Of a DNA stretch of 48,028 nucleotides, positions 1 to 48,028 are shown one piece after another (within the stretch, counting starts at the first letter, position 1; every line of letters begins with the position of its first letter). The stretch covers positions 1 to 48,028 of the forward strand of contig JAIOPV010000190.1 in assembly GCA_021413735.1 (NCBI GenBank), read 5' to 3'. The notes under the pieces were generated by a model. It made no database searches and was not told the DNA's origin. It was given only the letters and a program-made list of their open reading frames with translations. The DNA comes from Planctomycetota bacterium (GTDB lineage: Bacteria > Planctomycetota > Planctomycetia > Gemmatales > Gemmataceae). The translations under genes and the position numbers were made by a program.

Positions 1-23
1 GCAGGGATGGCAGCGTCGAATTG

Positions 24-48
24 AGTCATCAACTTCTGGTTGATGACT
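24..48. repeat. Perfect stem-loop, 10-bp arms
   Basis: AGTCATCAAC (24-33) and GTTGATGACT (39-48) are exact reverse complements around the 5-nt loop TTCTG. It lies upstream of the small gene at 129 and next to a second, longer palindrome. It could be the end of a gene cut off by the window edge or a leader hairpin. No T-tract follows, so a rho-independent terminator is not well supported. Confidence 0.6.
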
Positions 49-65
49 GTGTCCACACAACCAAC

Positions 66-93
66 TGCCGATGTTGGAATTCCAACATCGGCA
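66..93. repeat. 28-bp perfect palindrome centred on GAATTC
   Basis: The half-site TGCCGATGTTGGAA is followed directly by its exact reverse complement, with AATT at the centre. It sits about 35 nt upstream of the GTG start at 129. It is the first of five AATT-centred perfect palindromes between 66 and 1151, whose arms are otherwise unrelated. Confidence 0.85.
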
Positions 94-128
94 TTCCTTC
101 CCTCAACCTCAATCGCAGGAGTCTTACC

Positions 129-356
129 GTGAACGGATTGCAGCACCTGGTTTCCGAGTTCCTCGGATCGCACCCGGAGTTCATTGCCTCCGTGCAGTGG
201 ATGGATACACCTGGTGGCCGCGAGATGATGATCGACGCGAAGGAAGCCGGTCCCGCGTTCTGCGACTGGGCGGTGAAGCATAAGGGCGTGTCGCCGGGGT
301 TGGCTGAGAAGTTGAAGGCCGACATGCGGGAGAGCGTGCGACGACTCGCGGGGTGA
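129..356 (+). CDS. Small hypothetical protein (75 aa)
   Basis: I do not recognise this family. GTG at 129 is chosen because AGGAG (117-121) lies 7 nt upstream; the frame is open further up, but there it would run through the palindrome at 66-93. The product is a compact soluble protein with no signal peptide or membrane segment: VNGLQHLVSEFLG at the start, a central GGREMMIDAKEAG segment, and a basic C-terminus (ADMRESVRRLAG). It ends exactly where the converging ParB-like remnant on the other strand loses its similarity, so it may belong to inserted DNA that truncated that gene. The start is fairly secure, the function unknown. Confidence 0.5.
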   Translation: MNGLQHLVSEFLGSHPEFIASVQWMDTPGGREMMIDAKEAGPAFCDWAVKHKGVSPGLAEKLKADMRESVRRLAG

Positions 357-600
357 GTTGGTCGATGATAAACCCCGAGACTCCGAGGGCTTTGCCGACC
401 AGATCGCGGGTTGATCCCTCTGCTCTCTTGGAAATCACTTCTGAAGAATTCTTCAGAAGTGATTTCCTTTTCCCTGGCGCTGTTCCTGCGTGCTGTCTCT
501 GCCGATCCTTCGCTGCCTTCTCGTACAACTCTCGCGCTGCCGATCCCACCATTGCCCGCTGCGATGCGGTCAAATGGCGACGGTGCGGACCAACTCTTCC
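357..600 (-). pseudogene. Remnant of a ParB-like (KorB-type) DNA-binding protein
   Basis: Reading the minus strand from about 600 downwards gives PHRRHLTASQRAMV, then a helix with ELYEKAAKDRQRQ, a linker, then RDLVGKALGVSGFIID. From my knowledge of the family, RHLTxxQRAM followed by a linker and RDxxGxAxGVSGxxID is the central helix-turn-helix part of ParB/Spo0J-like proteins on plasmids and islands. The N-terminal nuclease-like fold and the C-terminal part are absent. No start codon is in frame near the beginning, and similarity stops at about 357, where the plus-strand gene ends. The linker is encoded by the 38-bp palindrome at 430-467. I read this as a decayed fragment, not an active gene. 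Confidence 0.55.
430..467. repeat. 38-bp perfect palindrome centred on GAATTC
   Basis: The half-site GGAAATCACTTCTGAAGAA is immediately followed by its exact reverse complement. This is the longest perfect palindrome of the cluster. It lies inside the ParB-like remnant, in the variable linker between the two recognisable helical motifs, so it may be a secondary insertion or a fold-back duplication. Confidence 0.9.
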
Positions 601-616
601 CCGAGTCGGTTCGCGT

Positions 617-880
617 TCATGTCTTGACCCCTGAGTGATCCTTGCGAGCGAGCCACGCCACCAGCACACGCTTGGCGATGAGTCGCTTTGTGCCGTGCTT
701 CACGAAGGCGATGCGGCCCGCATCCATTTCCCGCCAGAACTCCGACCGACCGATACCGATGAATTCTGCGGCAGCAGGGACACCCAACGCCCCTTCTGCC
801 CACACATCCGCTGCCGTCGCGGTCGCCACCAGCGCGGGCGACTCGGGGATCGGCGCGAATACGGGCCGCGTCCGTGGCAT
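617..880 (-). CDS. Excisionase-family helix-turn-helix DNA-binding protein
   Basis: 87 aa. After a Pro/Ala-rich N-terminus (about residues 1-30), residues 31-80 read GVPAAAEFIGIGRSEFWREM, then DAGRIAFVKHGTKRLIAK and VLVAWLARK. This is the winged helix-turn-helix layout of MerR/excisionase-like proteins (DNA-binding domain, excisionase family), used by recombination directionality factors and island regulators. ATG at 880 has GGAGG 7 nt upstream on the minus strand. No integrase is present in the window. The gene lies just upstream, on the same strand, of the ParB-like remnant, an arrangement I associate with decayed integrative elements. Its role as a true excisionase is inference; it could be a plain transcription factor. 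Confidence 0.75.
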   Translation of the reverse strand: MPRTRPVFAPIPESPALVATATAADVWAEGALGVPAAAEFIGIGRSEFWREMDAGRIAFVKHGTKRLIAKRVLVAWLARKDHSGVKT

Positions 881-988
881 GGGTTAGCCTCCGTGAAAAC
901 AATTGCAGGGTATCGCACCAGTCGGCACGGCAGGCACGCGAACCGTGGACAAACCGCCAAGAATCGAGGACGCGACGGAACGGGAGGG

Positions 989-1012
989 ATAACATCCGAA
1001 TTCGGATGTTAT
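989..1012. repeat. 24-bp perfect palindrome centred on GAATTC
   Basis: The half-site ATAACATCCGAA is followed by its exact reverse complement. It lies about 110 bp upstream of the excisionase-like gene, in an intergenic stretch (881-1202) that holds three palindromes and no recognisable gene. Confidence 0.85.
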
Positions 1013-1038
1013 GGCCGACACTCACGGCTGCGGGAAAC

Positions 1039-1054
1039 TGCCGAAATTTCGGCA
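1039..1054. repeat. 16-bp perfect palindrome centred on AATT
   Basis: TGCCGAAATTTCGGCA is self-complementary. It is 26 bp from the palindrome at 989-1012 and shares its TGCC start with the one at 66-93. The size suits a dimeric-regulator operator, but nothing shows which protein would bind it. Confidence 0.7.
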
Positions 1055-1127
1055 TTTGCTGTGCGATCATAGCAACCGGATAACATGCGAAAATTACCTG
1101 AAATCGCCGTTAGACTGACGCCGGTAT

Positions 1128-1151
1128 AATCGACGCGAATTCGCGTCGATT
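1128..1151. repeat. 24-bp perfect palindrome centred on GAATTC
   Basis: The half-site AATCGACGCGAA is followed by its exact reverse complement. A TATAAT hexamer (1125-1130) overlaps the left end, but I see no convincing -35 box or plus-strand gene for it. It is the last of the AATT-centred palindromes and lies downstream of the minus-strand gene ending at 1203. Confidence 0.85.
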
Positions 1152-1202
1152 CGATGCTCTGGCGATAGATGAAACGCGAATGGTGGGCAGGTGAACGGGT
1201 GA

Positions 1203-1772
1203 CTAGGGTGCGTGCTGCTCCATCTTTGTCGGCGCCTGCCCGAACCGTGTGACGGCGTATCCGTAGTACGCCAGCATTATTGTGACGGTGGCGGCGAAGA
1301 TGGCGAGGAAGATTTGCACGACGCGGTTGGCTCGGTTCTGCCTCGCCTGCCACTCACGCTGCTCGGCCGCGAGTTGGTCTTGCCATCGCCGCTGTTCAGT
1401 ATCTCGACGGTCTTGCCAGTCGCGTTCCTGCTCGCGCTGTGCGAGCTGCTGTCGCTGGAGTTCTTGTGCGAGTTGCATTTCTTGGTGTTCCTTTGGACTG
1501 AATCCGTGCTGCCATTCCATGAACCCGTCGCAATCTCTTTCCTGCTGTAACAGGTCGATTACTTCTTCGTGCCTGTAGGAAGCCTTCTCGATTCGGAGGC
1601 TTGACTTGTGTTGCAGGCAGATCGGGAAATCCTCGTACTGGTAGAAACCCGCGCCCGGAAGCGTCGGCAATTCCCACTTCTTTCGTAGCCCGACCTCGAC
1701 TTCAACGAGTTCACGAGTTTGTCGGTCACGAATGGCGAGATAGCCGCAATCGGCACAGCGTACCTGTGGCAT
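1203..1772 (-). CDS. Hypothetical zinc-ribbon-like, coiled-coil, membrane-anchored protein
   Basis: 189 aa from the ATG at 1772. Residues 1-15 hold a CxxC pair (VRCADCGYLAIR), and another single Cys occurs in PICLQHK, as in a partial zinc ribbon. Residues about 85-150 are a Gln/Glu/Arg-rich coiled coil with repeated QRQQLAQREQERDWQ-like segments. A single membrane helix near residues 155-175 (VVQIFLAIFAATVTIMLAYY) is followed by a short tail. The longer open frame to 2030 is rejected because it would run through the stem-loop at 1794-1840, and coding-like sequence begins at MPQVRC. I do not recognise the family. The zinc-ribbon head and membrane tail suggest a small regulatory or scaffold protein on the inner face of the membrane; this is inference. 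Confidence 0.6.
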   Translation of the reverse strand: MPQVRCADCGYLAIRDRQTRELVEVEVGLRKKWELPTLPGAGFYQYEDFPICLQHKSSLRIEKASYRHEEVIDLLQQERDCDGFMEWQHGFSPKEHQEMQLAQELQRQQLAQREQERDWQDRRDTEQRRWQDQLAAEQREWQARQNRANRVVQIFLAIFAATVTIMLAYYGYAVTRFGQAPTKMEQHAP

Positions 1773-1793
1773 GTTCGTGTTCCATATGACGGA

Positions 1794-1840
1794 CGGGTTG
1801 TAGTTTTGGGGAGGAACACAAGCCCCAGAACTACAACCCG
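1794..1840. repeat. 18-bp stem-loop upstream of the CxxC protein
   Basis: CGGGTTGTAGTTTTGGGG (1794-1811) pairs with CCCCAGAACTACAACCCG (1823-1840); 17 pairs are Watson-Crick and one is a G-T wobble, around an 11-nt loop. The loop-proximal end lies about 20 nt upstream of the minus-strand ATG at 1772, so the structure would be in that gene's leader. It may be an attenuator or an upstream terminator. Confidence 0.7.
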
Positions 1841-2331
1841 CTTTCGACAGGTAGCTACTCCTGCCGGTCACAATAAAGTGTACCACACGCTCGCAGATCT
1901 TGCTCCACATCAAGGGGTGTGAGACTCGAATCGAGCGGAACGCAGTCGCCGAACATGGCCGCGTGAGATGCGTCGATAGGCGAGTATGGAATGAAGCATG
2001 GGACAAATGAGCGAAGACGCCAGCGCCCACCTTATTGCCACCTTACGAGTTGGACATCAGGGGACATGGCGGGACGAACGAAACGATAGAACGCTTGAAA
2101 TCAAGGGCAATTGGACATGACGGGACATGGCGGGACGATGGGCGCCCCGTTCGTGCACAATGGCCGACCTCACGGTCCAGACAAGCGAGTACAACAGATC
2201 ACCAAGAATCTGCTCGCGAAGTGGTGTGGGTCGTGAACCGCGCCGACAGATCCTCAGCGTTAGCAATTCAACGATCACTATTCCGAATTCCGGAGGCAAA
2301 TGTTCGTGTTTGTCTCCATTCTAAGACGTGA
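1841..2331. other. Intergenic stretch without a recognisable gene
   Basis: About 490 bp between the stem-loop at 1794-1840 and the promoter of the DUF1559 gene. Open frames exist on both strands, but none has a Shine-Dalgarno start or protein-like composition. The only structure I see is the pair of imperfect direct repeats at 2051-2138. Confidence 0.5.
2051..2138. repeat. Two 27-nt direct repeats, GGGACATGGCGGGAC core
   Basis: Copies at 2051-2077 and 2112-2138 agree at 24 of 27 positions and share GGGACATGGCGGGACGA exactly. They are spaced 61 nt start to start. They resemble iteron-like or integrase-arm repeats, fitting the excisionase-like and ParB-like neighbours, but two copies are too few to decide. 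Confidence 0.6.
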
Positions 2332-2361
2332 TTGACATATATTTCGTTGCATGGGTATCGT
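2332..2361 (+). promoter_or_regulatory. Candidate sigma-70-type promoter for the DUF1559 gene
   Basis: A perfect TTGACA (2332-2337) is followed after 18 nt by TATCGT (2356-2361), which matches four of six -10 positions. Transcription would start about 25 nt upstream of the GGAGG and ATG at 2394. The -10 is weak, so this is a candidate only. Confidence 0.35.
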
Positions 2362-2393
2362 TAGTAGGCTTCATCTCTCTCGGAGGCCGGATC

Positions 2394-3374
2394 ATGCATT
2401 TCCATCATCGGCGAGGTTTTACGTTGATCGAATTGTTGGTCGTGATCGCCATCATTGCCATTCTGATCGGACTGTTACTGCCCGCAGTGCAGAAAGTGCG
2501 AGAAGCTGCTGCCCGAATGCAGTGCAGCAACAACCTCAAGCAGATCGGCGTCGCTCTGCACAACCACCACGACGCACGCGGGCAGTTCCCGCGTGGCGGC
2601 ACGATTTCGCCTGCTGGAACGTATGGCCACTCATGGTGGATACTCATTCTCCCGTACATCGAACAAGGCAGTTTGTACAACCAGTTTGATATCAAAGGGA
2701 CAACGGCTTCCTGGACTGGCCTCGTGTACGCTACCAGGAACGAATACAACGGCACGCTGCTGGCAGGAAAAGAACTCAAGATGCTGTTCTGCCCGTCGTC
2801 GCCGTTACACAAGTTTGTCCTCGTGGGTTCGATCGCTGGAACTACGAACGGTGTTGCTTCCCCGACTTACGTCGGCATCACTGGCTCCGTGAGCCACTCG
2901 ACGATGCTCAACCGCGACTCGGAGACGTATCCTCACAACGGCACCGGGCAAATCTCCCGCGGTGGGGTTTTGGTATCGCACGAGGATCACAAGATTTCGG
3001 AAATCACTGACGGCACTTCCAACACAATCATTGTGGCCGAGCAGAGCGACTACTGCTTGAACTCAAGCAAGGCCAAAGTCGATTGCCGAAGTGACTTCGG
3101 TCACAGCTTCTCAATGGGACCGGGGCCTGCAACAGAAAACCGACACTGGAATCTGACAACGGTTCGCTATGCGGTGAACGACAAGACCTGGGAGAACAAG
3201 GGCGTCGGCGATACCTATTACGGCACGAATCGGCCTCTCCAGTCGGTCCATCCCGGTGGCATCATGGTTCTGCTGGGCGACGGCGGAGTTCGCTTGCTGA
3301 CTCAGTCCGTTACGCTCACCAACCTCTACAACCTGACGAACCGCAACGATGGCCAGGTCATCGGCAACTGGTGA
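2394..3374 (+). CDS. DUF1559 domain protein with pilin-like N-terminus
   Basis: 326 aa. Residues about 7-30 are a type IV pilin/pseudopilin-like prepilin segment ([19 protein letters not shown]), followed by the planctomycete DUF1559 hallmark [20 protein letters not shown] and the [11 protein letters not shown] segment. The C-terminus has the usual [17 protein letters not shown] motif. The Glu of FTLIE after the cleavage Gly is kept, as prepilin peptidase requires. ATG at 2394 is preceded by GGAGG at 2382-2386; the longer frame to 2328 lacks a ribosome binding site. The family occurs in large numbers in planctomycetes, is thought to be a secreted pseudopilin-like product, and its function is unknown. 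A small lipoprotein gene follows after 26 nt, a common pairing. Confidence 0.93.
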
Positions 3375-3400
3375 TTTGAGTTCACTCTTTCCGGTGTCCC

Positions 3401-3841
3401 ATGCTCCACTTCCGTGTCGTTAGTTTCGTGTTGCTCATTGGCTTGATCGCGGGAGGCTGCGCCGAGAAGGGGCCATCACGGGGCATCGTGAAAGGGCGTG
3501 TGACACTCGGATCCAAGCCCGTGACTGGGGCGACGGTGTTCTTCGAGAACACTGAAACGGGGGTCGGCATGAACGCGCCGCTTGACCAAGAGGGTTGGTA
3601 TGAGGTCAAGGCCCATAACGGCAATGGGTTGCTTCCGGGGGTCTATGGTGTGTCCATAATCCCTGGTGGCGTGATGAGCCCAGAGGAAGCATTGCCGCTG
3701 GCAGGCGATGCGAAGGCAGCTCGTGCGAAGTTGCCGGTTACTCCCGTGCCCGAGAAGTATCACAAAGCCGCCACGAGCGGTTTGAAAGTCGAAGTGAAAG
3801 AGGGCGACAACCCACCCTTCGACTTCACCCTGACTCCGTGA
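3401..3841 (+). CDS. Lipoprotein with a carboxypeptidase-regulatory-like (beta-sandwich) fold
   Basis: 146 aa. A lipoprotein signal peptide (hydrophobic VVSFVLLIGLIAGGC) places the lipobox Cys at residue 20. The mature part starts with GIVKGRVTLGSKPVTGATVFF, the typical opening of a transthyretin/carboxypeptidase regulatory-like domain, and continues with GWYEVKAHNG and LLPGVYGVSI strands. Such small lipoproteins very often sit directly behind DUF1559 genes in planctomycetes, as here (26-nt gap, same strand), so the two are probably cotranscribed. It presumably acts at the periplasmic face of a membrane; the partner and role are unknown. Confidence 0.85.
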   Translation: MLHFRVVSFVLLIGLIAGGCAEKGPSRGIVKGRVTLGSKPVTGATVFFENTETGVGMNAPLDQEGWYEVKAHNGNGLLPGVYGVSIIPGGVMSPEEALPLAGDAKAARAKLPVTPVPEKYHKAATSGLKVEVKEGDNPPFDFTLTP

Positions 3842-3856
3842 CGGCGAATTGGGGTT

Positions 3857-4030
3857 TCACTCTGTTCCGCGGTTTCGCTGTGTGGGGAAGTCCTCTTCGC
3901 AACACCCGATGAAGGCTTCGTAGGCTTTCTGTGGAAGGACTGGAGCCGGGGGCTGAGACGGAACGTCATTCACCAACCAGAAGGTCGGGTACGATTCAAC
4001 GGCGGACTGATCGCGGTTGGCCAGATTCAT
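3857..4030 (-). CDS. Small hypothetical protein (57 aa)
   Basis: A short reading frame on the minus strand from ATG at 4030 to TGA at 3857 reads MNLANRDQSAVESYPTFWL, then VNDVPSQPPAPVLPQKAYEA and FIGCCEEDFPTQRNRGTE. Composition is protein-like, with aromatic and acidic residues in a believable pattern, unlike the Arg/Ser-rich shadow frames here. A GAGAG lies about 5-9 nt upstream of the ATG. The vicinal Cys pair (GCCEEDF) is notable. It ends 15 nt from the converging lipoprotein gene. I do not recognise it; existence is likely but unproven. Confidence 0.45.
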   Translation of the reverse strand: MNLANRDQSAVESYPTFWLVNDVPSQPPAPVLPQKAYEAFIGCCEEDFPTQRNRGTE

Positions 4031-4124
4031 GTTGTTCTCTCAGGTTTTTGGGAATGAGGGATATTTGCTATCGCTGGGTGCGCAGCGATCTGACGAATGG
4101 TTTGAATGTCATGTCGGGGTGTGC

Positions 4125-4322
4125 TCAGTCTTGATTCACGACGCCACGCCCGCCGATGTAGTGCCAACTCCCTGCGATCCACTCGACAACGATCTCGTCG
4201 CGCCCTCGCCAGGCGACACAGTATGGACCGGTGGTGTTCTCAACTGTCCAACCTTGACGGCGGAGCAATTCAACGTTGGGTATGCTGTCGGAACTCAGCA
4301 AAGAGAAAGATGTTAGCTGCAT
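4125..4322 (-). CDS. Small hypothetical protein (65 aa)
   Basis: The C-terminal half, VELLRRQGWTVENTTGPYCV followed by AWRGRDEIVVEWIAGSWHYI and GGRGVVNQD, reads like a compact beta-rich domain with regular hydrophobic/charged alternation. The frame is open to 4409; I chose ATG at 4322 because the region upstream is not protein-like, but the longer 94-aa version cannot be excluded. No signal peptide or membrane segment. It precedes the 57-aa gene on the same strand, about 95 nt away. Function unknown. Confidence 0.45.
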   Translation of the reverse strand: MQLTSFSLLSSDSIPNVELLRRQGWTVENTTGPYCVAWRGRDEIVVEWIAGSWHYIGGRGVVNQD

Positions 4323-4511
4323 GTGAGCGGTCCTCGCAACGTGATGTAGGTTCAAGTAGTCCGCGTGATGAACCGATACCGGGATTCCCGGCGGAAGTGT
4401 CAACAGCAAAATCTATTCCACTTTGCACCGGTTATTGTGAACCTGCCACGAAGCGCAACCGTCCTCAGGGAGCCCGCGTGAATTGATATTGGACTTTACG
4501 AAGGAGCGATG

Positions 4512-5102
4512 ATGCGGAAAGAACTTCTCGATGGGGAACAGGTGTTCGTGGTCCACGATCTCCTCACGCCGGAAGAATGTGCCGAGTACATCCGCATCAC
4601 CGAGGAGGTCGGTTACGGAGCCGCACCGATCACAACTCCATCGGGGCCAATGATGGCACCCCACATGCGGAACAATGAACGCGTGATAATCGACCAGCCT
4701 GAATGGGCCGCGAAGCTCTGGGAACGTGTGAAGACATGGATTCCGTCGCCGTATCTGGGGCACGAGGCAACCCGATTGAACGAACGGTTTCGGTTCTATC
4801 GCTACGACCCCGGACAGACGTTCCGGCCGCACACGGACGGTCACTACGCCCGAGATGAAGAGCGAAGTCAATTGACGTTCATGGTGTATTTGAGTGGCGA
4901 GTGCGAAGGTGGTGATACCGCAATCTACATTCAGGACGACGGGCTAACGCTGCCATACGGAACGGATATTCGCGTGAAACCGGAGACGGGAAAAGCACTG
5001 ATCTTCTTTCACTACCTGCTGCATGAGGGCACGCCAGTGACTGCGGGCCGCAAGTATGTCCTGCGGACCGACGTCATGTATCACGTCGGGCGCGAGAGTT
5101 GA
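4512..5102 (+). CDS. 2-oxoglutarate/Fe(II) oxygenase, prolyl 4-hydroxylase-like
   Basis: 196 aa. The double-stranded beta-helix iron site is complete: FRPHTDGHY gives His107 and Asp109, HEGTPVTAGRKYVL gives the distal His171, and Lys181 or Arg185 should bind the 2-oxoglutarate carboxylate. FRFYRYDPGQ and SQLTFMVYLSGE match prolyl 4-hydroxylase alpha-subunit-like proteins (P4Hc). Such enzymes hydroxylate a peptidyl proline or similar residue using O2 and 2-oxoglutarate; the substrate is unknown here. Two adjacent ATGs exist (4509, 4512). AAGGAG at 4501-4506 is only 2 nt from the first and 5 nt from the second, so the second is preferred. Cytoplasmic, with no signal peptide. It ends 8 nt from the converging stress-protein gene. 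Confidence 0.88.
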   Translation: MRKELLDGEQVFVVHDLLTPEECAEYIRITEEVGYGAAPITTPSGPMMAPHMRNNERVIIDQPEWAAKLWERVKTWIPSPYLGHEATRLNERFRFYRYDPGQTFRPHTDGHYARDEERSQLTFMVYLSGECEGGDTAIYIQDDGLTLPYGTDIRVKPETGKALIFFHYLLHEGTPVTAGRKYVLRTDVMYHVGRES

Positions 5103-5110
5103 CCTCGGCT

Positions 5111-5539
5111 TCAACCGACGGTGTGATGCTGATCGGCACAGCCCGCGCCGCGTGGCAGTTTCACCACCAGCACCGAACACGGAGCCTCACGCATCACCTT
5201 CTCGGCGACGCTACCCATCACGAGGCGGTCGAGACCTGTGCGGCCATGCGTGCCGATCACAATCACGTCGATTCCGGCATCCGCAGCGTACCGGACAATC
5301 TCAGTTGCGGGGTCGCCCTCCAGCATCACATGGCTCACCGGAATCTTCGGGTTCGCTGGCCGCACCTGCTCCAGTTGGCCCCGCCAGTGGGCTTTGTCCA
5401 CCGTCCCACCGGGCGTGTGAACGTAGACCACCGTCAGCTTTGCCCCGTATGTTTCCGCGAGGTTGAGGGCGTGGAAATACGCCTGATTCGAGTAGCTGGA
5501 GAAGTCGGTTGGGTAAAGGATCTTCTTGACGTGGATCAT
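5111..5539 (-). CDS. Universal stress protein, UspA family
   Basis: 142 aa, usual single-domain length. The N-terminus KKILYPTDFSSYSNQA matches the first strand and ATP-binding Asp of UspA-like proteins. The C-terminal GTHGRTGLDRLVMGSVAEKV holds the G-2x-G-9x-G(S/T) nucleotide-binding signature, followed by a conserved APCSVLVVK strand. It is therefore probably an ATP-binding member. Soluble, probably dimeric, usually induced by energy or oxygen stress; nothing in the sequence shows its regulation here. The tail after VVKLP (RGAGCADQHHTVG) is not part of the fold. It is followed 70 nt away on the opposite side by the folK-SDR gene on the same strand. Confidence 0.92.
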   Translation of the reverse strand: MIHVKKILYPTDFSSYSNQAYFHALNLAETYGAKLTVVYVHTPGGTVDKAHWRGQLEQVRPANPKIPVSHVMLEGDPATEIVRYAADAGIDVIVIGTHGRTGLDRLVMGSVAEKVMREAPCSVLVVKLPRGAGCADQHHTVG

Positions 5540-5609
5540 GTGCGTCCCCTCAACGTCACCTGACAGATGCTAACATCGTACCACGTCGGCACCGAAGTCC
5601 CAAGCCGCA

Positions 5610-6860
5610 TTAACGGACCGCCCCGCCGTTGACGCGAATCGTTTGGCCTGTCATGAACCCCGCGGCCGGACTCGCCAGCCACACCGCTGCCGATGCGACG
5701 TCTTCGGGCAAGCCCCAAACACCAAGCGGCGTCTCGTCGCGGACGCGATCCTGCCACACGTCGCTGGCAGTTTCGCCCCATGCTGTGCGAATCCAACCAG
5801 GTGCGATGCAGTTCACACGCACTTCCGGTGCGAGGCTCAACGCCAAGCTCCGCGTGAAGCACATGACTGCTCCTTTCACCGCTGCGAAAAGTTGCCCGCT
5901 GTCGCCTTCCATGCCGGTCTCGGCTTGATCCCATCCGATTGTGATGATGCAACCACGGCCGCGTTCCTTCATGCGTGCGCCGATGGTGCGAGCGAGCCGC
6001 ATTGTCGCCTTCAGATCGACTGCGAGCAGTGCTTCGAGTTTCTGATCGAACGACCACTTCGCAGCGTCACCGGTGAGCGTGTCCGCTCCGGCATTGCACA
6101 CGAGAACGTCGAGGCCACCCGCGAGTTCCCACGCTTCGGCTGCGAGCCGATCGACTTGTGTTTCGTCACGAAGATCCGCGGAAACGAACGGCTCAGAGGG
6201 GGCGAGCTTTGCACGGCGACCGTGTCGAATGACATCTGCTCCATGTTCCTCGAATGCGACGGAGATTTCACACCCGATGCCAGTCGTTGAACCAGTGACC
6301 AACGCGCGGTGGCCTGGAAGTATTGGGGGACGTCCCCCGCGTTTGATGTGTAGTTGCGGGCGAGGCACATTCGGATCGTCAAACTGGGCGAGTATTGGGT
6401 CGAGTAATTGGGATGCCGTCTTCTTCAGCACAGGGTTGAAAGCACCGTTGCCGACACTTTCAGACAACTCTGCCAGTGGAACTAGCACGAAAGCGCGTTC
6501 GTGCATACGGGGATGAGGAATCACCAGATCCGGCGTGTTGATGATGCGATCGCCGTGCAGCAGCAGATCGAGGTCGAGCGTGCGGGGAGCGTTGATTTCG
6601 CTTCGGACTCGGCCGAAGGTGTGTTCGATTTGCAGCAAGAGTTGGAGCAGGTCTTCGGGGCTGCGTTCGGTTTCGACAGCGACGACCGAATTCAGATAAT
6701 CCCCTGAGTTGGGCGGGCAATCGAGAGGTGCGGTTTCGTAAACTGCCGAACTCGCGATCAATCGCAATCCGGGTTCGGCTCGAAGCCGACGAACCGCAGC
6801 GGAGAGCGTTGAGTAACGGTCGCCGAGATTGCTGCCGAGTGCGATGTAGGCAATGGACAT
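5610..6860 (-). CDS. folK: Fusion: HPPK (FolK) + short-chain dehydrogenase-like domain
   Basis: 416 aa from ATG at 6860; a GTG at 6878 is possible but has no better ribosome site. Residues 1-165 are 6-hydroxymethyl-7,8-dihydropterin pyrophosphokinase: ALGSNLGDR, the APRTLDLDLLLHG catalytic/Mg-binding segment (92-103) and HPRMHERAFVLVPLAEL. Residues about 183-416 are a Rossmann SDR: TGSTTGIG (189-196), CNAG (255-258), and GWDQAETGMEGD. Where the SDR family has YxxxK, this protein has Phe325-Ala-Ala-Val-Lys329, and the Ser before it is also missing. The second half resembles pteridine reductase-type SDRs, so the fusion makes sense in folate/pterin metabolism, but the missing Tyr argues that it may bind pterin without classical reduction, or use another acid. 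The FolK half looks fully active. Confidence 0.9.
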   Translation of the reverse strand: MSIAYIALGSNLGDRYSTLSAAVRRLRAEPGLRLIASSAVYETAPLDCPPNSGDYLNSVVAVETERSPEDLLQLLLQIEHTFGRVRSEINAPRTLDLDLLLHGDRIINTPDLVIPHPRMHERAFVLVPLAELSESVGNGAFNPVLKKTASQLLDPILAQFDDPNVPRPQLHIKRGGRPPILPGHRALVTGSTTGIGCEISVAFEEHGADVIRHGRRAKLAPSEPFVSADLRDETQVDRLAAEAWELAGGLDVLVCNAGADTLTGDAAKWSFDQKLEALLAVDLKATMRLARTIGARMKERGRGCIITIGWDQAETGMEGDSGQLFAAVKGAVMCFTRSLALSLAPEVRVNCIAPGWIRTAWGETASDVWQDRVRDETPLGVWGLPEDVASAAVWLASPAAGFMTGQTIRVNGGAVR

Positions 6861-6876
6861 AAGGGTTATCGCTCGC

Positions 6877-6985
6877 ACAGGGCTTCCGCCCAGTGCTACG
6901 GAAGACGGCCCCTCCGGGGCGAAAACAGATGGCTTGTCTTCGCTCCGGAGGGGCCGGCGTTTGGAGCACTGGGCGGAAGCCCTGT
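6877..6985. repeat. Long nested inverted repeat (109 bp)
   Basis: Outer arms ACAGGGCTTCCGCCCAGTGC plus T (6877-6897) and its exact reverse complement (6965-6985) enclose inner arms at 6907-6923 and 6939-6955 that match at 16 of 17 positions (GGCCCCTCCGGGGCGAA). It fills the gap between the folK fusion and the small basic protein, both on the minus strand. It resembles a miniature mobile or dispersed palindromic element; it could also act as a terminator. Confidence 0.85.
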
Positions 6986-6995
6986 TTTCCTCTCG

Positions 6996-7250
6996 TTACT
7001 TCTTCGCGCCAGCGGCGGCCTTCGCGCCAGCCGCTGGTGCTGCGGCTGCGGCGTCGCCTTCTGCCGCTTCCTTCTTCACCTTCTTCTTCAGCACGATCTT
7101 CTGGACGCGAGTTTTCGGCAGTGCGAACGGGCTTTGCCCTTCGACCCACTTGCCGTTCTCCATCATCTTGGCAATTCGCTCAGCGCGGCTCAGCACGCAC
7201 CGTTGACGGGTCATGCCGCCCTTACGCTTCAAACTTTTGTCGATGCTCAT
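6996..7250 (-). CDS. Small basic protein (TIGR04137-like)
   Basis: 84 aa. MSIDKSLKRKGGMTRQRCVL, SRAERIAKMMENGKW and LPKTRVQKIVLKKKVKKE match what I remember of the TIGR04137 'small basic protein' found across planctomycetes, verrucomicrobia and chlamydiae, whose members start M(S/T)xxxSLK, carry RNVLSRAERIxxL and end in a Lys-rich tail. After residue 62 comes an Ala/Gly-rich low-complexity tail. The strongly basic character and conservation across the PVC group suggest a ribosome- or RNA-associated role, but I know of no proven function. It is the most upstream gene of its minus-strand run and is divergent from larA. Confidence 0.7.
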   Translation of the reverse strand: MSIDKSLKRKGGMTRQRCVLSRAERIAKMMENGKWVEGQSPFALPKTRVQKIVLKKKVKKEAAEGDAAAAAPAAGAKAAAGAKK

Positions 7251-7253
7251 GTT

Positions 7254-7285
7254 AGTGGTCAGTGGTCAGTGGTCAGTGGTCAGTG
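7254..7285. repeat. Tandem heptamer array AGTGGTC x4
   Basis: Four perfect copies of AGTGGTC plus a partial fifth. The array lies just upstream of the small basic protein start (7250, minus). It is the reverse complement of the array at 7374-7397, so the two could form a 24-bp stem around an 88-nt loop. Not CRISPR: there are no spacers. Confidence 0.9.
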
Positions 7286-7373
7286 TCGGGGCGACAGGGC
7301 CACGATAACTGAGAAATGTGATATTATTACCCGCACGTTTCGACGGCAAGCCAACCTGCCTGTGCTGTCTTTA

Positions 7374-7397
7374 ACTGACCACTGACCACTGACCACT
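7374..7397. repeat. Tandem heptamer array ACTGACC x3, inverted copy
   Basis: Three perfect ACTGACC copies plus ACT, complementary to 24 nt of the array at 7254-7285. It ends 11 nt before the larA ATG (7409), so it occupies the larA ribosome-binding region, where no clear Shine-Dalgarno sequence is seen. Confidence 0.9.
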
Positions 7398-7408
7398 ACT
7401 CACTCCCC

Positions 7409-8749
7409 ATGAAGATCACACTCGATTACGGCAAAACCGGTCTCGACGTCACCCTGCCCGACGACCGACTCATCGCGCCGCCGCTGACGATTCAACCTGC
7501 GGACCCGCTTCCGGACACGAACGCGGCCCTCGAAGCCGCCCTCAAGAATCCCATCGGCACGAAGCCGTTGTTGGAGCTGGCACGCGGCAAAAAGACAGCG
7601 TGCATCGTCATCTGCGACATCACCCGGCCCGTGCCCAACAAGCTGATCCTTCCCGCGTTGGTTCGCACACTCGAAGCGGCTGGCGTGCCGCGTTCCGGCA
7701 TCACCATCCTGATCGCGACGGGGTTGCATCGCCCGAACGAAGGCGAAGAGTTGGTCGAACTCGTCGGCGAAGAAATCGCCAGTACTTACCGCTGCGAGAA
7801 CCACCACGGGAAGGAACTCGAAGAGCACGAATATCTCGGCACGACACCGAATGGCGTGCCCGCGTGGATCGACAAACGCTACACCCAGGCCGAACTGAAG
7901 ATCACGACCGGTCTGATCGAACCGCATCTCATGGCAGGCTATTCGGGCGGTCGCAAGTTGATCTGCCCCGGCATCGCGAGCATCGAGACGGTGAAAGTGT
8001 GGCACGGGCCGCGATTCCTCGAACATCCGCTGGCCGATTGTGGCAGCGTCGAGGGAAACCCGGTTCACGAGGAGAACACGCGAATCGCACTGATGGCAGG
8101 CTGCGACTTCATCGTGAACGTCTGCATCGACGGCAAACGCAAGGTCACGGGCTTGTGGGCTGGCGACATGATTAAAGCGTGGGAAGCCGGCGTGCGATTC
8201 TGTCGCGAAGTGGTGAAGTCGGGGGTGCCGCAGGCGTGCGATGTGGTCGTGACGAGCTGTGCTGGCTACCCCCTCGACACGACATGGTATCAGGCGGTGA
8301 AGGGATTGACTGGTGCGTTGCCGATCGTGAAGCAGGGCGGCACGATCATCATGGCCGCGAGCTTGACGGAAGGACTCGGCAGCCCGGAGTTCCGGGCCTT
8401 GCTGGACGATTACCAGAAGAACGGCCGTTACAACACGATGACCGTCGCCGGGGTTAAACTGAACGGATCGGCACCCGCGACACCTGGGCGCGCGAGTCGT
8501 TCGATTCACCGCGACACTTGCGAAATGGACGAATGGCAGTTGGTGATGTTCCAGAAGATTCTGGGGCACTGTCGCGTGAAGGTGTTCTCGCAGGGCTTGA
8601 GCGATGCGACCTTGCGGTTGTGCCAGGTGGAACCGGCTTCGAGCGTGGAATCAGCCGTTGCGGAATCGCTTGCGGAATACGGTTCGGCGGCGAAGCTCGC
8701 AGTCATCCCGAAGGGGCCGTATGTGCTGCCGTATGTGACCGGAGCCTGA
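7409..8749 (+). CDS. larA: LarA-type nickel-pincer (lactate) racemase/epimerase
   Basis: 446 aa. The metal/cofactor residues of LarA are all present with a one-residue offset from the Lactiplantibacillus enzyme: His107 (ATGLHRP), His173 ([11 protein letters not shown]), Lys183 (GRKL), to which the nickel pincer cofactor is bound in LarA, and His199 (VWHG). The substrate-binding CDITRP segment is at 69-74. LarA interconverts D- and L-lactate, and homologues act on other 2-hydroxy acids; the exact substrate cannot be read here. The larB/C/E cofactor genes are not in the window. Residues about 350-372 ([20 protein letters not shown]) look out of character for the family. The start lies behind a heptamer repeat array. 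A hypothetical gene follows 11 nt downstream. Confidence 0.9.
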
Positions 8750-8760
8750 CGAGGAAACCC

Positions 8761-9738
8761 ATGCCGGACGGAGACGAAAACCTGTTCGTACCGATGCGTG
8801 ACAAACAAGGTCGCGTCACGGGCATCATGGATCGACAGACGGCTGACTACTTGGCTTCCGTCGATCCCGACCCAAGCCAAGCGGTCCTTGATGCGGTTTT
8901 CTCTCGAACGACGCGAGTTCGAGTTCTAGGGTCGCGAGTCGACGAGAACCGCCGTTTCCAATTCGATGTCGAACGCCTCGCGATTTCGGACCCCGCCGAC
9001 CTTGCAGAACTGCGTGAATGCCTGCGGATTGTTGAGGACCCCGAATCGTTCGGCCACATGATGTCGCTTGAGGCCCATCGCCTCGAACTGTGGGCGAACG
9101 ACCAGTTGCTCACAACGCTTGGTATGCTCTACTGGATTGCCATCCGCTGGGATCGTGTTTGGAAGCACGACGCTTGGCTGTCCAATCGTTTGAGATTCGA
9201 GGAGTGGTTGTTCTCTCACGGTATCACCGAGGCTCGGCAACAGCGAGAGGCCGATGAGCAAAGGCATGCCGAAGACGAAAGAAACCGTCAACGTTGGGTG
9301 GAAGCGATCCCGTCGTGTTTGCTCCCCTTGTGGCCCGAACAACTCCAGGATCTGAGCCCCGATATTCCCACCATTCGCAGGCAATTGGAGAACGCCGTAC
9401 CTGATCCGTTTGAGCGAGTGCGTGTTCTTTCGGTTTGGCTCGGTTCTGGTGCTGGTCCCTGGAGCGGGTATCCGGCCTACGAATCCTTGGTTGAGAAGTT
9501 GTTGTTGGAGTACCCGATCGCCATGTTGATCGGAGCAACTCAGACCTCCGCAGCCAACGAGACACAACTCCTTGGCATAGCTCGATTGCTGGGTGGTTGG
9601 AACTTCGGTCAAAAGCGAAAGAAGGATCGTTCGCACTGCCCAGAGCCGCTGCGAGAGCGGTTGTACACCGTCGTACAAGGCCAAGGAATCCGGGATAATA
9701 TCGAGCGATTTCGCCACGCATTCAACCTTTCCGAATGA
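8761..9738 (+). CDS. Hypothetical soluble protein (325 aa)
   Basis: ATG at 8761 is 11 nt after the larA stop and has GAGG upstream; the longer frame that begins inside larA is rejected. No signal peptide, membrane helix or catalytic motif that I recognise. Features: an N-terminal segment with TGIMDRQTADYLASVDPD, a Leu-rich middle (ELRECLRIVEDPESFGHMM), a short charged coiled coil near residues 155-180 (EARQQREADEQRHAEDERNR), and an aromatic C-terminal region (GGWNFGQKRKK). It looks alpha-helical. Close spacing suggests cotranscription with larA, but I know of no functional link. Confidence 0.7.
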   Translation: MPDGDENLFVPMRDKQGRVTGIMDRQTADYLASVDPDPSQAVLDAVFSRTTRVRVLGSRVDENRRFQFDVERLAISDPADLAELRECLRIVEDPESFGHMMSLEAHRLELWANDQLLTTLGMLYWIAIRWDRVWKHDAWLSNRLRFEEWLFSHGITEARQQREADEQRHAEDERNRQRWVEAIPSCLLPLWPEQLQDLSPDIPTIRRQLENAVPDPFERVRVLSVWLGSGAGPWSGYPAYESLVEKLLLEYPIAMLIGATQTSAANETQLLGIARLLGGWNFGQKRKKDRSHCPEPLRERLYTVVQGQGIRDNIERFRHAFNLSE

Positions 9739-9776
9739 ACGACCGCAACGAGTCTGATTCGCGTTGAGGGGTGCCC

Positions 9777-10826
9777 ATGTCCACGATCGCATGTCCGGGA
9801 TGCGGGTTGCCCCGCGAAGAACAACTCGCGAACTCGCCCTGTCCCGTCTGCGACGCCGGGCCTGCGGTCGCAACTGCCACCGCACTCGTCACCAAGACAC
9901 CCGCGGGCCGCGATCCCACAACGGGGTTGCCGTCCGACGTAGGCGAGATGAATCGCTCGGCAACAACCCGCGAAGGCTTCCCGGCCTGGTTCGGTTGGGT
10001 CGCCGTGTTCCTCTTTGGACTCGTAACCGGAGTCGGCAGTCTCCTCGCCTGGCAAGCCTCACGCCCGCAACCCACTCCACCCGTTGACGCTTCGCGACTC
10101 GCGTCGAACGAACCTCGTCAACTGCCACCGTTGCCGTTGCCTCAAACAACAGGCAAACGGGTCGAAGTCGCACCGATGCCGCACGACCCCAAACCGCCAC
10201 CCGAACCGGAACCTGAGCCGCCGCTGCCCGAACCCAAAGTAACGCCCGTCGCGCCGGATCGCGTCGTCATCATCGAATTGAACTCGCCCAACGCTAACTA
10301 CAGTCTTCCGTTCTCGATGAAGAAGGGCGAGCGTGTTATTCTCAAGGGGAAGGTGAACAGGTTTACGGCTACGAGCCTCGATGCGGGCGCTGTCCTTGAT
10401 GCTTCTGGCCTTGAAGCAGCGCAGGTCTACATCGGTGGCAGAATCGACAACGGCTCTGTGCTGAAAGTGAACTGCCCGAGCGGAAAAGTCACGGTGGCCG
10501 CTGCCGTGTTTGGCAAGTCGATCGTGGAAATCAACGCTCTCGGCGGCGACGTGATATTCTCCGCAGCCACCACGCCGACCCGTCCGGGATCGACCATCGA
10601 CGGCGGTTCAAGCGTGACGATCACGTCACGAACGGCGGAACTTCGTGGCGACATAAACGGAAGCAACACCAAGGTGATGGTGAACATCCCGTCAACGGGG
10701 ACGCTGAAGGTCGTGGCGATCCGCGGCACAGCGGCTGTCGAATATCGCGTCACAGGGGGCAAGGGGTTGCCGGAGGTGTCAGCAGAGTTCGTCTCGCCAG
10801 CGGCGTCGTTCAAGAAGCTCAACTGA
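9777..10826 (+). CDS. Membrane-anchored protein: zinc ribbon, Pro-rich linker, beta-rich exterior domain
   Basis: 349 aa; ATG at 9777 preferred over GTG at 9771 because GAGGGG ends about 5 nt upstream. Residues 5-28 form a four-Cys zinc ribbon (CPGCG ... CPVCD). A single membrane helix follows near residues 70-95 (WFGWVAVFLFGLVTGVGSLL), then a linker rich in Pro and Glu (PPPEPEPEPPLPEP), then about 190 residues of regular beta-type sequence with repeated GGxVxIxxxxG patterns (IGGRIDNGSVLKVNCPSG), like a beta-helix or DUF2807-type head domain. The layout implies a zinc-ribbon cytoplasmic end and an exported C-terminus. Function unknown. Confidence 0.7.
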   Translation: MSTIACPGCGLPREEQLANSPCPVCDAGPAVATATALVTKTPAGRDPTTGLPSDVGEMNRSATTREGFPAWFGWVAVFLFGLVTGVGSLLAWQASRPQPTPPVDASRLASNEPRQLPPLPLPQTTGKRVEVAPMPHDPKPPPEPEPEPPLPEPKVTPVAPDRVVIIELNSPNANYSLPFSMKKGERVILKGKVNRFTATSLDAGAVLDASGLEAAQVYIGGRIDNGSVLKVNCPSGKVTVAAAVFGKSIVEINALGGDVIFSAATTPTRPGSTIDGGSSVTITSRTAELRGDINGSNTKVMVNIPSTGTLKVVAIRGTAAVEYRVTGGKGLPEVSAEFVSPAASFKKLN

Positions 10827-10948
10827 AACTGGCGCTCTGCAACAACGTCGGCACACGCCCGTTGACCTCGTCCGCGTGGGGTTCTATCATCCTCCTAATC
10901 GACTGGACGTAACGGCTTTGCCGGCATGAGTCGGCTTCGGAGCCCCCG

Positions 10949-11719
10949 ATGAGCACGGAACAGAAGGAAACGGAACAGAACGCCCTCGCTACCAAACTGA
11001 CTGGAGCGTGGACGGACTTCAAGCGTGGCCAGCTCATCAGCTACAAGGTGATGGCGCTCGTGCTGCTGATCGTCGCTGGCCTCGGATTGTGGTGGTACAT
11101 CACCTACGAGCGCAAGAAAGCCACGTCGGCGCAATGGCTCGCCTTCGACGAAGCCAGTTCGATCACCAAACTCGAGGACATCGAGAAGAAGTACGCGAAG
11201 GCACCCGTCGGTCGCGTTTCCGAGATTGTGATTGCCCGGAGCCTGCTCGGTCCCGATGGCATCGACCAGATCAACTCGCCATCCAAAGAAAAGCAGCAGA
11301 AGGCCATCGAGAACATCGAGAAGGCCCGCGATGAGTTCACGAAGCTCCTTCCTTTGTTCGAGAAGGATCCGGTGTTCAAGGCTGAGTGTCTGCTCGGGTT
11401 GGCGAAAGCCGAGGCCGCACTTGTCGGCGTTCCCGTGAAGCCGACCGACTTGACGCAATATCGCGGCAAGGTTTCCAAGGTGGTCGAGTATCTCGATCAA
11501 CTCACGGCGACCGCTGCTCCCGATACTCCTTGGGCCACTGACTCGAAGAAGTTGGCCGACGCCTTGCGGAACGAACAGGCACAGACTTCCGCGGACTTCG
11601 TTCGCATTCAGCGTGCGTTGACGATCACGGCACCACTCCTGCCGGAACTCGATCCGCACGGTCCTGGTGGTGGCTTCCCTGGACTGGGTGGCCCCGGTCT
11701 GGGCCCACTGCCGAAATGA
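10949..11719 (+). CDS. Membrane-anchored helical (TPR-like) protein
   Basis: 256 aa. A short charged N-terminus is followed by one membrane helix (about residues 30-52, VMALVLLIVAGLGLWWYITY) and then an alpha-helical domain with paired helices (ASSITKLEDIEKKYAKAPVG, QKAIENIEKARDEFTKLLPL, ECLLGLAKAEAALVG) of TPR-like spacing. A Gly/Pro-rich tail ends the protein. The layout matches YfgM-type or planctomycete 'tetratricopeptide' membrane proteins, which act as periplasmic scaffolds. No catalytic residues are evident. It lies 122 nt after the zinc-ribbon protein and 79 nt before rluD, all on the plus strand. Confidence 0.65.
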   Translation: MSTEQKETEQNALATKLTGAWTDFKRGQLISYKVMALVLLIVAGLGLWWYITYERKKATSAQWLAFDEASSITKLEDIEKKYAKAPVGRVSEIVIARSLLGPDGIDQINSPSKEKQQKAIENIEKARDEFTKLLPLFEKDPVFKAECLLGLAKAEAALVGVPVKPTDLTQYRGKVSKVVEYLDQLTATAAPDTPWATDSKKLADALRNEQAQTSADFVRIQRALTITAPLLPELDPHGPGGGFPGLGGPGLGPLPK

Positions 11720-11798
11720 CGAAGGAACGTCAATTCGCCGGTGAAACCTCAACTCAACCGGCGACCTGACGGTCGCCGGCCGCACAGAACGCCGTACC

Positions 11799-12851
11799 AT
11801 GTCCGCCGAAGATCTCGAAGACGATCTGCCCCTCGAACCGATCGCACTCACGCCAAGCGTCAAGCTTCGTGAACCGCTCGAACTTCTCGTGATGGTGAAG
11901 TCTGAGGGCATGCGCCTCGATCAATACGTGCAATTACACCTCGGAGCTGATTTCAGCCGATCGGAAGTGCAGCGGGCGATCGAGTCGGGCACGATCACGG
12001 TGAACACGAAGCCGATCCTGAAGCCTGCCTACAAGGTGAGGAAGAACGACCGGCTTCACGTCGAGATGCCCGCGCCGGTCCACGACATCCCCGTTCCAGA
12101 AGACATTCCGCTTCACATCATTTACGAAGACGAATGGCTCGCGGTGATTAACAAGCCGCACGACATGGTCGTTCACCCCGCGAAGGGGAACTGGTCAGGC
12201 ACGCTGGTGAACGCGCTTCAGTGGCACTTTCGCGAGCATCTCAGCACCGACAACGGACACTTGCGGGCGGGCATCGTTCACAGGCTCGACAAGGACACTA
12301 GCGGCGTGATCCTGATCGCGAAGGACGATCTCACGCATCGCAACCTTTCGATGCAGTTCGAGACGCGAAAGATTTTCAAGGAGTATATCGCGCTCGCGGC
12401 TGGCGAACTCGATCGCGATTCAGACTACATCGAGGGGGCGTTGAAGATGCACGCCCACGACCGCCTGCGAATGATGGTTTCGACCGACCCCGACGCGAAG
12501 CACGCCCTGACCTACTACGAAGTGCTGGAACGCTTTCGTGGCTTCGCGCTGGTGAAGGTGCAACCACGAACAGGTCGCACGCACCAGATTCGCGTTCACC
12601 TTCAACACGTCGGCTGCCCGGTTCTCGCGGATAAACTCTACGGTGGCCGCGATCACCTGAACCTCTCGGAACTCGTGCCCGGGTTGCCCGAGGGAGAAGA
12701 TAGCGTGCTGATCGGTCGACAGGCGTTGCATGCATTTCGGCTGCGGTTCCGTCACCCGCGAACGGAACAATGGATCGAGGCCGAGGCTCCACTTCCGGCA
12801 GACATCCGCCGCGTTCTCGAAGCGTTGCGAACGCATCGCCCAACTCGGTGA
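11799..12851 (+). CDS. rluD: RluA/RluD-family 23S rRNA pseudouridine synthase
   Basis: 350 aa. Residues about 38-90 are an S4 RNA-binding domain (MRLDQYVQLHL ... SRSEVQRAIESGTITVN). The catalytic domain has the HRLDKDTSG motif with Asp164 as nucleophile, PRTGRTHQIRVHL and GRQALHAFRL. S4 plus this domain is the RluD/RluC layout; RluD modifies helix 69 of 23S rRNA, though which uridines this one modifies is not visible. The N-terminal 30 residues are an acidic extension (EDLEDDLPLEP). A strong terminator follows 8 nt after the stop. Confidence 0.92.
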   Translation: MSAEDLEDDLPLEPIALTPSVKLREPLELLVMVKSEGMRLDQYVQLHLGADFSRSEVQRAIESGTITVNTKPILKPAYKVRKNDRLHVEMPAPVHDIPVPEDIPLHIIYEDEWLAVINKPHDMVVHPAKGNWSGTLVNALQWHFREHLSTDNGHLRAGIVHRLDKDTSGVILIAKDDLTHRNLSMQFETRKIFKEYIALAAGELDRDSDYIEGALKMHAHDRLRMMVSTDPDAKHALTYYEVLERFRGFALVKVQPRTGRTHQIRVHLQHVGCPVLADKLYGGRDHLNLSELVPGLPEGEDSVLIGRQALHAFRLRFRHPRTEQWIEAEAPLPADIRRVLEALRTHRPTR

Positions 12852-12859
12852 GAATGCGA

Positions 12860-12889
12860 AAAGCCCACTCGTCGGAACGAGTGGGCTTT
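12860..12889. terminator. Bidirectional rho-independent terminator
   Basis: AAAGCCCACTCGT (12860-12872) and ACGAGTGGGCTTT (12877-12889) are exact complements around CGGA, with A and T runs on the flanks. It separates the converging rluD gene and the parvulin gene and can serve both. Confidence 0.85.
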
Positions 12890-12913
12890 CGATTATGAAA
12901 CGACTTCTGCGTC

Positions 12914-14050
12914 TTAGTTCTTCGGTGTCATCGGTGTCATCGGCGTCGTCGGAGCTGGCGGGGCCGGAGGTGCTGCTGCCGGGTTTGGCGTGGCTCCTGG
13001 CGGCGTGGTCATCGTGATCTGCGCCTTCGGCTTCATCTGACCGATAACCGCTTCACGCAACCGCATCGCGTAAAGCATTCGCACGTCTTCCTTCACGTCC
13101 TCGAACTTCTTCGCGGTGCCCTGCTTGCGAGCGGTCACCAGAATCAGGTGATAGCCGAACTCGGTGCTCACAACGTCCGTCATCTCGAACTGCTTCAGAG
13201 CGAACGCGGCCTTGGCGAACGGCTCAACCATCGCGCCGGTGCGTGGGAAGAAGTTCAGGTCGCCGCCTTCCTTCTTCGAGGGGCACGCCGAGTATTCCTT
13301 CGCGTACGCAGCGAACAGTTCCTCGGTCTTGGTGACTCGGGTCTGCTCCTTCGCGAGTGCGTCTGCTGTGGCCGGCAGGGCTGCCACCGCCTTCGCGGCT
13401 TCCTGCTCCACCACCTGCTTGATACCACGCAACTTCTGGGCCGCTTCTTTCTGTTTTGCCTCGTCGGTGCCGGGCGTCATCAGGATGTGACGAGCGCGAA
13501 CCACTGTGCCGTCGAAGACATCGGGGCTGGTGTCGAACAACTGCTTCAGAGCAACGTCGGTGCCCTGCGTTTTGATGAACTTCTCCCACTTCAACTGCGC
13601 GGTCACTTCGGTCCGGAACTCGGCTTCCGTCAGCATCATCGCTTCGAGTTCTTTCGCGTAGTCCTTCGGTGCTGGCTTGGCGGCAGCGAGTTCCGCTTTC
13701 AACTCGTTGATGAGGGCGTCGATCTCTTTCTCTTCGAGCGTCACCTTGATCGCGTTGAGGTACTGGTCGATCAGCACGTTCTCGATCAGATGGGCCATGA
13801 TCTCTTTGCGGGCCAAGTCCCGCTGGCCCTCCGGGAACTGCCGCAGAGCGCGGTAGACGGCCACTTCCGGAATGACCTGACCATTGACGGTGGCGGCGTT
13901 GCCAGTTGGCCGCACTTCCACCTTGGTGATCGGCGTCACGGGTGGAATGACAGGTGCCGGTGGCGTGCCGCCGGGAACCTGTGCGGTGGCCGAGGCAGCG
14001 AGAGTGCTTCCAAGGATGAGGGCTGCCGCCCCGCGGGTGATCTTGCGCAT
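12914..14050 (-). CDS. Secreted peptidyl-prolyl isomerase, SurA/PpiC (parvulin) type
   Basis: 378 aa from ATG at 14050, which has AAGGAG upstream on the minus strand. An N-terminal signal peptide (GAAALILGSTLAASATAQ) is followed by a SurA-like N-terminal helical domain (AATVNGQVIPEVAVYRALRQ) and a parvulin domain near residues 185-325 (VVRARHILM, GGDLNFFPRTGAMVEPFAKA, FGYHLILVTAR). The C-terminus is a Pro/Ala/Thr-rich low-complexity tail, ending in TTPMTPMTPKN. It probably assists folding of envelope proteins. The next gene upstream on this strand is an LptF/G-type permease, so this is an envelope-biogenesis neighbourhood. Confidence 0.87.
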   Translation of the reverse strand: MRKITRGAAALILGSTLAASATAQVPGGTPPAPVIPPVTPITKVEVRPTGNAATVNGQVIPEVAVYRALRQFPEGQRDLARKEIMAHLIENVLIDQYLNAIKVTLEEKEIDALINELKAELAAAKPAPKDYAKELEAMMLTEAEFRTEVTAQLKWEKFIKTQGTDVALKQLFDTSPDVFDGTVVRARHILMTPGTDEAKQKEAAQKLRGIKQVVEQEAAKAVAALPATADALAKEQTRVTKTEELFAAYAKEYSACPSKKEGGDLNFFPRTGAMVEPFAKAAFALKQFEMTDVVSTEFGYHLILVTARKQGTAKKFEDVKEDVRMLYAMRLREAVIGQMKPKAQITMTTPPGATPNPAAAPPAPPAPTTPMTPMTPKN

Positions 14051-14183
14051 CGCGTACTCCTTACGGCCGGGTACGCCCCGCCATCCCCCTCGGGGGGCGG
14101 TTCCCGGACTCAAGTCGAGGCTTATAGCGGAAGGGATGGGGCTGTCAATATCAGGAAGTGGTGATTGCAGAATTCTGGGTATT

Positions 14184-14209
14184 CGCCGCTTGCGACTTCG
14201 CAACCGGCG
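14184..14209 (-). terminator. Stem-loop after the LptF/G-like gene
   Basis: CGCCGcTTGCG (14184-14194) and CGCAAcCGGCG (14199-14209) pair with one internal mismatch around ACTT, starting 9 nt beyond the stop of the permease gene. There is no strong T-tract, so it may be a weak or factor-dependent terminator. Confidence 0.4.
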
Positions 14210-14217
14210 AAACGCGA

Positions 14218-15318
14218 TCAGGTGTGGATCATGTCGAACGCAACGAACGCCACCGGTCCGTAGATCATGACCGGTAGCCATGCCGATAACGCAGGCGACA
14301 CGAGCGCAGAGTTTCCGATCGCAGTACAACCAATGATGCAGCCGTAGTAGCCGGTGCCAATCGCCATGCACAAACCGGCGCTCAACGCCATGTGACGGCT
14401 CGGATTCCACAGAATGATCGAGATGCCGAGCAGAACCAGCAGCACGCCAATGAGTGGCCGCGTGATCCGGCTATGGAACAGCACGGCGAGCTTCACCTGA
14501 CGACGTGCTTCGTCCGCTCCCAACATTTCTCGCAGCCGAGCGGTCGAGGCGTAGATGTACCATGTGCCGCCTCGGCGGACGGTGTCGTAATCCGCAGTGT
14601 CTGTTTTGAGGAAGCCACGCCCCGGTCCCAGTTGCGTGAAGCCCGTTGGCATCGGCTCAGGTTGCAGTTCAGGGAGAACGCCCGTGAGCATCCATCCACC
14701 GGAAAGCTGGCCTTCGCCGGGCGGCACGTAGATCGCTTCTTCCGCAGTAATGTGAACCATTCCGCTCGGTGACGTCTCGGGAAACGTGGCACAGAAGCGA
14801 TCGACTCGCCGATCCTTCCGGAAGCCCGCCATTCCTTCAAGATGCACGCCCGACGTGTCGAAGGCTCCCATCATGATCTGGGCCTTCGCCCCTTCGGGGT
14901 CGTCACGTGAAGCCATCAGTTCGTCGGCGACTTCCGGAATGATGAATTCCGTGTTCAGGGGAGCCAACGCAATTGCCAACGTTCCGCCAATCAGAATCGG
15001 GCGAATGATTCGCCTCGTCGGGATGCCCGCCGATAACTGTGGCAGCATCTCGTTATTCCGCTGCATCCACGACACGGTGAACGTCGCCGCGAGCAGAGCA
15101 ATCGGCTCGGCCAGCAAGTCGAACACCTGCGGGATGTGGAACAGGTAATACTTGACGATGTACGCGGCGATCGACGGGAACGAACCCGGCCTCGCCATGA
15201 ATGCGTCGAGGTGCGTGAACAGGTCGATGACCACGAACAGCCCAATGAGGCTGACCCAGACGATGGCATAAGACCGGAAGAACGAGATCAGCACCATTCG
15301 GTCGAGAGTGGTAATCAC
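14218..15318 (-). CDS. LptF/LptG-family (YjgP/YjgQ) permease
   Basis: 366 aa. The N-terminus LDRMVLISFFRSYAIVWVSL and the following helices (FVVIDLFTHLDAFM; VFDLLAEPIALLAATFTVSW; MQRNNEMLPQLSAGIPTRRI) carry the conserved charged-turn layout of the YjgP/YjgQ family. Three further helices lie at the C-terminus after a large periplasmic beta-jellyroll region (about residues 130-270). LptF/G export lipopolysaccharide from the inner membrane together with LptB. Only one paralogue is here; its homo- or heterodimer partner is elsewhere. It overlaps the upstream phosphatase gene by 4 nt, so the two are translationally coupled. It could be called lptF or lptG; I cannot tell which. Confidence 0.85.
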   Translation of the reverse strand: MITTLDRMVLISFFRSYAIVWVSLIGLFVVIDLFTHLDAFMARPGSFPSIAAYIVKYYLFHIPQVFDLLAEPIALLAATFTVSWMQRNNEMLPQLSAGIPTRRIIRPILIGGTLAIALAPLNTEFIIPEVADELMASRDDPEGAKAQIMMGAFDTSGVHLEGMAGFRKDRRVDRFCATFPETSPSGMVHITAEEAIYVPPGEGQLSGGWMLTGVLPELQPEPMPTGFTQLGPGRGFLKTDTADYDTVRRGGTWYIYASTARLREMLGADEARRQVKLAVLFHSRITRPLIGVLLVLLGISIILWNPSRHMALSAGLCMAIGTGYYGCIIGCTAIGNSALVSPALSAWLPVMIYGPVAFVAFDMIHT

Positions 15319-15980
15319 GGCGATCCCTCCTTCGGATTCAGGAGTGGTCGCGGTGCTGGCGCGGTTGCGAGCGTCTTCCGATCTTTCCGTGGCTTGTAAT
15401 TCTTGATGAACTGGATGATGAACTCGTCCGCTTCGCTCGCCATGAAGTTGCCGTAGCCGTTGGCTCGCAGTTCACGCAGCGCCTCGCCCTGCGACCAACC
15501 GTGATATTCCATGCGGTAGATCGCTGTGAGACGACCTGTGCGGTGCAACCCAGCCTTGCAGTGGATCAGCACCGGATAGTTCGCTTCGTTGTCGAGAATG
15601 CTCAGGAACTCATCGACAACCGGCGGAACCTGATCTTTCGGCAGGTTCTTGGGAATGACATCGGGCGTGAGAAGTAAGTATTTCACGCCGAGATCGTGAC
15701 AGAGTTCGCTCTCGCGGACGACTCCACTTCCCATCCAGCGGTCGAGCAGCATCGGGTCCGGTTCTTCGTGCTGCAAATTGATGACGGTCTTGATGCCGTT
15801 CTTGGCGACGATTTCGCGGAGCCCGGCAGCGGTCATCTGCCCGGAACGGTAGAAGCGTTCGGGCGTAACTTCACGAAATCGCTTGGCGTGGATGTACTGA
15901 AAGCGGAAAAACGCGATCGGCGGCGCGATTGCGACGACTGCAACGACGACTGCCAGAATCCACCGCGCCACGTTCGGCAT
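15315..15980 (-). CDS. Membrane-anchored dual-specificity/tyrosine phosphatase
   Basis: 221 aa from ATG at 15980; a start at 16031 or further up is possible, but no clear Shine-Dalgarno supports any. One N-terminal membrane helix (about residues 6-27, RWILAVVVAVVAIAPPIAFF) is followed by a dual-specificity phosphatase domain: FYRSGQ, GIKTVINLQHE, and the P-loop HCKAGLHRTG with nucleophile Cys141 and Arg147. The C-terminal tail is Lys/Pro-rich. Its 4-nt overlap with the LptF/G gene suggests work at the envelope, for example dephosphorylating a lipid or a protein; similar enzymes include PTP-like lipid phosphatases. Substrate unknown. Confidence 0.82.
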   Translation of the reverse strand: MPNVARWILAVVVAVVAIAPPIAFFRFQYIHAKRFREVTPERFYRSGQMTAAGLREIVAKNGIKTVINLQHEEPDPMLLDRWMGSGVVRESELCHDLGVKYLLLTPDVIPKNLPKDQVPPVVDEFLSILDNEANYPVLIHCKAGLHRTGRLTAIYRMEYHGWSQGEALRELRANGYGNFMASEADEFIIQFIKNYKPRKDRKTLATAPAPRPLLNPKEGSP

Positions 15981-16144
15981 CCGTGCCCCGTGCAGCTTGC
16001 ATCCCGCAATTGCGGGACTGGTATCGGCCATGAAAGTCGCAACACTAATACATAACTGCCCTGGCGTGTCAACTGCGACCGCTCGCCAAGTCGCCTTCGT
16101 CCGCGTAGTTTGTATCGGTGTCCCGCCGCTCGCGAGGTGACCCC

Positions 16145-17086
16145 ATGTTCCTCTCTGCCGCGTTCGTTGCATTCACATTGGCCGCGCCACCCGCCCCTTT
16201 CGAGTTGAAGGACGGCGACCGCATCGTGTGGCTCGGCAACACCCTCGTCGAACGCGAACAGCGTTACGGCTATTGGGAAACGGCTCTGCTTGCAGCGAAT
16301 GCCGACAAGAAGATCACGGTTCGCAATCTCGGCTGGAGCGGCGACACCGTTTTCGGCGAGGCTCGCGGCCGTTTCGACTTCAACGATCCTGCAAAGTGCT
16401 TCAAGCAGTTAGTCGATCAGACGCTCGCGCTGGAACCGACCGTCATATTCATCAGCTACGGCACGAACGAGTCGTTCGAGGGCAAGGACGGACTGCCGAA
16501 GTTCGAGAAGGGACTGGAGAAGTTGCTCGATGCGATGAAGCCGACGAAGGCTCGAATTGTGCTGTTCTCGCCGATCCCGGTCGATCCATCCGACACGCGG
16601 GCGGGTTACAAAGGTGCCGAAGCACGAAACGCCGATCTCAAACTCTACAGCGACGCGATTGCGAAGATTGCTCAGAACCGTGACCACCGATTCGCCGACC
16701 TGTATACGCCAATCATGCAGACATTCGCGGGGTGGAAAACTCATCGCAGTACAAACCCGCACCTGCCTGAAGCCGAGAAGTATCTCACCGAGAACAGCAT
16801 GCATCTGACCCAGCACGGCTACGGGCTGACTGTGCTTGATTTCCTCAAGTCACTTGGTCTGGATCTGGAAGTCAGTGCTGCGGAGAAAACGGGCGTGCTT
16901 CGTCAGGCGATCCTTGCCAAGAACGAGCAGTTCTTCAACAAGTGGCGACCGCAGAACGAGACGTATCTGTTCGGCTTCCGCAAGCACGAGCAGGGCAGGA
17001 ACGCCAAGGAAATCGCCGAGTTTGACCCGTTCATCGCGAAGGCCGAAGACGAGATCGAGAAGTTGCGGAAAGAGTTGAAGAAATAA
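16145..17086 (+). CDS. Secreted SGNH/GDSL-like hydrolase of the planctomycete type
   Basis: 313 aa; ATG at 16145 has GAGGTGA upstream. An N-terminal signal peptide (AAFVAFTLAAPPAP) precedes block I DRIVWLGNTLVEREQRYGYW, block II NLGWSGDTVFGEA, block III ISYGTNESFEG and block V MHLTQHGY. The usual block I is GDS; here it is GNT, so the nucleophilic Ser position holds Thr. As I recall, this lineage in planctomycetes commonly carries GN/GG-T there, so it may be a family trait, but catalysis by a classical Ser is not supported. A C-terminal helical extension runs from about residue 245. The PVC-type haem protein lies 113 nt downstream; this pairing is frequent in the phylum. Confidence 0.82.
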   Translation: MFLSAAFVAFTLAAPPAPFELKDGDRIVWLGNTLVEREQRYGYWETALLAANADKKITVRNLGWSGDTVFGEARGRFDFNDPAKCFKQLVDQTLALEPTVIFISYGTNESFEGKDGLPKFEKGLEKLLDAMKPTKARIVLFSPIPVDPSDTRAGYKGAEARNADLKLYSDAIAKIAQNRDHRFADLYTPIMQTFAGWKTHRSTNPHLPEAEKYLTENSMHLTQHGYGLTVLDFLKSLGLDLEVSAAEKTGVLRQAILAKNEQFFNKWRPQNETYLFGFRKHEQGRNAKEIAEFDPFIAKAEDEIEKLRKELKK

Positions 17087-17114
17087 TCCAATCGAAACAC
17101 CGTAATCAACATAC

Positions 17115-17182
17115 CGTTTAGCGTCCACCCCAACCGGGCGGCGCTCCACATCCGGTCGCCCCGTTGGGGTCACCGTTAAACG
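17115..17182. repeat. Imperfect inverted repeat, GTTTAGCGGTCGCC-type family
   Basis: CGTTTAGCGTCCACCCCAAC on the left pairs with a right arm ending GGGTCACCGTTAAACG, with inner CGGGCGG/CCGGTCG parts. It shares the CGTTTAGCG-CCCCAAC-GGGGCG theme with the perfect stem-loops at 40513-40547 and 41725-41780, which suggests a dispersed element. It lies between the SGNH gene and the haem protein gene. Confidence 0.65.
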
Positions 17183-17199
17183 AAATCGGAACCCTCCCC

Positions 17200-20100
17200 A
17201 TGCGCCACGTCTTGCTCGCGTTGATGCTCGGACTGATTCCCTCAACAGCGTTCGCCCAGAAGGACGCCAAAACGCCTGACCCCGACCCTGAACTCGAACG
17301 CAAGACGTTCATCGTCGCACCGGGGTTCGAGGTCAACCTCTTCGCAGCCGACCCGCTGCTCGCCAAGCCGATTCAGATGAACTTCGACCCGCAAGGTCGG
17401 CTCTGGGTCGCGTCGAGCGAGATCTACCCGCAGATCAAACCGGGCGAGAAGGCCAACGACAAGATCATCATTCTCGAAGACACCACGGGCAAGGGCGTCG
17501 CCGACAAGACGACCGTGTTCGCCGACGGTCTGCTGATCCCGACCGGCATCGTGCCAGGCGACGGTGGCGCATACGTCGCGAATAGCACCGAACTGGTTCA
17601 CTTGTCGGCGTCGAAGCCCGGCGAAAAAGCCGACAAGAAGCGAGTGCTACTCTCAGGCTTCGGCACCGAAGACACGCACCACATCATCCACACGTTCCGC
17701 TGGGGTCCGGATAGCCACCTGTACTTCAATCAGTCGATTTACATTCACTCGCACATCGAGACGCCCACCGGAGTGAAGCGTCTGAACGCGGGCGGCATCT
17801 GGCGGTTCAACCCCGACAAGACGCAACTCGACATCTTCGCACGCGGTTGGGTCAACGCCTGGGGCCACGCCTTCGACAAGTACGGCCAGAGCATCGTGAC
17901 CGACGGAGCCGGTGGCGAAGGCATCAACCACGCCATTCCGGGCGGCTACTACATGACGTCGCAAGGGCCGCACGTTCAGCGAATCATGCACGGCCTGAAC
18001 CCAGGGTCGCCGAAGTATTGCGGCGTCGAGATCATCAGCGGGCGGCACTTCCCCGACGACTGGCAAGGCAACTGCATCACGAACGATTTCCGTGGGCACC
18101 GCGTCTGTCGCTTCAAATTGCAGGACGACGGTAGCACCTTCGCGAGCCGTGAAATGACGGAAGTCATCAAGAGCAACCACCCGGCGTTCCGCCCGATTGA
18201 CGTGAAACTGGGACCGGATGGGGCGCTGTACATCGCGGACTGGTACAACCCGATCATCCAACACGGCGAGGTCGATTTCCGCGACCCGCGGCGAGACCAC
18301 GTGCACGGCCGCATCTGGCGAGTGACGGCGAAGGGCCGCGACCTCGTGGTGAAGCCGAAACTCGTCGGCGCGACCGTGCCCGAGTTGCTGGAGCAATTGA
18401 AGGCACCTGAGCAGTGGACCCGCGAGCAAGCGAAGCGAGTGTTGAAGGAGATCGGCAAGGAGAAGGTGCTGCCCGAACTGGCGAAGTGGGACCCGAAACT
18501 ACCTGCTGGCCCCGAGTTAGACCGTGCCAATCTGGAAGCTCTCTGGGTGTACCACGGTTTCGGAGCGACGTCGCCGCGTGATCCCGCCGTGATGGACGCA
18601 GAACGCGCAATCGCTCGCGTGGGTGGGGGGAAGACTCCCGAGGTTCGGGCAGCGGCGATCCGCATCATCGCCACCCGCGGGGCCGACGATGCTGAACTCG
18701 CCCTCGCCGCAGGTGAACAGGTCAAGTTCGCTGAACACCCCCGCGTGCGGTTGGAAGGGGTTCGCGCTCTCGCAGGTTCGAAACGTCCGGACGCGGTTGC
18801 CCTCGCGCTCGCAGCCCTCGACAAGCCGATGGACAAGATTCTCGACTACGCCCTCTGGCTGACGGTCCGCGAACTCGAACCGTACTGGATGCCGGAGTTC
18901 CAGGCGGGCAAGCTCACGTTCGGTGGCGACGCCAAGAAGCTGGCGTTCGCGCTCAACGCTGTGGGCAACAAGGACACCGTGAAACCGGTTCTCGCGCTTA
19001 TCAACGGGGGCAAGATTCCGACGGAAAATGTTCACGGGTTGTATCTGCTTCTCACGCAGATCGGCGGCCCAGATGAAATGAGTATGGTTCTCGGGCACGC
19101 AGCTTTCGCGACAGGTGTTACCGACGCCCAGCGGAATGAGTTGGCCGAATCCGTTGAAGCCACCGTCCGCAATCGTAAAGTCCCAGCACCGTTTGTGTGC
19201 CTTGGGCTGACTGGGCTCATCCGACAGAAGGGTCCGGTGCCGCATGCGACACTGCGACTCGCCGGGTTGTGGAAGGTCGCCGAGAACCGCGCTGACTTGG
19301 AACAAGTTGCGGCCTCGGAAAAAGCTGCTGTCGGGAACCGTGCCGCGGCGCTCGAAGGGCTTGCACTATTCGGTGACGCTAAGGCCAAAGAGTTCCTGAC
19401 CGGACTTTCCGACCCAAAGCAGCCTCCCGAAACTCGTCGGCTCACGCTCATCGCACTTGCGGGAATGGACATGCCAACCGCTGCGACGAAGGCTGCCGAG
19501 TTCCTCGCGGATGCCAAGCCAGAACCGGAACTGCTCGATCTGTACGCGGCGTTCCTGAGTCGCAAAGCAGGCGTGCCCGCACTGGCGAAGGCACTCGCCG
19601 GCAAGAAGATCTCGCCGGAAGTTGCGAAGCTCGGACTGCAAGCCGTGCGGACTTCGACACTCACCGTGCCCGAACTCACCGATGCTCTCACCAAGGCCGG
19701 CGACCTCGGAGTCGCACGCAAGCCACCGACGCCCGACGAAGTGAAGGTTCTCGTTGCGGACGTGGAGAAAGCCGACGCGGCACGCGGCGAGATCATCTTC
19801 CGCCGCAAGGAATTGCAGTGCATGGCGTGCCACGGCATCGGCGGTGCCGGCGGTCAAGTCGGTCCCGACATGACGAGCATCGGTGCGAGCGCTCAGCGTG
19901 ACTACCTTGTCGAATCATTGCTGATTCCGAACAAGGCGATCAAGGAAGGGTACAACGCCATCCGCGTCGTGACGCTCGACGACAAGGTTTATCTCGGCAT
20001 CAAGGTTCGCGAGGTGAACGGCCTGCTCGTGATTCGCACGCCGGAAGACAAAGAAATCACCATTCCGGTGAAGGACATCGCCGAGCGAGGCGAAACGAAG

Positions 20101-20658
20101 TCAATCATGCCCGAAGGACTCACGGATACCCTCACGAAGCAGGAATTCGCCGACCTCGTGCGGTTCCTCTCGGAGTTGGGCAAGCTCGGGCCGTATGCCC
20201 CGAGCAAGGCTCGCGTCGTGCGTCGCTGGCAGGTCATCGATCCGACAACCGAGAACCTGAACACCTTCCGGCGCACTCGCGTTTCGGCCGCTGCGGAAGT
20301 GGATAATACGTTCGTGTGGTCGCCGGTGTACTCGCTCGTGTCGGGCGATCTGCCTCTGGCGGCGCTGCCGAAATTCACGGTGTGGAACGACACGGCTGCC
20401 CAGACGGTGCTGCGATTCAACCTCGACGTAACGACTGCCGGCGCCGCGAAACTCAAGGTCAACTCCGTAACAGGCTTGTCGTTGTTCATCGGTGCATCGC
20501 CGCTGGAACCGAAGACCGAAACGCTACTCGATCTCAAAACTGGCGTGCAAACGGTGACCGTGATGATAGACCGCTCGAAGCGAACGGATGATCTGCGGAT
20601 CGAACTCGACGACGTGGCCGGATCGCCGGTTCGCGTTGCGATCGTCGGCGGGAAGTGA
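17200..20658 (+). CDS. PVC-type membrane-bound dehydrogenase / haem-binding cytochrome c protein
   Basis: 1152 aa from ATG at 17200 (signal peptide RHVLLALMLGLIPSTAFAQ). Residues about 30-400 form a beta-propeller of the TIGR02604/PQQ-glucose dehydrogenase-like type (FDPQGRLWVASSEIYPQI, GPDGALYIADWYNPIIQHGE). About 400-800 are HEAT-like helical repeats. A cytochrome c domain with Cys874-Met-Ala-Cys-His878 (CMACHGIGGAGGQVGPDMTS) is followed by the TIGR02603 segment (ALLVESLLIPNKAIK-like sequence), with a distal Met in KSIMPEGL. Residues 1015-1152 are a C-terminal beta domain. These giant proteins are a hallmark of planctomycetes and are presumed periplasmic dehydrogenases or sugar-binding electron donors. 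It is followed 5 nt later by the CbiM-like gene. Confidence 0.92.
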   Translation: MRHVLLALMLGLIPSTAFAQKDAKTPDPDPELERKTFIVAPGFEVNLFAADPLLAKPIQMNFDPQGRLWVASSEIYPQIKPGEKANDKIIILEDTTGKGVADKTTVFADGLLIPTGIVPGDGGAYVANSTELVHLSASKPGEKADKKRVLLSGFGTEDTHHIIHTFRWGPDSHLYFNQSIYIHSHIETPTGVKRLNAGGIWRFNPDKTQLDIFARGWVNAWGHAFDKYGQSIVTDGAGGEGINHAIPGGYYMTSQGPHVQRIMHGLNPGSPKYCGVEIISGRHFPDDWQGNCITNDFRGHRVCRFKLQDDGSTFASREMTEVIKSNHPAFRPIDVKLGPDGALYIADWYNPIIQHGEVDFRDPRRDHVHGRIWRVTAKGRDLVVKPKLVGATVPELLEQLKAPEQWTREQAKRVLKEIGKEKVLPELAKWDPKLPAGPELDRANLEALWVYHGFGATSPRDPAVMDAERAIARVGGGKTPEVRAAAIRIIATRGADDAELALAAGEQVKFAEHPRVRLEGVRALAGSKRPDAVALALAALDKPMDKILDYALWLTVRELEPYWMPEFQAGKLTFGGDAKKLAFALNAVGNKDTVKPVLALINGGKIPTENVHGLYLLLTQIGGPDEMSMVLGHAAFATGVTDAQRNELAESVEATVRNRKVPAPFVCLGLTGLIRQKGPVPHATLRLAGLWKVAENRADLEQVAASEKAAVGNRAAALEGLALFGDAKAKEFLTGLSDPKQPPETRRLTLIALAGMDMPTAATKAAEFLADAKPEPELLDLYAAFLSRKAGVPALAKALAGKKISPEVAKLGLQAVRTSTLTVPELTDALTKAGDLGVARKPPTPDEVKVLVADVEKADAARGEIIFRRKELQCMACHGIGGAGGQVGPDMTSIGASAQRDYLVESLLIPNKAIKEGYNAIRVVTLDDKVYLGIKVREVNGLLVIRTPEDKEITIPVKDIAERGETKSIMPEGLTDTLTKQEFADLVRFLSELGKLGPYAPSKARVVRRWQVIDPTTENLNTFRRTRVSAAAEVDNTFVWSPVYSLVSGDLPLAALPKFTVWNDTAAQTVLRFNLDVTTAGAAKLKVNSVTGLSLFIGASPLEPKTETLLDLKTGVQTVTVMIDRSKRTDDLRIELDDVAGSPVRVAIVGGK

Positions 20659-20663
20659 GTGAC

Positions 20664-21290
20664 ATGCCGTTGTCACTCTTCGCCGTTCACCTGTCCGATG
20701 GGGCGATGTCCTTGCCGTGGGTGGTGGCGGGGTGGGCCGGCCTGTCGTTGCTGTTGCTCGTCGCAATGTGGCGAGTCCGCGAAGAAGAAATCCCCCGCAT
20801 CGGCGTGCTGTCGGCTGCGTTCTTCGTCGGGTCGAGCATTCACATTCCGTTAGCGGTGCTGCCGACGAGCGTTCATCTGATCCTGAACGGGCTCGTCGGC
20901 GTCGTTCTCGGCCGACGCGCTCCACTCGCGGTGACGGTCGGCCTCTTCCTTCAATTCTTGCTGCTCGCGCACGGCGGGCAGACCACGCTCGGCCTGAACT
21001 CCTGCATCATCGGAATCCCGGCTGTGATCGCGGGCATGTGTTATCCCCTGCTCAAGAAACTTGGGCTGTCGCCGTTCGCTCGCGGAGTGTTGCTCGGTGC
21101 GGGCGCCGCTGCCGGAGCTGTCACGCTGAACTTCCTGTCACTGCTCTTTGGCGGTTCCGAGGATTGGCGACTTCTCGCAAGCGGAATCCTGCTCGCACAC
21201 ATCCCCGTTGTGATTGTGGAAGGATTGTTGCTCGGCGTGATCGTGCAGTATCTCGAAAAGGTGAAGCCAGAGATGTTGGCAACGAACTGA
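20664..21290 (+). CDS. CbiM/NikM-like cobalt/nickel transport protein (ECF type)
   Basis: 208 aa, about six membrane helices. VHLSDGAMSLPWVVAGW matches the conserved N-terminal metal-site region of CbiM, and HIPLAVLPTSVHLILNGLVG plus HGGQTTLGLNS match its helices. In characterised CbiM the protein begins Met-His and the amino group and His2 bind the metal; here seven residues (MPLSLFA) precede Val-His, so either processing or a different site is needed. A GTG at 20655 is an alternative start. CbiN, CbiQ and CbiO are not nearby. A substrate of Ni2+ or Co2+ is family knowledge only; LarA, 12 kb away, would be one nickel user. Confidence 0.75.
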   Translation: MPLSLFAVHLSDGAMSLPWVVAGWAGLSLLLLVAMWRVREEEIPRIGVLSAAFFVGSSIHIPLAVLPTSVHLILNGLVGVVLGRRAPLAVTVGLFLQFLLLAHGGQTTLGLNSCIIGIPAVIAGMCYPLLKKLGLSPFARGVLLGAGAAAGAVTLNFLSLLFGGSEDWRLLASGILLAHIPVVIVEGLLLGVIVQYLEKVKPEMLATN

Positions 21291-21374
21291 TTGAAGCCGC
21301 TGACGGCTTCGCAAGTACCATTTCTCAACTGCCTGATTCTGGGGGGCGTGATCGGTTCAAGCCGAGGTGCGGTC

Positions 21375-21566
21375 ATGACTCCGGAAGACGACTACGAGCT
21401 TCGCAAGATGCGTCGGCAAATGGGTGAGCACGCTCACATCGTCATGGCGATGATGGTCGTGATCGCGATCTTTGTCGTGAGTTGGCTGGGAAAGCGAGCC
21501 GACGAATGGATGAAGAATCAGCAACCGCCTGGTGATTCGCAACCGGTCCAGGCGGAGGCAAAGTAA
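21375..21566 (+). CDS. Small single-helix membrane protein (63 aa)
   Basis: ATG at 21375 with GAGGTG upstream. Charged N-terminus (TPEDDYELRKMRRQMGEHAH), one membrane helix (IVMAMMVVIAIFVVSWLGK) and a short hydrophilic tail. A longer TTG-start frame reaching 21291 lacks a ribosome site. It sits 84 nt behind the CbiM-like gene; the place is where CbiN could be expected, but CbiN has two helices and no similarity is seen. It may be a small subunit of the transporter or unrelated. Confidence 0.55.
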   Translation: MTPEDDYELRKMRRQMGEHAHIVMAMMVVIAIFVVSWLGKRADEWMKNQQPPGDSQPVQAEAK

Positions 21567-21581
21567 CGGCTACAAATCAGA

Positions 21582-22022
21582 TCACGGCTTTTCGCGCTTG
21601 AACGTCATCAAACGCAACCCGGAACCTGCTTCGCTCTTAAACTCGGTCGGGCGATCCTTGCCGGGAGCCGCAAAACAGACCTTGTAGGTGTCTTCAGTAA
21701 GTTCGTAGATGCCAAGCATCTTCTCGCCCTTGTTTGGCCCCTTCGTGCGAACCGCCTCAATCTGCTTCGGCTTCTTGGTCGGGTCCACCTTGTGCGTCCC
21801 CTCGACTTCCACATCGCCGAGCTTGAACGTGTACTTCTCACCTGCCACGACGAGCTTCACGGCCTCGGCTTCCGCCTTCGGCAACTCCTTGCCGTCTTGA
21901 ATGATCGTCACGCCTTTCCAGGTGCCGGTGTACTTCGCGAACTCTGCTTTCTCCGCTTTCTCCTCTGCCGCAACCGCGGTGAGCGCGAGAACACAGACAG
22001 TCAACGCAAGCAATCGAGTCAT
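21582..22022 (-). CDS. Secreted TIGR03067-domain protein
   Basis: 146 aa. A signal peptide (LLALTVCVLALTAVAAEE) is followed by the beta-barrel pattern FAKYTGTWKGVTIIQDGKEL, GEKYTFKLGDVEVEGTHKVD, and MLGIYELTEDTYKVCFA, which I recognise as the TIGR03067 domain widespread in planctomycetes. A strong ribosome site (AAAGGAGG) lies 8 nt upstream of ATG at 22022. Such proteins are presumed periplasmic small-molecule binders with a lipocalin-like fold; the ligand is unknown. It converges with the 63-aa membrane gene. Confidence 0.85.
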   Translation of the reverse strand: MTRLLALTVCVLALTAVAAEEKAEKAEFAKYTGTWKGVTIIQDGKELPKAEAEAVKLVVAGEKYTFKLGDVEVEGTHKVDPTKKPKQIEAVRTKGPNKGEKMLGIYELTEDTYKVCFAAPGKDRPTEFKSEAGSGLRLMTFKREKP

Positions 22023-22080
22023 GATGCAGTCCTCCTTTAGTGTGAATAGTTCGGGCGGTGCTGGTTGAACGCCTCGACAA

Positions 22081-22159
22081 GTTCGGGCCGCCACGGAGGG
22101 CGGCCCCTACAAGAGAAAACACTTGTTTTGTAGGGGCCGCCCTCCGTAGCGGCCCGACC
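22081..22159. repeat. 32-bp inverted repeat with 15-nt loop
   Basis: The left arm (22081-22112) and right arm (22128-22159) match at 30 of 32 positions; the core is CGGAGGGCGGCCCCTACAA. It lies between two minus-strand genes, upstream of the TIGR03067 gene and downstream of the esterase fusion. It is a likely dispersed palindromic element that may also act as a terminator. Confidence 0.85.
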
Positions 22160-22176
22160 AACCGCGATTCAAAAGA

Positions 22177-23898
22177 TCACTGCCGGGCGGCGCCCTTCAC
22201 CCGCATCTTTACCGAATACAGGCTCGTACCCGCAGTGATGAACAGCGTCTTCATGTCTTTGCCGCCAAAGCAAACGTTCGTCGTTCCCTCGGGCACGTCG
22301 ATCGCCACGACCTTCTTGCCGGCTTTGTCGAACACCGTCACGGCCTTGCCGAGCGTGAGGTAAACGTTGCCTTCGTCGTCGATGGTCATGCCGTCGGAAC
22401 CCATGTCGCAGAACGTCTTGCGGTTCTTCAACGTGCCATCCTTCTCGATGTCGTACACGTTCGTTTTGCCGGCTCCGATATCCGCAACATACAGCTTTCT
22501 GCCGTCGGGTGAACCGATGATGCCGTTCGGTTGTTTGTAGTCGCCGTCTGCACGGGTCAGCACACCCTGGTGCGAAAGGAAGTACACACCTTGCACGTCC
22601 TGCTCCTGCGCTCCGCGTTTCCAGTACGGGCGCTTGTAGAACGGATCGGTGAAGTACGCTCCGCCCTCAGGTGTCACCCACACGTCGTTTGGACCGTTGA
22701 GCAACTTACCGGCGTTGTCCTTCACGACAACCGTCTTCTCCTTGGTTTTCACGTCGATCTTCCACAGTTCATTCTTCTCGTCGGCACAGGCCCACAGCGT
22801 GCCGTTCTTGTCGAAGCACAATCCGTTCGATCGACCGCACGGTTCCATGAACGTCGTCAGTTTGCCGTCGGTGTCCCACTTCAGGATTTTGTCGTTGGGC
22901 TGATCGGTGAAGTAGACGTTTCCCTCGGCGTCGGGTGCCGGCCCTTCAGTGAACTTGAAGCCGCCCGCAAGCTTCTCCACTTTCGCCCCCGCCGCGACCG
23001 GACTCGGCGAGAGGAACCCTTCAGCGCGAATCCACTCCTCACAGCGTTTCGGCCACGTTTGATGCGGCTTGTCGCCGGCACGCATGCCGAAGCCGTGACC
23101 GCCCGCCGAGTAGACGTGCAGTTCCGCCGACACGCCCGCTTGCTTGAGTGCTGACATCATCTTGAGGCTGCCGTCAAGCGGGCCGTTGTCGTTGTAAGCG
23201 AGCGCGAAGAAGCACGGCGGCGTGTCCTTCGAGACACGAATCTCCGCGGAGAGACTGTCTTTGGCCAACTTATCCACGAGACCGCCGGGGTAGATCAGCA
23301 CGGCGAAGTCTGGTCGGCAACTTGCCTTGTCGATCTCGTCAACAGCCTCGTAGGCTCGCTTGTCACCATTGGTCGCTGCCCACGCCGTGAGGTGCCCGCC
23401 GGCCGAGAAGCCGAGCATTCCGATGCGGTTCGGGTCGATGCCCCATTCCTTCGCCTTCGCCCGAGTCATGCTGATCGCACGCTGTGCATCTTGAAGCGCT
23501 CCGATGGGTGGCGAGTCCTTCGGCTGATCGGGTCGGCGTGGCACGCGATACTTGACCAGCACGCCCGTCACGCCGATGGACTGCAACCATTCGCCGACCA
23601 TCGTGCCTTCGTGCTCCCACGCGAGGACGTTGTAACCGCCGCCTGGCGCGATCACAATTGCGGCGCCGGTGTCTTTGTCCTTCGCAGGACGATACACGGT
23701 GAGCGTCGGCTTCGACACGTTCGTAATCGACTTGATCGGGCCGCCCGCAACCGGTTGCGTTAGCTGCTCTTCGGGGATGTTGCCCTTCTCGCCAGGCACG
23801 ACGCCCGGCCAGAGGTTGTGAGTGGGTGGTGGTGGATCCGCTGCGAAGAGAGCAACGGGAAGCACGATGAGTGCTAGACTGGCGAGCAAGCGAATCAT
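22177..23898 (-). CDS. Secreted fusion: alpha/beta-hydrolase esterase + SMP-30/gluconolactonase
   Basis: 573 aa. A signal peptide (LLASLALIVLPVALFA) is followed at about 25-300 by an acetyl-xylan-esterase/BD-FAE-like alpha/beta hydrolase: IVIAPGGGYN oxyanion region, nucleophile elbow GFSAGG, and a His in SAGGHGFG. Residues about 305-570 are a six-bladed SMP-30/gluconolactonase propeller (GFKFTEGPAPDAEGNVYFTD, RSNGLCFDKNGTLWACAD, LLNGPNDVWVTPEGGAYF), with the Asn and Asp residues expected to hold a divalent metal. Both activities suit breakdown of plant or algal polysaccharides: deacetylation and sugar-lactone hydrolysis. Single-chain fusions of these two domains occur in planctomycetes as far as I recall. 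Confidence 0.88.
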   Translation of the reverse strand: MIRLLASLALIVLPVALFAADPPPPTHNLWPGVVPGEKGNIPEEQLTQPVAGGPIKSITNVSKPTLTVYRPAKDKDTGAAIVIAPGGGYNVLAWEHEGTMVGEWLQSIGVTGVLVKYRVPRRPDQPKDSPPIGALQDAQRAISMTRAKAKEWGIDPNRIGMLGFSAGGHLTAWAATNGDKRAYEAVDEIDKASCRPDFAVLIYPGGLVDKLAKDSLSAEIRVSKDTPPCFFALAYNDNGPLDGSLKMMSALKQAGVSAELHVYSAGGHGFGMRAGDKPHQTWPKRCEEWIRAEGFLSPSPVAAGAKVEKLAGGFKFTEGPAPDAEGNVYFTDQPNDKILKWDTDGKLTTFMEPCGRSNGLCFDKNGTLWACADEKNELWKIDVKTKEKTVVVKDNAGKLLNGPNDVWVTPEGGAYFTDPFYKRPYWKRGAQEQDVQGVYFLSHQGVLTRADGDYKQPNGIIGSPDGRKLYVADIGAGKTNVYDIEKDGTLKNRKTFCDMGSDGMTIDDEGNVYLTLGKAVTVFDKAGKKVVAIDVPEGTTNVCFGGKDMKTLFITAGTSLYSVKMRVKGAARQ

Positions 23899-24429
23899 TT
23901 GGGGAGGCTCGTTGGAGGAGGGCGACGCACGGGCTGCGATTGTCTCACCCGCCAGTCATCAGGTCAAATCCCACGGCAACGGTTCTCCATTTGTTTCGCA
24001 ACCTGCGCACCCCGGATGGACGGCCCCTCAAGATCGTCCTCGATGACGCCCCACCGATCCAGGAGGCACTGGCGGAGAGGATCCCGGTTGAACTGCACCT
24101 TGGTGTTGAACGCCGTGCCGAACAGTCACGCGGACTTATTCCGCACGCCGTGGTCGCAAAGTTCCGCGTCCTTGAGAGTATCCGCGGTGATCGGTTGTTC
24201 CGAGCGTTACCTATTCGACCCGACCGAACCGATTCGCGAACTGCTGTGATCCAGTGCGTTGCCTGCCCGATCTTCCTCTTTCGAGTCGCACTCCGGCCCG
24301 AGAGTCGGTAAGCTCAATCCACCCGCCTGAAACTCCACAGCACACCGCCACCGACACCCACTCATCCAAACCAGGCAGAGGATGCGTGCCGCCGGGGCTT
24401 CGAACCTAGCAATCGAGGTAACGATTCTA
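23899..24429. other. Intergenic region without a convincing gene
   Basis: About 530 bp between divergent genes. A plus-strand frame contains LRTPDGRPLKIVLDDAPPIQ, and a second frame ends YLFDPTEPIRELL; these look like scraps of coding sequence in different frames, perhaps a decayed gene, but I cannot name a family. The promoters for both flanking genes should lie here. A GAGG about 10 nt before 24430 serves the DUF1501 gene. Confidence 0.4.
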
Positions 24430-25806
24430 ATGCGACCCCACGCGAACTGCTCAGGCCCGGTGGGGCTCACCCGGCGGAACATGCTGCAGATTGGGGCCAT
24501 TGGCGCCCTGAATCTGACCCTGCCCCGGGTGCTGGCCGCCGGCGAACGTCGCTCGCGTGACGGCATCGCCCCTGCGGCGGACTCCTGCATCCTCGTGTTC
24601 CTCAATGGTGGTCCCAGCCACCTGGATATGTGGGACATGAAGCCGGAACTTCCGAAGGAGATGCGCAGCGAGTTCCAGCCCGTCGCCACTTCCGTGCCCG
24701 GCATTCGGGTCTGCGAGCACCTGCCGCGACTGGCCGGTCTGATGGATCGCTGCACCCTCGTGCGCTCCGTCCACCACAACGAGGTGGCGCACGCCCCGGC
24801 CGTTTACACCGCACTCACAGGTATCCCGAGCGGCGTTCGGGCCGGCATTGTCGGCGCGAAGCCCACCGATCACCCTGCCGTTGGTTCCGTGGTCGGCCGA
24901 TTCCGTCCGCCCGCGTCGCAAATGATGCCCTACGTCGTGATGCCCTACCTGACGGCGGAAGGCGCGGGTGGGCCGCCGCAACCCGGCTTCCTGGGCGGTT
25001 GGTTGGGAAAGACACACGACCCCTTCCTTGTCCTCAAGGGCGGGAAGGATCCGGACGGCTTCAACCTGCCAGCACTGACCCCCGAGGCAGGGATGACCGC
25101 GGAGCGTGTGCGGGATCGCAGCCAACTGCTGGCCGGGGTGAATCGGGCGGGCGGTACTGCGGGTGCCGGTCAGGCCGGGGAACTGGAACGACTTCAGGCG
25201 AGAGCTTGCGATCTGCTCACATCCTCGACCGCGCAGCGAGCATTCCGACTGGACCAAGAACCGGCGAGAGTCCGAGATGCGTACGGTCGGAACATCTACG
25301 GTCAGAGCCTGCTCCTTGCCCGTCGTCTGGTCGAAGCCGGGACGCGTCTTGCCTGTATCTCCTGGGCACCAGATGCGAACGCCACCTGGGACACGCACGG
25401 GAACAACTTCGGCAAACTCAAGAACGAACTGCTACCGCCCTTCGACCTGGGCTTTTCCCGGTTGCTCACCGACCTGACGGACCGAGGTCTCCTGGAACGC
25501 ACGTTGGTGGTCGTCATGGGGGAGATTGGCCGCACGCCGAAGATCAACGCTAGGGCTGGCCGCGATCACTGGGAGTTCTGCTACACCGTTTTGTTCGCCG
25601 GTGGCGGAGTGAAGGGCGGGTTCGTCCACGGAGCCAGCGACAAGAACGGTGCTTACCCCAGCCAGAATCCCGTCACCGCCAGCGACATCATCGCCACCAT
25701 CTACCACGCCATGGGAATCGCACCGGACACGACGCTCACAGACCCGCTCAACCGGCCCCTTGCGCTCGTCCCCGACGGCGAGCCGATTCGGGATGTCTTT
25801 GCCTGA
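24430..25806 (+). CDS. DUF1501 protein (secreted, sulfatase-like fold)
   Basis: 458 aa. The N-terminus has a twin-arginine-type signal (TRRNMLQIGAIGALNLTLPR). The body follows the DUF1501 pattern: SCILVFLNGGPSHLDMWDMK, PGIRVCEHLPRLAGLMDRCT, GRNIYGQSLLLARRLVEAG, and LLERTLVVVMGEIGRTPKIN, RDHWEFCYTVLFAGGG. The family is related to alkaline phosphatase/sulfatase-like enzymes and usually has a DUF1549/DUF1553 (PSD1-type) cytochrome partner; that partner is not here. ATG at 24430 follows GAGG at a reasonable distance. The next gene, 53 nt downstream, is a paralogue. The biochemical activity is unknown. Confidence 0.9.
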   Translation: MRPHANCSGPVGLTRRNMLQIGAIGALNLTLPRVLAAGERRSRDGIAPAADSCILVFLNGGPSHLDMWDMKPELPKEMRSEFQPVATSVPGIRVCEHLPRLAGLMDRCTLVRSVHHNEVAHAPAVYTALTGIPSGVRAGIVGAKPTDHPAVGSVVGRFRPPASQMMPYVVMPYLTAEGAGGPPQPGFLGGWLGKTHDPFLVLKGGKDPDGFNLPALTPEAGMTAERVRDRSQLLAGVNRAGGTAGAGQAGELERLQARACDLLTSSTAQRAFRLDQEPARVRDAYGRNIYGQSLLLARRLVEAGTRLACISWAPDANATWDTHGNNFGKLKNELLPPFDLGFSRLLTDLTDRGLLERTLVVVMGEIGRTPKINARAGRDHWEFCYTVLFAGGGVKGGFVHGASDKNGAYPSQNPVTASDIIATIYHAMGIAPDTTLTDPLNRPLALVPDGEPIRDVFA

Positions 25807-25859
25807 CGAACGCGACACGATCAAGGAACGCATCTAACCACCGAACGGGAGTTGAGATC

Positions 25860-27260
25860 ATGACGGGAACTCTACTTTCGCGCCGCCAGATGCTGCACGC
25901 AGGCGCGATTGGCGGCGTGAATCTGGCCCTGCCGGGACTCGTGACCGCTCGGATGGACCCCACCCGTCGGGCGGGCGGCGGAGCGGCCGAGAAGTCGTGC
26001 ATTCTGGTTTGGCTCTGCGGCGGACCGAGCCACCTCGACACCTGGGATCTGAAGCCCGACGCGCCCGAGGGCATCCGCGGTCCATACAAGCCCGCTGCGA
26101 CGTCCGTTCCGGGTATGCGGATCAGCGAATTGCACACCCGCATGGCCCCACTGGCGAAGCACTTTGCCGTCATCCGGTCGATGATGCACGTCGGCAACAT
26201 CAGCAATCACTTCGACGCCATGCACCACTGCCTGACCGGGCAGGCGGGCGCGCCGAACGACGCTCCGTACATCGGTTCGGTCCTGTCCCACGTCCGCCCC
26301 AATCAGAAGAACGTCGCGAGCTACTTCTGGCTCATGAATCCTGGGCGTGCGAGTGTCTTCATCTCAGCGTACATCGGCACCGGCGGGTTCCTGGGTTTGC
26401 GCCACGCACCGGTGTTCATCGGAGACCAGAACAACCACCCGGCGATGCCGACCTACCGCGGCTCGGACGAGTTGTTTGCCCCGGCCGACACTCCTCGTCT
26501 GGAAGGTCGTCAGCAGCTACTGGCAGGGTTGGAGGCGAACACCAACTCTGGCGGCAGCATTCGCTTGAAGCAAGAATGGGGCGACTTGCACCGACGAGCC
26601 TGCGATCTCGTCACCGGCCCCGGTGGTCGGCAGGTGTTCGAACTGCATCGCGAGCCGGATCGCTTGCGTGACCGATACGGCCGTCACCCGCTCGGTCAGA
26701 ACCTGCTCTTGGCCCGCCGGCTGGTTGAGGCTGGCGCGGGCTGCGTGAATGTGAGTGGATGGGTTGGCCCCTCCCCGGATCGCGACGGCGGAGCGTCGGG
26801 CATCTCAAGCTGGGATATGCACGGCGGGCACATGGGAATGGGCAATGCATTCGGCACCGGATCCTACGGCATGAGCTGGTGCCTGCCGCGACTCGACGAG
26901 GCGCTCGCGTCGCTCATCACCGACCTCCACGATCGTGGCCTGCTTGAACGCACGCTCGTGGTGGTTGTCGGTGAGTTCGGCCGCTCGCCCAAGATCCAGA
27001 CCCAGGGCCAACCCGGGCGGGTTCACTGGCCGGACTGCTTCTCCGCAATCCTGGCTGGCGGCGGGATCGCGGGCGGCGCGGTGTATGGCGAGTCTGACAA
27101 GCACGGGGCGTATGTGAAGGACCGCCCAGTGCGGCCGCAGGATCTCGGAGCCACGATCTACCACGCCCTCGGTGTGTCGCTCGACACACGCCTGGGCCGG
27201 GACGGCGACGTCCCGCGACCCATCACCACGGGTGAGCCTATCAAAGAGCTGTTCGGCTGA
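25860..27260 (+). CDS. DUF1501 protein, second tandem copy
   Basis: 466 aa. Signal with SRRQMLHAGAIGGVNLALPG, then KSCILVWLCGGPSHLDTWDL, HTRMAPLAKHFAVIRSMMHV, LLARRLVEAGAGCVNVSGWV, RTLVVVVGEFGRSPKIQ and RVHWPDCFSAILAGGG. It has an extra Gly/Met-rich loop (GGHMGMGNAFGTGSYGMSW) near residue 320 that the first copy lacks. The divergence from the upstream copy is large, so it is an old duplication or independent pairing. Same-strand spacing of 53 nt suggests a single transcript. Confidence 0.9.
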   Translation: MTGTLLSRRQMLHAGAIGGVNLALPGLVTARMDPTRRAGGGAAEKSCILVWLCGGPSHLDTWDLKPDAPEGIRGPYKPAATSVPGMRISELHTRMAPLAKHFAVIRSMMHVGNISNHFDAMHHCLTGQAGAPNDAPYIGSVLSHVRPNQKNVASYFWLMNPGRASVFISAYIGTGGFLGLRHAPVFIGDQNNHPAMPTYRGSDELFAPADTPRLEGRQQLLAGLEANTNSGGSIRLKQEWGDLHRRACDLVTGPGGRQVFELHREPDRLRDRYGRHPLGQNLLLARRLVEAGAGCVNVSGWVGPSPDRDGGASGISSWDMHGGHMGMGNAFGTGSYGMSWCLPRLDEALASLITDLHDRGLLERTLVVVVGEFGRSPKIQTQGQPGRVHWPDCFSAILAGGGIAGGAVYGESDKHGAYVKDRPVRPQDLGATIYHALGVSLDTRLGRDGDVPRPITTGEPIKELFG

Positions 27261-27346
27261 AATCGCCGATCGAGACTCCGACGGGAGAACGGATCTACCA
27301 CCCGGATCATTCGCCGCAGTTTCTAAATAGTTTGCGCGGCTTGCCG

Positions 27347-29104
27347 TCACCGCAGCGGTTCAGTCAGGTCCTTCAGGCGGTAGCCCTTGGGCAGAACCTC
27401 CTGAACCAACTTCACGCACTGAGCCGCGACTTCAGCAGGCGTTCTACCGGCGGCAGGTGCGGCGGTGATGACGACTGCCCGGTACCCGTTCACCCGCACC
27501 ACTGCGGGGGGCGCGAGGGCCTTTCGGACAGTGATCACATTTTCGAGCGGAACCATCTCACCAGCCGCAGACCGGACCCTCAGCCGGTTCAGATCCTCGA
27601 TCTGACGGGCAAGCCGCGGCTCGGTCTGGACTGTCACCCGCCATGTCCGGCCGTACTTGTTGAATTCGGTTGCGTACACCCCACTGAGGGTCGTCTGGAG
27701 TGTCGTGAAGATATCGTCCAACTCCACCCCCAGCGTCGCGCACTTCTCGCGGTCGACGTTGACAGCGAAGTGCGGACCCGCCGGACCAGGAAATGCAACA
27801 ACACCCATTGCCCCCGCGTCCTTCGTCAACTGTTCAACGGCGCGGGCCGTCACCTCGCTGAACCGGTCTTCGCTCCGCTCGTCTGGGTCCATCAGGGCGA
27901 GCCGGACCGAGAACGCCTCTCCGCCCGGCGGCACGCTGCCGACGCGGATCGCGGCATCCGGGATCACGGCGAGAGCTTTTTCAACTTCCGCAGCGGTCGG
28001 CCCGCCCTTCGCGGGAACCTTGATAAACATCGTGGCCGCGTTCGGTTCCCGTTGTTCCGAGAACGCCACGATGCCTGGTTTCCCAGGCCGCCCGCGAATC
28101 AGTTCCGCGGCCCGCTCGACGACTTTCTCGGTCCGCTCCAACGCCGCTGAATTCGGCAACCGCACCTCGACTTCCAACAGGCGGTTCGTGGCTCGGTCGG
28201 CAACGAGGTCAAACCGCATGCCTGGAGGCAGGTCGTCGGCAGCCTCGATCTTGCAGAGTTGCTCCGCGGTCACACGCCCAGGCCACGCCGTGACGGCGAT
28301 CAGTGCCGCCGGCTTTCCGTCGACGCGAGCGAATCCGCCTGCCGCCGACTCAAGTTCGACGCGGGCCACGTCCCGCAGTCGGAGCAATTCCCCCTCCCGG
28401 TTGGCCTTCAGGATCACGGCGGCGAACTGCTCGATGCCTGTCAGTCGGGCAGATGCGGCGACGGTGGACCGGAGCCCCTGCCCGCCGACGACGCCTCCGG
28501 CCGCGACCCGTGCGTTCTGCCGCCGCAGCGTGTCGATCACGTCGCCAGCCGTCAGTTTGTAGGCGGTCAGCCTGTCTGGATTCAGCCACACCCGTACGCC
28601 GAACTCTCCAACGCCGACGATTCGGACATCCACCACGCCGGGGATACGGGCGAGTTCGTTCTTGAGGCGGACCGTCGCATAGGTGCCCAGAAGCGCAGAG
28701 TCGTACTTGTCGTCCGCGCTGGTGAGGGCAAGCCAGAACGTCGGTGGGCCAGCCGGAAGTTTCCGGACCGATATCCCCAGTTGGCGGCAAGGCTCGGGGA
28801 TCACCGGCAGAGCGAGGCTCACGCGGTTCTGCACCATCGCCCGAGCAAGGTTGAGGTCCGTCTTCGGCTCGAAGTACACGGTGAGCGTGCCGGTGCCATC
28901 GTTCCTCGCTTCGGACTCGATCCGGGTTGCCCCCTCGACGCCGTTGATCTGCCTGAACAGCGGGGTGAGTACCGTTTCGTCGACGGTTCGGGCGTCCACT
29001 CCGGGATAGGTCGTGGTAACCCGGATGATGCCGGTCGTGGGGTCAGCGGCCGACGCAGGAAACGCACCCGCCAGAATCAGCACGACAGGGATCGCGAGTC
29101 GCAT
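27347..29104 (-). CDS. RND-type efflux porter domain lacking all transmembrane blocks
   Basis: 585 aa from ATG at 29104 (GGAAA upstream). A cleavable signal peptide (LAIPVVLILAGAFPASAA) replaces membrane helix 1. Then come the periplasmic porter and docking segments of AcrB-like pumps: VTTTYPGVDARTVDETVLTP, ARMVQNRVSLALP-like docking sequence, VRLKNELARIPGVVDVRIVG, and LRLRDVARVELES. Where RND pumps have LPPGMRF... followed by helices 2-6, this protein goes directly from LPPGMRFDLVADRAT to the second half (LPNSAALERTEKVVERAAEL). It ends at VLPKGYRLKDLTEPLR, just where helices 8-12 would begin. Both membrane blocks are thus cleanly missing. It follows its adaptor gene by 54 nt. A soluble periplasmic role is inferred; proton-driven transport is impossible as read. 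Confidence 0.83.
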   Translation of the reverse strand: MRLAIPVVLILAGAFPASAADPTTGIIRVTTTYPGVDARTVDETVLTPLFRQINGVEGATRIESEARNDGTGTLTVYFEPKTDLNLARAMVQNRVSLALPVIPEPCRQLGISVRKLPAGPPTFWLALTSADDKYDSALLGTYATVRLKNELARIPGVVDVRIVGVGEFGVRVWLNPDRLTAYKLTAGDVIDTLRRQNARVAAGGVVGGQGLRSTVAASARLTGIEQFAAVILKANREGELLRLRDVARVELESAAGGFARVDGKPAALIAVTAWPGRVTAEQLCKIEAADDLPPGMRFDLVADRATNRLLEVEVRLPNSAALERTEKVVERAAELIRGRPGKPGIVAFSEQREPNAATMFIKVPAKGGPTAAEVEKALAVIPDAAIRVGSVPPGGEAFSVRLALMDPDERSEDRFSEVTARAVEQLTKDAGAMGVVAFPGPAGPHFAVNVDREKCATLGVELDDIFTTLQTTLSGVYATEFNKYGRTWRVTVQTEPRLARQIEDLNRLRVRSAAGEMVPLENVITVRKALAPPAVVRVNGYRAVVITAAPAAGRTPAEVAAQCVKLVQEVLPKGYRLKDLTEPLR

Positions 29105-29158
29105 AGTCGTTTCCACAGTGAGGGGACATCGAGATCATACCTTCGCATCGCGAAGCGG

Positions 29159-30268
29159 TTACTTCTCGCGGCCGGTTTTGGGGGTACCAATGGCGTCTTC
29201 AGGCTTCCGAAACTCGGACTCCACTTTTTCGCCGTCGCGGACTCGTTGGAGGCCATCGAGAACGATCCGGTCGTTCGCATCCAGCCCCTTCTTAATGACG
29301 AAGGTGTCATCCACTTCGTGCTGGACAACGATTTCACGCTGGCGCGCCACGTCATCCTTGTCGACAACGTACACATACCGCCTGTCTAAGATCTCGATCG
29401 TGGCCCGTTGGGGAACGATGAGGGCGTTCTTCACCGTCCGCCGAATCTGCACGATGCCGGTCTGACCCTGACGCAGCAACCGATCATGATTTGGGAAATC
29501 CACCCTGAAGCTGATGTTACCCGTCCCATTGTTGAAGGAGTTCTCAACGGTGACGACGTTGCTGGCGGCGTGCTTGAACGTGCTGCCGTCCGCCAACACG
29601 AGTTCGATTCGCGAATCCACGAGTTCGAGACGTGAAGGATCGTTACTTGGACCCTGGCGGGCCTTGTATTCGAGGTAGCGGACCTCAGGCACGTGAAAGT
29701 AAACCCACATGACGCTGTTATCCGAAAGGGTCGTGAGGGCGTCCTTCTCACTAATGAGACTGCCCTCCTGGGTTTCGAGGCGGCCGAGGAGTCCGTCAAA
29801 TGGTGCCTTAACCGTCGTGAATCCCAATTCGGTCTCTGCGAGTCTCGCCTTGGCCTGAGCCACCGCCAGCTTGGCTTCGGACAACCGCACCTCATTGACG
29901 GAGACCACCTTGTTGTCGAACAACTTCTTGGTGTTGTCGAACTCAATTTTGGCGAGCTGTACCTCAGCCATCGCGGTATCCAGCTTGGCCTTGTAGAGCT
30001 GTGGTATGACCCTGAACAGCGCCTCGCCCTGCTTCACCCCTTGTCCCTCCCTGACCGTGATGGCCTCGAGATACCCGGTCGACATAGCACGGATTTCGAT
30101 GTGACGTCGCGAGCGGATCTGGCAGGAGTCTTGCTGGGTGATAACGACGTCCGTTGTCCGCGGGCTGGTGACCACAACTTTCTGGGCTGTCTGAGCCGTA
30201 ACCGCACCGCCGACCGCCAACCCGAGAGCCAGTCCGCAGGCCCACACTTTCAGTCGCGTCCGTATCAT
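29159..30268 (-). CDS. Periplasmic adaptor (membrane fusion protein, HlyD/AcrA family)
   Basis: 369 aa from ATG at 30268, with GGGAGCAG upstream; GTG at 30304 is an alternative. Signal peptide (VWACGLALGLAVGGAVTAQ) without lipobox Cys. Lipoyl-like halves are RRHIEIRAMSTGYLEAITVR and FTTVKAPFDGLLGRLETQEG, separated by an alpha-hairpin (KLDTAMAEVQLAKIEFDNTK). Beta-barrel and membrane-proximal domains follow (HDRLLRQGQTGIVQIRR, KNALIVPQRATIEI). Normally such an adaptor links an RND pump to an outer membrane channel; here the partner gene 54 nt downstream has no membrane domain. Confidence 0.9.
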   Translation of the reverse strand: MIRTRLKVWACGLALGLAVGGAVTAQTAQKVVVTSPRTTDVVITQQDSCQIRSRRHIEIRAMSTGYLEAITVREGQGVKQGEALFRVIPQLYKAKLDTAMAEVQLAKIEFDNTKKLFDNKVVSVNEVRLSEAKLAVAQAKARLAETELGFTTVKAPFDGLLGRLETQEGSLISEKDALTTLSDNSVMWVYFHVPEVRYLEYKARQGPSNDPSRLELVDSRIELVLADGSTFKHAASNVVTVENSFNNGTGNISFRVDFPNHDRLLRQGQTGIVQIRRTVKNALIVPQRATIEILDRRYVYVVDKDDVARQREIVVQHEVDDTFVIKKGLDANDRIVLDGLQRVRDGEKVESEFRKPEDAIGTPKTGREK

Positions 30269-30304
30269 GGCGTTCTGCTCCCGCAGGACGGAAATGGAAG
30301 ACAC

Positions 30305-30616
30305 ACTTCACCCGTGAGGGTTGAACCCGCCAGGAGTTTGTTCCGGCGAGATCTGCATTTGACGGGACCAACCCAACCACTGCAACCAGATTCATCGGAT
30401 TCATACAGCAGGTCATCAAGCACCAACCGAGCGGTGCCAGCGGGCGGTTGGCGAGAATGGTCGCCAAGACGGATCGGAGCGCTATCCCGGTCTATTCGCG
30501 TTTTCGTGGCTCTTCACTTCGCCCTTGCAAACCTGATGAAACCAACCAGGAACACTCAAATTGCACGAACCAACTCCCAATGTCGTTTTCCACAGCACGA
30601 CACAAACCGATCACTT
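30305..30616. other. Intergenic region without a recognisable gene
   Basis: 312 bp upstream of the adaptor gene and downstream of the DUF1559-domain gene, both on the minus strand. I see no long open frame, strong hairpin or repeat. The adaptor promoter should lie here, but no consensus boxes stand out. Confidence 0.4.
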
Positions 30617-32320
30617 TCACCAGTCGTCGCCCAGAACTTCGCCTCCGTTGCGGGTGATCGCAGCCTTGAGCGTCTTCTCGGTGATGGTCTTCAGGCTCAC
30701 CGTCCGCACCGAGCCATCGCCCATCGCCACGTTCATGAAGCCGTTGCCGCTCACACTCGTGAGCTTCGGCAGCGGCTTCTTCGGATCGAACGGGATGCCG
30801 CCCGGCTTCGCCCAATCAACTCCATCGGCTGTTTCGACCACCATGATCGTGTTCGATAAACCATCCGTGATGCCGGCGAACGTGATCTTCTTGCCCGGCT
30901 CGAAGATCGTTCCAGGGCCAACGAATCCTTGATAGTTCGTCTTGCCAGCAGGGCTCGCCAACACAGCATTCGGCGACAGGAACGTCTTGATCGTCATCTG
31001 CGACCACTGCTTGTTATTCGCGCTGTCCCACGGTTCATCCAGCTTGAACTGCTTATACAGCGCGTCTTGTTCGATGTACGGCAGGATCGCGACTCGCCAG
31101 CTCAGGAGCGGTTTGCCGTTCTTGTCCACGATGTCTTGCGGCAAGTGGCCGTTCGCGTCGTTGTAGGCGTGGACTGCGATCGCGATTTGCTTCAAGTTAT
31201 TCTGGCTCTGCATTCGAGCGGCGGCCTCACGCACTTTCATCACTGCCGGCATCAGCAACCCAGCCCCGACACCGGCGACACCGCCGAGAGCTGTCACCAG
31301 TTCTTTCGGCAACGTCACGCTCGCGGTCAGCGTTGAGCCGTCGCGCTTCACGAACGCGCCAGGGTTCGCGAGCAGGTCATCGACGTGATTCAACGCACCA
31401 ATACCGAACACCATGAACAGCGCTTCGGGCAGTTCAATTGGGGGGCGCGGTCCCTTGGCTCCGAGGAACTTCTTCTCCAGATCTTCCTTCACCTTCCCAA
31501 GTTCTTTGCGAGCGAACTCTGCCAGCGCCTTGATCGCCTTCTCGGCTTCCTGGGCGTCGGCGACGTTCTTGTAGCCCGCGGTGAGTTCGACCTTCGCCGT
31601 CGCTCCGAGATCGAGCGATGCGGTGATGTGTTCCGCTTTGAGAAGCGACTTCACTTCGGGCGGCAGGTCTTCGAGAGCCCTCGGCGGAATCGGCATCGCG
31701 CCGGGGTTCACGGAAGCGACGACAGGCTTGCCCGAGGCCGCGAGTTTCAAGGCGTAGGACATCGAGCCGGTCGCTGGCGACTTGTGCGTAAAGTAGACGC
31801 CGAAGCCATCGTTCGGGCCAATGACGACATGCTGCTTGTCCGGGAAGTAGATGCTAAACGGCGAGTCTTTGCCGTTGTAGACGGTCTTGCCCGCGAGGAC
31901 CTCTTTGTCCGACGTCGGCATGTACGCCTTCACCACGTCGTCTGGGTTGAACGGAGTCGAGAATCGCAGGATCAGAAACGGCAGCGGTCGCGGATTGTCG
32001 CCGTCAATGAACATGAACGCGGTCGCTCGGTCGAACGTCGAGATCTTCGGCACGAACTGATTATCGAGTGCATCGAGAACCTTGGGGCCGGCCTTCTCGA
32101 AGACCTGGCGGAACGGGGCAAGCGCCTCGTTCTTCCACAGATCAGCGGCCCGCACGTGGACGAATCCAACCGCGTCGGTCGGCACCATCGCCAGATCGAC
32201 CGGCAACGCGGCTGGCTGTGCGGCCACGGCAACCGGTTCGGCACCCGGTCGGAACAGAATCACGGTGGCGATCAGAGTGGCGATCGTCGCCAGACCAAAC
32301 GCACGGGTCGCGAATCGCAT
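30617..32320 (-). CDS. Secreted protein with C-terminal DUF1559 domain (copy B)
   Basis: 567 aa; ATG at 32320 with AGGAGA upstream. A signal peptide (RAFGLATIATLIATVILFR) is followed by an about 300-residue domain of alternating beta/alpha type (LAMVPTDAVGFVHVRAADLW, ATAFMFIDGDNPRPLPFLIL). The C-terminal about 200 residues are DUF1559-like: [55 protein letters not shown] and MNVAMGDGSVRTVSLKTITE. There is no prepilin FTLIE signal; DUF1559 here is joined to another domain. It is a paralogue of the next gene upstream (32408-34015) and shares the layout end to end. Function unknown; the location is the cell envelope. Confidence 0.85.
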   Translation of the reverse strand: MRFATRAFGLATIATLIATVILFRPGAEPVAVAAQPAALPVDLAMVPTDAVGFVHVRAADLWKNEALAPFRQVFEKAGPKVLDALDNQFVPKISTFDRATAFMFIDGDNPRPLPFLILRFSTPFNPDDVVKAYMPTSDKEVLAGKTVYNGKDSPFSIYFPDKQHVVIGPNDGFGVYFTHKSPATGSMSYALKLAASGKPVVASVNPGAMPIPPRALEDLPPEVKSLLKAEHITASLDLGATAKVELTAGYKNVADAQEAEKAIKALAEFARKELGKVKEDLEKKFLGAKGPRPPIELPEALFMVFGIGALNHVDDLLANPGAFVKRDGSTLTASVTLPKELVTALGGVAGVGAGLLMPAVMKVREAAARMQSQNNLKQIAIAVHAYNDANGHLPQDIVDKNGKPLLSWRVAILPYIEQDALYKQFKLDEPWDSANNKQWSQMTIKTFLSPNAVLASPAGKTNYQGFVGPGTIFEPGKKITFAGITDGLSNTIMVVETADGVDWAKPGGIPFDPKKPLPKLTSVSGNGFMNVAMGDGSVRTVSLKTITEKTLKAAITRNGGEVLGDDW

Positions 32321-32342
32321 GGAATCTCCTGGGATGGGACAC

Positions 32343-32388
32343 GCCGCTTGCGGCGTAGCGCTCTCCTGATCGCTACGCCGCAAGCGGC
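32343..32388. repeat. 18-bp perfect stem-loop between DUF1559 paralogues
   Basis: GCCGCTTGCGGCGTAGCG (32343-32360) and its exact reverse complement (32371-32388) flank a 10-nt loop. It lies between two minus-strand paralogues, where it can serve as terminator or RNA processing site. Confidence 0.85.
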
Positions 32389-32407
32389 AAAAGAAATCGA
32401 GTCGTGT

Positions 32408-34015
32408 TCAATCGGCGTCGGTGCCGAGCACCTCGCCCCCAGCGCTCGTGATGAGAGCTTTCAGCGTCTCCTTGCTCGGCAACTTCTTCATCGTGCGAAC
32501 GGAGCCGTCGCACATGCCAACCTGCACCTTACCCTTCGGCGACACCGCGAACAGCTTGCTCGGATCCTTATCCGGGTCGAACGCCAATTCTTCTGGCTTC
32601 GTCCACGGCACGGCCTCGGCTGCGGTCACGACCATTAGCGTGTTCGATGTGCCGTCAGAGATTTGGGTGAGGTTGCTGCTCTTGACGTAATCAAACACCG
32701 CTCCGTTTCCGACGAACACGCGGTAGTGCGTCTCCGTGTCGCCCAGTTGCGTCTTCCCAGGGATGGCGTAAACCTTCGGCATCTTCGCCAGCAGTTTCTT
32801 GTTGTTCACGCTGTCCCACGGTTCATCGAGTTTGAATTCCTTGAACAGCGCATCCTCCTCGATGTACGGCAGAACCAGCACACGCCAACTCAACAGCGGC
32901 TTGCCGGTTTTGTCGCACGCTGCGGCCGGCGGGAACCCCATGTTCGCGTCGTGGTAGTTGTGCATTGCGAGGCCGATTTGCTTGAGGTTGTTCGCGGCAG
33001 CGGCGGTCGCGGCAACCTCCTGACTCTTCTTGCGCAGACCAAGGTATGCTCCCGCGAACGGCAGATCGCCCGGCAGCGACACGGTCAACTGTGCCTCGCC
33101 TCCGAGCGTCGAGAACTTGGCACTCTTCGCAGCCGTGCCGACAGCCTTCATGAACACCACCAGATCCTTCAAGCCCGCGTCCTTCTCGGCATCCTTCAGG
33201 CCAGACTCAAATTCATCCTGAATCATCGCCAGCAGTGCCGCGAGCGACTTCTCGCAGTCCCTCGCTTGCCGAGCCGTGCCAGCCTTCACGCGAACATCGA
33301 GCGTCGGGTCGCGATCCAAATCGAGAGTCGCGCTGATGGTCACCGCCTGGAAGAGCGGTTGGAAGGTGCGGAACGGAGCGGGAATATTGTCGCCTCGCAG
33401 TTCGTCAGGCAGATTCGCGAGCGTAGCACCAGCAACAGCAGCGTACTTCCCACTCCCGGCTGCTTTCAGGGCATCCGTGAGTGGGCCTTGCTTCGCAGCG
33501 CGAGGTTTGCCGAATTCGTCTTCCTTCAGATTCACCAGAACGAGAGCGGTGCGAGCATCGGGCACGACAATCTTCACCTTCGCGTTCTTGGGCAGCAGTT
33601 TCTCTGCGCCCTTCTCGATCTGTGCCTTGTCGAACGGCTTGCTGAACGTGACCGCGATGCCAAGGCTTTCCGTGTCGCTCGGCCCCTTGAGTTTGGGAAC
33701 GAACACGACGACCGATTTCACGTCTTCGGGTGAGATGCCGAGTTCCTTTTTCACTCCGTCAGTGAGGAACTCGAAGGTTTTGGGATCGGCCTTCCGCATG
33801 CTCTTGAGAACCGAACTGTCCCAGACTTTGGGAACGTCCGCGTAGACGAACAGTGCCGCATCAGCGGGGACGAATCGGAGTCCGTCCGTAAATTCCGCCT
33901 GACCGGGTTGTGCCTGTGCCTGTGGGTCGCTTGGGAGCGGCGCACCGATCACGAGAACGACAGCTAAAAGAAGCAATCCGACCCCGCTCCATCGAACAAA
34001 TCTCGATTGAATCAT
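32408..34015 (-). CDS. Secreted protein with C-terminal DUF1559 domain (copy A)
   Basis: 535 aa; ATG at 34015 with GGAGCAC upstream. Signal peptide (GVGLLLLAVVLVIGAPLPS). The N-terminal domain starts LRFVPADAALFVYADVPKVW, equivalent to copy B. The C-terminal DUF1559 part reads AAAANNLKQIGLAMHNYHDA, LLSWRVLVLPYIEEDALFKE, WDSVNNKKLLAKMP and VQVGMCDGSVRTMKKLPSKE. Overall identity to copy B is moderate, so the duplication is old. The pair is transcribed copy A then copy B. Confidence 0.85.
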   Translation of the reverse strand: MIQSRFVRWSGVGLLLLAVVLVIGAPLPSDPQAQAQPGQAEFTDGLRFVPADAALFVYADVPKVWDSSVLKSMRKADPKTFEFLTDGVKKELGISPEDVKSVVVFVPKLKGPSDTESLGIAVTFSKPFDKAQIEKGAEKLLPKNAKVKIVVPDARTALVLVNLKEDEFGKPRAAKQGPLTDALKAAGSGKYAAVAGATLANLPDELRGDNIPAPFRTFQPLFQAVTISATLDLDRDPTLDVRVKAGTARQARDCEKSLAALLAMIQDEFESGLKDAEKDAGLKDLVVFMKAVGTAAKSAKFSTLGGEAQLTVSLPGDLPFAGAYLGLRKKSQEVAATAAAANNLKQIGLAMHNYHDANMGFPPAAACDKTGKPLLSWRVLVLPYIEEDALFKEFKLDEPWDSVNNKKLLAKMPKVYAIPGKTQLGDTETHYRVFVGNGAVFDYVKSSNLTQISDGTSNTLMVVTAAEAVPWTKPEELAFDPDKDPSKLFAVSPKGKVQVGMCDGSVRTMKKLPSKETLKALITSAGGEVLGTDAD

Positions 34016-34330
34016 GATGTGCTCCAGAAACAGGTTGTGACGTGTCGCATACCCACTCGCCCGACCGTTGTTGGCGAATTATTCGAACTCGCGCAAACCC
34101 CGAAGTGAGTTGTGCGTTGAGCCTGAAAGAAGACGGCTCGCCTGTCGGTCGGTTTCAATCCTTTTTGCAGACCGGATTAACCGTAGCAGCTTCTGCCGCT
34201 CAACAAAAAAGAATCCTGAATCTTTAAGCGCAAGTTCTTCCCTCGGTCGCATCCGTTCAACTGGTGGGTACCCTGGATTGTAGACAAACAATCCACGTCT
34301 GCCCCTCTCGGGCACCTCCGCCAATTGGCG

Positions 34331-34364
34331 TGACTGAGAACTCGGTAGACCGCGTTCTCAGTCA
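34331..34364 (+). promoter_or_regulatory. Stem-loop in the leader of the first GQF-repeat gene
   Basis: TGACTGAGAAC (34331-34341) and GTTCTCAGTCA (34354-34364) are exact complements around a 12-nt loop, and CAATTG elements extend the stem with a bulge. It ends about 50 nt before the ATG at 34417. It may be a leader structure or the terminator of unseen transcription. The rest of 34016-34330 shows only an 8-bp hairpin at 34274-34295. Confidence 0.5.
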
Positions 34365-34416
34365 ATTGCCGGCAGGTTGAACTCGCGAGATTCCCCCACC
34401 ATGTTGAGGTTTTGTG

Positions 34417-35307
34417 ATGTTCCGATCTCTGCACCGTCGGCTGTTGTACGCGGCCTTCGGACTGAGCGCCCTTGCGATCCTTCCCCTGACGGGAACGGTA
34501 AGCGCCAAGCAGCAACCATTCCGGAATAACTTCGTTCCGTACATCCCGCCGGGCACCTTCCGACCGCTGTTGGCTCCGGGGGCACTCGGCCAGTTCGGCA
34601 TCGGCGGTGCTGGCATCGCCGGACAAGGCGGCCAGTTCCAGGGAATTGGCGGTCAGATTCAGGGCGGCCAGATCCAAGGCTTCGGTGGACAGATCCAGGG
34701 CTTTGGTGGACAGATCCAGGGTGGGCAGATCCAGGGCGGCCAGTTTCAGGGCGGGCAGTTTGGCGGCGGCTTCGGTGGACAGTTCCAAGGCGGCCAGTTT
34801 CAGGGCGGGCAGTTCCAGGGTGGTCAGTTCGGTGGACAGTTCCAGGGTGGTCAGTTCGGCGGGCAGTTCCAGGGCGGTCAATTCGGTGGACAGTTCCAGG
34901 GCGGTGGGTTAGGTGGACAGTTCCAGGGCGGTGGAATCGGCGGTGGAGGTAACTTCATCGTGGGTCCGTTCCCGCAAGTCGGTCCTGGCTACCTCGGGAT
35001 GGGAAGTGGAGCACTTGGCGGACAGCAAGGCGGAATCCAGGGTGGCGGTTTTGGTGGCCAGTTCCAGGGTGGCCAGTTTGGCGGCCAGTTCCAGGGTGGG
35101 CAGTTCCAGGGTGGGCAGTTCGGCGGGCAGTTCCAAGGCTTCGGTGGCCAGTTCCAGGGCGGTCAGTTCGGTGGGCAGTTCCAAGGTAACATCGGTGGTC
35201 AGTTCGGTGGGCAGTTCCAGGGTAACCTCGGCAACCGCGGTTTTGGCGGCCAGTTCCAAGGTAACTTCGGTGGTAAGATTGGGTTCAGCGGCGAATACGG
35301 CAACTGA
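34417..35307 (+). CDS. Secreted Gly/Gln/Phe-repeat protein, paralogue 1
   Basis: 296 aa. GAGG at 34406-34409 selects ATG at 34417 over GTG at 34414. Signal peptide (LLYAAFGLSALAILPLTGTV SAK region). A conserved head FRNNFVPYIPPGTFRPLLAP with GALGQFGIGGAGIAGQGGQF leads into about 230 residues built from GGQFQGGQ and FGGQIQGGQ units with almost no charged residues and no Cys. A conserved island NFIVGPFPQVGPGYLGMGSG interrupts the repeats near residue 185, and the protein ends KIGFSGEYGN. I know no family for it. The composition resembles glycine-rich structural or prion-like low-complexity proteins, so an extracellular or surface structural role is inferred. It is followed by two paralogues on the same strand. 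Confidence 0.85.
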   Translation: MFRSLHRRLLYAAFGLSALAILPLTGTVSAKQQPFRNNFVPYIPPGTFRPLLAPGALGQFGIGGAGIAGQGGQFQGIGGQIQGGQIQGFGGQIQGFGGQIQGGQIQGGQFQGGQFGGGFGGQFQGGQFQGGQFQGGQFGGQFQGGQFGGQFQGGQFGGQFQGGGLGGQFQGGGIGGGGNFIVGPFPQVGPGYLGMGSGALGGQQGGIQGGGFGGQFQGGQFGGQFQGGQFQGGQFGGQFQGFGGQFQGGQFGGQFQGNIGGQFGGQFQGNLGNRGFGGQFQGNFGGKIGFSGEYGN

Positions 35308-35337
35308 TCCCGAAGTTTCTTCTGTTGCGACTTGTGG

Positions 35338-35360
35338 CTTCGCAGACTGAGCCTGCGAAG
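35338..35360 (+). terminator. Stem-loop after GQF-repeat gene 1
   Basis: CTTCGCAG (35338-35345) and CTGCGAAG (35353-35360) pair around a 7-nt loop, 30 nt after the stop. There is no T-tract, so termination is uncertain. Confidence 0.4.
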
Positions 35361-35401
35361 TCACGAGCGACGAAGTCCAAAAGCTCAAAACAACCCTCTC
35401 T

Positions 35402-35587
35402 ACCGTTAATGCTCTCAAATCACGAAACTGTCCGAGCTATTTTGGCGTAAGTTTCAGCATTTGATTGCATCTTGCTCATTTTGATGGGTAAAGTTGGTTG
35501 ATCCACACTCCGCGCTTCCTTTCCGGGTGCCCCTGAAATCGCCGGCACATCGGACTCGCTCAATCCCCCCGACCACTGAGGTTTATG
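35402..35587 (+). repeat. Duplicated upstream region of GQF-repeat gene 2
   Basis: This stretch aligns with 36737-36924, sharing ACCGT-AATGCTCT-AAAT at the start, TTCCGGGTGCCCCTG and GGCACATCGGACTC in the middle, and TTGAGGTTT/CTGAGGTTT with the ATG at the end. The duplication therefore included about 190 bp of promoter/leader DNA. Confidence 0.75.
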
Positions 35588-36598
35588 ATGTTCCGATCAT
35601 TGCATCGTCAACTCCTGTATGCAGCATTCGGGCTTGGTGCCCTTGCAATTCTTCCGATGACGGGGACGGTGATCGCCAAACAGCAACCATTCCGGAATAA
35701 CTTTGTTCCATATGTCCCACCAGGAACCTTCCGGCCACTGTTGGCTCCGGGAGCGCTTGGGCAGTTCGGCATCGGCGGTGCTGGCATCGCCGGACAAGGC
35801 GGCCAGTTCCAGGGAATTGGCGGTCAGATTCAGGGCGGCCAGATCCAAGGCTTTGGTGGACAGATCCAGGGTGGACAGATCCAGGGCTTCGGTGGACAGA
35901 TCCAGGGCGGCTTTGGCGGCGGCCAGATTCAGGGCGGCTTTGGCGGTGGCCAATTTGGTGGCGGCGGCTTCGGCGGTCAGTTCCAGGGCGGCGGCCAGTT
36001 CCAGGGCGGCTTTGGCGGTGGTGGCTTCCAGGGTGGCTTTGGTGGTGGCCAGATCCAGGGCGGTTTCGGTGGCGGCCAGTTCCAGGGCGGTGGGTTAGGT
36101 GGCGGTCTAGGCGGTGGAATCGGCGGTGGAATCGGCGGCGGACTCGGCGGTGGAGGTAACTTCATCGTCGGTCCGTTCCCGCAAGTCGGTCCTGGCTACC
36201 TCGGGATGGGTGGCGGTGCTCTGGGCGGCCAGCAAGGCGGCATCCAGGGTGGCGGTGGCTTCCAGGGCGGCTTCGGTGGTGGTGGCTTCCAGGGCGGTGG
36301 TGGTTTCGGTGGTGGTGGCTTCCAGGGCGGCTTCGGTGGTGGTCAGTTCCAGGGTGGCGGCTTCGGTGGTGGTCAGTTCCAGGGTGGCGGCTTCGGCGGC
36401 GGCGGCTTCCAAGGCGGCTTCGGCGGCGGGAACCGCGGCTTCGGTGGCGGCGGCTTCCAGGGCGGCTTTGGTGGCGGCGGCTTCCAGGGTGGCTTTGGTG
36501 GCGGCGGCTTCGGTGGCGGCGGTTTCGGCGGTGGCGGCTTCGGCGGTGGCGGCTTCGGCGGTGGGAAGATCGGGTTCAGCGGCGAATACGGCAACTAA
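35588..36598 (+). CDS. Secreted Gly/Gln/Phe-repeat protein, paralogue 2
   Basis: 336 aa. Of two adjacent ATGs (35585, 35588) the second fits the GAGG at 35578-35581 and aligns with the paralogues (MFRSLHRQLL). The signal peptide and head FRNNFVPYVPPGTFRPLLAP are nearly identical to paralogue 1. The repeat part is richer in FGGGGFQGG and FGGGQFQGG units. The island NFIVGPFPQVGPGYLGMGGG and end KIGFSGEYGN are kept. The repeat differs in number and type between copies, which points to unequal recombination under selection for composition. A strong terminator follows. Confidence 0.85.
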   Translation: MFRSLHRQLLYAAFGLGALAILPMTGTVIAKQQPFRNNFVPYVPPGTFRPLLAPGALGQFGIGGAGIAGQGGQFQGIGGQIQGGQIQGFGGQIQGGQIQGFGGQIQGGFGGGQIQGGFGGGQFGGGGFGGQFQGGGQFQGGFGGGGFQGGFGGGQIQGGFGGGQFQGGGLGGGLGGGIGGGIGGGLGGGGNFIVGPFPQVGPGYLGMGGGALGGQQGGIQGGGGFQGGFGGGGFQGGGGFGGGGFQGGFGGGQFQGGGFGGGQFQGGGFGGGGFQGGFGGGNRGFGGGGFQGGFGGGGFQGGFGGGGFGGGGFGGGGFGGGGFGGGKIGFSGEYGN

Positions 36599-36632
36599 TC
36601 CCGAATCCGCTGAACAAAATGAGAAGTATCTC

Positions 36633-36670
36633 GTCGCCCTCTCCCTTGTTGGAGAGGGCGACTTGTTTTT
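36633..36670 (+). terminator. Rho-independent terminator after GQF-repeat gene 2
   Basis: GTCGCCCTCTCC (36633-36644) and GGAGAGGGCGAC (36651-36662) are exact complements around CTTGTT and are followed by TTGTTTTT. This is a textbook terminator, so gene 3 needs its own promoter. Confidence 0.9.
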
Positions 36671-36736
36671 GGTGTGACGCTGGGATCGCAACTCCGCAGG
36701 CGACGACAAACCGAGAACCCAAATCGGTCCGACACA

Positions 36737-36924
36737 CCGTGAATGCTCTTAAATCTCAAAATAATTTAGATTATTTCGTCGTAAGTTTTGGCAGTCGATT
36801 GCCTTTGGAGTCCCTCTGTGGTTAAGCTTGGTTGAAGTAATTCAATTCCTGTCTACCCTTCCGGGTGCCCCTGTACGTCGCTGGCACATCGGACTCAACC
36901 ACCCCAGCACAATTGAGGTTTGTG
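36737..36924 (+). repeat. Duplicated upstream region of GQF-repeat gene 3
   Basis: Homologous to 35402-35587. It lies downstream of a strong terminator, so it should contain the promoter for gene 3. Conserved blocks between the two copies are the best place to look for it. Confidence 0.75.
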
Positions 36925-37896
36925 ATGTTCCGATCACTGGATCGTCGGCTTCTGCACGCGGCTTTCGGACTTGGTGCCCTTGCCATCATCATCCCGATGA
37001 TCGGTGTCGCGAGCGCCAAGCAGCAATTCCGGAATAACTTTGTTCCGTATGTCCCACCCGGAACCTTCCGGCCGCTGTTGGCTCCGGGAGCGCTTGGGCA
37101 GTTCGGCATCGGCGGTGCTGGCATCGCCGGACAAGGTGGGCAGTTCCAGGGCGGCGGCCAGTTCCAGGGGGGCGGCCAGATCCAGGGCTTCGGTGGACAA
37201 ATCCAGGGTGGACAGATCCAGGGCGGACAGATCCAGGGCGGCTTTGGCGGCGGCCAGATTCAGGGCGGCTTTGGCGGTGGCCAATTTGGTGGCGGCGGCT
37301 TCGGCGGTCAGTTCCAGGGCGGCGGCCAGTTCCAGGGCGGGTTCGGTGGCGGTGGTCAGTTCCAGGGCGGTGGCGGCTTCCAAGGCGGTGGCGGCTTCCA
37401 GGGTGGCGGTGGGTTAGGTGGCGGTCTTGGCGGTGGCATCGGCGGCGGTCTCGGCGGTGGAGGTAACTTCATCGTGGGTCCGTTCCCGCAAGTCGGTCCT
37501 GGCTACCTCGGGATGGGTGGCGGTGCTCTGGGCGGCCAGCAAGGCGGCATCCAGGGTGGCGGTGGCTTCCAGGGCGGCTTCGGTGGTGGCCAGATCCAGG
37601 GCGGTGGTGGTTTCGGTGGCGGGCAGTTCCAGGGCGGTGGGGGCTTCCAAGGTGGCTTCGGTGGTGGCCAAGGTGGGTTCCAGGGCGGCTTCGGTGGTGG
37701 TGGGTTCCAGGGCGGTGGTGGCTTCGGTGGTGGTAATCGTGGTTTCGGTGGCGGTCAGTTCCAGGGTGGCGGCTTCGGTGGCGGCGGCTTCGGTGGTGGC
37801 GGCTTCGGCGGTGGTGGCTTCGGTGGTGGCGGCCAGTTCCAGGGTGGTGGTTTCGGCGGCGGGAAGATCGGGTTCAGCGGCGAATACGGCAACTGA
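36925..37896 (+). CDS. Secreted Gly/Gln/Phe-repeat protein, paralogue 3
   Basis: 323 aa from ATG at 36925, aligned with the paralogue starts (MFRSLDRRLLHAAFGLGALA) and preceded by TTGAGG. A longer frame to 36865 is rejected. Signal peptide, head QFRNNFVPYVPPGTFRPLLA, GQFQGGGQFQGGGQIQG repeats, island NFIVGPFPQVGPGYLGMGGG, and terminal KIGFSGEYGN. The repeat part has long FGGGGFGGGGF tracts near the end. Apart from single Asn-Arg pairs (NRGFGG), the repeat region lacks charge. A terminator follows 32 nt after the stop. Confidence 0.85.
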   Translation: MFRSLDRRLLHAAFGLGALAIIIPMIGVASAKQQFRNNFVPYVPPGTFRPLLAPGALGQFGIGGAGIAGQGGQFQGGGQFQGGGQIQGFGGQIQGGQIQGGQIQGGFGGGQIQGGFGGGQFGGGGFGGQFQGGGQFQGGFGGGGQFQGGGGFQGGGGFQGGGGLGGGLGGGIGGGLGGGGNFIVGPFPQVGPGYLGMGGGALGGQQGGIQGGGGFQGGFGGGQIQGGGGFGGGQFQGGGGFQGGFGGGQGGFQGGFGGGGFQGGGGFGGGNRGFGGGQFQGGGFGGGGFGGGGFGGGGFGGGGQFQGGGFGGGKIGFSGEYGN

Positions 37897-37928
37897 TCCA
37901 ACCGAGTTCAGATAACACGACCTGCCAG

Positions 37929-37960
37929 CGGCCCGTGACTTGTTCACGGGCCGTCTTCAT
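37929..37960 (+). terminator. Rho-independent terminator after GQF-repeat gene 3
   Basis: CGGCCCGTGA (37929-37938) pairs exactly with TCACGGGCCG (37944-37953) around a 5-nt loop, followed by TCTTCAT. It closes the three-gene cluster. Confidence 0.8.
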
Positions 37961-38080
37961 TCCGGACGTTGTAGAATGGTTTCGGACGCGAAAAGTTTGC
38001 CCGCTAAGTTCATCAATTTAATCGCTGATTGCCGCAAGGCGATTATCACAAACAGGATGTGGTCCAAAGATAAGGCCGGC

Positions 38081-38156
38081 GATTATTCCAATTATCATTC
38101 TTCCGGACAGGTTAAATGGTTCCGGGGAGGGGTATGCGTGTCGCCCGGAATCAATC
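38081..38156 (+). ncRNA. Conserved structured element, copy A (upstream of guaB)
   Basis: This segment is homologous to the minus-strand segment 47145-47070. Shared blocks include TATTCCAA, TCCGGACAGGT, ATGGTTCCGG and TGCGTGTCG. In copy A, GGTTCCGGG (38118-38126) pairs with CCCGGAATC (38144-38152) around a 17-nt loop containing GGGTATGCGTGTC. Against copy B the ninth pair changes from A-T to G-C and another from G-C to G-T, so pairing is kept. The element lies between the GQF terminator and the guaB promoter candidate. It could be a small RNA, a dispersed structured repeat or a DNA regulatory site; the type given here is tentative. Confidence 0.5.
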
Positions 38157-38184
38157 ACGAACGACCGCCACGGAGCGGTTGCCA

Positions 38185-38214
38185 TCGACTCATTTCGCCC
38201 CGGCTTCCTATAAT
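38185..38214 (+). promoter_or_regulatory. Candidate guaB promoter
   Basis: A perfect TATAAT (38209-38214) is preceded after 18 nt by TCGACT (38185-38190; four of six -35 matches). Transcription would start about 30 nt before the guaB ATG. If right, the conserved element at 38081-38156 is upstream of the start site and not part of the guaB mRNA leader. Confidence 0.5.
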
Positions 38215-38250
38215 CTCGAATCCCCCTTATCACCGGAGCCGGGAGCCGTC

Positions 38251-39750
38251 ATGCAGGATCGCATCGCATACATGGGAATCACGTTCGACGACGTGCTGCT
38301 GGAACCGGGTTACAGTGACCTCGTTCCCCGCGACACCGACGTTCGCACGCAACTGACCCGCAATGTGAAGATCAACATTCCGATTGTGTCCAGCCCGATG
38401 GACACGGTCACGGAAAGCGAACTGGCCATCGCGCTCGCTCAGGAAGGCGGCATCGGGATCATTCACAAGAACCTGACGATCGCCTTGCAAACCCGCGAGG
38501 TGGACAAGGTCAAGCGCAGCGAGAACGGCATCATCACCGACCCGATCACGTTGCCGCCTGATGACACGGTTGGCCACGCTCGCCGGGTGATGGAAGAACA
38601 CCATGTCAGCGGAGTGCCGATCACGATCGGCGACGAGAAGCAACTCAAGGGCATTCTGACACGGCGCGATCTGAAGTTTCTCGACGACAACGATCAGAAA
38701 CTGAGCGAGGTGATGACGAGCAAGAACCTCGTCACGGCACCCGAGAACACAACACTCGAAGTTGCAGAAAAAATCTTAACGCGAAATAAAGTGGAGAAAC
38801 TTCTCCTGGTGGACGATCAATTCAGACTGAAGGGGTTAATCACGATCAAGGACATCGACAAGATCCTGAAGTTTCCGAATGCGTGTAAAGATGCGCGGGG
38901 TCGGTTGAAAGTTGGGGCAGCGATCGGGGTCAACGATTTCGACCGGGCGGCATCACTGATTGAGGCAGGGGTCGATGTGTTGGTGGTGGATTCGGCCCAC
39001 GGGCACAGTCGGAACGTGATCGAGACCGTACGGGGTTTGAAGAAGCGGCACTCGATTGACGTGATCGCGGGGAATGTGGCGACTGCGGAGGGTGCGAGAG
39101 CACTGGCCGACGCGGGAGCAGACTGCGTGAAGGCGGGCATTGGCCCTGGATCAATTTGCACAACACGGATCGTGTCTGGTGTTGGTGTGCCCCAGATGTC
39201 GGCCATCGCGAATGTCGCGAAAGGGCTGCAAGGCACGGGGGTACCTCTGATCGCCGACGGCGGCATCAGGTACTCCGGCGACATCACCAAGGCACTCGCG
39301 GCGGGAGCGTTCACGGTCATGATCGGCGGTCTGTTCGCAGGGCTCGATGAAAGCCCAGGCCAGACGATCTTGTATCGTGGTCGGTCGTTCAAGCAGTATC
39401 GCGGAATGGGTTCGCTCGGTGCGATGATGGCCGGCAGTGCCGACCGATATCAGCAGTCGAGCAGCGGCAACGCCGCACAACCCGCGAACGGGAAACTGGT
39501 GCCGGAAGGGGTCGAGGGGCGAGTGCCCTATAAGGGCCACCTCTCCTCGTTCGTGTACCAGTTGGTCGGCGGCATACGAGCCGGTATGGGGTACTGTGGT
39601 TGCAAAACGCTGGAAGAACTTCGGGTGAAAGCCCGATTCATCCAGGTGACCGCGGCGTCGGTACAGGAGAGCCACCCGCATGACATCTTTATCACACATG
39701 AAGCCCCGAACTACAGCTCCGCGGAAGCGAGCAGTGGCGACGGCGTGTAA
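38251..39750 (+). CDS. guaB: IMP dehydrogenase
   Basis: 499 aa; ATG at 38251 is 6 nt after GGGAG. Catalyses the NAD-dependent oxidation of IMP to XMP, the committed step to GMP. Visible parts: the N-terminal [20 protein letters not shown] strand, [20 protein letters not shown], two CBS domains at about residues 95-210 ([40 protein letters not shown]), the VDSAHGHS motif, the active-site loop [15 protein letters not shown] with Cys303, [17 protein letters not shown], and the flap ([12 protein letters not shown]). The last 17 residues overlap the next gene's start (39680) in another frame. Full length for the family. Confidence 0.97.
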
Positions 39751-40504
39751 CCTTGCGTGCCTGCTCGGAGTGTTCGCGATTGTCGCGGGCACTGCCACGG
39801 CACAGTATCCGGGAGGCTCGGGGGTTCCAAGCCCACAGAACGCTCCGGCGTTGCCCGTGCCGATTCCGGGAACGCAACCGGGGTTTCCCTCGGTTGTGAT
39901 CAGCGCCCAAGAGCCGAAGGCGAAGGTCGAACCGCCCAGACTGGAGCAACCGAAGATTGCCCCGGTCGATCCGAAGGTCTATACGGTCCTGCCCGAGCGC
40001 GACAAAATCTTCGTCATGTACGACGACGCTCAACTCGAGCGGATCATCATGAATAGCATCCGCGAGGCAGACAAAGCGCGGCCAACGCCAGTCAAGATTG
40101 ACGCGACCTACGAGAGAACGCTGCAATTCCCGCCGATGCCGGAAGTGGGCGGGGGTCAGATGTACCAGGCGAAGACGGCGAGTTACCCGCCGATGCAGAC
40201 GACCTACGATGCCCTCTACTTGATCCACCGTCGTCTGCATTTTGAAGACAAGAACTCGGAGCGTTACGGCTGGGATCTGGGTGCGATTCAGCCGTTGGTG
40301 TCCGCGGTGCTCTTCTACAAGGACGTTGCAATGTGGCCGCAGAGCCTGGCGTCGGGAGTCGCCTACGGGTTCTGGGACACGAACGCGGGCAAGTGTCTTC
40401 CCGGCAGCCCAACGCCGTACTTCCTGTACCCGCCCGGGTTGACGCTCACGGGCAGTGCCTTTGAAGCTGCACTCCTCACGGGTTTGGCGTTCGTCTTCCC
40501 ATAA
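39680..40504 (+). CDS. Secreted/membrane conserved protein of unknown function (274 aa)
   Basis: The start at 39680 has AGGAGA about 10 nt upstream and overlaps guaB by 71 nt; ATG at 39698 is an alternative without a ribosome site. The signal segment ([19 protein letters not shown]) is followed by a Pro-rich stretch and then a domain with [60 protein letters not shown], and [21 protein letters not shown] believe this is a conserved planctomycete protein but I know no function. Overlap with guaB implies cotranscription. Confidence 0.7.
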
Positions 40505-40512
40505 CCGGATTC

Positions 40513-40547
40513 GTTTAGCGGTCGCCCCAACAAGGCGACCGCTAAAC
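40513..40547. repeat. 14-bp perfect stem-loop, GTTTAGCGGTCGCC family
   Basis: GTTTAGCGGTCGCC (40513-40526) pairs exactly with GGCGACCGCTAAAC (40534-40547) around CCCAACA-type loop sequence. It ends 7 nt before the hemW ATG, leaving no room for a Shine-Dalgarno. Same family as 41725-41780 and, less well kept, 17115-17182. Confidence 0.9.
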
Positions 40548-40554
40548 TGTCTCT

Positions 40555-41730
40555 ATGACACATCCCTGGCTCGATCCACGAACAGCTTACCTTCACGTTC
40601 CGTTCTGTGCCCACCACTGCGGGTACTGCGACTTCGCAGTCAGCGCGGGAAACGATCACCTCATCGACCACTACCTCGACGCAATCGCGATCGAACTGGC
40701 AACACTTCGCGAACCGTGGCCGGTCGAAACGCTGTTCATCGGTGGCGGCACACCAACCTATCCGAACCCCGAACAACTCACTCGATTGCTGACTGCTGTG
40801 AATCGCTGGCTTCCACTCGCCTCGGCTTCGACAGAGTTCTCGATCGAATCGACGCCGGATAGCCTGACCGACGAAAAGGCTGCACTGTTCGCAGCCCACG
40901 GCGGAACGCGAGTCAGCATCGGCGTGCAGTCGTTTCGTCCAGAATCGCTGACAGCCCTCGACCGCCGACACACGGCCGATCAGATTCCGCGAGCTGTCGA
41001 GTTCGTTCGCAAGCACGGATTGCAGCTCTCGCTCGATCTCATCTTCGCCGCACCTGGCTCCACAATCGAAACCTGGGCCGCTGATCTTGCTGCTGCAATC
41101 GCGTTCGCTCCGGATCATATTTCCACTTACGGCCTCACCTACGAAAAAGGAACGCCGCTGTGGAAGCAACGGCGAAGCGGTCTCGTGACGGCGGTTGGCG
41201 AGGATGACGAACTCGCAATGTACGAACTCGCCATCGACCAACTGACGGCTGCGGGGTTTGAGCATTACGAGGTGAGCAACTTTGCGAAGCCAGGGTTCCG
41301 CACCCGGCACAACGAACGCTACTGGGCGAACGAGGCGTATCACGGGTTCGGCGTCGGTGCTGCGCGATATGTGAACGGCGTGCGTGAACTGAACACCCGC
41401 GACACGAAGACATACATCCGCAAGGTTTTGTCTGGCGAGTCGCCGATGTTTCAGTCGGAGAAACTCGAGCCGCGAGAGCGAGCCTTCGAGACGGTCGGCA
41501 CGCAGCTACGACGCATGACCGGCATCAACCGAACGCACTTCCACGAGCAAACCGGCTTTCACCTCACGGAACTGCTTGGGGAACATCTCACGGGGATGGT
41601 GAATGTTGGCCTGTTGGCCGACGATGGTGAGTCGGTTCGGCTCACGCGGCGAGGGTTGTTCGTGGCCGATGGAGTGATTGAGGAACTGATGAAAGCGAAT
41701 GTCAGAAGTGCGAATGGCAAATCCGTGTAG
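40555..41730 (+). CDS. hemW: Radical SAM haem chaperone HemW
   Basis: 391 aa. The CAHHCGYCDF motif gives Cys18, Cys22 and Cys25 for the 4Fe-4S cluster; the family's CxxxCxxC lacks the extra Cys of the true coproporphyrinogen dehydrogenase HemN, as here. LFIGGGTPTYPNPEQLTRLL, SIGVQSFRPESLTALDRRHT, LSLDLIFAAPGSTIETWAAD, and HYEVSNFAKPGFRTRHNERYW are typical of HemW, followed by the C-terminal HemN_C-like domain. HemW binds and transfers haem, possibly to respiratory enzymes. No Shine-Dalgarno is visible, because a stem-loop repeat abuts the start. The stop codon TAG is the fourth to sixth base of the next repeat (41725-41780). Confidence 0.92.
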   Translation: MTHPWLDPRTAYLHVPFCAHHCGYCDFAVSAGNDHLIDHYLDAIAIELATLREPWPVETLFIGGGTPTYPNPEQLTRLLTAVNRWLPLASASTEFSIESTPDSLTDEKAALFAAHGGTRVSIGVQSFRPESLTALDRRHTADQIPRAVEFVRKHGLQLSLDLIFAAPGSTIETWAADLAAAIAFAPDHISTYGLTYEKGTPLWKQRRSGLVTAVGEDDELAMYELAIDQLTAAGFEHYEVSNFAKPGFRTRHNERYWANEAYHGFGVGAARYVNGVRELNTRDTKTYIRKVLSGESPMFQSEKLEPRERAFETVGTQLRRMTGINRTHFHEQTGFHLTELLGEHLTGMVNVGLLADDGESVRLTRRGLFVADGVIEELMKANVRSANGKSV

Positions 41731-41780
41731 CGGTCGCCCCAACGGGGCGGCAAGCGGACCCAGCGAGGCGACCGCTACAC
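41725..41780. repeat. Inverted repeat, GTGTAGCGGTCGCC family
   Basis: GTGTAGCGGTCGCC (41725-41738) and GGCGACCGCTACAC (41767-41780) are exact complements; an inner hairpin CGCCCC-AAC-GGGGCG sits next to the left arm. The hemW TAG stop (41728-41730) lies in the left arm, and the right arm ends 13 nt before the stop of the converging large gene. Confidence 0.9.
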
Positions 41781-41793
41781 CACGGCGAACGTA

Positions 41794-44700
41794 CTACGCC
41801 TTAATCAACACTGCCCCTTGGCCGTTCATCAGCGTGATACTCGTGATGATCGGCCCAAGCGTCCCGTCAGCGTGTACGGCTCGGTAGTTGCCGCCGAGTT
41901 GGTGCGTTGTCGCCGTGTTGCTCGCGGTCGTGCCTTCCGCCTTGCCCGTGGCGTATGACAACGGCTTGTACAGCACGAGAGCATTCGAGTAGTTGCGAGC
42001 GAACACTTGATACGTCAGCGCTGCGTTCGACGGATCGGCTCCAGTCGCGAACACTCTCATCGCAGCGGTCGCTGTGCCGACGTTCACGGTCACGGCTTGT
42101 GACCAGTGCTCGGTCCAGGTCGATGCCGGGTTATAGCCGCCGTTGAAGTCGAGGAATGTTCGCTCCGCGTCTCCGACGAGGTAGTAGTAAGCGAGCGTCG
42201 CGAGTTGCGTGCGTGCGTCGGTTGCGGAACCGCCCGCTGGAGTGCTGTCGAGCACCAAGTAACGCGCTCCGGATGCAAGGCGTTGCGTCACGAGATTCGC
42301 GAGATCGCTCACCTCGGACCAGTTCGCCTGCAACGGACGAAGCGCGAACTCCTCGAATGCTCCCGCTGCTCCCGCCGCGGTATAGTTCCCATCGGTTCCG
42401 CCGCCGGCCGTATTCGCTAACACCCACTTCGGCGCGATGGCTCGACTCACTGCTGCCATCAACGCACCCGAATCCGCTCCAAACGTGGACGTGGGTTCCA
42501 GCACCGACACGCCAGGGAACGGCACCTTACCCGTGGCGTTGTCCATGAAGATGCCGTCGGCTAACGGATTGGCGTTCAGGAGGCGAACGTGATAGTCCGC
42601 AGCCCAGCGACGCACCGCTGAGTCCGACGGATCGGTGACGAATCGCATCTGGCCGTAGTATGGATAGAACAGCCTGGATTCGTAGACGAATCTCGCATCG
42701 TTGCCAGCTTTGCGAGCCGCGTACTCGGCATCATTCAAGTAACCGTCGCCGTTCTTGTCGGCTGTGTAGTCGAACGATGGAATCGTCCCCGCTGTCGTGC
42801 CGTGCGCACCAACATAGTCACGCCCCAGAATCGACTTCACGACCGGAGCTTGAGCCGCCGTTCCCGCAGTGGTTCGCATCCGAACGTAGTAAAGTCGATC
42901 GCTTCCGCCAACCGATGACGCGACCCAATCCGCAGGTGGATCGAACGTGATCTGCCCCGTCTGCTTCATCCCGTTGGCGCCATCCTTGAGGAGGGTCAGC
43001 GTCTTCCACGCCGTCGGCTTGCCGTTCGCGTCCACAGCGCTGGCATACTCCCAGACACCAGACCAGCCGGTCGCAGCGGTTGTGGCCAGCGTGACATTCA
43101 TCTCTCGGAACTTATCCGTGTAGCCAATCGCGGTGGTTGTTCCAGTCGCTCCGAGATTGGTCGCTCCCCCGCGAGAAGCGGATGTTACATTGGTCACGTT
43201 GCCGCTGGTCTGCGTCTGGTACATGCCCCAGAACCAGTTGACTGGCTGCGACGATGCGCTGTTGCCGGTGAACGCCGTGGGCTTCGAGACGTGGAAGAAG
43301 GCAAGTTCACGCGAAACACCCATCCGATCCGCATACGTGAGCCAATCCGTGAGTAGGCCGCCGTAAAGGTTCGAGACGTTGCTGTAAATCAACTGCGGCG
43401 TATTCGGCGACGTAGCCTGGATGTCCGACAGGTATCGCGGATTCGGAACGACGAGATCGACGGAATTCTGAAGCAACCCCTTCTCGAACGTGCCCATCGG
43501 GTTGCCGCTATACGCCAGTTCCGCGATGCGAATCCACGAATAGTGTTGCGGAATCGTCGGCGTCGGAATCGGGGTCGCGTTCACGTTCGCGGTGGTGAAT
43601 GTGTACGTGCCAGTTCCCAGGTTTCCGAGGGCGTCGAAAGCCCGCACAGAAAGCGTGTAGGTTCCGTTCGCCAATGTCGTCGTGTCGAGCGCCCACGTTG
43701 CAGGACTTGCGGACGAGACTGCACGAAGCACATTGTTCAGCCAGAACTCGACTCGAACCGGCGAACCAGTGGCGGTGGCTCGGAGTGTGACTTCACCCGA
43801 TAGTGTCGAACCGCCGGATACTGGTGCAACGGTCACCACCGGATCGGCGGCGGCGCTGGCTGGCTGCGCCTGGAAGTCGTCGAAAGTCACCGTGCCTGAG
43901 TATGTCGCCATTCGTGCGAGGCCAACCGCCCCGGCAGCGGTGATTGTTGAATCCTGCACTTCGAGAGCGAAATCGGGCGTGTCGGACCACGTTCCCGCTG
44001 GCGTCAGCCATTGATCGGTATCCGTGCGAGACACCATCACACGGAGGCGACTGCCTTCTGCCACAAGTCTGACACGCAGCCACTTCGAGCTGATATAGTC
44101 CACCGACTTGATGGAACCGATGACCGTTTCGACCCCATTGACGACGCGGACGAGCGACACGTTGATGCCGCGTGTGATGCTCGCTGCGTAATACGTCGGC
44201 GTCGTGGTGTTCACGTTCGCACCGCGCACAAACACCCGAGCGGGCACGATGCCATCGGCGTAGACCGCTGCGGAGGCATCCACATCCGCCGGCATCGTCG
44301 TTGACGACCACGCTCGCGATGCGGTGGTGGAACCGCCGGTCGAGGTGAAACCGTGTGACGGGCTCAATGCAATCGCACTGGCAACGCCAAAGCCACCAGG
44401 GTTCCCGCTCGTCCATGTCTGCCAGCCAACCGGAATCGCCCCCAACGCAGTTGTGTCGAACGATTCCTTCACAGCACTCGGGAGTGTCACAACGGGCGAC
44501 GAACCTGTCGTGGAAGCACCCGGCAGCACCGTGAACGTGTCGAGCTTTACGGTTCCAGAGTACGACGCGGCGCGACCAACTCCGGCGAAACCGGTCGCGG
44601 GAGTGAGGGTGGTTGTCGCGGTGATGGCGGTTGTCGCTGCGGCTTGCCAGGTGCCGTTCGCGTTCAGGTATTGTCCGGTGTCTGCACGGGTTACCTGAAC

Positions 44701-45210
44701 GCTGACGCTTGTGCCGGTTGGAACCAGCGACACTCGCACCCACTGCCCAGACACATACGCAGAAGGCGGACTTGCGATCGTACCAAGAACGCGAGCGCTC
44801 CCGTTGGTTACTTCAACGAGTTGGACATTGAGGCCGCGTGTGACCACGGCTGCGAGGTAACTCGGCGTCTGCGTGCCGAGGTTGGTGCCGCGAGTAAAGA
44901 CGAACGTGCGGATCAGCGAATCGGCCCAGACTGTGACGGCTGCTCCGTCATCTCGCGAAACTGCTTGCCCTGACCATGTGAGTGCGGATGTGGCACTTCC
45001 TCCGTTGGTGATGAGCCCGACCGATGCTCCCGTACCTTGACCGCTGGCCGTTGTGAATGCTGTTGTGTTGTCGCTGCTCCACCGGTTCCAACCGGCCGGC
45101 AAGCCGGGAACGCTGGATGTGTCGAACGTCTCGGTGATAGGGGATGCAGCGGGTACTTCTCGTGCTTCAAGAAACTCAATACACAGTGACGTCCGCGTGG
45201 GTTCCTTCAT
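41794..45210 (-). CDS. Very large secreted protein, putative glycoside hydrolase
   Basis: 1138 aa; ATG at 45210 is preferred over 45216 because AAGGA lies 5 nt upstream. The N-terminus CIEFLEAREVPAA resembles the short LE-R-type motif on many planctomycete surface proteins. Two repeated concanavalin-like/LamG-type beta domains follow, at about 25-230 and 245-455 (each: FDT..xxGxPxGWxxWxS, YSGTV.(L/F)D.F). An Ig-like domain at about 460-545 (VTLRATATGSPVRVEFWLNN) is next. The C-terminal about 580 residues look like a putative TIM-barrel glycosidase: WIRIAELAYSG, ELAFFHVSKP, ADGIFMDNATGK, KWVLANTAGGG. A dockerin-like EF-hand loop DKNGDGYLNDAE lies in the middle. Substrate unknown; extracellular polysaccharide breakdown is inferred. 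Confidence 0.8.
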   Translation of the reverse strand: MKEPTRTSLCIEFLEAREVPAASPITETFDTSSVPGLPAGWNRWSSDNTTAFTTASGQGTGASVGLITNGGSATSALTWSGQAVSRDDGAAVTVWADSLIRTFVFTRGTNLGTQTPSYLAAVVTRGLNVQLVEVTNGSARVLGTIASPPSAYVSGQWVRVSLVPTGTSVSVQVTRADTGQYLNANGTWQAAATTAITATTTLTPATGFAGVGRAASYSGTVKLDTFTVLPGASTTGSSPVVTLPSAVKESFDTTALGAIPVGWQTWTSGNPGGFGVASAIALSPSHGFTSTGGSTTASRAWSSTTMPADVDASAAVYADGIVPARVFVRGANVNTTTPTYYAASITRGINVSLVRVVNGVETVIGSIKSVDYISSKWLRVRLVAEGSRLRVMVSRTDTDQWLTPAGTWSDTPDFALEVQDSTITAAGAVGLARMATYSGTVTFDDFQAQPASAAADPVVTVAPVSGGSTLSGEVTLRATATGSPVRVEFWLNNVLRAVSSASPATWALDTTTLANGTYTLSVRAFDALGNLGTGTYTFTTANVNATPIPTPTIPQHYSWIRIAELAYSGNPMGTFEKGLLQNSVDLVVPNPRYLSDIQATSPNTPQLIYSNVSNLYGGLLTDWLTYADRMGVSRELAFFHVSKPTAFTGNSASSQPVNWFWGMYQTQTSGNVTNVTSASRGGATNLGATGTTTAIGYTDKFREMNVTLATTAATGWSGVWEYASAVDANGKPTAWKTLTLLKDGANGMKQTGQITFDPPADWVASSVGGSDRLYYVRMRTTAGTAAQAPVVKSILGRDYVGAHGTTAGTIPSFDYTADKNGDGYLNDAEYAARKAGNDARFVYESRLFYPYYGQMRFVTDPSDSAVRRWAADYHVRLLNANPLADGIFMDNATGKVPFPGVSVLEPTSTFGADSGALMAAVSRAIAPKWVLANTAGGGTDGNYTAAGAAGAFEEFALRPLQANWSEVSDLANLVTQRLASGARYLVLDSTPAGGSATDARTQLATLAYYYLVGDAERTFLDFNGGYNPASTWTEHWSQAVTVNVGTATAAMRVFATGADPSNAALTYQVFARNYSNALVLYKPLSYATGKAEGTTASNTATTHQLGGNYRAVHADGTLGPIITSITLMNGQGAVLIKA

Positions 45211-45478
45211 GGGCATCCTTGCTCGTGTGGTGTCGTCGAAGGGAACTGAAGAAAGGTTCGGCGCTCAGATGGGTATTCGCGGATGAATTGCAGCGCGACA
45301 TGGCAGAGATGAGTGACAGAGGGGTGTCACTACTCAGAAGACGGGCGCGAAGCGCACGACATGATTCTTTTCACATTGGCTCAGACGAGAAGCGCTCCCG
45401 ACTTCGGGGAGTTTGCGGACAGGGCGAGACGGTGCGATCACGGGACCGCTTCCACATGCGCTCCAACGAAAGCCTAGC

Positions 45479-46918
45479 TCACGGCTCCCCGGATTCGCCA
45501 CCGGGACCAACTCGCACAACCCGCACGGTCGGGAAGTGAGGTCCACCTTCAATCGGATGACCAGCCAGAAGCACGACCAGTGCCCCCGGAGCCACGGCTC
45601 CCACTCGGTACGCATCTTGAACAGCGGCAGCAAGTCGATCTGCTCCGGGCGCTGTCGGCGACATCCGAACGCCAGCGATGCCCCAGACGAGCGCCAACCC
45701 TCGCACGATCGCATCCGTCGGAGCGACCGCAACCACCTGAGCGCCAGGTCGGTGACGGACAATTAGCCTTGCTGTGCGGCCAGAGAGGGTTGGCGTGACA
45801 ATCGCGGCCGCTCCGATTTCTCTGGCCAGGTTGCACGCGGCAAGCGTGATCGGATCGTCGATGCCCGCTTCTGGATGGAAGTACCCCGCAGCGCCAACGA
45901 TTCCCGCAGCGTGAATGTGGGCTTCCGTCTCGACAGCAATCCGATGCATACAAGTGACGGCTTCGACGGGATACATGCCGACAGCGGTTTCGCCCGAAAG
46001 CATCACAGCGTCGGTTCCGTCGAAGATGGCGTTCGCGACGTCGCTGGCCTCGGCCCGAGTTGGCCGTGGGTTCTCTCGCATCGAATCGAGCATGTCCGTG
46101 GCGGTGATAACAGGCTTGCCAGCCAGCCGAGCTTCCGCAATCAGCATCTTCTGCACAGTCGGCACACGTTCCAGCGGCATCTCGACGCCAAGATCACCGC
46201 GAGCCACCATGATCGCATCGAACGCCGCGACGATCGCCACGGCCCGGCTCACAGCTTCAGGCCGCTCAATCTTCGCGAGCACGGGAACCTTCATTCCGAC
46301 AGCAGCACACGCGGCACGAACATCGTCGGCGGCCTCAGGCCCGCGTACGAACGACACGGCCACCCAGTCCACGCCTGCACGAGCGGCGATTTCCAGTGCG
46401 ACGCGATCTCGCGGTGTAATGGTCGCAATGGTGAGCGGTGTGTCGGGAAGGTTCAGACCCTTGTTCGGCTTCAGCGTTCCGCCCACAACAACGGTCGCCT
46501 TCAACTGGCCGCTGCCGAGCGAAGCTGCTTCGAGCTGGAGTCGGCCATCGTCGAGCAGCATTCGCTGACAGGGTCGCACATCCGCGAGGATCTCCGGTTC
46601 GGTCAGGATCAGGTCGTCGCAGTGGCACGGCTCGTGCGAAAGCGAGAAGGTCACCGAATCACCGGGTATCAGTTCCCGAGCAGCAGTCAGTTTCACCCGC
46701 AGTTTCGGACCGGGCAAATCGGCCATCACGCCAGCAACCTTGCCGACTCGCTCGGCAGCTTCACGGAAGCGGAGAACGCGAGCGATGTGCTCCTCGGCCG
46801 CACCGTGCGAGAAGTTAATGCGGGCGACATCGACGCCGGCACGAAGGATTGCTTCGAGGCGTTCTAGGCTGTCTGTCGCTGGCCCGATGGTTGCAACGAT
46901 CTTCGTTCGCCGTGGCAT
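45479..46918 (-). CDS. pyk: Pyruvate kinase
   Basis: 479 aa. RRTKIVATIGPATDSLERLE, ARINFSHG, DLPGPKLRV, and the active-site region VLAKIERPEAV and MVARGDLGVEMPLERVPTVQ are complete, so it should convert phosphoenolpyruvate and ADP to pyruvate and ATP. The usual TATQMLESM motif is TATDMLDSM here. MLSGETAVGMYPVEAV and the C-terminal allosteric domain (VTPTLSGRTARLIVRHRPGA) follow. ATG at 46918 has only a weak GAGAACC upstream. A structured element homologous to the one near guaB lies about 150 nt upstream (47145-47070). Confidence 0.96.
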   Translation of the reverse strand: MPRRTKIVATIGPATDSLERLEAILRAGVDVARINFSHGAAEEHIARVLRFREAAERVGKVAGVMADLPGPKLRVKLTAARELIPGDSVTFSLSHEPCHCDDLILTEPEILADVRPCQRMLLDDGRLQLEAASLGSGQLKATVVVGGTLKPNKGLNLPDTPLTIATITPRDRVALEIAARAGVDWVAVSFVRGPEAADDVRAACAAVGMKVPVLAKIERPEAVSRAVAIVAAFDAIMVARGDLGVEMPLERVPTVQKMLIAEARLAGKPVITATDMLDSMRENPRPTRAEASDVANAIFDGTDAVMLSGETAVGMYPVEAVTCMHRIAVETEAHIHAAGIVGAAGYFHPEAGIDDPITLAACNLAREIGAAAIVTPTLSGRTARLIVRHRPGAQVVAVAPTDAIVRGLALVWGIAGVRMSPTAPGADRLAAAVQDAYRVGAVAPGALVVLLAGHPIEGGPHFPTVRVVRVGPGGESGEP

Positions 46919-47069
46919 ACGCGGTTCTCGTTCCGTTCAAGGTGAGCAGAAGCAAGTTCAGGGGAGATGAGAGGTCGGCAGAGAGGAGCAGACGAGTTCT
47001 TGCGTCAGTCTAAGCGCGGCGTGTTCGTGAGGCCAACGGATTCGCGGAAGTCAAGCGTCTCGGCAGTTC

Positions 47070-47145
47070 TGATTGGTTCCGGACGACACGCACACCCATG
47101 TCCGGAACCATGTCACCTGTCCGGAGGAATCAATGTTGGAATATC
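47070..47145 (-). ncRNA. Conserved structured element, copy B (upstream of pyk)
   Basis: Minus-strand homologue of 38081-38156. Here the main stem is longer and perfect: GGTTCCGGAC (47109-47100) pairs with GTCCGGAACC (47084-47075) around a 15-nt loop holding GGGTGTGCGTGTC. The same total stem-loop length (35 nt) as copy A lets the columns be aligned directly. It is oriented towards pyk, as copy A is towards guaB. An upstream TCCGGA could pair with the stem's own TCCGGA, so two folds compete. Identity as RNA is inferred from the pairing, not shown. Confidence 0.5.
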
Positions 47146-47235
47146 CGTCGCTGGCAACGTCGCATTCCACTTTGGCAGCGCAACGCTGCGAGCGGCGAAT
47201 ACCCATATTGGGAACGTACTCCCTAAAAGTGCTCC

Positions 47236-47850
47236 ATGACGCTGCGACGGGCCATTCATTCACCAATCTTCGCGTTCCTCGTGCTGCTCGCCATCTGGGC
47301 AGCGGCGATCGGGGTCTGCGTCAGTTTGGCGGTTCGCGATCCCCGGCAGGAACTGCGACACCCGGCTATCACGGGAAGTGCCGCGGCAACTGTTGGCTGG
47401 ATGATCCTTGCGTGGGCCACGATGCGGTTCGCCGACAGACTCGCCCGATTGCTGTGGACGTTCGGATTGGCGACGCTGTTCGTTCATCTCGTGCTGGCGT
47501 TCGGGCTGGCGCACGGGTGGTCGCACGAGGCGGCGGTCGAACACGTCCGCACGGTCGGCGGTTCGGGGGCGGGAATTGTCGTGAACTATCTGTTCGCGCT
47601 GGCGTGGGCTGTCGATGTGGTGTGGTGGTGGGTGAATCCGATCACGCACGCGAACCGTCCTCGCTGGATAGCGGTGACGGTACACGGATTTCTGGCCTTC
47701 GTTGTCGTGAATGCGACTGTGATCTTCGGACCAGCCGAACGGCGTGTTGTGTACGCCGTGGGGCTCTTCATGTTGGCGGCGATCGCGTGGCGTAAGTCTG
47801 ACGAAGGGAAGACCCCTCCCCAACCCCTCCCCCAAGGGGAGAGGGGCTAA
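47236..47850 (+). CDS. Integral membrane protein of unknown function (204 aa)
   Basis: About five membrane helices: FAFLVLLAIWAAAIGVCVSL, ATVGWMILAWATMRF, LLWTFGLATLFVHLVLAFGL, GIVVNYLFALAWAVDVVWWW and IAVTVHGFLAFVVVNATVIF, with a last one after YAVGLFMLAAIAW. No catalytic motif. After WRKSDEG the C-terminus reads KTPPQPLPQGERG: this is the translation of a common GC-rich palindromic repeat (47812-47846), so the original stop was probably lost or lies earlier. Divergent from pyk with the structured element between them. Confidence 0.75.
   Translation: MTLRRAIHSPIFAFLVLLAIWAAAIGVCVSLAVRDPRQELRHPAITGSAAATVGWMILAWATMRFADRLARLLWTFGLATLFVHLVLAFGLAHGWSHEAAVEHVRTVGGSGAGIVVNYLFALAWAVDVVWWWVNPITHANRPRWIAVTVHGFLAFVVVNATVIFGPAERRVVYAVGLFMLAAIAWRKSDEGKTPPQPLPQGERG
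47812..47846. repeat. GC-rich palindromic repeat (PQPLPQGERG type)
   Basis: CCCCTCCCCAACCCCTCCCC and GGGGAGAGGGG form an imperfect hairpin. When read in frame these repeats give PQPLPQGERG, a sequence seen at the C-termini of many unrelated predicted bacterial proteins. A related CTCCCCCTTCC...GGGAGAGGG pair follows at 47868-47906. Confidence 0.7.
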
Positions 47851-47920
47851 AACCCAACAGTTCTTGCTCCCCCTTCCTTTTTAGGGACAACGATCCGGGA
47901 GAGGGCTAGAAGGTAGCGTA

Positions 47921-47972
47921 TTCTGGGTGTAAGTTGTTGCGTGCTCAACTTATCGCCAGAGGCGACCCAGAA
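47921..47972. promoter_or_regulatory. Nested stem-loop upstream of the last gene
   Basis: TTCTGGGT (47921-47928) pairs with ACCCAGAA (47965-47972), and TAAGTTG (47930-47936) pairs with CAACTTA (47946-47952) inside. It ends 16 nt before the ATG at 47989. It could be a leader structure or the terminal repeat of an element that continues past the window. Confidence 0.5.
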
Positions 47973-47988
47973 CGTGGAGGTTGGCAGG

Positions 47989-48028
47989 ATGCCTTACCAC
48001 TGGCCCAAGGATACTGATTTTGCCCTCT
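47989..48028 (+). CDS. Start of an unidentified gene, cut by the window edge
   Basis: ATG at 47989 is preceded by GGAGG (47976-47980) and begins MPYHWPKDTDFAL before the sequence ends. Too little to identify. The strong ribosome site and upstream stem-loop support a real start. Confidence 0.5.
   Translation, partial: MPYHWPKDTDFAL

Follow-up and report, generated by a model that had tools for sequence, protein, structure and literature searches.

Hairpin segments upstream of guaB and pyk as probable decayed copies of a modular MITE in a planctomycete genus

The guaB and pyk loci

The window, which is the whole stretch of 48,028 nucleotides that was analysed, contains the genes for IMP dehydrogenase (guaB) and pyruvate kinase (pyk), each with a copy of the same hairpin-bearing segment upstream (Table 1). 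These segments, here called copy A (at guaB) and copy B (at pyk), had been reported in a preliminary description as homologous and lying on opposite strands. Their coordinates and strands are as reported, and a repeat finder run on the window pairs positions 38077-38157 with 47070-47150 (81 nt at 80%). The pattern TTCCGG-N4-GGGTRTGCGTGTC-N2-CCGGAA, for which up to three mismatches were allowed, has two occurrences in the window, each without mismatch, and none in 100 shuffles. The copy A relic lies between a terminator-like hairpin of the upstream gene and the promoter-like sequence of guaB, and the copy B relic lies in the gap between the divergent pyk and a plus-strand gene at 47236-47850 that has no Pfam match. 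A profile of the element as it occurs in the genome to which the window belongs (G000, 9.8 Mb) aligns with copy A at about 37938-38167 and with copy B at 47205-47024. No terminal inverted repeats (TIRs) or target duplications are recognisable in copies A and B, and it is homology alone that assigns them, as putative relics, to the mobile family described below.

Table 1. Coordinates of the two element copies and of the neighbouring genes in the window
Feature	Position	Strand	Remarks
Copy A, core as in the preliminary description	38081..38156	+	Leader, start unit and terminal hairpin
Copy A, whole relic	37955..38167	+	Approximate at its left edge; no recognisable terminal inverted repeats
Copy A, start unit TTCCGGACAGGTTAAATGG	38101..38119	+	
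Copy A, terminal hairpin	38118..38152	+	Left arm GGTTCCGG 38118-38125, loop 38126-38144, right arm CCGGAATC 38145-38152
guaB promoter-like ATCGAC-19-TATAAT	38184..38214	+	Downstream of the element
guaB	38251..39750	+	IMP dehydrogenase; Pfam IMPDH and CBS
pyk	45479..46918	-	Pyruvate kinase; Pfam PK and PK_C; in 19/19 genus genomes
Copy B, core as in the preliminary description	47070..47145	-	
Copy B, relic	47024..47205	-	Ends not recognisable; from profile alignment

Two base pair differences between the copies had been taken as a sign of a structured RNA. Both are present: the pair beside the loop is G-C versus A-T, and one at the outer end of the stem is G-T versus G-C. Taken by themselves, the pair differences of these two copies are no evidence of covariation.

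Among the genomes of the genus, guaB gives a single above-threshold match in 16 of 19. All 15 genus genomes with a readable upstream region (one of them for about 150 nt only) have a TATAAT just before guaB, which is preceded at a distance of 19 nt by NTCGAC in 12 of the 15 and by a nearer TTGACTC in three. The TATAAT of the window, at 38209-38214, indeed lies between the element and the gene, as had been pointed out. The position of the element upstream of this promoter-like sequence, which all 15 readable genomes share, argues against a leader at guaB. Of the 15 readable genomes, only G000 and its relative G008 carry the element at guaB, and upstream of pyk it was not found in the 17 other genomes that were read (18 including G000); in both cases strongly diverged versions could escape the search model. 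Inspection by eye shows that two further relatives, G013 and G014, share the type of upstream gene and the hairpin at guaB and have no element before the promoter-like sequence, and that pyk in G008 apparently has the same divergent neighbour, without the element. Conservation specific to these genes was therefore rejected (guaB 2/15 genomes, pyk 1/18). The element is probably not a guaB/pyk leader, and the proposal that it points to these two genes in that capacity is not supported, in view of its position at guaB, the missing pyk copies and its abundance in the genome, which is described in the next section.

Just upstream of guaB (34414-37896) lie three paralogous genes in tandem, which encode Gly/Gln-rich repeat proteins of the GGQFQGG type. 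A similar Gly/Gln-rich gene adjoins guaB in G013 and G014.

Copy number and distribution

A search model of 47 positions with an 8-bp stem, built from 28 copies, detects at least 149 strong copies in G000 at E <= 1.2e-6. This number is a lower limit, as the search scores no more than 150 candidates and all 150 rows were filled. The segments are thus part of a dispersed repeat, which the preliminary description had named as its own fallback. With copy A as the query, Blast yields 52 rows for the same genome, and a pattern covering the 5' half of the core gives 76 sites at up to three mismatches, with none for the reversed-pattern control.

The 47-position model was also used with stricter filters on 59 genomes, including G000. 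Any match at E <= 0.1 is found in 16 of these, and many copies occur only in G000, G008 and G013. In G008 there are 118 rows at E <= 1, of which 108 are below 0.001, and the 64 rows in G013 are mostly weak. The remaining 13 matching genomes have one or two matches each, with E values of 0.001-0.09, and by eye most of these resemble chance matches. The relative G005 has two matches with the same architecture and the same loop, and with arms GTGCGG/CCGCAC.

The exact core pattern is found in no viral contigs, and in the named bacterial collection it occurs in five stretches of one MAG, Planctomycetaceae bacterium isolate DS2.012 (G000 itself may be absent from that collection). Rfam gives nothing at gathering score in the window or in loci L154, L150, L061 and L108; for positions 37900-38300 there is one match at chance level (best 15.1 bits versus 39 for CRISPR-DR33, E 2.7). 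Among the titles listed in literature searches on MITEs, repeats and non-coding RNA in Gemmata and Planctomycetes, none is about the element.

Architecture of the element

The hairpin recognised initially is the central core of a larger element. This core is modular and consists of the leader TTCTGATNNNNTTTC, a start unit, zero to several further units in G000, and a last unit that faces an inverted unit across a conserved loop, which in most copies reads GGGTGKGCATNTCG. The number of direct units per G000 copy varies from 1 to 9. Their spacing is tight: when intervals of 17-23 nt were looked for in 91 copies, 210 of the 212 found measured 19-21 nt. In G008 a second unit at 17-23 nt was not seen in 47 of 72 copies. 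G013 shows a derived, near-uniform amplification, for example in L107, L111 and L115, with GGTTCTGG units about 20 nt apart. By eye, the G/C-rich loop of these amplified copies runs in the opposite sense to the direct units, as though it had been flipped between the arms.

The youngest copies are found in G008 and are about 248 nt long with inverted ends of 20 nt; the length of intact copies is about 247-282 nt. The TIRs of about 20 nt read GGGTGTGSCACTGGTTTCC, with forms like GGGTGTGGCACTTGATTCC in G000, and the TIR pattern has 52 sites in G008, five in G000 and none in the control. Both ends could be recognised in 15 of the 163 copies examined (11 in G008 and four in G000), while three G008 loci end too close to the core for both ends to show. 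A 9-nt target duplication with at least eight of nine positions matching flanks 11 of the 15 two-ended copies (nine of nine in seven), against 0 of 1859 mixed pairings in the control. Of the four copies that fail the 8-of-9 test, L141 and L289 have 8-nt duplications by eye, and L163 and L224 have none that is clear. The element is thus short, present in many copies and intergenic, with a target duplication of constant length in the 11 copies and, in the young G008 copies, TIRs within the 15-30 nt typical of MITEs; related ends occur in G000. A facing pair of these TIR variants 0.5-5 kb apart was found neither in G000 nor in G008, both of which are drafts, so that no autonomous partner emerged from this search.

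Many end-repeat sites in G008 contigs C1, C4, C7, C25, C34, C41, C74 and C92 lie within about 150 nt of the contig ends, which suggests that near-identical young copies probably break the assembly.

Persistence of the core in old copies

For the 91 G000 copies found by their core, identity to the consensus lies mostly at 0.69-0.94 within the core and at 0.43-0.67 outside it, where one upstream unit is an exception with 0.76, but this set is itself selected by the core. A core-independent search was done with a looser pattern for the upstream module (the strict version matched nothing), giving 26 sites versus six in the control. Of the 21 sites judged real, 20 have kept the core at a score of at least 26 bits, and L328 is without it. 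The 20 copies have an identity of 0.77 in the core (shuffled 0.54) and of 0.60-0.66 in the rest (shuffled 0.50-0.52), and the core is the better kept part in 18 of them, as measured against a consensus that came from core-found copies. Within these limits, decay in old copies is slower in the core than in the remainder of the element. The possibility that slower core decay is an artefact of core-based finding was rejected since the module-found copies show the same.

Genomic context and shared sites

According to a crude gene caller, 90 of 91 cores in G000 are located outside predicted genes. The downstream gene has the same direction as the core in 68 of 90 cases (p 1.2e-6; 47 versus 15 in same-direction gaps), and the median distance from core end to start codon is 130 nt. 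In G008 these numbers are 40 of 70 and 17 versus 19, hence no bias. Orientation accordingly follows the downstream gene in G000 but not in G008. A role as a strand-biased segregation motif was dropped, as by eye the G013 copies occur on both strands. The TTGAC found about 25 nt after many cores was rejected as a -35 box because it recurs as part of the element, and the leader was dropped as an extended -10 or ECF -10 sequence (TCTGAT) in view of the lack of a conserved -35 by eye.

Shared insertion sites were compared for 72 G008 copies (of 118 rows) and 91 G000 copies (of at least 149). For most copies no shared site was found between these two samples. Flank matching gave five pairs in the same gap and direction, two in the same gap but inverted (L215/L253 and L251/L285) and one on another side. 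The inverted pairs point to repeated insertion in the same gap or to inversion. The same-gap pair L150/L243 includes a young two-ended G008 insertion, L150, and therefore probably represents separate insertions. In the best example, the orthologous pair L161/L061, leader and core are nearly identical with two compensated stem pairs, and the spacers around them have diverged. Compensated changes also occur in L258/L059 and in the guaB pair of G000 and G008.

Covariation and folding of the hairpin

Covariation in G008 was analysed for 72 copies, 66 of them distinct, using five measures and 500 shuffles. The stem pairs that change on both sides are UA/CG (34:25), AU/GC (30:24) and GC/CG (47:7). 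Paired cells amount to 90.9% versus 85.5 when shuffled, both-side cells to 56 versus 28.6, and the covariation score to 0.248 versus 0.156 +- 0.011; none of these values is reached in any of the 500 shuffles, and slid structures give far lower values than the true stem. There is no excess in the number of pairs with both-side change (3 versus 3.7 expected, 485/500) or in the number of pair types (8 versus 8.7, 483/500). The three measures with an excess are inflated by the relatedness of the copies, to which the two without excess are least prone. When column pairs of G008 are ranked by corrected mutual information, the first two both belong to the stem.

The covariation signal of G000 is weak: the score is reached in 17 of 500 shuffles and the top mutual-information pairs lie outside the stem. 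Among the first 28 G000 copies, a set selected with a regular expression biased towards intact arms, six inner pairs are invariant and none of the five measures exceeds the shuffles. The arms in G013 are TTCTGG/CCAGAA, also in L092 with its full architecture, and the direct units of the amplified copies have changed too. The conserved hairpin with co-changing arms, originally proposed from two copies, is accordingly supported in G008 by three of five measures, and at orthologous sites of G000 and G008.

The start unit, which lies outside the hairpin, partly co-changes with the arms in G008. The combinations are G with G-C (25 copies), A with A-T (22), G with A-T (9), G with A-C (7) and A with A-C (3), with two other combinations seen once each and four copies unread. 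Such co-change is also what homogenisation among the units, or one binding protein shared by them, would produce. It bears on the competing pairing through an upstream TCCGGA that the preliminary description had put forward, which may or may not form. Half-way states in G008 are mostly A-C at pair 9-39 (ten cases, with one of G-U), and at pair 4-44 G-U occurs often; together these favour neither strand as RNA. Folded as RNA, neither window copy is clearly more stable than its shuffles, with z values of -0.88 and -0.27 for the given strand and -0.28 and -1.37 for the opposite strand. When two G008 copies were folded as DNA, L150 was far better than shuffles (z -4.58) and L154 was not (z -1.43).

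Possible explanations

In view of the above, we consider it very probable that both segments are decayed copies of one non-autonomous MITE, which spread in a sub-lineage of this planctomycete genus. The intact element of about 250 nt, with TIRs of about 20 nt and a 9-nt target duplication, would have been moved by a transposase acting in trans. Such an enzyme, of which none was found, is suggested by the TIRs and target duplications, and would most likely be of the cut-and-paste DDE kind. The sites without the element (pyk in G008, guaB in G013 and G014) agree with this explanation, and the inverted same-gap pairs and the young L150 of pair L150/L243 are what separate insertions should produce. 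The orientation bias in G000 argues against it, as this would be unexpected for a purely neutral element. Further points against it are that copies A and B are assigned by homology, that few copies have both ends recognised and four of these fail the 8-of-9 test, that no autonomous partner emerged, that covariation shows no excess in two of five G008 measures and is weak in G000, that the start unit partly co-changes with the arms, and that a second unit is often not seen in G008. The joint changes of the arms and the slower decay of the core would most likely mean that the element depends on its hairpin and units, for protein binding or for folding as a single strand, in its own upkeep or in tolerance by the host, and some promoter-adjacent copies may be retained for effects on the neighbouring gene. 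The MITE family is ordinary in kind and unusual in build.

Four other explanations can be considered. In the first, the element is a DNA site, in which the inverted unit and the direct units, arrayed in G000 at 19-21 nt (approximately two helical turns), are all recognised by one dedicated protein, which could be a transposase, a nucleoid protein or a regulator. The arms would then match since one protein reads every unit. The tight unit spacing fits this, as do the joint changes of direct and inverted units in G013 (TTCTGG) and G005 (GTGCGG) and the partial co-change of the start unit. However, the specificity of a single protein does not predict that TTCCGG, TTCCAGG and TTCCACG coexist in G008, even among copies with the same TIRs. 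Moreover, 16 G008 copies have A in the left arm and G kept in the start unit, and the many G008 copies that have no second unit at that spacing also speak against an array. We regard a DNA site as possible, though only tentatively so.

Inverted repeats can be corrected by template switching, by which one arm is copied onto the other. The matching arms could therefore be a mutational or genealogical by-product, arising by such switching between close inverted repeats or from the spread of a few founders, and no function would be needed. That changed pairs are mostly transitions is consistent with this, as is the lack of excess in the two covariation measures least prone to relatedness. A by-product is nevertheless unlikely, because mismatched intermediates are common, with 11 of the 66 distinct G008 rows showing one at pair 9-39, and the slower decay of the core is left unexplained.

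About equally doubtful is a third option, by which the core has a function of its own as RNA or DNA; the MITE would have sown it in well over 100 intergenic regions, and selection would keep it while the transposon rots. The result would be a regulon-like set in which unit array and hairpin evolve together, each species having its own unit (TTCCGG, TTCCAGG, TTCTGG, GTGCGG).

The weakest option is a regulatory RNA, either a leader or a small RNA, with the hairpin as its working part, spread by a mobile element and kept beside genes; the co-changing arms in G008, the matched arm changes in G013 and G005, the island of near-identity with two compensated pairs at L161/L061, the compensated changes at L258/L059 and at guaB, the G000 orientation bias with its median distance of 130 nt to the start codon and the strong DNA folding of L150 would all suit such an RNA, but it is quite improbable given that the guaB core lies upstream of the promoter-like sequence, that G008 has no orientation bias, that Rfam gives no match, that the window copies do not fold clearly below shuffles, that half-way pairs are mostly A-C at 9-39, with G-U common at 4-44, and that two of five covariation measures show no excess.

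With the two segments read as MITE copies, what appeared to be a riboswitch candidate for two genes becomes a mobile repeat family of a planctomycete genus, the copies of which should not be annotated as guaB/pyk leaders. Its copies number in the hundreds, the young ones still having their ends and the old ones little besides the core, and so offer a natural test set for asking which of the two, element or host, benefits when a MITE retains an internal hairpin.

Comparison with known repeat families

The closest description is that of the BrickBuilt MITE of Porphyromonas gingivalis, which has a leader, tandem 23-nt units and a tail, is always intergenic, numbers 19 copies in one strain, has target duplications that vary in length, and has had its promoter activity measured (PMC4596501). 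Compared by description, the planctomycete element shares the leader, the tandem units (19-21 nt in G000), the tail, the many copies and the intergenic position (90/91 in G000). It differs in its higher copy number of at least 149 and its nearly constant 9-nt duplication. A covarying hairpin of the last and the inverted unit is not mentioned for BrickBuilt in the description used for this comparison (PMC4596501).

REP and REPIN sequences are described as palindromic repeats of 20-40 bp with a GTAG or CGTC tag at one end, are tied to RAYT transposases and are also reported in Planctomycetes (PMC3733652). They resemble the present family as high-copy palindromic repeats and are set apart, again by description, by the length of about 250 nt, the terminal inverted repeats and the 9-nt target duplication found here. 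Classical bacterial MITEs such as RUP and NEMIS are given as 70-300 bp long with TIRs of 15-30 bp and no coding capacity (PMC3733652). The element agrees with that account in size, TIRs and absence of coding capacity, and departs from it in the modular unit array and hairpin core at its centre.

The window also contains two long hairpins, at 6877-6985 and 22083-22157, with arms of 51 and 35 nt that are 86% and 91% complementary, respectively; by eye these are unrelated to the element.
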